Source: Candidatus Thermoplasmatota archaeon
GTDB lineage: Archaea > Thermoplasmatota > Thermoplasmata > UBA10834
Reading direction: 5' to 3'
Length of the DNA: 36,082 nucleotides
Assembly: GCA_018814355.1 (NCBI GenBank)
Contig: JAHIZT010000109.1
Coordinates: forward strand, 1 to 36,082
Both the position numbers and the translations under genes were made by a program. A model generated the notes under the pieces. The model was given only the letters and a program-made list of their open reading frames with translations, did not search any database and was not told the DNA's origin. The number at the start of each line of letters is the position of its first letter. The stretch's first letter is position 1. This document shows, piece after piece, positions 1 through 36,082 of the stretch.

Positions 1-1
1 A

Positions 2-100
2 GCCAGCGATGGCCGCACGGTCGGAGCCGAATGGAACGAGTCAGACGGGCGAATTGGCCTAGGCAGGTCACACTACCCGGAAATTGACAGAACCTCTTGA
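2..100 (+). other. Possible 3' end of an upstream gene cut by the window edge
   Basis: One plus-strand frame is open from the window edge to a TGA at 98-100, giving about 32 residues that end in ...YPEIDRTS. I do not recognise it, and the two other frames also stop before 100, so coding is not proven. If real, this is the C-terminus of a gene just upstream of the kor cluster. Confidence 0.2.
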
Positions 101-105
101 ATACA

Positions 106-114
106 TTCAAATAT
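106..114 (+). promoter_or_regulatory. TATA box of the kor operon
   Basis: TTCAAATAT lies about 35 nt upstream of the ATG at 145. Archaeal transcription normally starts about 25-28 nt downstream of the box centre, near 137. This supports the ATG at 145 as the korD start rather than the upstream TTG at 97. Confidence 0.45.
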
Positions 115-144
115 CGTTCTCCCGATGGCATGCGAAGAGATCGA

Positions 145-393
145 ATGAAACCCGTCATCGACCCCAAGCTGTGCAAGGGGTGCAACATCTGTGTCTACAT
201 CTGCCCTAAGAAATGCTACTCAAAGGGCGCTGAGCTGTCGGAAATGGGGTACTTCGACGCCGTCGTGAGCGCCTCCGAGAAGTGCTACAATCACGACAGG
301 GAGGGCAAGCTCATCTGCGAGCTCTGCATCCTCAGCTGCCCTGACCAAGCTATCTCATGGCACCCTGAGACAGAGGAGGAGAAGAGGAAATGA
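145..393 (+). CDS. korD: 2-oxoacid:ferredoxin oxidoreductase, delta (ferredoxin-like) subunit
   Basis: This small ferredoxin-type subunit passes electrons from the TPP-bound 2-oxoacid intermediate towards external ferredoxin. It shows CKGCNICVYICP near the start and CELCILSCPDQAI near the end, the Cys arrangement of a two-[4Fe-4S] ferredoxin fold. The start at 145 gives 82 residues, normal for KorD. A TTG at 97 would add 16 residues but lies upstream of the likely transcription start. The gene overlaps korA by 4 nt (ATGA), so translation is probably coupled. The D-A-B-C gene order matches archaeal kor operons. Function is firm at the complex level; that the substrate is 2-oxoglutarate is inferred. 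Confidence 0.88.
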   Translation: MKPVIDPKLCKGCNICVYICPKKCYSKGAELSEMGYFDAVVSASEKCYNHDREGKLICELCILSCPDQAISWHPETEEEKRK

Positions 394-1520
394 AGGCCCC
401 GGCTGGAGAGTACTTCCTTCAGGGAAACGAAGCCTGCGTCGAGGGGGCGATGACCGCAGGGCTGAGATTCTTCGCTGGATACCCCATCACTCCATCGACG
501 GAGATAGCTGAGGGCGTGTCTCGCAGGTTGAGGGGGAAGAACGGCGTCTTCCTTCAGATGGAAGACGAAATCGCGTGCATATCCGCAGTCATAGGCGCAT
601 CATGGGGGGGCGCAAAGGCGATGACTGCCACATCCGGTCCCGGGTTCTCTTTGATGCAGGAGGCCATCGGGTATGCGGCCATGTCGGAGACACCGGCTGT
701 GATTGTCAACGTGATGAGGGGAGGGCCGTCGACTGGACAGCCTACTCGGGCGTCGCAGGGAGACATCATGCAGACGAAGTGGGGCTCTCACGGCGACTAT
801 CAGGTGATAGCATTCGCACCAGCCTCGGTTCAAGAGACTTTCGACCTAACGGTGGATTGCTTCAACTACTCGGAGAAGTACCGAGTACCAGCTTTTCTGC
901 TCTCGGACGCCGAAGTCGGACACATGAGAGGGCTTTTGAAGATCCCCGAGAAGATAAAGATCGTGGACAGAAAAGAGAAGGGCATGAAGAGGACGGACGA
1001 GGCATACGACGTCCCAGACGACCTCGTGCACCCGTTCCCCAGCTTCGGCAAGGGCCACAAGGCCATGGTCACGGGCATGACCCACACGGACGCATCAAGG
1101 ATCGAACCAGAAGACTTCAAGGTCCACCAGGACCTAGTCAAGAGGTTGTCCGAAAAGGTTCTCAGAAACAGGAAGGACATCAACAAATGGGAGCTCATGT
1201 GCCCGGGCTCGAAGACCATGATTGTATCGTACGGTTCTGCAGCCCTTGGCGGCAGAGAGGTGGCGGCGACGGACGGCACCGTCGGACTGCTAAGGTTGAA
1301 GAGCATATGGCCGCTGCCCGAAGAGCCCATCGCGGAGGTCGCATCCCAGTGCGAACAGATACTCGTATGCGAGATGAACCTCGGTCAGCTGTACCCGTCA
1401 ATCAAGCGGATTGCCCTCGAAGCTGGATGTAGGAAGATCGAGTTCCTCTCGAAGATCGGCGGAGAGCCCCCTACCCCAGGCGAGATCAGGCACAAGCTGC
1501 GCGGCATGGGGGCGATCTGA
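390..1520 (+). CDS. korA: 2-oxoacid (probably 2-oxoglutarate):ferredoxin oxidoreductase, alpha subunit
   Basis: This is the pyrimidine-binding transketolase-type subunit of an oxygen-sensitive enzyme that oxidises a 2-oxoacid with CoA and ferredoxin to acyl-CoA and CO2. The protein has 376 residues. The N-terminal signature GYPITPSTEIAE (about residues 30-41) is typical of KorA, followed by a region with MEDE and SGPGFSLMQE. A C-terminal transketolase-C-like part starts near residue 275. There is no fused gamma domain, consistent with the separate korC. It overlaps korD and abuts korB (ATGA-type junction at 1520). Close relatives act on branched-chain 2-oxoacids (VorB), so substrate specificity is the uncertain point. 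Confidence 0.92.
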   Translation: MKAPAGEYFLQGNEACVEGAMTAGLRFFAGYPITPSTEIAEGVSRRLRGKNGVFLQMEDEIACISAVIGASWGGAKAMTATSGPGFSLMQEAIGYAAMSETPAVIVNVMRGGPSTGQPTRASQGDIMQTKWGSHGDYQVIAFAPASVQETFDLTVDCFNYSEKYRVPAFLLSDAEVGHMRGLLKIPEKIKIVDRKEKGMKRTDEAYDVPDDLVHPFPSFGKGHKAMVTGMTHTDASRIEPEDFKVHQDLVKRLSEKVLRNRKDINKWELMCPGSKTMIVSYGSAALGGREVAATDGTVGLLRLKSIWPLPEEPIAEVASQCEQILVCEMNLGQLYPSIKRIALEAGCRKIEFLSKIGGEPPTPGEIRHKLRGMGAI

Positions 1521-2329
1521 TGCAGATATTCGAATTCTATAGGAAGGACAGATGGCCGCATGTGTTCTGCCCTGGCTGCGGGAACGGAACTGTGATGAAT
1601 TGCTTCTACAGAGCGTTCAGCGAGCTCGACCTGCCCCTAGATGGAACCGCCTTTGTAGGCGGCATAGGCTGTTCGTCCAGAATCCCCCTGTACATCAATT
1701 CAGACGCCCTGCACGCCACGCATGGCAGAGCCATCCCATTCGCAACTGGGCTGAAACTGTCGAAGCCCGAACTCAAGGTCGTCGTGTTCACGGGAGACGG
1801 CGACCTGGGAGCCATCGGGGGCAACCACTTCATCAATGGGTGCAGGCGGAATGTCGACATGACGGTCATATGCATCAACAACAACATCTATGGCATGACC
1901 GGAGGGCAGGCGTCGATCACCACGCCCCACGACTTCCAGTCGACCACGACCCCGTACGGGAACAAGGAATATCCGTTCGACTTGGCCGAGATTGCGGTCG
2001 CCGCTGGTGCGAACTATGTCGCAAGGTGGACTACCAGGCACGTCCACGAGCTGACGAAGTCGATGAAGTCCGCGCTCCAGAAGAAGGGGTTCACATTCGT
2101 CGAGATCGTCGCTCAGTGCCCGACTAACTTCGGCCGCAGGAACAAGATGTCCGATCCAGCCCAGATGCTTGACTGGTTCAAGACGAGCTCCGTGAAGCGT
2201 GACAAAGCACTCGCATCTGCGATGGACCACGTCGACCTGAATTTCGCAGGGCAGGTTTCTGTGGGAGAGTTCGTCGACCGAGACCGGGAATGCTACGAGG
2301 AGCTCATCGGGGTGGAGAAGCATGGATAG
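1520..2329 (+). CDS. korB: 2-oxoacid:ferredoxin oxidoreductase, beta (TPP-binding) subunit
   Basis: This subunit binds thiamine diphosphate and a [4Fe-4S] cluster. It has 269 residues. CPGCGNG near residue 18 and GIGCSSR near residue 48 supply cluster cysteines. The TPP/Mg motif is visible as GDGDLGAIGGNH, followed about 25 residues later by the INNNIYGMTGGQ block. Length and motif order fit KorB. It starts inside the korA stop and overlaps korC by 8 nt, so the four subunits are tightly coupled. Nothing looks truncated. Confidence 0.93.
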   Translation: MQIFEFYRKDRWPHVFCPGCGNGTVMNCFYRAFSELDLPLDGTAFVGGIGCSSRIPLYINSDALHATHGRAIPFATGLKLSKPELKVVVFTGDGDLGAIGGNHFINGCRRNVDMTVICINNNIYGMTGGQASITTPHDFQSTTTPYGNKEYPFDLAEIAVAAGANYVARWTTRHVHELTKSMKSALQKKGFTFVEIVAQCPTNFGRRNKMSDPAQMLDWFKTSSVKRDKALASAMDHVDLNFAGQVSVGEFVDRDRECYEELIGVEKHG

Positions 2330-2900
2330 ACAGATCAGGTTCACTGGGTTTGGCGGACAGGGCATCATCTTGATGGGCATCGTTCTGGCGAGAGCTTCCG
2401 CACTCTATGACAGACGAGTCGGTGAGGATGGAAAGGAGAGGCGCAAGACAGCCATTCAGACTCAATCGTACGGTCCCTCAGCGAGGGGAGGCCATTCCAA
2501 GTGCGACGTCAAGATCTCAGATGAGGAGATGCTCTACCCATTCGTCGAGGTCCCGGACTATCTCGTGGTCATGTCCCAGCAGGCATATTCAAAGTACATC
2601 CATGAAAGGAAGCCCGACACGAAGATCATGATTGACCCTGATCTCGTAGTCGATCGGCCCAAGGGGGATGTCTTCCATGTATCGGCCACAAAGGCGGCAG
2701 AGAGCATAGGGACACGCATAGTGGCCAACATCGTGATGTTGGGAGCGCTCAGGGAGATCTCCGATATTGTGCCATATCAGGCGCTGGAGAAGGCGCTCCT
2801 CGACGCACTACCTAAGGCCACGCACGATTTGAACAAGTCCGCGCTGAGTCTGGGCTCGAAACTCGGCCGCGAGGCCTTCGACAGCAGAGGCAAGAATTAA
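2322..2900 (+). CDS. korC: 2-oxoacid:ferredoxin oxidoreductase, gamma subunit
   Basis: The gamma subunit contributes the CoA-binding domain of the complex. The 192-residue protein begins with RFTGFGGQGIILMG, the glycine-rich signature of the POR/KOR gamma family, and contains the SYGPSARGG block (about residues 49-57) found in that family. It overlaps korB by 8 nt and ends with TAA at 2898-2900, 22 nt before the acyl-CoA synthetase gene. Together with korD, A and B it completes a four-subunit enzyme. Confidence 0.92.
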   Translation: MDRQIRFTGFGGQGIILMGIVLARASALYDRRVGEDGKERRKTAIQTQSYGPSARGGHSKCDVKISDEEMLYPFVEVPDYLVVMSQQAYSKYIHERKPDTKIMIDPDLVVDRPKGDVFHVSATKAAESIGTRIVANIVMLGALREISDIVPYQALEKALLDALPKATHDLNKSALSLGSKLGREAFDSRGKN

Positions 2901-2922
2901 GGAAGCCGAGCACATTCGTCTA

Positions 2923-3588
2923 TTGGGAGCGAGGAACTTGATTATCGAATCCGTGCTGAAGGAAGGTAGGAAGGCGCTCGCGGAGAACGAGGTCAAGGAG
3001 CTGCTTCGAGAGTCAGGGATTCCGACCACGGATTTCCAGGTTGTGGACAAGTTCGAGGACATAGACCTGAAGAAACTGAAGTCCCTCGTCGTGCTCAAAG
3101 TGTGCTCCCCGAACATTCTCCACAAGACGGACGTCGGAGGAGTTGTTCTGGACGTGCCGAAGGACCAGCTGGAGGAAGAGTTCAGGAAGATGAAGGAGAA
3201 GTTCCCGAACGACAAGATACTAGTCGAGTCTCACCAGGACCGAAGGGTCGAGGTGATAGTCGGGCTGATAGATGACCCAACGTTCGGGCTGACCGTCATG
3301 TTCGGGATTGGCGGCATCTATACAGAGGTCTACAAAGACGTGACATTCAGAATCGTCCCCATAAAGAAGGAGGATGCTGAGGAGATGCTGAAAGAAATCA
3401 AGGCCGCACCAATCCTTGAGGGGTTCAGGAAGATCAAGGTGGACAGGGACGCGATCATCAACATACTGATGAAGGTCTCAGCGTTGGGCGAGAAGTACAT
3501 GGACAAGGTAGATCAGATGGACCTGAATCCTGTTTTTGTGAAGGAGAGGGGTGCCGTCGTTGTCGACGCCAAACTCCTGCTTAGATGA
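2923..3588 (+). CDS. acdB: ADP-forming acetyl-/acyl-CoA synthetase, beta (ATP-grasp) subunit
   Basis: The ADP-forming acyl-CoA synthetase turns acyl-CoA, ADP and phosphate into acid, CoA and ATP. This 221-residue protein is the small ATP-grasp beta subunit. It shows SPNILHKTDVGGVVL (about residues 63-77), FGIGGIYTEVYKDV (about 127-140) and the terminal DLNPVFV...VVDAKLLL block. The alpha subunit is not in the window. Placement right behind korDABC suggests that the acyl-CoA made by Kor is cashed in for ATP here. The start is TTG; an in-frame TTG at 2938 has a better-placed GAGGA upstream and would remove five residues. Confidence 0.88.
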   Translation: MGARNLIIESVLKEGRKALAENEVKELLRESGIPTTDFQVVDKFEDIDLKKLKSLVVLKVCSPNILHKTDVGGVVLDVPKDQLEEEFRKMKEKFPNDKILVESHQDRRVEVIVGLIDDPTFGLTVMFGIGGIYTEVYKDVTFRIVPIKKEDAEEMLKEIKAAPILEGFRKIKVDRDAIINILMKVSALGEKYMDKVDQMDLNPVFVKERGAVVVDAKLLLR

Positions 3589-3600
3589 GGCTGTCTACTT

Positions 3601-4230
3601 GTGCTGCTGGATGAACTCGGGGTGCTCATGCTGATTGCCAAAGGCGGACGGAAGTTCGTAGGTCTTAGTGCAGCGGTCTCTGTGCTGACTCTGCCTTTCT
3701 TCGTCTATGTCGGCCTGGCGTTCGTGGTTCTTACATCGTTCTTCATCTGTGTGTTCCGGGACCCGAAAAGAGAAATCGGAAAGGGAATCGTGGCTCCGGC
3801 AGATGGAACCGTGAGAGAGGTTGACCACGAGAAGGGCTTGGTTTCGACCTATCTTGCACTCAGAAACGTCCATGTCACGCGAACCCCCATTGGAGGAGTC
3901 GTCCTGAGAACCACTCACCAGCAAGGGAGGCACTTGCCAGCGTTCACGAAATCGACCACCGACAACGAGAGAGTGGAGATATCAATCAAGACAAACATCG
4001 GAGAGGTCTCCATAATCGAAATGACCGGGGCAATAGCGCGTCGAATCGTCCCGTACATCAGGGAGGGCCAGAACCTCAACAAGGGTGAGAAGCTGAGCTT
4101 GATCAGGTTCGGATCTAGAGTGGACCTGTATCTGCCACCGTCATCGGTAAGAATCCTCGTCAGCAAGGGCCAGAGACTGCATGCAGGCGTCACTTGCATC
4201 GCGGAGGTATGCGATGGCAGCGTGGAGTAG
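3601..4230 (+). CDS. asd: Archaetidylserine decarboxylase proenzyme (PSD family)
   Basis: This is a pyruvoyl-dependent decarboxylase, expected to convert archaetidylserine to archaetidylethanolamine. The 209-residue protein has hydrophobic segments near residues 21-50, then PADG (66-69), RNVHVTRTPIGG (88-99) and HLPAF (111-115). RFGSRVD at 169-175 matches the self-cleavage site, placing cleavage between G171 and S172 so that Ser172 becomes the pyruvoyl group. Length fits the short prokaryotic class. The GTG start at 3601 is uncertain; ATG 3628 follows GGGGTG closely. The next gene, a CDP-alcohol transferase that makes its substrate, overlaps by 17 nt. Archaeal lipid specificity is inferred from context. 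Confidence 0.85.
   Translation: MLLDELGVLMLIAKGGRKFVGLSAAVSVLTLPFFVYVGLAFVVLTSFFICVFRDPKREIGKGIVAPADGTVREVDHEKGLVSTYLALRNVHVTRTPIGGVVLRTTHQQGRHLPAFTKSTTDNERVEISIKTNIGEVSIIEMTGAIARRIVPYIREGQNLNKGEKLSLIRFGSRVDLYLPPSSVRILVSKGQRLHAGVTCIAEVCDGSVE
4203..4207 (+). promoter_or_regulatory. Shine-Dalgarno site fixing the start of the CDP-alcohol transferase
   Basis: GGAGG lies 6 nt before the ATG at 4214 and inside the end of the preceding decarboxylase gene. It supports ATG 4214 over the in-frame ATG at 4181. Confidence 0.6.
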
Positions 4231-4981
4231 GGTCTCGTTCGGAGACCTCTTCACGCTGGCAAACGGCGTCCTCGGATTCATCGCCATTACTTACATCCTC
4301 GACGAGAAGTTCCTCGCAGCGACCAGCCTTATTCTCCTATCGATGCTGATGGACGGCCTGGACGGATACATAGCGAGGAGATTCGGTAGCAAACACTCGA
4401 TGGGACAAGTCCTGGATTCGATTTCAGACTCGATCTCGTTCGCCTTCGCCCCCGCGCTCCTGGTCTATGCGGAATTCCACGACCATATCGGTGGTCAAAT
4501 CGAGAACGGGATCGTGCTTCTGTGCGCAGTCGCGATACTCGCCACAGGCCTTTTCCGATTGGCGAGGTTCAGCGCAGGAGGGTATCAGCTCCCTCACTTC
4601 GTGGGCATGCCGGCCCCCGCTGGAGCGCTCGTCATCGTGCTCATCTGTCTTCTCTTTGGAACCGCTTCGGGCGCTGAGCCTGACAAGTTCTACTACACGA
4701 TCAGGGAGCTGCCTTGGCTTGTGCTCGGCTTCAGCTTCCTTGTCAGCTACCTGATGGCCTCGGAAATCCCGTATCCGAAGATGCAGGGAAGGATGGCCCT
4801 GGCAACGGGTTTCGCCTTGCTGCTGGCCGTGCTTCCCTCGATGACTGGCCTTGTTCTTGTCGCCAACCAACCCTTATATACAGCAACTTCACGTACTGCC
4901 ACGGGCGTTGCGCTGGCATTGACGCTGGTCTACGTTTTCGGGGGGCCCTTATATGAGAAACTCCAGAGAGGCAAAGGCTGA
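4214..4981 (+). CDS. pssA: CDP-alcohol phosphatidyltransferase, probable archaetidylserine synthase
   Basis: This is an integral membrane enzyme that transfers a polar headgroup, probably serine, onto CDP-archaeol. The diagnostic CDP-alcohol transferase motif is complete: DGLDGYIARRFGSKHSMGQ, then VLDSISD, so all metal-binding aspartates are present. From the 4214 start it has 255 residues and about seven to eight hydrophobic segments, as usual for the family. Coupling to the pyruvoyl decarboxylase just upstream argues for serine rather than inositol or glycerol as acceptor. Its 3' end overlaps the mptD start by 29 nt. Confidence 0.87.
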   Translation: MAAWSRVSFGDLFTLANGVLGFIAITYILDEKFLAATSLILLSMLMDGLDGYIARRFGSKHSMGQVLDSISDSISFAFAPALLVYAEFHDHIGGQIENGIVLLCAVAILATGLFRLARFSAGGYQLPHFVGMPAPAGALVIVLICLLFGTASGAEPDKFYYTIRELPWLVLGFSFLVSYLMASEIPYPKMQGRMALATGFALLLAVLPSMTGLVLVANQPLYTATSRTATGVALALTLVYVFGGPLYEKLQRGKG

Positions 4982-5339
4982 CCGCTTCTTCTCATGCACG
5001 GACTCAGAGAGGGCGGCTTTCGAGGCGGGAATAAAGATGGGCACAATATATCACCAATTCGTCGGGGTTCCGCTGAGCGTTCAGAACGTCGGGACGCTGG
5101 AAAAGGCTATCGAATCTGGAAGCAGAGTGCAACCGTTCGTAGAGAACGTCAGGGTCAGGATCGACAGGACTAGACTCAAGGACAAACGGGGCCAATACGA
5201 CTACGTCTCCCTGACAGGTGACATGCTGGATGTCACGCTCGTTGTGAAGTACAAGACGGCCAGAGTCAGGGCTTCGATGAAGCTCATCGAGGAGATGAAC
5301 TACCCGTTGATGTTCATCGAGGAGATCGAAAAGATCTGA
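4953..5339 (+). CDS. mptD: Archaeal dihydroneopterin aldolase
   Basis: MptD cleaves 7,8-dihydroneopterin to 6-hydroxymethyl-7,8-dihydropterin, a step towards methanopterin or folate cofactors. The 128-residue protein starts with FFSCTDSERAAFEAGIKMG followed by TIYHQF, the hallmark of this archaeal family. E24, H34, Q60 and Y117 sit where I recall the catalytic Glu, His, Gln and Tyr of the Methanocaldococcus enzyme; spacing of the first three is identical. The ATG at 4953 is preceded by a G-run and overlaps the lipid gene by 29 nt, so it is probably co-translated. It does not resemble bacterial FolB. Confidence 0.85.
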   Translation: MRNSREAKADRFFSCTDSERAAFEAGIKMGTIYHQFVGVPLSVQNVGTLEKAIESGSRVQPFVENVRVRIDRTRLKDKRGQYDYVSLTGDMLDVTLVVKYKTARVRASMKLIEEMNYPLMFIEEIEKI

Positions 5340-5390
5340 TGGGTTGCGCCCATGCGCGACGACCGTATCCTGGCTAGGATGTCGAAGATT

Positions 5391-5411
5391 TATGATATTC
5401 ATCATATATTT
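5391..5411 (+). promoter_or_regulatory. AT-rich promoter with 6-bp inverted repeat upstream of the THEP1 gene
   Basis: TATGAT-ATTC-ATCATA (5391-5406) is a perfect inverted repeat that also contains TATA-like sequence, with more A/T to 5411. A start near 5420-5434 would give a leader of about 20-35 nt carrying the GGTGA at 5448-5452. It may be promoter and operator in one; no regulator can be named. Confidence 0.45.
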
Positions 5412-5455
5412 GGATGACCATACAGGACGCGTTTGTGTGGCTGCGTGGTGACACT

Positions 5456-6001
5456 ATGACGAGAGGCATAAAGGTAGGCATCACGGGGCTCCCGGGGGCA
5501 GGAAAGACACAGGCTCTCGTCAAGGTCATTGAGATGCTTGAGGAAGAGGGCCTCGTAGTCGGCGGCATGGTCACCGAGCCCATAATTGAGAATGGGAAAC
5601 GAGTCGGGTTCTACGTCATGGATTGGAAGACCAAACGCAAGGCCGTGTTTGCCCACATCGAGACGGAATCCAAGTTCTACGTTGGCAAGTACGGGGTGAA
5701 CCTTGAGAGCCTCGACACGGTCGGTGTCGAGGCTCTCGTCGACGCCAGCAAGAACGCTGATGTGATTGTAATCGACGAGGTGGGAAAGATGGAGGTTGAG
5801 TCGGAGAATTTCGTCAAGGCGGTGAAGGACGCCATGGAAGTGGACAAACCAATCATACTAACGCTTCACAAGAAATCCAGGAACCCATTGCTCCAGGACA
5901 TCCGCAGGAGAGACGATGTCCGCATTCTGGAAGTCACCCCGATCAACCGGAACCTCTTGCCATACAAGATCATCAAATTGATGAAAGGCGAATACGTTTG
6001 A
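5456..6001 (+). CDS. THEP1-family nucleoside-triphosphatase
   Basis: This P-loop NTPase belongs to the THEP1 group (archaeal and human cancer-related NTPase homologues), whose biological role is poorly known. From ATG 5456, chosen because GGTGA lies 3 nt upstream, it has 181 residues. Walker A is GLPGAGKT close to the N-terminus, and the Walker B-like VIVIDEVGKME follows near residues 101-111. An ATG at 5414 would add 14 residues but lies near the expected transcription start. Its TGA overlaps the TTG of trm1, so both are probably one operon; a link to RNA modification is only positional. Confidence 0.82.
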   Translation: MTRGIKVGITGLPGAGKTQALVKVIEMLEEEGLVVGGMVTEPIIENGKRVGFYVMDWKTKRKAVFAHIETESKFYVGKYGVNLESLDTVGVEALVDASKNADVIVIDEVGKMEVESENFVKAVKDAMEVDKPIILTLHKKSRNPLLQDIRRRDDVRILEVTPINRNLLPYKIIKLMKGEYV

Positions 6002-7143
6002 TCCCTTCCGGTTTCGAGACGGTTAGAGAGGGGACGACAGACCTCCTCGTCCCAGAGAGCTTCTGCAAAAAGGGGCCCGGCACCAAGACTGGAGTTGTCT
6101 TCTACAACAGGCAGATGGAGTTCGGCAGGGACGTCTCAGTGATGCTGGGCCGAGAGGTTTTCAAAGAGGGACAGAGAATCCTGGACGGGCTTGCCGCAAG
6201 CGGTGCCAGAGGACTTCGGCTGGCGAACGAGTGCGGAGTAAGGGCAGACTTCACCCTCAACGATCGCGACCTCCGCGCTGCAGTCCTGATGAAGCAGAAT
6301 ACCGACATGAATAGCCTCAGGAATGTACAGATCCAATGCAGGGACCTCAGAGGTCTCCTGGCTGACGAGCAGTTCGATTACATAGACATCGATCCGTTCG
6401 GGAGCCCCGTCGACTTCATCGACTCCGCAGTCCAGAGCTGCAGGAACCGCGGTGTGTTGGCAATCACTGCGACTGACACGGCGCCCCTCTACGGGACATA
6501 TCCCAAAACCTCTCTCAGGCGGTACGGGTCCATCTCAGCAAAATCGCCCTTCGCCCATGAGACGGGACTCAGGATACTCGTCGGATTCGTGGTCAGAGAG
6601 GCTGCAAAGCACGACCGAGCCGTAGAGCCGATCTTATGCTATCACGCCGACCACTACTTCAGATGCAATTTCAGGATAGTCAACGGCGCTGGGAGAGCTG
6701 ATTCGGCACTCAAGAAGATGGGATTTGCCGGCTTTGACCGGGCAACCTTGAAGAGGTCTGTGAGCACCGATATGGTGCACGAGAATGATGCGGGGCCCCT
6801 CTGGATTGGAGACCTGTTCTCGAAAGAACTCCTCATGTCCATGAGAGCGACCGGCGACCTCGGCACGTCCACCAGGTGCTCCAGGATCCTCGAAACATGG
6901 AGAGATGAGGTCGACATGCCACCTCTGTTCTACGGGATGGACGAGCTGGCAAGGAAGACCAAGCTCGCTCCTCCCAAGCTGCTCGACTTCGTAGAGCACC
7001 TGCGAGATAGCGGCTCCCGAGCCTCAAGAACACATTTCGATCCAAAAGGTCTGAAGACCGACTTGACCGCCCCCATGCTCCTCAATCGATACAAGCGTCT
7101 CTCGAAGAAAAAATCCAGCAGACGCATCGTATCAAATGTTTAA
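5998..7143 (+). CDS. trm1: tRNA (guanine-26-N2)-dimethyltransferase
   Basis: Trm1 uses S-adenosylmethionine to methylate N2 of G26 at the tRNA elbow hinge. The 381-residue protein has an N-terminal Rossmann methyltransferase: the SAM loop DGLAASGARGLR (about residues 63-74), FTLNDRD for the ribose-binding acidic residue, and the Trm1-specific DIDPFGSP motif IV near residue 131. The C-terminal half keeps GPLWIG, but I do not see the CxxC pair that often precedes this motif in archaeal relatives. The TTG start overlaps the TGA of the THEP1 gene. The stop TAA lies inside the TATA box of purA. Confidence 0.92.
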   Translation: MIPSGFETVREGTTDLLVPESFCKKGPGTKTGVVFYNRQMEFGRDVSVMLGREVFKEGQRILDGLAASGARGLRLANECGVRADFTLNDRDLRAAVLMKQNTDMNSLRNVQIQCRDLRGLLADEQFDYIDIDPFGSPVDFIDSAVQSCRNRGVLAITATDTAPLYGTYPKTSLRRYGSISAKSPFAHETGLRILVGFVVREAAKHDRAVEPILCYHADHYFRCNFRIVNGAGRADSALKKMGFAGFDRATLKRSVSTDMVHENDAGPLWIGDLFSKELLMSMRATGDLGTSTRCSRILETWRDEVDMPPLFYGMDELARKTKLAPPKLLDFVEHLRDSGSRASRTHFDPKGLKTDLTAPMLLNRYKRLSKKKSSRRIVSNV

Positions 7144-7146
7144 ATA
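7139..7146 (+). promoter_or_regulatory. TATA box of purA
   Basis: TTTAAATA is centred 33 nt before the purA ATG. Transcription should start near 7169, giving a leader of only about six bases. The box contains the trm1 stop codon. Confidence 0.7.
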
Positions 7147-7175
7147 CGCGGGCTGGGCATGCTCTTACCGATAAG

Positions 7176-8489
7176 ATGGCGTCATTGGTCGTGATAGGCT
7201 CTCAATGGGGGGACGAGGGCAAGGGAAAGATAGTCGATTTCTTGGCGAATGAAGCCGACTTGGTCGTCCGATTTCAGGGAGGCAACAACGCCGGACACAG
7301 TGTCAAGATCGGAGAGGAGTTGTTCGCGCTCCACCACGTCCCCTCAGGCATTCTAAGGCCTGGAAAGCTCGCGGTCATCGGGAATGGCGTCGTCATCGAC
7401 CCAGGGGTCCTGATCAAGGAGCTGGAAGGCCTCGAATCACGAGGCGTCAGCGTAAGAAATCTGAGGATCAGCGACAGGGCGCATGTCATAATGCCATATC
7501 ACCGACTCCTCGACGGTGCAGAAGAACGACTGAGGAAGGGCGCCAAAGTGGGAACAACGGGCAGAGGCATCGGACCATCGTACTCCGACAAGGCGTCAAG
7601 GCTGGGCATCCGGATGAACGATCTGACTGATGATGACGTGCTCCGAGAGAAGCTCGCATTCCTGGTACCTCTCAAACAGAGGATCCTGGATGCTTATGGA
7701 GACCCCACCAGACTGGACTTCGAGGCAATACATAACGAATACGCGCAATACGGACGTAGACTTGAGCAATATGTGACTGACACAGGCGTCCTGGTCGGAA
7801 GTGCGATGGCGAAAGGGAAGAAGGTGCTTTTCGAAGGGGCACAGGGGACGCTCCTGGACATCGACCACGGCACATACCCCTTCGTGACATCGTCCACCAC
7901 GGTCTCCGGGAACGCCGCCTCAGGGTCCGGGATCTCCCCTCTCGACTTGGATGACGTCTACGGTGTTGTTAAAGCCTACACTACGAGGGTAGGCGAAGGT
8001 CCGTTCCCGACAGAGCTTTCCGATGATACGGGGAAACGGCTCGCAGAGAAAGGCGGCGAGTTCGGGACAACGACAGGCAGAGCTAGGAGATGTGGTTGGC
8101 TCGACTTGGTTGTCACCAAGTACTCGAGCAGACTCTCCGGGTTCACTGGCATCGCGATGACCAAGATCGATGTGCTCAGCGGATTCAATGAGCTTAAGAT
8201 CTGCACTCACTATGGCTACAATGGAAAGAAGATCACCACCATTCCGTCGGATCTAAGGGTTCTCCAAGAATGTGAACCGAGATACAAGACTGTTGACGGA
8301 TGGGACGAGCTGGATGAGACCAAGATGAAAAGAATCCTATCCAAGGGATTCGCAGAGCTGCCACCGAACATGAAGAATTACGTGAAGTTCGTGGAGAAGG
8401 AGATGGGCGTGCCCGTGGCAATTTTGGGTCTAGGAAGGAGAAGGCACGAGACGCTCGACCTGCGGAAGAAGAGGTGGAGGAAGCGCTGA
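7176..8489 (+). CDS. purA: Adenylosuccinate synthetase
   Basis: PurA makes adenylosuccinate from IMP, aspartate and GTP, the first committed step to AMP. The 437-residue protein shows GSQWGDEGKGK at residues 8-18 (GTP loop and catalytic Asp), GGNNAGH (catalytic His), the TTGRGIGP block and a late GTTTGRARRCGW segment. This is the long (bacterial-size) form, not the roughly 340-residue form of some euryarchaea. The C-terminus is rich in basic residues (RKKRWRKR). It is transcribed alone from its own near-leaderless promoter. Confidence 0.94.
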   Translation: MASLVVIGSQWGDEGKGKIVDFLANEADLVVRFQGGNNAGHSVKIGEELFALHHVPSGILRPGKLAVIGNGVVIDPGVLIKELEGLESRGVSVRNLRISDRAHVIMPYHRLLDGAEERLRKGAKVGTTGRGIGPSYSDKASRLGIRMNDLTDDDVLREKLAFLVPLKQRILDAYGDPTRLDFEAIHNEYAQYGRRLEQYVTDTGVLVGSAMAKGKKVLFEGAQGTLLDIDHGTYPFVTSSTTVSGNAASGSGISPLDLDDVYGVVKAYTTRVGEGPFPTELSDDTGKRLAEKGGEFGTTTGRARRCGWLDLVVTKYSSRLSGFTGIAMTKIDVLSGFNELKICTHYGYNGKKITTIPSDLRVLQECEPRYKTVDGWDELDETKMKRILSKGFAELPPNMKNYVKFVEKEMGVPVAILGLGRRRHETLDLRKKRWRKR

Positions 8490-8526
8490 GAAGCGCCCGC
8501 CAGCTTTGCCAGATCGTAGATCTGGC
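8483..8526 (+). terminator. Two hairpins after purA
   Basis: GCGCT-GAGA-AGCGC (8483-8496) overlaps the stop codon. GCCAGATC-GTA-GATCTGGC (8508-8526) is a perfect 8-bp inverted repeat. No T-run follows, so this is a 3'-end structure or an operator upstream of topA rather than a classical terminator. Confidence 0.4.
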
Positions 8527-8551
8527 ACACGAAAAGCATCCTCCCATCACC

Positions 8552-8560
8552 ATTAAATAA
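8552..8560 (+). promoter_or_regulatory. TATA box of topA
   Basis: ATTAAATAA is centred 27 nt before the ATG at 8583, predicting a leaderless topA transcript. Confidence 0.7.
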
Positions 8561-8582
8561 GTCTCGAATCATCCAACCTCGG

Positions 8583-10919
8583 ATGCGCCGGCTAATCATT
8601 AGCGAGAAAAATCTTGCCGCGCGGAGGATTGCTCTCATCCTCTCAGACAACACGCAGAAGAGTCGCAGTGTTGCCGGCAACCAGGTCCTCACTTTCAAGA
8701 AAGGAGACGACGACTATTTCGTCCTCGGACTAAGGGGACACATCATCATGCTTGACTACCCAGACAAGTACAACAACTGGGATGCCGTGCCTCCGAAGGA
8801 CCTTGTTTATGCGAAGCCTGAGAAGAAGGTGGATCCGACAGCACGCAAGATAATGAACGCCCTCAAGGACCTCGCCACTGGTGCTGATGAGATCATCGTG
8901 GCTACGGACTACGACAGAGAAGGAGAGCTGATAGGGGTCGAAGCCCTGGAAGAGGCGAACGTCGACAAGAAGATTCGAAGGGCAAGGTTCAGCGCTCTCA
9001 CAAAAGCCGAAATAGAGAGGGCGTTCGGTGAACTCGTTGACGTGGACTACAAGTTGGCGGCGGCAGCGGAGACTCGACAGCTTATCGATCTAGCTTGGGG
9101 CGCGTCGCTGACGAGGTTCATCTCTCTCGCGTCCGGACAGCTAGGCAAGGATTTCCTCTCAGTTGGCAGAGTGCAGAGCCCGACGCTCGCACTCATCGTG
9201 GATCGAGAGAGGGAGATAGAGGTTTTCAAACCCATACCATACTGGTTGGTCACAGCTGATCTGAAGAAGGACACGGAGTTCAAAGCCTCTCACAAAAACG
9301 GCAAGTTCCTCGACAGTGGGCTGGCACACGACGCGTTCGCGAAGGCCAAGCTAGCCAAGGCGGCCACAGTGAGAGAGGCGAAGGAGACCGAGAACAACGA
9401 GTGGGCGCCTGTACCGTTCAGTACAACTGCGTTCCTGATGGAGGCGAACAAGCTCGGGCTTACGGCTTCTCAGGCCATGAAGATCGCCGAGGACCTATAC
9501 ACGGGCGGTTACATTTCATATCCGAGGACGGACAACACGGTCTATCCACCGTCGCTGAGCTTGAGATCCATCCTTGAGAAGCTGAGGAAGTCAGAATTCG
9601 CAAGAGAGACAGAGGAGATACTTTCCCAGGAGAGTCTGCGGCCCTCGAGGGGCAAGAAGAGCACGACTGATCACCCTCCGATACACCCTGTTGAGGCGGC
9701 CACGAAGGGCGAGCTGAAGGGACACCACTGGGACGTTTACGAGTTGGTGACCAGGAGATTCTTGGCCACCTTGGCGCCCCCGTGCAAATCGATTACGACA
9801 ATCGTGGAGCTCGATGTCGGTGGAGAGCCGTTCACCAGTGAAGGATACAACATAACATTCCCCGGATGGAGGAAATACTATCCTTACTACCGGGTTTCTG
9901 AAGTGACCCTTCCGCCGCTGAAGGTCGGCGACAGCGCACAAGTCCTGAGAGTTCATTCGACCGAGAAGAAGACCACTCCTCCCGATAGGTACTCGCAGGG
10001 AATGCTGATCAAGAAGATGGATGACCTAGGCCTGGGAACGAAGAGTACTCGACACGAGACAGTTCAGAAGCTATTCGACCGAGGATTCGTGAAAGGAGCG
10101 CGCATGATTGAGCCCACCGAAAGCGGCACAGCTGTGATTTCCGCGCTCCAGGAACACGCGAACGACATTACAAGCGTGAAAATGACCTCGCACCTCGAGA
10201 CGGACATGGACAAGATCGCAGCGGGAGAGCTCGAGCAATCGGAGGTTGTCGAGGAAAGCCAGGCGATGCTGGATGACATAATGACGGTGCTCGAGAAGCA
10301 CAAGAAGGACATCGGGGAGCACATCAGGAAAGCCCTGAGAGAGCAGCACACGCTCGGGCCGTGCATCAAGTGTGGAACCGGACAGCTGATGCATATCAAG
10401 ATGAAGACCGGCAGTAGTTTTGCCGGCTGCTCGAACTATCCAGATTGCAGGAACACTTATCCCCTACCATACGGAATGCTCATCCTGCCGACTGAAGAGA
10501 CTTGCAACGTTTGCGGCGCCCCAAAAGTCAAGACTGTCGCTCGGGGACAGGCCCCGATTGTGGTCTGCATAGATCCCAAGTGCCCAGGGGCTCAGAAGGA
10601 AAGGTTCGTGGGCAAGTGCCCGACCTGTGGTGGGGACCTGAGGACAATCCAATCGAAGAAGGGGAAACGATTCGCGGGCTGTTCGAACTACCCGAAGTGC
10701 AAGGTCATGTACCCGCTGCCCCAGCAAGGAAAGATCATTCCAACCGGGGAAACATGTGACGCATGCGGTTCCCCGATGATCCAGGTGCTCATGCAGAACA
10801 AAGGCCGTTGGACCCTCTGTTTGAACATGAGTTGCCCCAAGAAGGGGGAGAAGAAGGCCAAGAAAGACGCGACTGTGAAACCAATTCCTGGAAAATCCGG
10901 AACAGATGGTGCCGCCTGA
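8583..10919 (+). CDS. topA: DNA topoisomerase I (type IA) with four C-terminal zinc ribbons
   Basis: This enzyme relaxes negatively supercoiled DNA by single-strand passage. The 778-residue protein has a Toprim domain with D109-x-D111-x-E113 in ATDYDREGELIG, and the active-site Tyr313 in GGYISYPRTDNT. The C-terminal tail carries four CxxC...C(x)nC ribbons beginning near C594, C641, C679 and C725. Ribbons 1 and 3 share FAGCSNYPxC and ribbons 2 and 4 share ETCxxCG, so the tail is a duplicated two-ribbon unit with a period of about 85 residues. No helicase domain is fused, so it is not reverse gyrase. The stop abuts the stop of the minus-strand neighbour (TGATCA). Confidence 0.95.
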   Translation: MRRLIISEKNLAARRIALILSDNTQKSRSVAGNQVLTFKKGDDDYFVLGLRGHIIMLDYPDKYNNWDAVPPKDLVYAKPEKKVDPTARKIMNALKDLATGADEIIVATDYDREGELIGVEALEEANVDKKIRRARFSALTKAEIERAFGELVDVDYKLAAAAETRQLIDLAWGASLTRFISLASGQLGKDFLSVGRVQSPTLALIVDREREIEVFKPIPYWLVTADLKKDTEFKASHKNGKFLDSGLAHDAFAKAKLAKAATVREAKETENNEWAPVPFSTTAFLMEANKLGLTASQAMKIAEDLYTGGYISYPRTDNTVYPPSLSLRSILEKLRKSEFARETEEILSQESLRPSRGKKSTTDHPPIHPVEAATKGELKGHHWDVYELVTRRFLATLAPPCKSITTIVELDVGGEPFTSEGYNITFPGWRKYYPYYRVSEVTLPPLKVGDSAQVLRVHSTEKKTTPPDRYSQGMLIKKMDDLGLGTKSTRHETVQKLFDRGFVKGARMIEPTESGTAVISALQEHANDITSVKMTSHLETDMDKIAAGELEQSEVVEESQAMLDDIMTVLEKHKKDIGEHIRKALREQHTLGPCIKCGTGQLMHIKMKTGSSFAGCSNYPDCRNTYPLPYGMLILPTEETCNVCGAPKVKTVARGQAPIVVCIDPKCPGAQKERFVGKCPTCGGDLRTIQSKKGKRFAGCSNYPKCKVMYPLPQQGKIIPTGETCDACGSPMIQVLMQNKGRWTLCLNMSCPKKGEKKAKKDATVKPIPGKSGTDGAA

Positions 10920-11369
10920 TCATTCTTTTGGCGGCGGCGGGACTTCCTCATCTTCCGTCACCGCGGGTTTCTCCTCTACGATCTCATCTACTTCGCCGGA
11001 TAGCTCCATTGTCCTTGGAGATGCGGTGGTCTGTGGCATCCCGAGCTTCTTCTCAATCGCCTGAAGCCGCTTCATCACATCCCAGAGCGTGTACTTCTGT
11101 TCCTGGAAGCTCAAGGCGACTGTGAGAGCAGCGTCCACGAACAGCCAGGCGATCAATATCCACAGGAGGATCGTCAGAAGATCCCAAGTCCATTCGAATG
11201 CAATCTCGGTATTAAAGGCCTGAAGAGCCGCCTGGAGATCCGTCACGAGCTTGTCAGTATACAACAGAAGGACTATGGCGAGCACGACGAGGAACGCTGC
11301 CTTCACCCATCTGCTAGCCATCGGAGTAGTTACCTTGATGATCCCACCTTTGGCGAGAATGACATGCAT
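10920..11369 (-). CDS. Small two-TM membrane protein with acidic/proline tail
   Basis: I do not recognise this 149-residue protein. It has two hydrophobic segments (about residues 23-37 and 61-85), a short amphipathic stretch with RLQAIEKKLG (about 101-110), and an acidic, proline-rich C-terminus ending PPPPKE. It is probably a membrane protein with a cytosolic charged tail. The ATG at 11365-11369 or the ATG at 11321 (17th residue) could be the start; neither has a strong ribosome-binding site. It is convergent with topA with no space between the stops. Function unknown. Confidence 0.6.
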   Translation of the reverse strand: MHVILAKGGIIKVTTPMASRWVKAAFLVVLAIVLLLYTDKLVTDLQAALQAFNTEIAFEWTWDLLTILLWILIAWLFVDAALTVALSFQEQKYTLWDVMKRLQAIEKKLGMPQTTASPRTMELSGEVDEIVEEKPAVTEDEEVPPPPKE

Positions 11370-11406
11370 GATATTTACAGATTGCCGTCAGCAGACAGGA
11401 AACATC

Positions 11407-12456
11407 CTAGGCCAACAGGAGATGCCGAACGGCGGGTCCATAATCGAAGGTCCTGAGCTCGGTGCATCGTTCCAGTGGGAAGAGCGTGATTTCTGGCTTC
11501 TCGTCGAACGCCTTCATCTTGGAGTACCACGCTAGAATGCCCTCAAGTTGCTGTGAGTAGTCCGTGTATTTCGCAAGCAGATAGTTCGCCACAGACTCAT
11601 CCGCCTTCGACAGAGAGTAGAAGGATAGGTCGACACACTCCCTAGGCTGGCTCTTGAGTCTCTTCTCCCACGGCAGCTCCATATTGAACCAAGTGTGAGC
11701 AACCGCGCAGATCTCGAAGCCCCACTTGTACAGTCTCGGGATGCAAGCCGGAGTGAAAATGCCTTCCTCGAGCAGCTTGTTCCTTATGCGCGTGACAGCC
11801 TGTCGGGAGAGGCCGACGATGGACGATACCTCCCGGTCTGAAGCGCGCGGGTTCTCGATCGTTGCGACTAGCGTCAGTCTCTCAGTCTCGCTGAGATCCG
11901 CGGGTTCGGTTTCGACAGGGGTTGGAAGAGCACATTTCGGGGTTGGTACATCTAGCTGGAAGTGCCTGTGCACAATTGAGGCGAAGTTCGGTGCAAATGT
12001 CCCTCTCGAAAGTCCGTATGGAAAGACGGTGCTGAGCAGCTTCGCCTTTGACATGCGTCTGGAGCTCGCGAAGAATTTGTTGTGCGTCTGAATGAATGAA
12101 TCGTACTCGGTCGCGTTCCTGAGCGCAGTATACAGAACCATGTTGCTACCACCTATCAGACCCTGAAACACTTGCGGGCTCTTGTTGCAGAACTCAAGAT
12201 AGTGATTGATTCTCGCGTCCGATCTCTCGGAGGGCTCGACCGTGCCCATGTGAACGCCCACCATCTCGCAACCAAGCCTGTTGAATGCTGGAACGTTCAC
12301 ATATGTGATAGCACCAGCATCAAGAAGCCGGCGCCTAATAGATGCTACCGTGCCCTTCTTGAGACCGTAGAGATCCCCTATCTCCGCATCCGTCCGATTC
12401 GCGTTCTCAGTGAGTCCCAGGATGACTAGCATCTCGGACTCAAGAAACTTCCACAT
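11407..12456 (-). CDS. Transcription regulator with two winged-helix/Lrp-like repeats
   Basis: This is a DNA-binding regulator built from two related halves. Half one has a helix-turn-helix near residues 16-55 of the longest reading (DAEIGDLYGLKKGTVASIRRRLLDAGAI) and half two one near 197-240 (REVSSIVGLSRQAVTRIRNKLLEEGIF). Each is followed by an alpha/beta segment starting with a G-C-E or G-F-E strand. The order HTH-sensor-HTH-sensor suggests an intramolecular pseudo-dimer. An ATG at 12474 exists, but the TATA-like element at 12479-12487 predicts transcription from about 12457, so I place the start at ATG 12456 (leaderless). Target and ligand are unknown; the controlled small RNA next door is a candidate target. 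Confidence 0.7.
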   Translation of the reverse strand: MWKFLESEMLVILGLTENANRTDAEIGDLYGLKKGTVASIRRRLLDAGAITYVNVPAFNRLGCEMVGVHMGTVEPSERSDARINHYLEFCNKSPQVFQGLIGGSNMVLYTALRNATEYDSFIQTHNKFFASSRRMSKAKLLSTVFPYGLSRGTFAPNFASIVHRHFQLDVPTPKCALPTPVETEPADLSETERLTLVATIENPRASDREVSSIVGLSRQAVTRIRNKLLEEGIFTPACIPRLYKWGFEICAVAHTWFNMELPWEKRLKSQPRECVDLSFYSLSKADESVANYLLAKYTDYSQQLEGILAWYSKMKAFDEKPEITLFPLERCTELRTFDYGPAVRHLLLA

Positions 12457-12478
12457 AGAGGGGTGAATTGGCATATTT

Positions 12479-12487
12479 CAATTAAAG
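12479..12487 (-). promoter_or_regulatory. TATA box of the two-repeat regulator
   Basis: On the minus strand this reads CTTTAATTG. Its centre is about 28 nt from the ATG at 12456 and only 10 nt from the ATG at 12474, which favours the shorter protein. Confidence 0.45.
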
Positions 12488-12564
12488 TTATCCCTTTTGC
12501 TCAAATGCCACCCTATTGCCCAAGAGAACTAGCAAGAATGCAACAATCGTTCCTTGTGAATGAG

Positions 12565-12582
12565 AAGCGTTATAAGACGCTT
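12565..12582 (+). promoter_or_regulatory. TATA box enclosed in a perfect inverted repeat
   Basis: AAGCGT-TATAAG-ACGCTT has perfect 6-bp arms with the TATA element in the spacer. A protein bound to the arms would block TBP directly. It should drive a plus-strand transcript starting near 12598. It lies 91 nt upstream of the start of the divergent two-repeat regulator. Confidence 0.6.
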
Positions 12583-12597
12583 AGTTGGATGAGGGTC

Positions 12598-12694
12598 GTT
12601 GCCATTTTGGCGAACACGCTCTTTTAGAGGAAGAGGAGAGGTGTGACCAAAGGGTGATGCCCAACTGCGGTGGAGTCCCCTCCACCCTTTTTTT
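12598..12694 (+). ncRNA. Candidate small non-coding RNA, about 95 nt
   Basis: The element has a promoter (TATA at 12571-12576) and a clear intrinsic terminator (12669-12694). No credible gene lies between or just downstream on this strand. The predicted RNA begins with an imperfect hairpin (GTTGCCA pairing with TGGCgAAC), followed by a purine-rich stretch with GAGGAAGAGGAGAGG and the terminator hairpin. It is not a tRNA (no T-arm signature), and I see no convincing C/D or H/ACA boxes. Frames through it give only a 65-codon reading that would run through the terminator. The exact 5' end is inferred. Confidence 0.5.
12669..12694 (+). terminator. Intrinsic terminator of the candidate small RNA
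   Basis: GGTGGAG-TCCC-CTCCACC is a perfect 7-bp stem with a 4-nt loop, followed by C and seven T residues (12688-12694). The T-run is on the plus strand only. Confidence 0.7.
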
Positions 12695-12793
12695 CTATTC
12701 GATGAAGGCGAGTTCGTGCTTCCATTCACATGAGGTTGGCACAAACATTCGACAGTATACCGTTCGAGCTAGCAGAACGTGACAGAGAGATCA

Positions 12794-12943
12794 TCACGCC
12801 TTCTTGGTCTCTCTCGTCTTGATCCTGAGGCCTTTGTATCCGCACTTCCTGCACCGGGTCGCCCTGATCGCGTTCCTAGCGTTGCAGTTCATGCAAATCT
12901 TCTTGATGAGGTTCCTTGCCTCCGCCTCGGGAAATCTTGCCAT
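12794..12943 (-). CDS. rpl40e: Large-subunit ribosomal protein eL40
   Basis: This 49-residue protein reads [15 protein letters not shown] then [25 protein letters not shown], the complete archaeal eL40 with its C4 zinc finger (two CxxC pairs). It binds the large ribosomal subunit near the factor-binding site. ATG at 12943 is preceded by GAGGAC about 3-8 nt upstream. Its own TATA box lies at 12977-12985, so it need not be co-transcribed with rfcS, whose stop is 98 nt upstream. Confidence 0.95.
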
Positions 12944-12976
12944 TGCCTGTCCTCTGGCGCCTCAAAAGGGAATGCC

Positions 12977-12985
12977 GTATTTAAC
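12977..12985 (-). promoter_or_regulatory. TATA box of rpl40e
   Basis: The minus strand reads AGTTAAATAC, centred 38 nt before the ATG. The predicted leader of about 11 nt is just long enough to carry the GAGGAC site. Confidence 0.6.
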
Positions 12986-13041
12986 TGTTGTGTAAAGGTG
13001 TCTCTAGCGTGCAACCATGTGAACGAAACGCTGGCACCTCT

Positions 13042-14001
13042 CTATTTGGGCTTCTTGCCCTCGTGAGCAAAGTGAGCCAATAGCGCTTCCAACTGTATCC
13101 TGTCGCTGGCTCCTGAGACCATTCTGAACTCCGCTTCGCCAACCCGGTCAATCAGCCTTATCTTCGATTCCTCACTGACGGGTAGGTCGAAGACAGCTCG
13201 GTGTATCCCCGAGACTATGTCCTCGCCTGAGAGGCCATGTCTTACAATCAAATCGTCCAATCGAGAGCGAGCCGCAGTGAAGTTCCCTGATAGAGCTGTC
13301 GTCAGAAGGTCTTGGACCTCAGACGGCCTGATGTTCTCTGTGGATTCGAAAACCGCGTCCTCGTCCACGCGCCTGCCGAGGGAAGCTGAAACCTGCAGAA
13401 TATTCGTCGCTTTCCTAAGGTCGCCAACCGCAAGCTCGCATATCGACACAAGACCGTCATCAGTCAAGTCGACACGCTCCGACGCAGCGACAAGCCTCAG
13501 ATATGACTTCACATCGGCCTCTCCGAGAGCCTTGAACCTGAAGACAGCGCACCTGGACTGGATCGGTTCGATTATCTTCGAGGAGTAATTGCAGGAGAGA
13601 ATGAATCTACATGTCTGCGTGTAGCGCTCCATAGTCCTTCTCAGGGCGGCCTGTGCATCAGACGTGAGCGAATCGGCCTCATCCAGGAATATGATCTTGA
13701 AATCCGCAGATCCAAATGACGCAGCTCTAGCAAAGTCCTTGATTTTTCCACGGACGATATCTATGCCTCGTTCGTCGGATGCGTTCAGCTCGATCAGGCA
13801 GTCTCGCCATTGCTCGCCGTAAAGCTCCCGACCGAGCGCGATCGCGCAGGTGGTCTTTCCTGACCCCGCAGGACCCGCGAAGAGCATGTGCGGCATGCCG
13901 CGTGTCTTCACATAGGCGGACAGACGCTCGACAATGTGCTTCTGTCCTATGATATCGGAGAGTTTCTTAGGCCGATACTTCTCCACCCAGACGTCCTGCA
14001 T
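13042..14001 (-). CDS. rfcS: Replication factor C small subunit (clamp loader)
   Basis: RFC opens and loads the PCNA sliding clamp at primer ends. This 319-residue AAA+ protein starts WVEKYRPKKLSDIIGQ and has Walker A GPAGSGKTT near residue 45, Walker B IIFLDEAD, and the SRC arginine-finger motif in IQSRCAVFRF. Domain III continues to the end at normal length. The large subunit is not in the window. The TATA box TTTATGTAAG (14031-14040, minus) is about 35 nt before the ATG. A small plus-strand gene begins within this promoter region. Confidence 0.95.
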   Translation of the reverse strand: MQDVWVEKYRPKKLSDIIGQKHIVERLSAYVKTRGMPHMLFAGPAGSGKTTCAIALGRELYGEQWRDCLIELNASDERGIDIVRGKIKDFARAASFGSADFKIIFLDEADSLTSDAQAALRRTMERYTQTCRFILSCNYSSKIIEPIQSRCAVFRFKALGEADVKSYLRLVAASERVDLTDDGLVSICELAVGDLRKATNILQVSASLGRRVDEDAVFESTENIRPSEVQDLLTTALSGNFTAARSRLDDLIVRHGLSGEDIVSGIHRAVFDLPVSEESKIRLIDRVGEAEFRMVSGASDRIQLEALLAHFAHEGKKPK

Positions 14002-14020
14002 GTGACCTCTAGTTTCTCGA

Positions 14021-14212
14021 ATGCACTATCCTTACATAAAGCCTCCCGAGGACGGAGGATCACTTTCGGAAAAGACCTTAGTGATTGAATGGCATCGGGA
14101 CAATGACAGGGAGGTGCTTGAGATCCCGCGATTGAAACTGCCCAAGAGCAAGAAACGCAAGGTCATGGAACACATCAGCAGGCATAGGAAGGGAAGGCCG
14201 AGCAAGAGGTAG
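14021..14212 (+). CDS. Small basic hypothetical protein
   Basis: I do not recognise this 63-codon reading. Its second half is strongly basic (LPKSKKRKVMEH, RHRKGRPSKR), and codon choice resembles the neighbours, which favours a real gene. A GTG start at 14081 would give a 43-residue protein (from VIEWHRDNDREV) and fits better with the rfcS promoter occupying 14031-14040. The high charge suggests nucleic-acid binding, but this is inference. It is divergent from rfcS. Confidence 0.45.
   Translation: MHYPYIKPPEDGGSLSEKTLVIEWHRDNDREVLEIPRLKLPKSKKRKVMEHISRHRKGRPSKR
14031..14040 (-). promoter_or_regulatory. TATA box of rfcS
   Basis: The minus strand reads TTTATGTAAG, centred 35 nt before the rfcS ATG, predicting a leader of about 8 nt. 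The same bases read CTTACATAAAG on the plus strand and might serve the divergent small gene. Confidence 0.6.
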
Positions 14213-14225
14213 AACGCTGATTCGT

Positions 14226-14341
14226 AGAGCGAGCCGCTTTGCGACCAGTCGCTCTGAAAACCGCCATTGGGACGTGGGCGCGCACGATGACTGCGCGTCG
14301 GCGACCAGCCTGTAGTTCGCCTGGCTCAAGGGGCTGAAAAC
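14226..14341. ncRNA. Possible structured RNA or repeat-containing regulatory region
   Basis: The segment contains three potential hairpins: AGAGCGA/TCGCTCT (14226-14255), CGCGCA/TGCGCG with loop CGATGAC (14279-14297), and GGCGA/TCGCC (14300-14321). Two words are repeated directly: GCGACCAG at 14241 and 14301, and CTGAAAAC at 14254 and 14334. There is no good open frame. It ends just before the ncs6 TATA box. Orientation and identity are unknown. Confidence 0.3.
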
Positions 14342-14345
14342 AAGC

Positions 14346-14353
14346 AATAAATA
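14346..14353 (+). promoter_or_regulatory. TATA box of ncs6
   Basis: AATAAATA is centred 27 nt before the GTG at 14377, predicting a leaderless message with a GTG start. Confidence 0.65.
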
Positions 14354-14376
14354 GACCGTGTCCACATCTTGCCAGC

Positions 14377-15291
14377 GTGGCGAGCTGCGACAAGTGCGGG
14401 AAGAGACCTGTGATCCTCATCAGGTACAGCGGCGCTCACCTTTGCGGAGACCACTTCTGCGATTTCGTCGAGAAGCGAGTCAAGCATGAGATCCGGCGAC
14501 AGATTGATCTCAAAGGTGGCGAGAGGGTAGCAGTCGCGGTATCTGGCGGAAAGGACAGCACAGTGGCCCTCCATCTGGCCAACAAGATCCTCGGAGCTAG
14601 GAGGGACCTTGACTTGTGCGCAATCACCGTGGACGAAGGGATCATTGGGTACAGGGAATCGAGCATACCCATCGTAGCGGAGTACTGCCGCTCGATTGGC
14701 GTCGAGCACGTTGTGGTCTCGTTCGAAGACATGTTTGGCAGCACCATGGACGAGATCGCGAAGAGGGACAGGCCCTTAGCGACTTGCAGCTACTGCGGCG
14801 TCCTGAGGCGCGCAGCGATAAACAGAGCCGCCAAGAGATGGCACGCTAGCTACATTGCCACGGGTCTGAACCTAGATGACACCGCCCAGTCTATCTTGAT
14901 GAACTTCTCCAGGGGAGATGTCGAGAGGTTGGCCCGGCTCGGGCCCCACAAGCGCGTCCAGATGAAGCTTGTCCCCAGGATTCAGCCTCTGAGGACGATT
15001 CCAGAGAGCGAAACCACGCTCTATGCTTTGGTGAATGGGCTCAAGTTCCACGACCTTGAGTGTCCCTATTCGCCTGAGGCGTTGAGGAACACTTACAGGT
15101 CTGTCGTTGCGCAGCTGGAGGACAAATGCCCTGGGACAAGGCATTCCATACTGAAGTCTTATGAAGAGATCCTTCCAACGCTCGAGAGAATCTACCCGAG
15201 CGCGAAGCTCAGAAGCTGCTCTTGCGGCGAACCGACCATGTCCAAGAAGTGCAAAGCGTGCGAGCTCGTCGATTCATTAGATGATTACTGA
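14377..15291 (+). CDS. ncs6: tRNA 2-thiolation protein (Ncs6/TtuA family)
   Basis: This family activates a tRNA uridine by adenylation and inserts sulfur at C2 (wobble U34 or T54, depending on subfamily). The 304-residue protein has an N-terminal zinc site C4, C7, C23, H26, the PP-loop SGGKDS at 56-61, and a cysteine triad C137, C140, C229 matching the [4Fe-4S] triad of TtuA. A C-terminal zinc finger (CSCG...CKAC) completes it. The sulfur carrier protein is not in the window. I cannot separate U34 from U54 specificity by eye. The gene has its own promoter and is convergent with the next gene, with 1 nt between the stops. Confidence 0.9.
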   Translation: MASCDKCGKRPVILIRYSGAHLCGDHFCDFVEKRVKHEIRRQIDLKGGERVAVAVSGGKDSTVALHLANKILGARRDLDLCAITVDEGIIGYRESSIPIVAEYCRSIGVEHVVVSFEDMFGSTMDEIAKRDRPLATCSYCGVLRRAAINRAAKRWHASYIATGLNLDDTAQSILMNFSRGDVERLARLGPHKRVQMKLVPRIQPLRTIPESETTLYALVNGLKFHDLECPYSPEALRNTYRSVVAQLEDKCPGTRHSILKSYEEILPTLERIYPSAKLRSCSCGEPTMSKKCKACELVDSLDDY

Positions 15292-15292
15292 A

Positions 15293-16021
15293 CTATCTGA
15301 TTGAATCCTTCGGGAACCACGCTCCGCAGCTCTTGCAAGTTGTCTCCTTGGGCTGCGCCTTCGCACCGCATATCTGGCACTCTTTGTAAGCAAGAGTGCG
15401 CTGAACCGGCCTTTGAGGGGGAGGAGGCGGCGGTGCGAAGCCGACGGAATCATCTGGGGTGACCTGGAAGGCGACCTTCGACATGTTTGAGAAGGATGGC
15501 GCGGTTGGTCTGCGACGACTCGCATGCTGCGGCCTGGGAGCTGCCTTCTGGCGGGTCGTCTCAAGCCTCTCGCGTCTCTTCTGGTCAACGAAGTAGTTCC
15601 TCCCTGTGGAGAAAGTGGAGTAGACCAGCAGGGCCTTCAGGGAGATTCCGAAGAGCATGATGTACACAATCTTGCTCATGTCGAACCGTACGGCATATGC
15701 CTGATATCGGTACTCGGCGATTCCGCCGCCAAATATCACGAACAGCCACATACATATGAATGCCAAGGCGGTCATCCCGAAAAGCATCCGCTTGAATGTT
15801 CCTGGCTTGTTGATCGCCTCGAGCGCGCTTGAAGCGGTGATCATGCCTCCGAAGAACAGAATGTATGTCTTGATGTCAGTCGTGAAGGCAGTCCTCAGAT
15901 CCGGGAATCTGATGGTGACCAGGTCCACGAGCACGATTGGGATGACAATGTACATGAGGGCTTGGGTGAAAGCAGTCCATGTGGCGTCCGAGATCCTGTT
16001 CCTCTCCCTCACGGAGGCCAC
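15293..16021 (-). CDS. Four-TM membrane protein with C-terminal zinc ribbon
   Basis: I do not recognise the family. The 242-residue protein has four hydrophobic segments (about residues 15-38, 52-68, 80-101, 115-135) and a long basic/proline-rich linker with PPPPPP. A zinc ribbon follows at C215, C218, C229, C232 (CQIC...CKSC). The tail and ribbon are probably cytosolic. The GTG start at 16021 overlaps the upstream gene by 13 nt, so the two form a coupled operon. Function unknown; the layout suggests a scaffold or sensor paired with the extracytoplasmic partner. Confidence 0.65.
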   Translation of the reverse strand: MASVRERNRISDATWTAFTQALMYIVIPIVLVDLVTIRFPDLRTAFTTDIKTYILFFGGMITASSALEAINKPGTFKRMLFGMTALAFICMWLFVIFGGGIAEYRYQAYAVRFDMSKIVYIMLFGISLKALLVYSTFSTGRNYFVDQKRRERLETTRQKAAPRPQHASRRRPTAPSFSNMSKVAFQVTPDDSVGFAPPPPPPQRPVQRTLAYKECQICGAKAQPKETTCKSCGAWFPKDSIR

Positions 16022-16866
16022 CCCGGTAGATCAGAAGCAGTGATGCTTTGCGTTTGTCTGAGCAGCAACCCGCCCACATTGATGAGCAGCTCGACCGAGT
16101 ATGCGGTTTCATTGGAGTAGGTCGCCAAGAACGTAACGTAGTCTATGGCCATGGTCACGGGGGGCTGTGTCTGGTTCCCGCCAAGCTGGACCGTCGATTG
16201 AACCTGTCCCAGCGGAGTCTCGTTGGCATAGAACCCGAATGATACCTGTGCGGCTGGCAAGCTGCGCAGCAAGTCGGCGGTGTTTAGCCAGTAGGTGACA
16301 GTAGCTGTCATCGGATCCCCGAGCGCTGCGGGCGCCGCGAACGTGGTGTTGGTTATGCCGTATCCCCTGATGAGCGCGTCCCACGGAACGCTGACCTGAT
16401 AGCTCGCCTCGAACTTGACGAGCTTCATCGTGTAGAAGCAAGAGACCTCGACATCGAAGGTTAGGAGATCATCGTTGAACACCATCCATTGGGCGCCGCT
16501 GTTGTAAAGCGACAGCAGGTCGAAGTTGAAGTCCAGCGAGGAGGAGGTGACGGTGCCAGCGAGGACGCTCCCGATGTCGATCGTTCTGCTAGTGATTTCA
16601 TAGTGAGTGTAGTTGGTCACACGGTAGGAAATCGTCAGCTGGTCGACGTCGTAGAAACCCCCGTTGTCGATAGAGAAAGGTGCATGAACTTGCACAATCC
16701 CGTCCGCGTAAGTCCAGGTGACCTCTTGTGCGGACGGAAGGTCGACTTTGAAATGACCGCTCGGAAAAGGCCATATGCTGGTGAACGCCAGGACGACTAT
16801 TGACAGGTTGACGACGGCAATCGCCAACTGAAGGAGCCTGATTCGTGCGGCCATCCAGGTCTGCAC
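16009..16866 (-). CDS. Membrane-anchored extracytoplasmic beta-rich protein
   Basis: I do not recognise this 285-residue protein. It has one N-terminal hydrophobic segment (about residues 7-33) after a basic start, so it is anchored or secreted. The rest is polar, beta-strand-like and rich in Thr, Ser and Asn, with several N-x-S/T sequons (for example NYT, NTT, NET, NQT) typical of surface proteins. A weak hydrophobic stretch (VELLINVGGLLL) lies near the end. The GTG start at 16866 is about 26 nt from the TATA box at 16887-16896, so the message is probably leaderless. It is translationally coupled to the four-TM zinc-ribbon protein. Confidence 0.62.
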   Translation of the reverse strand: MQTWMAARIRLLQLAIAVVNLSIVVLAFTSIWPFPSGHFKVDLPSAQEVTWTYADGIVQVHAPFSIDNGGFYDVDQLTISYRVTNYTHYEITSRTIDIGSVLAGTVTSSSLDFNFDLLSLYNSGAQWMVFNDDLLTFDVEVSCFYTMKLVKFEASYQVSVPWDALIRGYGITNTTFAAPAALGDPMTATVTYWLNTADLLRSLPAAQVSFGFYANETPLGQVQSTVQLGGNQTQPPVTMAIDYVTFLATYSNETAYSVELLINVGGLLLRQTQSITASDLPGWPP

Positions 16867-16886
16867 ATAGCTAATCAGGCTGGGCT

Positions 16887-16896
16887 CTAATAAATG
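16887..16896 (-). promoter_or_regulatory. TATA box of the two-gene membrane operon
   Basis: The minus strand reads CATTTATTAG, centred 25-26 nt before the GTG at 16866. Confidence 0.6.
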
Positions 16897-16927
16897 TAGA
16901 GTCTGCCGTAATCAATGGGAAAAACCG

Positions 16928-18223
16928 TCAGAGGTCGCCGTCGTACTCTGGGTAGTCGTAGGCCTCCTCGCCTTCGAAGAAGCAGTAGTGCACCTTGGTG
17001 AACTGGCGCTTGAACGCGACAACATCGCGCTTGACCTTCTCAGGGACCTCTCCCTTGACGACAATCCTGGAGATGAATTCTGCCACATCGCTCATTTCCT
17101 TCTCCTTCATGCCAAGTCTGGTGAGTTCCTGAGAGCCTATCCTGATCCCGCAGGGCTTGACCGGGTTGGAGTCCCAAGGCAGGAGGTTCTTGTTGAGTAT
17201 GATGTTCGCGCTCTCGAGATCCTTTGCGACCTTCGCACCTCCGTGGAATTCCTCAACATCCACGACGATCGTGTGCGATTCCGTGAATCCCAGGTGCTCG
17301 CAGAGGACATCCATTCCTCGCTCGTGGAGAGCCTGCCCCAAAGCCTTGGCATTCCTTATGACCTGGTCCGCATAGGCCTCGCCGAACTCCTTTGTCTCAG
17401 CCAGGGTTACTGCAAGGGCTGCAACGGAATGGAGATGGTGATTGCTCGTTACTCCCGGGAACACACCGCGCCTCAGGGCGGTCTCGAGGCCATCCTTCTG
17501 AAGGTCCGACAAGATCATGCCATGCTGCGGACCTGGAAGAGTCTTGTGGGTACTGCCGGAGATCACGTCGATCCCCTCTTTCAAAGGGTCCTGAAACCTG
17601 TTCCCCGCAATCAGCCCCAGGACATGCGCAGCGTCGTACCATGTCGAGCAACCGACCTCCGCGAAGACGTCCTTGAGCTCGTCCAAGGGCGTGGGGAATA
17701 GGAAGACTGACTGACCGAAAAGCGCTACCTTGGGCTTGACCTCCTTGATCAACCTTCTGGCGCCTTGGATGTCTACGTTCATGTTCTTCTCGTCGAACGG
17801 GTAGTTGAAGGTCCTGATTCCCCGCATTCCAGTCGCGCCTATCTTCGCATGGGAGATGTGGCCGCCATCGGATAGGGCGACCGTGGTCATCTTGTCTCGA
17901 GGTTTGGTGAGGGCCATCAGCACGGCCATGTTTGACACGGTCCCAGATGTGGATCGCACATCAGCGAACTTGCACCTGAAGACCTCCCTGGAGAGCTCTT
18001 CACAAATCGTCTCGATCTGATCGACGTAGATATTGCCCTGGTAGTATCTTCTGCCCGGCAGACCCTCGGCGTACCTGTTGTTCAGGTCGGAGTTGATGAC
18101 CTCCCTGGCAGCTGGGCTCATCACGTTCTCAGAAGCTATGAGAGGGATAGAATCCTTGAACCAGCCGCTGTGCTTCCTCGTCAGATCCCGGACCATCTGG
18201 GCTAGTTCCTTCGGCAATGGCAC
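16928..18223 (-). CDS. glyA: Serine hydroxymethyltransferase
   Basis: GlyA is a PLP enzyme that interconverts serine and glycine while charging a tetrahydropterin with a one-carbon unit. With the GTG start at 18223 it has 431 residues, the usual archaeal length. It shows ASENVMSP near the start, NRYAEGLPGRRYYQG, the PLP-binding K227 in GSTHKTLPGPQHG, and HTIVVDV towards the end. A longer frame runs upstream to 18496, but those residues cover the divergent promoters and look unlike the family. The TATA box at 18245-18253 lies 27 nt before the GTG. It may draw on the pterin made through mptD. Confidence 0.93.
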   Translation of the reverse strand: MPLPKELAQMVRDLTRKHSGWFKDSIPLIASENVMSPAAREVINSDLNNRYAEGLPGRRYYQGNIYVDQIETICEELSREVFRCKFADVRSTSGTVSNMAVLMALTKPRDKMTTVALSDGGHISHAKIGATGMRGIRTFNYPFDEKNMNVDIQGARRLIKEVKPKVALFGQSVFLFPTPLDELKDVFAEVGCSTWYDAAHVLGLIAGNRFQDPLKEGIDVISGSTHKTLPGPQHGMILSDLQKDGLETALRRGVFPGVTSNHHLHSVAALAVTLAETKEFGEAYADQVIRNAKALGQALHERGMDVLCEHLGFTESHTIVVDVEEFHGGAKVAKDLESANIILNKNLLPWDSNPVKPCGIRIGSQELTRLGMKEKEMSDVAEFISRIVVKGEVPEKVKRDVVAFKRQFTKVHYCFFEGEEAYDYPEYDGDL

Positions 18224-18244
18224 AATTCTGGGGAACAAATCGAA

Positions 18245-18253
18245 GATTAAAAA
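18245..18253 (-). promoter_or_regulatory. TATA box of glyA
   Basis: The minus strand reads TTTTTAATC, centred 27 nt before the GTG at 18223. This decides the glyA start and predicts a leaderless mRNA. Confidence 0.65.
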
Positions 18254-18370
18254 CGTATGCACGACCCGCTCGTTCATCGTAGTGCTGTCCGTGCGCTCGA
18301 CACACTCAAGGCTACTCGGGTCTCGAGTGGTTGCAGTGGAAACGTAGGGTGAGAATCCGTAAGGAACATA

Positions 18371-18376
18371 TTTATA
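18371..18376 (+). promoter_or_regulatory. TATA box of the RHH regulator
   Basis: TTTATA within ATATTTATAG, centred about 43 nt before the ATG at 18417. Transcription should begin near 18400, immediately after the palindrome at 18380-18400. Confidence 0.65.
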
Positions 18377-18379
18377 GAA

Positions 18380-18400
18380 TGTATGACAATGTGTCATACA
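18380..18400 (+). promoter_or_regulatory. Perfect 9-bp-arm palindrome, probable RHH operator
   Basis: GTATGACA-ATG-TGTCATAC (18381-18399) is a perfect inverted repeat, extended by a T/A pair on each side. It sits between the TATA box and the predicted transcription start of the RHH gene, a classical repressor position. Autoregulation by the encoded protein is the simplest reading. Confidence 0.6.
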
Positions 18401-18416
18401 AGGCACCGAGATTACG

Positions 18417-18818
18417 ATGACAACGAAGAGCGCACGTCTCAACATACGACTGCCCGAAGACGACATGCTGGAGCTCGAAGCTATTCGCGAGCGCACTGGC
18501 CTCCAGAGCGTATCCGACGTCGTGAGGGAAGCGATCGGCGCCTACCTCCACGACGAAGTCGCGACCTGGAACTCGGAGAAGATCAAGGCGATCGTCCCCA
18601 TGGCACTGCTCGAAGATGTCGAGATGTTCATAGCTAGTGGTGACGCCACGGACATCTCCCAAGCCGTAACGCTCGCCCTTGCTGGATGGATCGAGGAGAA
18701 GAAGCGCTACTACCTCGAGGGCAAGGAGGCTCTCCGCCAGAAGGTCTCGGAATCAGTCGAGGAGCGCGGGATGAGAAAAGGGATGGCTCGGACCGCGTCT
18801 CGAATGAGAATCCAATGA
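18417..18818 (+). CDS. Ribbon-helix-helix regulator with two RHH-like units
   Basis: This is a 133-residue DNA-binding protein. Residues 7-46 (ARLNIRLPEDDMLELEAI then SVSDVVREAIGAYL) form a standard RHH/CopG unit. Residues about 56-96 (KAIVPMALLEDVEMFIAS then DISQAVTLALAGWIEE) look like a second, diverged unit. The C-terminus is basic. Length resembles NikR, but the nickel-binding His/Cys residues are absent. It sits behind a palindrome and is divergent from glyA, with their start codons 193 bp apart. An autorepressor role is inferred; control of glyA is possible but unsupported. Confidence 0.78.
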   Translation: MTTKSARLNIRLPEDDMLELEAIRERTGLQSVSDVVREAIGAYLHDEVATWNSEKIKAIVPMALLEDVEMFIASGDATDISQAVTLALAGWIEEKKRYYLEGKEALRQKVSESVEERGMRKGMARTASRMRIQ

Positions 18819-18933
18819 TTGCTACTGAATGGACGATGCCTTAACAACGATCGCGGACGCGACCGCGCCCGCAGTCTAACGGACAAAGGGAAGGAAGGGC
18901 TAACCAAAAGCTCAGATGGGATGGGAAAACGCA

Positions 18934-18966
18934 GAGAGGGCATGGGCCCTCTCGATGCACTTTTTT
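18934..18966 (+). terminator. Intrinsic terminator, probably bidirectional
   Basis: GAGAGGGC-ATGG-GCCCTCTC (18934-18953) is a perfect 8-bp stem with a 4-nt loop. On the plus strand six T follow at 18961-18966 after GATGCAC; on the minus strand a TTTT follows after TGCG. It can end both the RHH gene and the convergent PGI/PMI gene. Confidence 0.65.
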
Positions 18967-19012
18967 CACTTGCACGATGGCACTTGCCGTTTGGCTGACG
19001 AACGGTAATAGC

Positions 19013-20053
19013 TCACTTTTTGGACAAAATCGCCTTGAGTTCGTCTATTGGCTCGTTCGATGAAGGATCAACGTGCCTCAGAAACCCCATGTAAGTGCTG
19101 GCGTAGTCCCCCATTAGAAGCAGGGAGAACATCTTGGCCAGCGGGGAGAGGCCGATTGCCTCAACGGAGTAGACGGCTGTGGCCTTGCCAATCATGTCCT
19201 TCGTGGCCGCGATGCGCGCGCGCATCGGGCTCGTGCGCGTGTCGTGCTCCAAGAACACGACCGCGAACCCTTTGCTTCTGGGGTCCTTCACCCAGCCGAC
19301 TATCTCGTTGTGGTCCAGCTCGGGCAGCTCCGCGCTGAACGCCAGCACCTTACCGTTCTCGTTCATCTGGTTTGACCATCTCTTGGCGACTGGCCTCGAC
19401 AGATCGTATCCTATGATGACTGGTACGCACGTGAAGAGCTCGTGTGCTAGCATCTTGGCTGGGTTGTCATTCGTTGGGACTGACTGTTTGCAGTAGGCGA
19501 TCGTCTTACCCATGACCCTGACCGCCTCCTCGAGCTGCTTGTCCGGCTTGGCGATTCCTGTGCGCTCTAGCACGCCCATCAATGCGCCGAAAGTGTACCC
19601 AAGCGAAGCCCTGGGCATAAGCCCGGTTGGGATTCTGGCGAACGGTATCTCGCATGTCTCACTCATCTTGGCCAGCTGGCCTCCTGAGGAGACAGCCACG
19701 AGTTTTGCCCTCTTCTTACGCGCGTCCTCGAACATGCTCAAGCTCTCCTCAGTGTTGCCGGAGTAGCTCGAGACTATCACTAGTGAATCCTTCCCCACAT
19801 GCGCCGGCACCGTGTACGATCTGCACACACGGCACGGAACCTCGGACGAGACCGACATCCACTCCTCCAAGAGGTCGCCGCCAATGGCAGAACCGCCCAT
19901 CCCGCACACCAAGACCTCCTTGGGGGTGAACCGGGGCAGGCCAGTCATGCGCCCGCGCCTCAGGCCGTCTGCCAGGTGTTTGGGCATCTCCTCAATAACA
20001 CCCAACATGTTCTTCTGGTCCAGGGCGCGCACGCTCTCCTTGGAGTCTAGCAT
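19013..20053 (-). CDS. pgi-pmi: Bifunctional phosphoglucose/phosphomannose isomerase
   Basis: This cytosolic SIS-fold enzyme interconverts fructose-6-phosphate with glucose-6-phosphate and mannose-6-phosphate. The 346-residue protein shows GMGGSAIGGDLL (about residues 51-62), SSYSGNTEESL (about 95-105) with the phosphate-binding Ser/Thr, and NENGKVLAF...LPELDHNEIVGW, which holds the catalytic Glu and His of the family. Length fits archaeal and crenarchaeal PGI/PMI. The TATA box at 20076-20085 is 28 nt before the ATG, predicting a leaderless mRNA. Confidence 0.92.
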   Translation of the reverse strand: MLDSKESVRALDQKNMLGVIEEMPKHLADGLRRGRMTGLPRFTPKEVLVCGMGGSAIGGDLLEEWMSVSSEVPCRVCRSYTVPAHVGKDSLVIVSSYSGNTEESLSMFEDARKKRAKLVAVSSGGQLAKMSETCEIPFARIPTGLMPRASLGYTFGALMGVLERTGIAKPDKQLEEAVRVMGKTIAYCKQSVPTNDNPAKMLAHELFTCVPVIIGYDLSRPVAKRWSNQMNENGKVLAFSAELPELDHNEIVGWVKDPRSKGFAVVFLEHDTRTSPMRARIAATKDMIGKATAVYSVEAIGLSPLAKMFSLLLMGDYASTYMGFLRHVDPSSNEPIDELKAILSKK

Positions 20054-20075
20054 CTAGCGGTTGTAAGGGTTTACA

Positions 20076-20085
20076 GGGATAAATC
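20076..20085 (-). promoter_or_regulatory. TATA box of the PGI/PMI gene
   Basis: The minus strand reads GATTTATCCC, centred 28 nt before the ATG at 20053. Confidence 0.65.
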
Positions 20086-20132
20086 TATGCTCTGGCATCT
20101 CGAAAGCCTCTTTCGAACGTAATACGAAGAGA

Positions 20133-20164
20133 TTTTATAACAAATGACCGTTCGTTTGCGGTCA
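20133..20164 (+). promoter_or_regulatory. ABC operon promoter with inverted repeat
   Basis: TTTTATAA (20133-20140) is a TATA box. TGACCG-N8-CGGTCA (20145-20164) is a perfect 6-bp inverted repeat running up to the predicted transcription start near 20163, so it is a plausible operator. A further CGAAAG-CCT-CTTTCG repeat lies at 20101-20115. Confidence 0.5.
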
Positions 20165-20167
20165 CGC

Positions 20168-20950
20168 ATGGGGGCGGAGAGCCTTTCCAATAGGGAGATG
20201 GTTAGCATGAAGACGGATGCGAAGGGAGTCCAAAAGGCGAAGCCAGAAGACAGCACAATGGGCATCATCGAGGTCAAGGCAGTCAAGAAGACCTATGACT
20301 CTGGAAAAGTCAAAGTGGATGCCCTGAAGGGAGTGAACCTCTCCGTCAAAGAGGGGGAGATGGTTGCTGTCATGGGCCCGTCTGGCTGCGGCAAGACGAC
20401 CCTTCTCAACTGCGTCTCTGGCTTGGATGATCTGAGCGAGGGCGAAGTGTATATCCGTGGCAAGCCCCTCTCGAAGATGTCTGACCGCGAGAGGACGACC
20501 TACAGGGCGGAGAAGATTGGGTTCATATTCCAAGCGTACAATCTCCTTCCAGTGTTGACATCAGTCGAGAACGTCGAGCTACCTCTGCTCATTTCGGGGA
20601 CATCGCCGAAGGAGGCCAGGAAGAGGGCCTTGGAAGCCCTTGCATCCGTGGGTCTCGAGGACTGGCAGACTCACAAGCCAGCGGAGCTTTCGGGAGGCCA
20701 GCAGCAGAGGGTGACGATTGCCAGATCCCTCGTGAACAAGCCCGAGATCGTGTTCGGGGACGAGCCCACTGGGAACCTGGACAGCGAGGCCTCTAAGGAC
20801 ATAATGGACCTGCTCCGGAAGCTCAACAAGCAGAACAAGCAGACGTTCATCATAGTCACTCACGACTACAACGTCGGCCACCTGGCTGACCGCATTGTGG
20901 TGATGAAGGACGGCCTGATCGAGAAGGAGTTCACGCCCGCGCCTTTCTGA
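20168..20950 (+). CDS. ABC transporter ATP-binding protein (MacB/LolD type)
   Basis: This ATPase drives the FtsX-type permease encoded next. It has Walker [10 protein letters not shown], the Q-loop in [10 protein letters not shown], signature LSGGQQQR, Walker [13 protein letters not shown] and the H-loop VTHD. The LolD/MacB subfamily is indicated by the GNLDS ending and the permease partner. The start is uncertain: ATG 20168 follows the predicted transcription start by a few bases, but the conserved core begins at [11 protein letters not shown], so ATG 20207 or 20258 would also give a complete domain. It is co-transcribed with the permease, 11 nt downstream. Confidence 0.9.
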
Positions 20951-20957
20951 GGTGATC
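20950..20957 (+). promoter_or_regulatory. Strong Shine-Dalgarno site before the permease
   Basis: AGGTGATC matches the archaeal 16S 3' end over eight bases and lies 4 nt before the TTG at 20962. It explains how a TTG start is used. Confidence 0.65.
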
Positions 20958-20961
20958 TGAG

Positions 20962-23862
20962 TTGAACGGACTTGGCCAGCTCCTGATTCTTGTCTTGGTC
21001 TCCCTCGCCGTCATCGGAGTATTGGCGGCCAGGAGGAAGACCCTCGCCAAGATGTCGATGAGAAACATCGTGAGGAAGAAGAGGTACACGATCCTTGTCG
21101 TGTCCGGACTGCTGGTTTCAACGGCAATGATCTCGGGTTCCCTCGTGGTTGCTGACACTCTTGACTACATAATCAAGCAGGACACTTTCGACTCGACCGG
21201 CAATGTCGACGAAGTCGTGTCCATCTTGGACGATGCCGGCAGGTACACCTACTTCAACCAGTCTGTGGCCTACGACCTCATCTCTCTCGTGGACTCCGGG
21301 TCCATGAGGTACGTCGACGGGGCAGCTCCTGCGATCAGAGAGGGAGTGACTGTGATCAATCCAACGACTGGCGCGTCTGCCCCGACGGGTATGATCTTCG
21401 GATTCAATCCGGATCACCATCTCGACACGCTCCTGAAGGCCGATGGCTCACAGATATCCGGAACGGACATCAGCGGAGGCATGGCGGTCATCAACAAAGA
21501 GATGGCGGACAAGATTGAGGCTGTGGTCGGCGACACAGTGCTCGTGATCCAGCAATCCGGCATCCCTACTCAACTCCGAGTGTCTGCCGTCGCGAAGGAT
21601 ACAGGAATGGCACTGTGGCGAGGGACCGAGACACTGTTCGTGGACATCTCGTTCGCCCAGTCGTTATACTCACAGCCTGGGCTGATCAACAGCCTGGACG
21701 TCTCCAACAAGGGAGGCATCGAGTCTGGCTACAAGGTCGCAGACCAGGCGATTCAAGAACTTAGAGAGAAGCTGCCCTCAGGATACGATTTCGATTTCTG
21801 GGCTATCAAGGCAGACGGGATCAAAGCTGCTCAGCAGACTTCCGACCAGGTCTCCCAAATCTTCATCATAATGAGCTCGTTCGCGATCATAGCCGGTGTG
21901 GCACTCATCATCAACATCTTTGTAATGCTGGCCGAGGAGAGGAAGCCTGAGATGGGCATCTCCAGGGCAATAGGCATGCAGAGACGTGACCTCACGCAGA
22001 GCTTCATGTTCGAGGGGGTCGTCTACGCCCTGCTCGCGTCCGTCGTTGGCGCGTTCGCGGGCCTTGCCGTCGCGAGCCTGATGATAGTGCTGTTCTCGTC
22101 GGTCTTCACAGGATCGGGAATGACCTGGTCCCTACACTTCACCTGGGCCAGCCTGGTGGTCGCAGCCTGTGCGGGTTTCTTGATAACGCTCCTTACCGTC
22201 GCGGTTGCGTCGTGGCGCGTTAGCAAGCTCAACATAGTGCGAGCCATCAGGGACATCCCGGAGCCGATGCTGACCAAGTCGGAGAAGAGGTATATCGTCC
22301 CAGGCATCGTTCTGGCGGTGCTGGGATTGCTGATGACGCTCCAAGGAGCGGCGTCGTTGCAGGTCGCCTGGACCACGCTCGGCCCATGCCTCATGGCCCT
22401 CGGCGGCGCCATGGTGTCCCTCCGGTTCGTGGGGCCACGCGTACCCTTCTCAATCGTCGGTGCCTTCATGATATACTGGCAGACTGACCCATTCGACATA
22501 AACGGGAGGCTCTTCGGCAACTTGTCGGGCGGGATCGAGATGTTCATCGTCTCCGGCCTCGTGCTCGTGACCGGAGGAGTCCTACTGGCTATGTTCAACA
22601 GCGACCTCATGCTGGCGGGTCTTGTGGCGTTCTTCGGCAGACGGAAATCACTCCTGCCGGTCTTCAGGACGGCCATCAGCTACCCGATGAACAAGAAGTT
22701 CAGGACGGCGCTGTCTCTGTTCATCTTCTCATTGATCATGTTCACGGTTGTCGTCATCGCAATGATAGCGTCCTTCCAGAGGGAGAGCGTGGACACCATA
22801 GCTCAGAAGTACTCGGGCGGCTTCGAAATCATCGGCTTCTCGATGAGGAACATACGCGTGGAGAACGTCACTGCTGGGATGGTGAGCGTCAACGACGCGC
22901 TGGGAGAGAACGCGGTGAAGAACATCGAGACAGCGACCACGGCCCCGATCGACCTCATGAAGATTGGAGACAACGAGTCGAATCCTTCGACTCTGATAGG
23001 GTTCAGCGACTCCATGCTGTCTGCTGGAGACTTCTCCCTGCAGAAGCGAGCCGAGGGATACGCCACCGACGCCGATGTTTGGAAGGCGATTTCCTCGGAT
23101 CCTACGCTCGCCGTCATGGACGGGAGTGTTGTGTCTCAGATTTACGGACCTCAGTACGGAACGTTCTTCGTAGACGTAGGCGACCAGATAAGTGTGGAGT
23201 TTCAGAACGGGAATTCGACTCGAGTGACCGTGGTCGGAATCATGGACCAGATATTCCTCCAAGGAGTGTTCACATCGGCAACGTACGTGGTCTCTGGAGC
23301 TGTCCACGTAGACACGAACATCTTCTACGTCGCCACATCGCTCAGCTCCTCGCTGACCGACGCCGACGTCGCCAAGCAGCTTGAGAAGCAGTTCGTGGAA
23401 TACGGATTCATGACATTCGTGATCAAGGACACCGTAGAGGAGTTCATGAGCACCGTCTCATCCATAATGCAGCTCATGGAGGTGTTCCTGGGCATAGGCC
23501 TCGTCGTCGGTATAGCTGGCCTGGGGATAATAACGATAAGGAACGTCACGGAGAGGCGTCAGGAGATTGGCGTCATGCGGGCGATAGGGTTCCAGCGCCG
23601 GATGATACTAGAGGTGTTCCTGCTGGAGACATCGTTCGTCTCGCTCCTGGGAATCGTCCTCGGCGTGCTCCTCGGCCTCGTGCTCTCATGGAGGATGTAC
23701 GATTGGGGAGGGTTCTCTGAGAACTCGCCGTTTGTCATCCCGTGGGGCGAGATACTGCTGCTCATAACAATCGCGTTCGCCATCACGCTGGTTTCGACGC
23801 TCCCGCCGTCGCGGAAAGCCTCCAGACTGGCCCCGGCTGAGGCTTTAAGAAAGATAGACTGA
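20962..23862 (+). CDS. Large FtsX-type ABC permease with two MacB/FtsX modules
   Basis: This 966-residue membrane protein pairs with the upstream ATPase. Two modules are visible. Module one has an N-terminal TM near residues 43-62, an extracytoplasmic MacB-like domain (about 65-290) and three TMs with the FtsX pattern (EERKPEMGISRAIGMQRRDL near 330-349). A hydrophobic linker (about 445-560) follows. Module two has a TM near 580-605, a second extracytoplasmic domain and FtsX TMs with ERRQEIGVMRAIGFQRRMI. The architecture fits LolCE/MacB-like mechanotransmission transporters rather than solute importers. The cargo is unknown; there is no adjacent binding protein or adaptor. Confidence 0.88.
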   Translation: MNGLGQLLILVLVSLAVIGVLAARRKTLAKMSMRNIVRKKRYTILVVSGLLVSTAMISGSLVVADTLDYIIKQDTFDSTGNVDEVVSILDDAGRYTYFNQSVAYDLISLVDSGSMRYVDGAAPAIREGVTVINPTTGASAPTGMIFGFNPDHHLDTLLKADGSQISGTDISGGMAVINKEMADKIEAVVGDTVLVIQQSGIPTQLRVSAVAKDTGMALWRGTETLFVDISFAQSLYSQPGLINSLDVSNKGGIESGYKVADQAIQELREKLPSGYDFDFWAIKADGIKAAQQTSDQVSQIFIIMSSFAIIAGVALIINIFVMLAEERKPEMGISRAIGMQRRDLTQSFMFEGVVYALLASVVGAFAGLAVASLMIVLFSSVFTGSGMTWSLHFTWASLVVAACAGFLITLLTVAVASWRVSKLNIVRAIRDIPEPMLTKSEKRYIVPGIVLAVLGLLMTLQGAASLQVAWTTLGPCLMALGGAMVSLRFVGPRVPFSIVGAFMIYWQTDPFDINGRLFGNLSGGIEMFIVSGLVLVTGGVLLAMFNSDLMLAGLVAFFGRRKSLLPVFRTAISYPMNKKFRTALSLFIFSLIMFTVVVIAMIASFQRESVDTIAQKYSGGFEIIGFSMRNIRVENVTAGMVSVNDALGENAVKNIETATTAPIDLMKIGDNESNPSTLIGFSDSMLSAGDFSLQKRAEGYATDADVWKAISSDPTLAVMDGSVVSQIYGPQYGTFFVDVGDQISVEFQNGNSTRVTVVGIMDQIFLQGVFTSATYVVSGAVHVDTNIFYVATSLSSSLTDADVAKQLEKQFVEYGFMTFVIKDTVEEFMSTVSSIMQLMEVFLGIGLVVGIAGLGIITIRNVTERRQEIGVMRAIGFQRRMILEVFLLETSFVSLLGIVLGVLLGLVLSWRMYDWGGFSENSPFVIPWGEILLLITIAFAITLVSTLPPSRKASRLAPAEALRKID

Positions 23863-23890
23863 TACCCTCTGGCTGGTAACTACAACACGG

Positions 23891-23898
23891 ATAATATT
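23891..23898 (+). promoter_or_regulatory. TATA box of the rib operon
   Basis: ATAATATT is centred about 24-27 nt before the paired ATGs at 23918 and 23921, predicting a leaderless ribB start. I see no riboswitch-like leader. Confidence 0.5.
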
Positions 23899-23917
23899 CT
23901 CGGCCTTTATGCGCGAG

Positions 23918-24628
23918 ATGATGGCTTCAGCTGCCGTGATGAAGGCGCTCCAGGAACTCAAGCAGGGCCGCATCGTGTTAGTCTACGACGCAGATGGCCG
24001 CGAGGAGGAGACCGACATGGTCGTCGCCTCGGAGTTCGTCGCACCCGCGGTCATCAGGCTCCTCAGGAAGGATGCTGGTGGCCTGATCTGCACCACTGCA
24101 GACACCAGGATCCAGCGCGCCCTCGGCCTCCCGTTCCTCACTGAGCTCTTCCTCGGAATGGCCGAGCATTATCCAGTCATGCGAAGCCTAATCCCCAACG
24201 ACATCCCATACGATGTGAAGTCAGCATTCGGAATCACGATCAACCACAGGAAGACTTTCACTGGAATAACGGACAACGACCGCGCCCTCACTGTCAAGGA
24301 GTTCGCGGAGCTGTCGAAGCGCGCCCTCACTTCCGAGGACGGATGGGCGAAGAGGGAGTTCGGGAAGTGTTTCAGGGCACCCGGGCACATACATCTACTG
24401 AATACTTCCGAGCGCATACTTGAGACGCGGCTCGGGCATACAGAATTAGCGACTGCGCTTGTGATCATGGCGGGGCTGGTTCCCTCCGCAACCGTCTGCG
24501 AGATGATGGGCGAAGATGGAAAGGCACTCTCGAAGGAGGAGGCAAAAGCCTATGCGAAGAAGCAGGGGCTCGTGTTCCTAGAGGGAGCTCAGGTCGTCGA
24601 TGCCTGGAAAGAGTCCGGGAAAAGGTGA
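23918..24628 (+). CDS. ribB: 3,4-dihydroxy-2-butanone 4-phosphate synthase
   Basis: RibB converts ribulose 5-phosphate to the four-carbon unit of riboflavin plus formate. The protein has the DREEETDMVVASE block (written here as GREEETDMVVASEF), with the acidic metal-binding loop near residues 27-33, DNDRALTV, and RAPGHIHLL with the catalytic His. A late RLGHTELATALVIMAGL segment completes the family pattern. Starting at ATG 23918 it has 236 residues; an ATG at 23909 lies too close to the TATA box. There is no fused GTP cyclohydrolase II domain, as usual in archaea. It is the first gene of the riboflavin/FAD operon. Confidence 0.93.
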   Translation: MMASAAVMKALQELKQGRIVLVYDADGREEETDMVVASEFVAPAVIRLLRKDAGGLICTTADTRIQRALGLPFLTELFLGMAEHYPVMRSLIPNDIPYDVKSAFGITINHRKTFTGITDNDRALTVKEFAELSKRALTSEDGWAKREFGKCFRAPGHIHLLNTSERILETRLGHTELATALVIMAGLVPSATVCEMMGEDGKALSKEEAKAYAKKQGLVFLEGAQVVDAWKESGKR

Positions 24629-24634
24629 GCGTTC

Positions 24635-25551
<917 letters not shown>

Positions 25552-25561
25552 GGATCGAGAA

Positions 25562-25568
25562 AGGAGGT
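25562..25568 (+). promoter_or_regulatory. Strong Shine-Dalgarno site before ribH
   Basis: AGGAGGT lies 6 nt before the ATG at 25575 in the 23-nt gap after ribC, the strongest ribosome-binding site I noticed in the window. It may raise output of this multimeric enzyme relative to upstream genes. Confidence 0.65.
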
Positions 25569-25574
25569 AGTCAT

Positions 25575-25988
25575 ATGGCAGGAAGAATGAAGATAGGCAT
25601 CGTCTGCAGCGAGTACAACTTCGACATCACGCAGATGATGCTGGAGAGGGCAAAGGAGCACGCGAAATTCTTGGACGTTGAGGTGGCCAAGGTCGTCATG
25701 ACGCCGGGAGTCTACGACATCCCGCTCGCCGTCAAGAGGCTCGTGAAGGACAAGAACATCGATGGAGTCGTGACCATAGGCGCGGTCATCGAGGGCGAGA
25801 CGGAGCACGACCAGATCATCATCGGCCAGGCAGCCAGGAAGATCACGGACCTCGCGGTGGAGTACGAGAAGCCGATCAGTCTTGGCATCTCAGGGCCGGG
25901 GATGACGAGGCTGCAGGCTGAGGACAGGATCGAGAGGGCCAAGGACGCCGTCGAGTCCGTCGTGAAGCAGTGGAAGGCCATGAAGTAG
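25575..25988 (+). CDS. ribH: 6,7-dimethyl-8-ribityllumazine synthase
   Basis: RibH condenses the RibB product with the pyrimidine intermediate to give lumazine. The 137-residue protein has the substrate-binding EYNFDIT near residue 13, VVMTPGVYDIPLAVKRL, and GAVIEGETEHDQII with the catalytic His. It is at the normal short archaeal length. It is the last gene of the rib operon. No riboflavin kinase, pyrimidine reductase or GTP cyclohydrolase gene is in the window. Confidence 0.94.
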   Translation: MAGRMKIGIVCSEYNFDITQMMLERAKEHAKFLDVEVAKVVMTPGVYDIPLAVKRLVKDKNIDGVVTIGAVIEGETEHDQIIIGQAARKITDLAVEYEKPISLGISGPGMTRLQAEDRIERAKDAVESVVKQWKAMK

Positions 25989-26006
25989 GCCGTCAATCGG
26001 ATAATC

Positions 26007-26014
26007 TATAATAA
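26007..26014 (+). promoter_or_regulatory. TATA box of the PUA/PP-loop fusion gene
   Basis: TATAATAA is centred 26 nt before the GTG at 26036, predicting a leaderless GTG-start message. Confidence 0.65.
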
Positions 26015-26035
26015 GGCCATTCACTCCGGAGTCCC

Positions 26036-27949
26036 GTGGGCGCAATCATACTGGGCAAGATCCATTTGCGCTGGTGCGACAGCTGCAATCTGCCAGTTCT
26101 AGAGCAAGCGTCGTGCGGAATCTGTGGAGGCAAGACCAGACAGGTTGAACTCACGCCTCCTGGAGATGCCCGCCCTGCATTCGAATCCGACATCACGAGG
26201 ATTAGGAAGCTCATAGATGATCAGTTCGGGAAAGGCGTTGGACGGGCCGTTATCCCTGACGGACGGATCGTGCTTCTCAACAAGGCGCCGGACATCGATC
26301 GGATGGACGAGATCATCCTCGATGGAGAGGTCGTCGGAGCGGTCAGATTCATTCTGCTGGATGGAGAGAGGTTTCTTCCACGGCCCATCAGCGCTGAGCG
26401 GATCGCACCCCATGTGAAGAAGAGCTGGGTCAGAATCGACCCTGTTGCGGCCGAGGCTGTCCGCATGAAGAAAGCGAGCACGCTCGCGGTGGGCGTCCTA
26501 GAGTGCGATCGGGAGATCGAGCCTGGTAAGGAAGTTCTTGTTCTGGACCAGGAAGGAGGAGCAGTATCCGTGGGCGTCGCAAAGATGTCGTCCTCAGAGA
26601 TGATGGCGCACAAACGCGGAACTGCAGTAAAGACGCGTTGGAGCGTCAGTGGGATGCCGTCCAAGACGATTCAGAAAGCTGCGGGATGGGGCGATGTTAT
26701 TGCCGCGAACCGCGAAGTCATCTCCCGGCGCGTTCAAGAAGCAAAGAAGTTCATTCTCAAGATCATCGAAGAGAGCAAGCTGCCCGTTGCGGTCTCCTAC
26801 AGTGGTGGGAAGGACAGCCTGGCAACGCTCCTCCTCGTACTCGAAGCTGGCATCAGGCCAAAGCTCATCTTCGTTGACACTGGTCTGGAATTCGAAGAGA
26901 CGAAGAGAAACGTCGTGGAGACCGCAGAGATTCACAATCTTGAGCTCGTCGTTGAGAGCGCGGGCGAATCGTTCTGGAAGAACCTGGACCACTTCGGTCC
27001 TCCGGCAAAAGATTTCCGGTGGTGTTGCAAGACATGCAAACTCGGACCCGCGACCCAGCTGATACAGAAGAACTTCCCCGAGGGAGTCCTGTCGTTCATC
27101 GGTCAAAGGGCTTACGAGTCTCAGCAGAGAGCGGAGAAGAGCAAGGTCTGGCGGAACCCTTGGACTCCCAACCAACTCGCCGCGTCACCGATACAGAAAT
27201 GGTCCGCGCTTCATGTCTGGATATACCTGTTTTCAAAAGGCGCGAAAGTGAATCCTCTGTACGCTGAGGGGCTGGAGAGGATCGGGTGCTTCATGTGTCC
27301 AGCCACAGATCTGGCCGAGCTCAGGAAGGTCAGGGATATCAGCCCACAGTATGCGCGCTGGCAAGGATTCCTTGAGGAGTTCGCTGAAAAGAACGGGAGG
27401 CCCTCAGCGTGGCTCGAGTATGACCTCTGGCGCTGGAAGAGGATTCCCAAGTCCGTACTCGACGAGCTCGCCCCGATAGGGGAGGGAATATCGGCGTTAG
27501 CCATTCCGGCTCCGGAGTCCGCCCAACTCGAATTCAGGAGCACAAGCGGCTACAGTCCCTGCGTCGAGGGTCTGAGCATGGAGGGCGTGTTCAGCAGACC
27601 ACTCCCCATGGACAGGGTCGCCAACATGCTCAGCATAATTGGCCCAGTCACCACGTCACCAGACATGAACATCGCCGAGGTCCGGTCGATCACGGTCTTC
27701 TCCGAGGGTCCGGTGATGGTCAAGGCCAGGGACGAGAATGAGCTCCGAGAGAAAGCATCCATGCTCAGGGAGGTCGTCTTCCGGGCGGTCAACTGCGCGG
27801 GATGCGGGATATGTACAGTCAGATGCAAGAACGGTGCACTTCATCTAGATGGACAGGTCATTATTGACCTAAAGAAGTGCAATCATTGCGGCGCCTGTCT
27901 TGGCCCTTGCCCAGCAGTCAAGTTCCGTGAAGACGAGTTGGATATCTAG
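26036..27949 (+). CDS. Zinc ribbon-PUA-PAPS reductase-like PP-loop-ferredoxin fusion
   Basis: The 637-residue protein combines four parts. An N-terminal zinc ribbon has C14, C17, C27, C30. A PUA-like RNA-binding domain spans about residues 128-205. A PAPS-reductase-family PP-loop domain has SGGKDS at 256-261, the adenylating core. A C-terminal 2x[4Fe-4S] ferredoxin has C587/590/593/597 and C615/618/621/625. Within the PP-loop part, C330-C331 and C418-x-x-C421 match the CC...CxxC cluster motif of APS reductases, but I find no ECGLH catalytic tail. Annotators usually call such proteins PAPS reductase; the PUA domain suggests RNA as substrate. Its stop shares CTAG with the convergent gene. Confidence 0.85.
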   Translation: MGAIILGKIHLRWCDSCNLPVLEQASCGICGGKTRQVELTPPGDARPAFESDITRIRKLIDDQFGKGVGRAVIPDGRIVLLNKAPDIDRMDEIILDGEVVGAVRFILLDGERFLPRPISAERIAPHVKKSWVRIDPVAAEAVRMKKASTLAVGVLECDREIEPGKEVLVLDQEGGAVSVGVAKMSSSEMMAHKRGTAVKTRWSVSGMPSKTIQKAAGWGDVIAANREVISRRVQEAKKFILKIIEESKLPVAVSYSGGKDSLATLLLVLEAGIRPKLIFVDTGLEFEETKRNVVETAEIHNLELVVESAGESFWKNLDHFGPPAKDFRWCCKTCKLGPATQLIQKNFPEGVLSFIGQRAYESQQRAEKSKVWRNPWTPNQLAASPIQKWSALHVWIYLFSKGAKVNPLYAEGLERIGCFMCPATDLAELRKVRDISPQYARWQGFLEEFAEKNGRPSAWLEYDLWRWKRIPKSVLDELAPIGEGISALAIPAPESAQLEFRSTSGYSPCVEGLSMEGVFSRPLPMDRVANMLSIIGPVTTSPDMNIAEVRSITVFSEGPVMVKARDENELREKASMLREVVFRAVNCAGCGICTVRCKNGALHLDGQVIIDLKKCNHCGACLGPCPAVKFREDELDI

Positions 27950-28803
27950 CGGAGAATCGCTTTCAACGCGCCTGTCACTTCGGAGGCGCGTGCTCCCCAT
28001 GGCACTATTGCCACATCCCCCTTGACCTCGTGTCCCTCCTTCACCTTGCAGCATTTTATGAGAAGAGGTCCCTTCAGGCCTTTCTCCCTGGCTATGTCCT
28101 GGGGACACATGTTTATCATGTCGGGCTCGACGCCGTAGATCGCCTTGAATATCCTCGCCGAGAGGCTGCAGCCTATCAGAGTCACTTGTCCAAGCTCCTC
28201 TTGTGTGAGTTCCGGGGTCTCATCCAGATAGAGAACTCGTTTCCCGTGCACAAGGCCAGAGGCTCTGCAAGGGAACATAGTGATCGCTGAGGACGCACTC
28301 TTCGCCAGATCATTTAGGTCGACCTCTTCCGTCCTGAACCTCACATACATGTTCTGGAGATCGGTCTCGAGGGAGCTCGTCACCAGGCCAACCAGCTTTG
28401 AGGGGCTCGGCGGAACCACATCGAATACTGTCAGCTCATACGGTGGCTCATCAATGAAGAATGAGACGTGCTCTGCCTTTCCCTTCACGACGATGCATTT
28501 GGTCCCCGCCTTTTCGCGTAGTGCACCCATTGAGCTGGCTGACAGGACGTCTTTGGTCGGATCTTCCACGAATCGAGTGTCGTGAGGAAGGGACAGAATA
28601 TGGACTGACGCAATCTCCTGGAGAACATCGTTCGACGGCTTTCTCACAATCAGAGCCACCGCCCAATCACTCCCCGAGTTGAAGACGTAATATCGGGTCC
28701 GGATGTACGCCCTCTTTCCTTTGAGGAACGATTTGATGCTCTCCTGGGTCAGCTCGAAGTTGACCTTCTTGACGCTGACTTCCTTGCAGTGCTCTGGGAA
28801 CAT
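27946..28803 (-). CDS. Uncharacterised soluble protein with CPQD and KCCK motifs
   Basis: I do not recognise a function. The 285-residue protein has no TM or signal peptide. The N-terminal half is alpha/beta with YYVFNSGSDWAVALIVRK (about residues 38-55). The C-terminal part contains SARIFKAIYGVEPDMINMCPQDIA and GPLLIKCCKVKEGHEVKGDVAIVPWG, whose cysteines (CP..., KCCK) look designed for metal or redox use. I recall similar proteins in methanogen genomes as a conserved domain of unknown function, but cannot confirm it. A TATA box (28837-28846, minus) precedes the ATG by about 38 nt. Its stop overlaps the stop of the PUA fusion gene by 4 nt. Confidence 0.68.
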   Translation of the reverse strand: MFPEHCKEVSVKKVNFELTQESIKSFLKGKRAYIRTRYYVFNSGSDWAVALIVRKPSNDVLQEIASVHILSLPHDTRFVEDPTKDVLSASSMGALREKAGTKCIVVKGKAEHVSFFIDEPPYELTVFDVVPPSPSKLVGLVTSSLETDLQNMYVRFRTEEVDLNDLAKSASSAITMFPCRASGLVHGKRVLYLDETPELTQEELGQVTLIGCSLSARIFKAIYGVEPDMINMCPQDIAREKGLKGPLLIKCCKVKEGHEVKGDVAIVPWGARASEVTGALKAILR

Positions 28804-28836
28804 GTGGACCTAACGAATGGCCTAGAGTATCGAAGC

Positions 28837-28846
28837 CTATAATAAT
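28837..28846 (-). promoter_or_regulatory. TATA box of the uncharacterised 285-residue protein
   Basis: The minus strand reads TTATTATAGG, centred 38 nt before the ATG at 28803. Confidence 0.55.
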
Positions 28847-28883
28847 CATTGCCGAATGGCAGGCTGGCCCCAGGGACCTCAGA

Positions 28884-28891
28884 TTCAAATA
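28884..28891 (+). promoter_or_regulatory. TATA-like box upstream of a mini-ORF
   Basis: TTCAAATA is centred 30 nt before the ATG at 28918, the same word and spacing as the kor promoter. Confidence 0.4.
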
Positions 28892-28917
28892 CGGAGGCCA
28901 ACAATTGACCAGTCGTA

Positions 28918-29013
28918 ATGAAGCACGATGAGACAGGTCGATTGATCGAGTTCAGAGAATTCCAAGATGGCGTCGTCTACTCCATCCTCAGCAGAGAGTG
29001 GACGAAACGTTGA
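28918..29013 (+). CDS. Possible 31-residue leader or small protein before carA
   Basis: An ATG at 28918 opens 31 codons (MKHDETGRLIEFREFQDG then VVYSILSREWTKR) ending in TGA. It is 30 nt downstream of a TATA-like box, so it could be made from a leaderless RNA. Codons resemble those of neighbouring genes. It contains four arginines, which would interest a carAB leader model because arginine is an end product, but that is speculative. Its end overlaps the first arm of the large hairpin at 29008. Chance is a real alternative at this length. Confidence 0.3.
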   Translation: MKHDETGRLIEFREFQDGVVYSILSREWTKR

Positions 29014-29059
29014 GAGGTTGTCCTGATTCGGATATCCCGTCCACAGGACGTCTCAACGT
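29008..29059 (+). promoter_or_regulatory. Large interrupted hairpin upstream of carA
   Basis: ACGTTGAGA (29008-29016) pairs perfectly with TCTCAACGT (29050-29058). Inside it GTCCTG pairs with CAGGAC. The loop holds GGATATCC (29030-29037). The structure ends about 12 nt before the carA TATA box and could act in RNA from the mini-ORF promoter. Confidence 0.45.
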
Positions 29060-29070
29060 CACAACAACCT

Positions 29071-29097
29071 TCTTTAACCCCGTTCGGAATATCCGAA
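29071..29097 (+). promoter_or_regulatory. carA promoter with palindromic operator
   Basis: TCTTTAACC (29071-29079) is the likely TATA box, 34 nt before the carA ATG. TTCGGA-ATA-TCCGAA (29083-29097) is a perfect 6-bp inverted repeat between box and start site. The similar word TTCGGATATCC occurs at 29027-29037, so two binding sites are possible. Confidence 0.5.
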
Positions 29098-29108
29098 AGG
29101 TCGTGTGA

Positions 29109-30179
29109 ATGAAGGGCTTCCTGGTCCTAGAGGATGGGACAGTTTTTGAGGGGGAGGCCTTCGGTGCTCGCAAGGAAGTCCTTGGAGAGGTCGTTTTCGC
29201 TACAGGGATGACGGGGTACCAGGAGTCTTTGACGGACCCGTCCTATTGCGGTCAGATACTCGCGGCGTCATATCCGTTGATCGGCAACTACGGAGTGAAC
29301 GACATCGATTTCCAGTCCACCAAGGTCCAGGTTTGGGGCTATGTTGTAAAGGAAATATGTGAATCGCCCAGCCATCGTGACTCGCGGACAACAATCCACC
29401 AACTGTTGATCGAAAACGGGATTCCAGGGATCTCAGGCGTCGACACGCGCTCACTTATCAGACGGCTTCGCAACTTCGGAACGATGAAAGGTGGGATCTC
29501 CACGGCCGACCCAGAACGACTGCTGGGAAGAATCCGTGGAATGAGGCATCCCGAAGACACCAACTTGGTCGCCAATGTGAGCACCAAGAAGATCGTGCGG
29601 CATGATCGTGGGAAGCCAAAGACCGTCGCTCTGTTCGACTGTGGGCTCAAATCGAACATCATCGAGGAACTCAGTCAAAGGTTCAATGTCATTCAGCTGC
29701 CGTTCGACACCACTGAGAAGACTGTGAGAGATCTCGAGCCGGACGGGATCTTCATATCCAACGGCCCAGGGAACCCGGCACACCCCGAGATCATGGCGTC
29801 CACAGTGGCTACGCTCGGGGAGCTGAAGGAGGACTTCCCCATGATGGGCATCTGCCTCGGCCATCAGCTTCTCTCGTTGATGTTCGGTTCAAAGACCTAC
29901 AAGCTCAAGTTCGGCCACAGGGGAATCAATCAACCGGTCAAGTTCGAGGGTAAGGTGTACATCACATCGCAGAACCACGGTTTCGCCGTAGACCCAGTAT
30001 CCGCTGAGGAGGCAGGTCTTGAGATCACCGTCACAAACCTGAACGACGGGACGGTAGAGGGAATGCGACATAGAGAGCTGCCGATCTTCTCAGTGCAGTT
30101 CCACCCCGAGGCCCATCCTGGTCCTCAGGACACGGGCTTCCTGTTCGACCGGTTCAGGAAGATGCTGGAGGGAGCCTGA
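29109..30179 (+). CDS. carA: Carbamoyl-phosphate synthase, small (glutaminase) subunit
   Basis: CarA hydrolyses glutamine and channels ammonia to CarB for carbamoyl phosphate, used for arginine and pyrimidines. The 356-residue protein has the N-terminal CPSase small domain (VFATGMTGYQESLTDPSY) and a class I amidotransferase domain with nucleophile C249 in GICLGHQ and H332/E334 in QFHPEAH. Length is normal. The stop overlaps the carB start (TGATG), so both subunits are co-translated. Its upstream region is unusually rich in inverted repeats. Confidence 0.95.
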   Translation: MKGFLVLEDGTVFEGEAFGARKEVLGEVVFATGMTGYQESLTDPSYCGQILAASYPLIGNYGVNDIDFQSTKVQVWGYVVKEICESPSHRDSRTTIHQLLIENGIPGISGVDTRSLIRRLRNFGTMKGGISTADPERLLGRIRGMRHPEDTNLVANVSTKKIVRHDRGKPKTVALFDCGLKSNIIEELSQRFNVIQLPFDTTEKTVRDLEPDGIFISNGPGNPAHPEIMASTVATLGELKEDFPMMGICLGHQLLSLMFGSKTYKLKFGHRGINQPVKFEGKVYITSQNHGFAVDPVSAEEAGLEITVTNLNDGTVEGMRHRELPIFSVQFHPEAHPGPQDTGFLFDRFRKMLEGA

Positions 30180-33100
30180 TGCCGAAGAGGACGGATCTGA
30201 AGAAGCTGATGGTGATAGGTTCGGGTCCAATCGTCATAGGACAGGCGGCGGAGTTCGATTTCTCCGGTTCGCAGGCGAGTCGGTCATTGAGAGAGGAAGG
30301 CTACACTACGGTCCTGGTGAACTCCAACCCGGCCACCATCCAGACAGACCTCGAGATTGCAGACATCGTATATGTGGAGCCTCTCAACATCGAGACCGTC
30401 ACGAAGATCCTCGAGAAGGAGAGAGTCCAGGGCATCCTCTCAGGAATGGGCGGCCAGACAGCTCTCAACTTATGTTCTGAACTTGCGGAGAATGGGACTC
30501 TCGAACGATTGAAGGTGGAGTTGCTAGGGAGTCAGCCAAGGGCGATAGCGTTGTCCGAGGACCGGGAGCTGTTCAGGAAGACCATGCTAGACCTGAGAGA
30601 ACCCATCCCGAAGAGCAAGACGGCTAACTCGGTGGAAGGAGCCAAGAATGCCGCGCAAGAGATAGGTGGTTATCCGGTTCTTGTGCGGCCCGCATTCACA
30701 CTCGGAGGAACCGGAGGAGGGATAGCCCACGACGAGCAGGAGCTCGAAGACATCGCAGGCAGAGGCCTGGCTTATTCGAGGATCCATCAAGTCCTGATCG
30801 AGGAAAGCGTCATCGGGTGGAAGGAGTTCGAGTACGAGGTGATGCGCGACTCGAAAGACAACTGCATAATCGTCTGCAGCATGGAGAACCTCGACCCGAT
30901 GGGAGTCCACACGGGCGATAGCATTGTTGTTGCTCCTGCCCAGACCCTGAGCGATCGGGACCATCAGATGCTCAGAAGAGCGACGATCAAGATCATACGC
31001 GCCCTGGGGATCGAAGGCGGAGCGAACATTCAGTTCGCGGTCCATCCGAAGACAGGAGAGTATCGTGTCATCGAGGTGAATCCGAGGGTTTCAAGGAGTT
31101 CCGCGCTGGCATCCAAGGCGACAGGGTATCCCATCGCCAGAGTGGCTGCGAAGATCGCTGTCGGACGTACTCTGGACGAAATCCCCAATGCGATAACGGG
31201 AAGGACATGCGCAGCGTTCGAACCTTCCATAGACTATGTCGTGGTGAAGATTCCCAGGTGGCCATTCGACAAGTTCAGGACCGTTGACAGGAGACTCGGG
31301 ACTCAGATGAAAAGCACCGGCGAGGTCATGGCCATCGGGAGGAACATCCAAGAGGCGCTCCTGAAAGCCGTGCGGTCTCTCGAGATCGACAGGGTCGGTC
31401 TTGAGCCTGAGAAATGGTCCGATGAGGAGATTGCGAAGGAGCTGGCGGATGCCACCGACGCCAGGTTGTTCATGATTGCGGAGGCTCTGCGAAGAGGTGT
31501 CTCTCAGGAGAGAGTATGCGCGCTCACAAACTGGGACCCGTTCTTCGTCAAGAAGCTCATGGAGATCATTGAAACAGAGAGCATGCTGAAGAAGCGCCTG
31601 GACGATGGTACGTTGAGGCTCGCGAAGAGGCTCGGCTTCAGTGACGAATACATTTCACTCCTCACGGGAAAGGAAGAGCGGACAATCAGAAACCAGAGGA
31701 CATCGAAGGGAATTGCTGCAACCTACAAGATGGTCGACACCTGCGCAGCGGAGTTCGAGGCCACCACACCGTACTTCTATTCCACATACGAATCAGAGTG
31801 CGAGGCGAGACCTTCCAGCAACAGGAAAGTGATCGTGGTCGGCTCAGGTCCGATACGCATTGGCCAAGGGATAGAGTTCGACTATTGTTGCGTCCACGGA
31901 GCCATCGCCCTGAAGGAAGAGGGGATCGACGCCATAGTCATCAACAACAATCCCGAAACGGTCTCGACAGACTTCGACATCTCTACCAGGTTGTACTTCG
32001 AGCCCATAACGGTCGAAGACGTCCTGAACGTGATAGAGAAGGAGGACGCGGACGGGGTGATCCTCCAGTTCGGCGGGCAGACATCCATCAACCTTGCGCT
32101 CCCCCTCCAGAAGGAGCTGAAAGGAAGGAAGACGAAGATACTGGGGACATCTCCAGACTCGATGGACCTCGCAGAGGATCGGAAGAAGTTCGCGAAGCTT
32201 ATGGACGAGTTGGGGATCCGCCAGCCGAAGTCCGGGACCGGCCTCTCGTTCGATGAGGTAAAGAACCTCGCCCAGGAAATCGGCTACCCGGTGCTGATAA
32301 GACCCAGCTATGTCCTCGGCGGAAGGGCCATGGAGATCGTATACAACGAATCGGAGCTGGAGACGTACATGAAGAGTGCTGCAAAGGTCTCCAAGAAGCG
32401 CCCCATTCTCGTCGACAAATACCTCACGCACGCGATTGAAATCGATGTGGACGCGGTCTCCGATGGGACAGATGTCTACATCGGGGGGATTCTCGAGCAC
32501 ATAGAGGAGGCCGGTGTTCATTCAGGGGACGCAACGATGGTCCTGCCGCCACAAACCTTGAAACCTGACGTCTTGAAGGAAATCAGAAGGGTCACGAAGG
32601 AGGTCGCGCTCGCGCTCAAGACAATAGGCCTGATGAACCTCCAACTGGCGTACAAGGACGGCGAGATATTCATGCTTGAGGCAAACCCGAGGTCAAGCAG
32701 GACCGTGCCGATCATCTCGAAGGCCACTGGTGTGCCGCTCGCAAAGGTTGCCACGAAAATCATGCTGGGAAGGACTCTGAAGGATCTCGGACTCCAGGGC
32801 GAGGCAAAGATCAAGCATGTCGCGGTCAAGGCATCGGTTTTCCCCTTTCTGAAACTGCCTGGAGTGGACAGCATCCTGGGTCCTGAGATGAAGTCCACAG
32901 GAGAGGTCATGGGCATAGACACGTCCTATCCAGCGGCAGTGTGGAAGGCGCTCGTCGCTTCGGGCCAGAAACTCCCCATGAAAGGGAAGGTGTACATCAG
33001 CGTCGCGGACGTCGACAAGAAATCTGCAGTGGACCTTGCTAGGAGACTGTCATCAATCGGATTCTCGATATACGCCACCAAAGGCACGACGGATGTCCTC

Positions 33101-33388
33101 AGGTCCAAGAACATCGAGGCAACTTCCGTGCACAGAATATCAGAGCATGGCTCTCCTGACGCGCTCTCGCTGATGCGCCAAGGCAATGTGCAGCTGGTAA
33201 TCAACACACCGACAGAGGCGTCGGGTGCCAGAAGGGATGGCTACATGATGCGCAGGCTGGCCGTTGAGCTGGAGATTCCGATCTTCACGACGATTCAGGG
33301 TGCGAGGGCCGCAGTCATGGCCATGGAGCATGCCGTGAAGAAGGAAATGACCGTCAACGATCTATCATTCTTCCACAACTTGAGCTAG
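30179..33388 (+). CDS. carB: Carbamoyl-phosphate synthase, large subunit
   Basis: CarB uses two ATP, bicarbonate and ammonia to make carbamoyl phosphate. The 1069-residue protein is a full-length undivided form with two homologous ATP-grasp halves. The first starts KLMVIGSGPIVIGQAAEFD and the second, near residue 547, starts KVIVVGSGPIRIGQGIEFD. Both halves have the SNPATIQTD/NNPETVSTD block and the EVNPRVSRSS/EANPRSSRT catalytic loop. A C-terminal MGS-like allosteric domain begins near residue 935. Some thermophilic archaea have a carB split between the halves; here it is intact. Confidence 0.96.
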   Translation: MPKRTDLKKLMVIGSGPIVIGQAAEFDFSGSQASRSLREEGYTTVLVNSNPATIQTDLEIADIVYVEPLNIETVTKILEKERVQGILSGMGGQTALNLCSELAENGTLERLKVELLGSQPRAIALSEDRELFRKTMLDLREPIPKSKTANSVEGAKNAAQEIGGYPVLVRPAFTLGGTGGGIAHDEQELEDIAGRGLAYSRIHQVLIEESVIGWKEFEYEVMRDSKDNCIIVCSMENLDPMGVHTGDSIVVAPAQTLSDRDHQMLRRATIKIIRALGIEGGANIQFAVHPKTGEYRVIEVNPRVSRSSALASKATGYPIARVAAKIAVGRTLDEIPNAITGRTCAAFEPSIDYVVVKIPRWPFDKFRTVDRRLGTQMKSTGEVMAIGRNIQEALLKAVRSLEIDRVGLEPEKWSDEEIAKELADATDARLFMIAEALRRGVSQERVCALTNWDPFFVKKLMEIIETESMLKKRLDDGTLRLAKRLGFSDEYISLLTGKEERTIRNQRTSKGIAATYKMVDTCAAEFEATTPYFYSTYESECEARPSSNRKVIVVGSGPIRIGQGIEFDYCCVHGAIALKEEGIDAIVINNNPETVSTDFDISTRLYFEPITVEDVLNVIEKEDADGVILQFGGQTSINLALPLQKELKGRKTKILGTSPDSMDLAEDRKKFAKLMDELGIRQPKSGTGLSFDEVKNLAQEIGYPVLIRPSYVLGGRAMEIVYNESELETYMKSAAKVSKKRPILVDKYLTHAIEIDVDAVSDGTDVYIGGILEHIEEAGVHSGDATMVLPPQTLKPDVLKEIRRVTKEVALALKTIGLMNLQLAYKDGEIFMLEANPRSSRTVPIISKATGVPLAKVATKIMLGRTLKDLGLQGEAKIKHVAVKASVFPFLKLPGVDSILGPEMKSTGEVMGIDTSYPAAVWKALVASGQKLPMKGKVYISVADVDKKSAVDLARRLSSIGFSIYATKGTTDVLRSKNIEATSVHRISEHGSPDALSLMRQGNVQLVINTPTEASGARRDGYMMRRLAVELEIPIFTTIQGARAAVMAMEHAVKKEMTVNDLSFFHNLS

Positions 33389-33405
33389 GGGCGGGCGGGA
33401 CTCTC

Positions 33406-34251
33406 TCACCAGTTGATAGCGGGTTCCTTGCCAAGTCTCCGCATGACATTCGCATGCTTCGCACATAGTTTTCCAGATGATATCTGGGACCCGATGAGAT
33501 CCTCCTGCCAGTGAGCGTTGAACAGGCGGCATCTCTTATTGTCGCAGAATGGCTGCAGAGTGAGATGGAACAACACCCCTTGGAGAGCCAGCCCTTTCAG
33601 GACCTCCGTGGTCTTTGGCGAACCGTAGTCGATGAATCGTCCCTCGAACGCCTTCTTAAGCTCCTGAAGCTGGACATCCCCGGCTCCTTGCAGTTCCATG
33701 CCTTGCTTCATCAGGTAATACTCACGCGGTTTGGCAGGGGCTTCCACTATTCCAGGGAGTGACACAATGCTCGGAAAGCCGCACACGATCGTCCTGAGAT
33801 GGTGCCTAAGGTCATCGGTCGAGTATGTAGACACAAGCCTGTCCGTCAGAATGATGGATACGTGCTCACGCAGGTCCTGGGGACCGAGGATTGAGGTGAA
33901 CAGATCCTCGAGTCTCCGACCGTCATACACTATCCCGCCAATCCTAGCTTCGCCGAGGACGGTGCGCCGTTCGTAGTCGATCTCTCCGTACATCGGCTCG
34001 AATGATTGCTCGGCCTTGTTCGGGTCCTTCATCCGAGCCGAGGCGAATCTCTCAGAAATCCGCTCAATGCACTTCTTGCGAACTGAAGTAAGGATACTAG
34101 GTCTGATGCGAAACCTGACCGAAGGGAAGAGGTGTTCGAGGAAGGATGCGATCTCCTCGAAATCAACATCCGTTGACTGTTCGGGAGAGTGGATGTCCAC
34201 ATATCTGAGCAGTCTCTTCTCAGAGCTTCTTGAGGTGCTTGTACGCGACAT
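33406..34251 (-). CDS. Archaemetzincin-like protein without an intact HExxH motif
   Basis: The 281-residue protein resembles a group annotated as putative archaeal metallopeptidases (I believe DUF6775). The C-terminus has [18 protein letters not shown] then NAHW, with C236, C241, H247, C263 and H266, like the structural zinc region of archaemetzincins. The segment where HExxHxxGxxH would fall ([15 protein letters not shown]) lacks the motif. The upstream core with [12 protein letters not shown] fits the same fold. It is probably a zinc-binding protein that has lost proteolysis. ATG 34251 overlaps thi4 by 32 nt; GTG 34200 is an alternative start leaving no overlap. Confidence 0.6.
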
Positions 34252-35005
34252 CAGCTCCCCGCCTGCCCGACAAGAGCATCGAGCCGAAAGTCGGGCCCAT
34301 CCTAGGCAGGCCGAAGGTCGTTGAGACCGCCATGCCCGTCACTATGAGTCCGGGATGGCAGAAACCGGTGTGTTCGACCACAGCGTCTTCGCTCTTCTCA
34401 ATCCACATCGCACCGAACCCGGGCGTCTTGATAAGACCGCGCTCCTCGAGCTTCTTGACGACCATGGCATCGTGGCCTGTGGCATCGATGACCAACTTGG
34501 ACTCCAGAGCAACGGGATCTACACAGGTGATCTGCCTCGGGAGCGCTCCAACAGGCGTCCAGTTAACGACTGCGCCAGCGACCCTGTTCTTTTCGCGGAG
34601 CACGACATCATCGAACGATACCATGTTGAGGACGCTGACGCCCGCCTCACACGCCGATGCAATGAGCTTCGCGCAGGCCAGAGGACCAGGGGTCATGTAC
34701 AACCCCTTTTCGTACATCTTGTACTTCACCTCGAGCTCATCCAGTATCTTCTGTGCGGGCGCTCTGACGGTAATCGTGTTCATGAGGAATCCGCCGATCC
34801 AGAAGCCGCCACCGAGGTAGTTGTTCCTCTCTACGATGAGCACCCTCACCTTCTTCAGTGCGAGGTCGCGCGCCGCCATGAGCCCGCTCGGACCGCCGCC
34901 GATGATTATGACATCTGTTTCGGCAAAGCCGTCCATGTCTTTGGCGAACTGAGAAATGATTGCGCGCGTCACTGAACTTTCGGACGATTTTTCGAAGATC
35001 GGCAT
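34220..35005 (-). CDS. thi4: Thi4-family thiazole synthase / ribose-1,5-bisphosphate isomerase-like, Cys type
   Basis: Thi4 builds the thiazole of thiamine from NAD and glycine. The 261-residue protein has the Rossmann FAD/NAD motif [19 protein letters not shown] (residues 31-49), [14 protein letters not shown], and the late [19 protein letters not shown]...[18 protein letters not shown] block diagnostic for the family. At the position just before the conserved VDP, where methanogen enzymes have His, it has C161 (ITCVDPVAL). This is the residue that donates sulfur in yeast Thi4. A GGTGA lies 6 nt before the ATG, and a TATA box is at 35046-35055. The next gene overlaps its 3' end. Confidence 0.9.
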
Positions 35006-35045
35006 CTGCTTTCACCAGACCGTGGAGTGCGCAAACCAGCTTCCC

Positions 35046-35055
35046 GAATATAAGG
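35046..35055 (-). promoter_or_regulatory. TATA box of thi4
   Basis: The minus strand reads CTTATATTCG, centred about 46 nt before the ATG, giving a leader of about 20 nt that carries the GGTGA site. I see no thiamine (TPP) riboswitch in this leader. Confidence 0.6.
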
Positions 35056-35222
35056 GTTGTCCCTCGACACTTGGACAAGCTTGGAGGATGCGGTCTGGTA
35101 TGTAAGGCACAAGGCATATGCACCCTGTTCGAGATAGCATTGCATGCGGAGCGGAGCTGGAATCTTGTCTAGCCCCGCGAACGAGAAGACCTGGCTCCGC
35201 TCCCACAACGATTCCAGGAGAG

Positions 35223-35372
35223 ATGAAGAGGATGGATATAGACCCAATATGCAAGATGGATGTGGACCCGAACACAGCTAAGTGGAAGTCGACCTACAAG
35301 GGCAAGGAATACTACTTCTGTGCCCCTGGCTGCAAGAAGGCATTCGACAAGAATCCCGACAAGTACGCCTGA
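35223..35372 (+). CDS. Small YHS-domain metal-binding protein
   Basis: The 49-residue protein is almost entirely a YHS domain: DPICKMDVDPNTAKWKSTY then KGKEYYFCAPGCKKAFDKNP. The three cysteines (C-x(n)-FCAPGC) form a treble-clef-type metal site related to TRASH. Such proteins are found near copper or heavy-metal transport genes. The ATG at 35223 follows AGGAG; ATG 35232 is a near alternative. A longer frame to 35118 exists but its extra residues are not part of the domain. It is convergent with an Lrp-TRASH regulator 12 nt away, which supports a metal-handling role. Confidence 0.85.
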   Translation: MKRMDIDPICKMDVDPNTAKWKSTYKGKEYYFCAPGCKKAFDKNPDKYA

Positions 35373-35384
35373 GAGAGACCTCGG

Positions 35385-36035
35385 TTAGTGCTGATGGACG
35401 GGGTGCTCTTGAGTCATCGGGAATGCACCGCCTGCGGACTTCTTCAACTTCTCGTACTTCTCCCTGTAAAGTTTCTCACAAACGCTGCAGCAGAGGTAGT
35501 GGTATTTCCCGTCCAGCTTGATCTTCACTCCCTCGTCCTTCATCATGTGACCGCAGTAGTAACATCTGATCAGAAGACCAGCTTCGTCAGTGAGGGCGGC
35601 CCTTGGGCTCTCCTTCGGGACCCTCATCACCATGGAGTTGTCCATCTTGACGATCTCAGGCACCTGAGCAAGAGACTCCAGGAACCGCTGGTACTTGATC
35701 TGATTGTAGAACGAGAGTATACACAGGATTCTTGAGTCGGACAGAACGTAAATCTGTCTTACTATCTCATCCTCCGTTATTCTCATGACCACCTTGTCGA
35801 GATCGGAGGGCTTGGATTCTAGGACCAATGCGACCGAGATCTGGCCCAGCATGTCAGCGTCCAGCATCGTAGAATAACCTCTGATAAGGCCCACATCCAG
35901 CATCGCCTGCACTCGCGAGCTCACTGTCGGAGTGCTAACGCCAATCCTGGCAGAGATGTCCCTGAAGGAGGCTCGGCCATCCTGCTGAAGCTCTCTCAAT
36001 ATCTTTCTGTCAACATCATCAAGATTGAGACTCAT
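35385..36035 (-). CDS. Lrp/AsnC-type regulator with C-terminal TRASH metal-sensing domain
   Basis: This is a DNA-binding regulator of 216 residues. Residues about 5-60 are an AsnC-type HTH (LDDVDRKILRELQQDGR then SFRDISARIGVSTPTVSSRV). The middle is a RAM-like alpha/beta domain. Residues about 157-197 form a TRASH domain with CYYCGHMM then YHYLCCSVCEKLYREKY. A His-containing tail ends in PVHQH. HTH-TRASH proteins in other archaea sense copper or related metals. The facing YHS gene is the obvious regulon partner. The likely promoter is the A-rich GGATATCC region at 36060-36070, minus strand. Confidence 0.88.
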   Translation of the reverse strand: MSLNLDDVDRKILRELQQDGRASFRDISARIGVSTPTVSSRVQAMLDVGLIRGYSTMLDADMLGQISVALVLESKPSDLDKVVMRITEDEIVRQIYVLSDSRILCILSFYNQIKYQRFLESLAQVPEIVKMDNSMVMRVPKESPRAALTDEAGLLIRCYYCGHMMKDEGVKIKLDGKYHYLCCSVCEKLYREKYEKLKKSAGGAFPMTQEHPVHQH

Positions 36036-36059
36036 GGACAGAGACTAGCCTTGGGAGGG

Positions 36060-36070
36060 GGATATCCTTT
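36060..36070 (-). promoter_or_regulatory. Probable TATA region of the Lrp-TRASH gene
   Basis: The minus strand reads AAAGGATATCC, centred about 30 nt before the ATG at 36035. The box is atypical and embedded in the palindrome GGATATCC, which may allow autoregulation. Confidence 0.35.
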
Positions 36071-36082
36071 TCACTTGAAAGG

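Follow-up and report, generated by a model that had tools for sequence, protein, structure and literature searches.

BrxP, a PAPS-reductase-like protein of type-4 BREX, has been assigned to DNA phosphorothioation; its PAPS domain is followed by an a+b domain and a ferredoxin-like, cysteine-rich 4Fe-4S region, and a DUF4007 DNA-binding part is fused to it (PMC12839542). Archaeal proteins of the type described here have been regarded as presumed APS/PAPS reductases, and it has been stated as a puzzle that the source of APS or PAPS is invisible in many of the hosts: many of these genomes lack genes for making either compound, and some homologues are reported to have a cysteine desulfurase domain fused to them (PMC6286981). 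For proteins of M. jannaschii, activity as APS and PAPS reductases has been reported (Lee 2011 and Cho 2013, as cited in PMC6286981), with low reductase rates for MJ_0973 (PMC3448663). Our literature search retrieved no paper linking PUA with PAPS reductase in such an archaeal protein.

Here, we analyse a protein encoded in a window of 36,082 nucleotides (the whole stretch of DNA under study). It is of a kind usually taken for a sulfate-assimilation enzyme, and the reductase name is likely to be wrong. What we add, as predicted from sequence comparison, is a C2-PUA unit, a core that matches BrxP from the PP-loop to the ferredoxin, and a conserved cysteine, C509, in a domain that no Pfam family matches.

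Results

Domain organization and family membership

The gene has a GTG start, contains no internal stop codons and encodes 637 residues; its features are collected in Table 1. The protein scores 670.9 bits with the equivalog model NF010368/PRK13795 of NCBIfam ('hypothetical protein'; curated cut-off 588), aligning residues 4-632 to positions 5-634 of the 635 in the model. This full-length match indicates that NF010368/PRK13795 is the same family, already named in that library, but given no function there. The Pfam matches to ferredoxin and TGT_C2 are weak.

Table 1. Features of the gene and its immediate upstream context, in window coordinates
Feature	Coordinates	Strand	Remarks
Whole gene	26036-27949	+	zinc ribbon - C2 - PUA - PP-loop/PAPS_reduct - C-terminal a/b domain - 2x[4Fe-4S] ferredoxin
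Zinc ribbon, residues 13-31 (C14, C17, C27, C30)	26072-26128	+	four cysteines 94-100% conserved in both subfamilies
C2-like domain, residues 47-130	26174-26425	+	as in archaeosine TGT and PH0734
PUA domain, residues 132-201	26429-26638	+	Pfam PUA, E = 3.1e-15, 56 bits, cut-off 24.8
PP-loop/PAPS_reduct domain, residues 251-423	26786-27304	+	Pfam, E = 3e-42
SGGKDS, residues 256-261, intact ATP-type PP-loop	26801-26818	+	shared by every A, B, C, BrxP and DndC sequence compared
C330-C331, motif FGPPAKDFRWCCK	27023-27028	+	first half of predicted PP-domain [4Fe-4S] site; invariant
C418-x-x-C421 (GCFMCP)	27287-27298	+	second half of predicted PP-domain [4Fe-4S] site; invariant
C-terminal a/b domain, residues 497-582	27524-27781	+	largely missing from short forms
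C509, conserved cysteine in SPC..G	27560-27562	+	candidate sulfur-carrying or catalytic residue
2x[4Fe-4S] ferredoxin, residues 583-630	27782-27925	+	Fer4 matches; cysteine conservation
ribB, predicted RibL-type FAD synthetase, ribC, ribH	23909-25988	+	directly upstream, 47-bp gap to the gene; context only

A paralogue of 641 residues, 33% identical, is encoded on another contig of the same genome. We call proteins of the window type subfamily A and those of the paralogue type subfamily B; conservation was assessed in an alignment of 76 proteins (59 of subfamily A and 17 of subfamily B) from loci drawn from genome contigs. Conserved in both subfamilies are W13, the four zinc-ribbon cysteines, SGGKDS, GPP.KDFRWCCK, GC..C, W465-R466-W467 and the eight ferredoxin cysteines (587, 590, 593, 597, 615, 618, 621 and 625). 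Each cysteine of the zinc ribbon, PP domain and ferredoxin is kept in at least 94% of the members of both subfamilies and its presence is therefore not due to chance; C334 is not conserved in the same alignment. The preliminary description of this DNA, made from the letters alone, had listed a zinc ribbon, a PUA-like region, SGGKDS and an eight-cysteine ferredoxin module. All four are confirmed, and the list was right as far as it went, overlooking C509 and the C2 half of the N-terminal head.

One 421-residue relative (L171:1456-2721, + strand) has the zinc ribbon, the head and the PP domain, lacks the ferredoxin and carries WCT in place of WCC; it resembles PRK08557/PRK13795.1-1.

The N-terminal head

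The PUA domain does not stand alone: together with the C2-like domain before it, it forms a C2-PUA unit of the kind present in archaeosine tRNA-guanine transglycosylase (TGT). In an hmmsearch of PDB sequences, residues 48-201 match residues 432-579 of archaeosine TGT (1iq8, E = 2.1e-11) and residues 47-206 match PH0734 (3d79, E = 2.4e-15). By Pfam, 46 of the 49 members aligned contain PUA and 23 of the 49 a weak TGT_C2. An AlphaFold2 model built with 49 relatives is of high confidence (mean pLDDT 89.5, pTM 0.89) and contains the PUA fold that had been expected of a structure prediction. Foldseek matches the model to the PUA proteins PH0734, NSun6, arcTGT and MCT-1, and also to APS/PAPS reductases, FAD synthases, CysD and TtuA.

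The PP-loop domain and its homology to BrxP

Four cysteines of the PP domain are invariant (C330, C331, C418 and C421), and 87 residues separate C331 from C418. The preliminary description had placed this spacing close to that of APS reductases. The spacing itself holds, the CysH value being 82-85, but APS reductases prove to be the wrong yardstick. In TtuA-type thiolases the [4Fe-4S] cluster is held by three cysteines, which leaves a free iron for sulfur; four cluster cysteines would leave none.

Searching the PADLOC profiles with the window protein gives BrxP (PDLC02510) as the top match (E = 3.4e-47, best stretch 220-423); the same profile matches the paralogue over residues 239-620 (E = 4e-56) and all 49 aligned members. 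Profile-to-profile alignment with hhalign pairs residues 215-631 with BrxP (probability 100%, E = 1.5e-56). By BLASTP, a BrxP from a Methanosphaera plasmid, standing in an annotated BREX-4 operon beside pglZ and brxL, aligns to residues 221-636 with 25% identity (E = 5e-30). Two BrxP sequences carry FGPPS..RWCC. When searched alone, neither the a/b domain nor the N-terminal head matches the BrxP profile, and no cysteine is visible in the BrxP alignment at the position equivalent to C509. The homology is therefore firm for two parts that occur in the same order, PP domain and ferredoxin, and only positional for the region between them; an extension into the N-terminal head was rejected, having no profile support. 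By these comparisons, the closest CHARACTERISED relative of the window protein is BrxP, which its core matches far better than it does APS/PAPS reductases.

In a tree of the PP domain, mean path lengths from the window protein are 4.5 to BrxP, 5.4 to DndC, 6.1 to CysD and 7.8 to CysH; because the branches leading to CysH and DndC are very long, several forks lack resolution and DndC comes out inside subfamily A at one of them, the tree is taken as supporting evidence only, read with caution and by relative path lengths.

BrxP proteins of type-4 BREX are encoded in two other Thermoplasmatota genomes (L169:2060-4435 and L170:1717-4023, both on the - strand; 993 and 823 bits), with PAPS_reduct, ferredoxin cysteines and a DUF4007-type C terminus. 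Viral contigs mostly encode generic PAPS_reduct proteins; one contig of the viral collection (L089:5001-6212) encodes a 25%-identical relative that spans residues 206-622, beyond the PP domain.

The C-terminal a/b domain and the short form

Residues 497-582 match nothing in Pfam, nor any PDB fold at E<=0.001, and they have no separate profile match to BrxP, so that no fold identity could be assigned to the a/b domain. C509 is a cysteine in 51 of the 59 subfamily A proteins (seven of the remaining eight are gapped there) and in 16 of the 17 of subfamily B. The exceptions are mainly the short form (L055-L061), plus L063 and L065. Short-form proteins (L055, L056, L057, L058, L060 and L061; about 573-603 residues) are without most of residues 500-575, C509 included, and keep the ferredoxin; PCNA is encoded directly upstream in their clade. 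C509 is thus dispensable for some members, being lost with most of this segment, and is nearly always present where the a/b domain is complete.

Sulfur genes of the genome

The PAPS_reduct Pfam domain, the CC...CxxC motif and the structural matches to CysH/APR would all fit a sulfonucleotide (APS/PAPS) reductase that serves sulfur assimilation, in which the ferredoxin takes the place of thioredoxin and the PUA domain serves something else; cysE downstream in some relatives and the reports of reductase activity among M. jannaschii proteins (PMC6286981, PMC3448663) point the same way. We nevertheless consider this reading improbable. The ECG[IL]H tail, present in six of six authentic CysH proteins, is found in none of the A, B, C and BrxP sequences compared; its absence from the window protein agrees with the earlier remark that no catalytic cysteine tail is seen. 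Conversely, SGGKDS is intact in the window protein and occurs in none of the six CysH proteins, that of E. coli having SSSFGIQ in its place. The score with the CysH model is 55.9 bits against a cut-off of 154, and CysH is the farthest group by tree path (mean 7.8, versus 4.5 for BrxP), albeit on a long branch of unresolved position.

The genome offers little to such a reductase. In the window genome (97.2% complete), we found no ATP sulfurylase (PF01747), no sulfite reductase (PF01077) and, for APS kinase, only a partial P-loop match of 53 residues and 21.3 bits, which is not convincing. PF01507 detects the protein itself, its paralogue and one protein below cut-off, with no CysD, separate CysH, DndC or BrxP; the cysH and sat partners that the preliminary description proposed to look for are thus missing above cut-off. 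As the genome is a draft, the absence of sulfate-activation genes is strong rather than absolute. Of 91 class genomes, 55 have the family, 35 have Sat and 15 have both; Sat accompanies the family in 15 of 55 genomes and is present in 20 of the 36 without it, so the two are not positively associated. Sulfur could come from elsewhere: the window genome encodes a NifS-type cysteine desulfurase (equivalog, 560.8 bits; cut-off 530.75), as well as a second NifS-like and one SufS-like desulfurase, both below cut-off.

With the ATP-type PP-loop intact, ECG[IL]H absent and genes for sulfate activation and sulfite reductase not found, assimilatory sulfate reduction is unlikely. Reductase activity on a free nucleotide, which the preliminary description had named as evidence against its proposal, may nevertheless already have been reported for M. 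jannaschii proteins (Lee 2011, Cho 2013, as cited in PMC6286981). M. jannaschii encodes a homologue of the family (profile E<=1e-50), which may or may not be either of the reported reductases.

Gene neighbourhood and distribution

In the window clade, ribB, ribL, ribC and ribH immediately precede the gene on its strand, and in ten loci ribH ends 39-50 bp upstream of it. In ten Methanomassiliicoccales loci, the next gene downstream, on the same strand and at most 300 bp away, is cysE, often followed by cysS. Trm1 is adjacent and convergent in three loci, and TgtA and TruD lie a few kilobases off in three. Among the loci compared, there is no conserved operon with an RNA-modification gene; otherwise, the neighbours are rib, cysE/cysS or PCNA genes (cysE, cysS, PCNA, Trm1, TgtA and TruD were named by eye from their sequences; cysE also has a hexapeptide-transferase Pfam match). 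Subfamily B has different neighbours, two membrane-protein families that are M50- and PrsW-protease-like by eye. Gene context is lineage-specific and by itself identifies no substrate.

The order gene-cysE, often then cysS, in Methanomassiliicoccales might suggest a sulfur-mobilising protein for cysteine metabolism, whose PUA domain binds tRNA-Cys or has a regulatory role. However, this arrangement is seen in one lineage only, with riboflavin genes in the window clade and PCNA in the short-form clade; the cysE-cysS pair is common in bacteria and its pairing here may be incidental. We therefore give such a role a small chance.

PCNA next to the short-form genes, together with the homology to BrxP over the whole core, could also be taken to indicate a housekeeping enzyme that phosphorothioates DNA. 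DUF4007 is neither fused to the protein, which ends at residue 637 after the ferredoxin, nor encoded by a neighbour; the protein has a C2-PUA head instead of this or another DNA-binding part. No dnd or ssp partners adjoin the gene, nor do the BREX operon genes pglZ, brxL or that for a BrxC-like ATPase, the genes there being those for riboflavin, an XcbA-family protein and carAB; the PF01507 search revealed neither DndC nor BrxP in the rest of the genome. Action on DNA is thus highly improbable.

The XcbA-family protein (DUF7714; NCBIfam CoM_XcbA_fam, 205.6 bits, cut-off 150; window 27946-28803, - strand) is encoded convergently, with a 4-bp overlap at the end of the gene, and is kept there in 12 loci; the genome is without McrA. 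Elsewhere in the window, the annotated start of a 522-residue open reading frame (16928-18496, - strand), serine hydroxymethyltransferase-like by eye, is probably too early, and the frame overlaps a ribbon-helix-helix-like one at 18417-18818 (+ strand).

The 55 carriers among the 91 sampled class genomes include all ten with McrA; of the control genomes, only M. jannaschii and M. acetivorans match the family, the latter with a score above its cut-off. A methanogenesis-specific enzyme was rejected, since the window genome and 45 of the 55 carriers are without McrA. An FAD synthase, brought to mind by the fold matches and the adjoining riboflavin operon, is not favoured, because that operon already contains a RibL-type candidate and the role would leave the invariant cluster cysteines unexplained.

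Discussion

Proposed function

A sulfur-adding core like that of BrxP, joined to an RNA-binding head, would probably put sulfur onto RNA. We give about an even chance to the family sulfurating RNA in an ATP-dependent manner, with tRNA as the most likely substrate. In this proposal, the zinc ribbon-C2-PUA head would dock RNA as in archaeosine TGT, and the intact PP-loop would spend ATP to adenylate an RNA oxygen, either a base carbonyl or, less likely, a backbone phosphate. A housekeeping cysteine desulfurase would supply the sulfur, which would displace the activated oxygen; in full-length members, C509 is a candidate for carrying this sulfur. The electrons needed may be supplied or tuned by the ferredoxin and by the [4Fe-4S] site predicted in the PP domain.

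The core homology to BrxP, the C2-PUA unit like that of arcTGT and PH0734 and the combination of SGGKDS with the loss of ECG[IL]H argue for RNA sulfuration, as do the missing sulfate-activation set, the NifS- and SufS-type desulfurases and cysE downstream in ten loci. Counting against it are a net charge of the C2-PUA head near zero, the lack of a conserved RNA-modification operon among the loci compared, the a/b domain that does not align to BrxP when taken alone, the absence of a visible C509 equivalent in the BrxP alignment, the four cluster cysteines, which would leave no free iron of the TtuA type, and the M. jannaschii proteins reported to have reductase activity (PMC6286981, PMC3448663). 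The preliminary description had proposed an enzyme that adenylates an RNA base and uses iron-sulfur chemistry, not one of assimilatory sulfate reduction; the direction of this proposal has been strengthened, with RNA as the predicted substrate.

The dicluster ferredoxin implies an input of electrons for which base thiolation has no obvious need. Together with the C2-PUA head, this could point to an ATP-dependent, electron-consuming RNA modification without thiolation, for example one that reduces an adenylated base or transfers a ligand to it. PP-loop enzymes include non-sulfur chemistry (TilS, QueC), which also counts for such an activity, but the closest characterised relatives, BrxP, DndC and SspD, are sulfur-transfer enzymes and the cysE context recurs in ten loci, making it rather unlikely.

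Within RNA sulfuration, we consider base thiolation, for which the PP-loop class offers precedent, likelier than phosphorothioation of the backbone. That a family member installs backbone phosphorothioates in a specific archaeal RNA, as an RNA counterpart of BrxP-type DNA phosphorothioation, seems very unlikely; the occurrence of phosphorothioates in RNA has been disproved for E. coli, yeast, human cells and mouse, a list that does not include archaea (PMC8597057).

Comparison with known systems

With archaeosine TGT (C2-C3(PUA)) and PH0734, the window protein has in common the C2-PUA pair, aligning to residues 47-205; the likeness is limited to this RNA-docking part, and the catalytic domain is unrelated. 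The tRNA thiolases TtuA, NcsA and ThiI resemble it in PP-loop adenylation and, for TtuA and NcsA, in having an Fe-S cluster; profile and fold matches to TtuA are weak. As an NcsA-like protein (14377-15291) and split ThiI-like proteins are separately present in the window genome, the family is not simply their replacement. Replacement of ThiI (s4U8) in particular was rejected, as 90 of the 91 class genomes encode ThiI-like proteins, for the most part split, regardless of the family. The split ThiI of the window genome consists of a 208-residue PP-loop protein (G000:C54:50058-50633; L174:3020-3643, - strand) and, on a different contig, a 304-residue THUMP-side protein (G000:C124:29369-29965; L175:2621-3532, - strand), a pattern of two partial matches that is common to most other genomes of the class.

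CysH has the same PP-domain fold and, in the APS type, also CC...CxxC, at the slightly shorter spacing given above; the ECG[IL]H tail belongs to CysH and the intact ATP-type PP-loop to the window protein, in whose genome the sulfate pathway was not found. DndC and SspD are closer in kind, being PP-loop enzymes with SGGKDS and an Fe-S site, and their models match all 49 members. However, the window protein scores 48.1 bits with TIGR03183, far below the cut-off of 290, the DndC motif is GCWxCT, and no dnd partner genes adjoin the window gene.

The most extensive likeness is to BrxP, with SGGKDS, GPP..xxRWCC and GCxxCP followed by an a/b segment and a dicluster ferredoxin. A C-terminal DUF4007 and a BREX operon are particular to BrxP, whereas the zinc ribbon-C2-PUA head, C509 and housekeeping neighbours are particular to the window protein. 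In place of the puzzle of the APS or PAPS source, a BrxP core with an RNA-docking head offers a testable prediction. The protein thus combines a BrxP core with an RNA-type head where BrxP has its DNA-binding part, which suggests that RNA modification and phage defence by phosphorothioation are linked in evolution.
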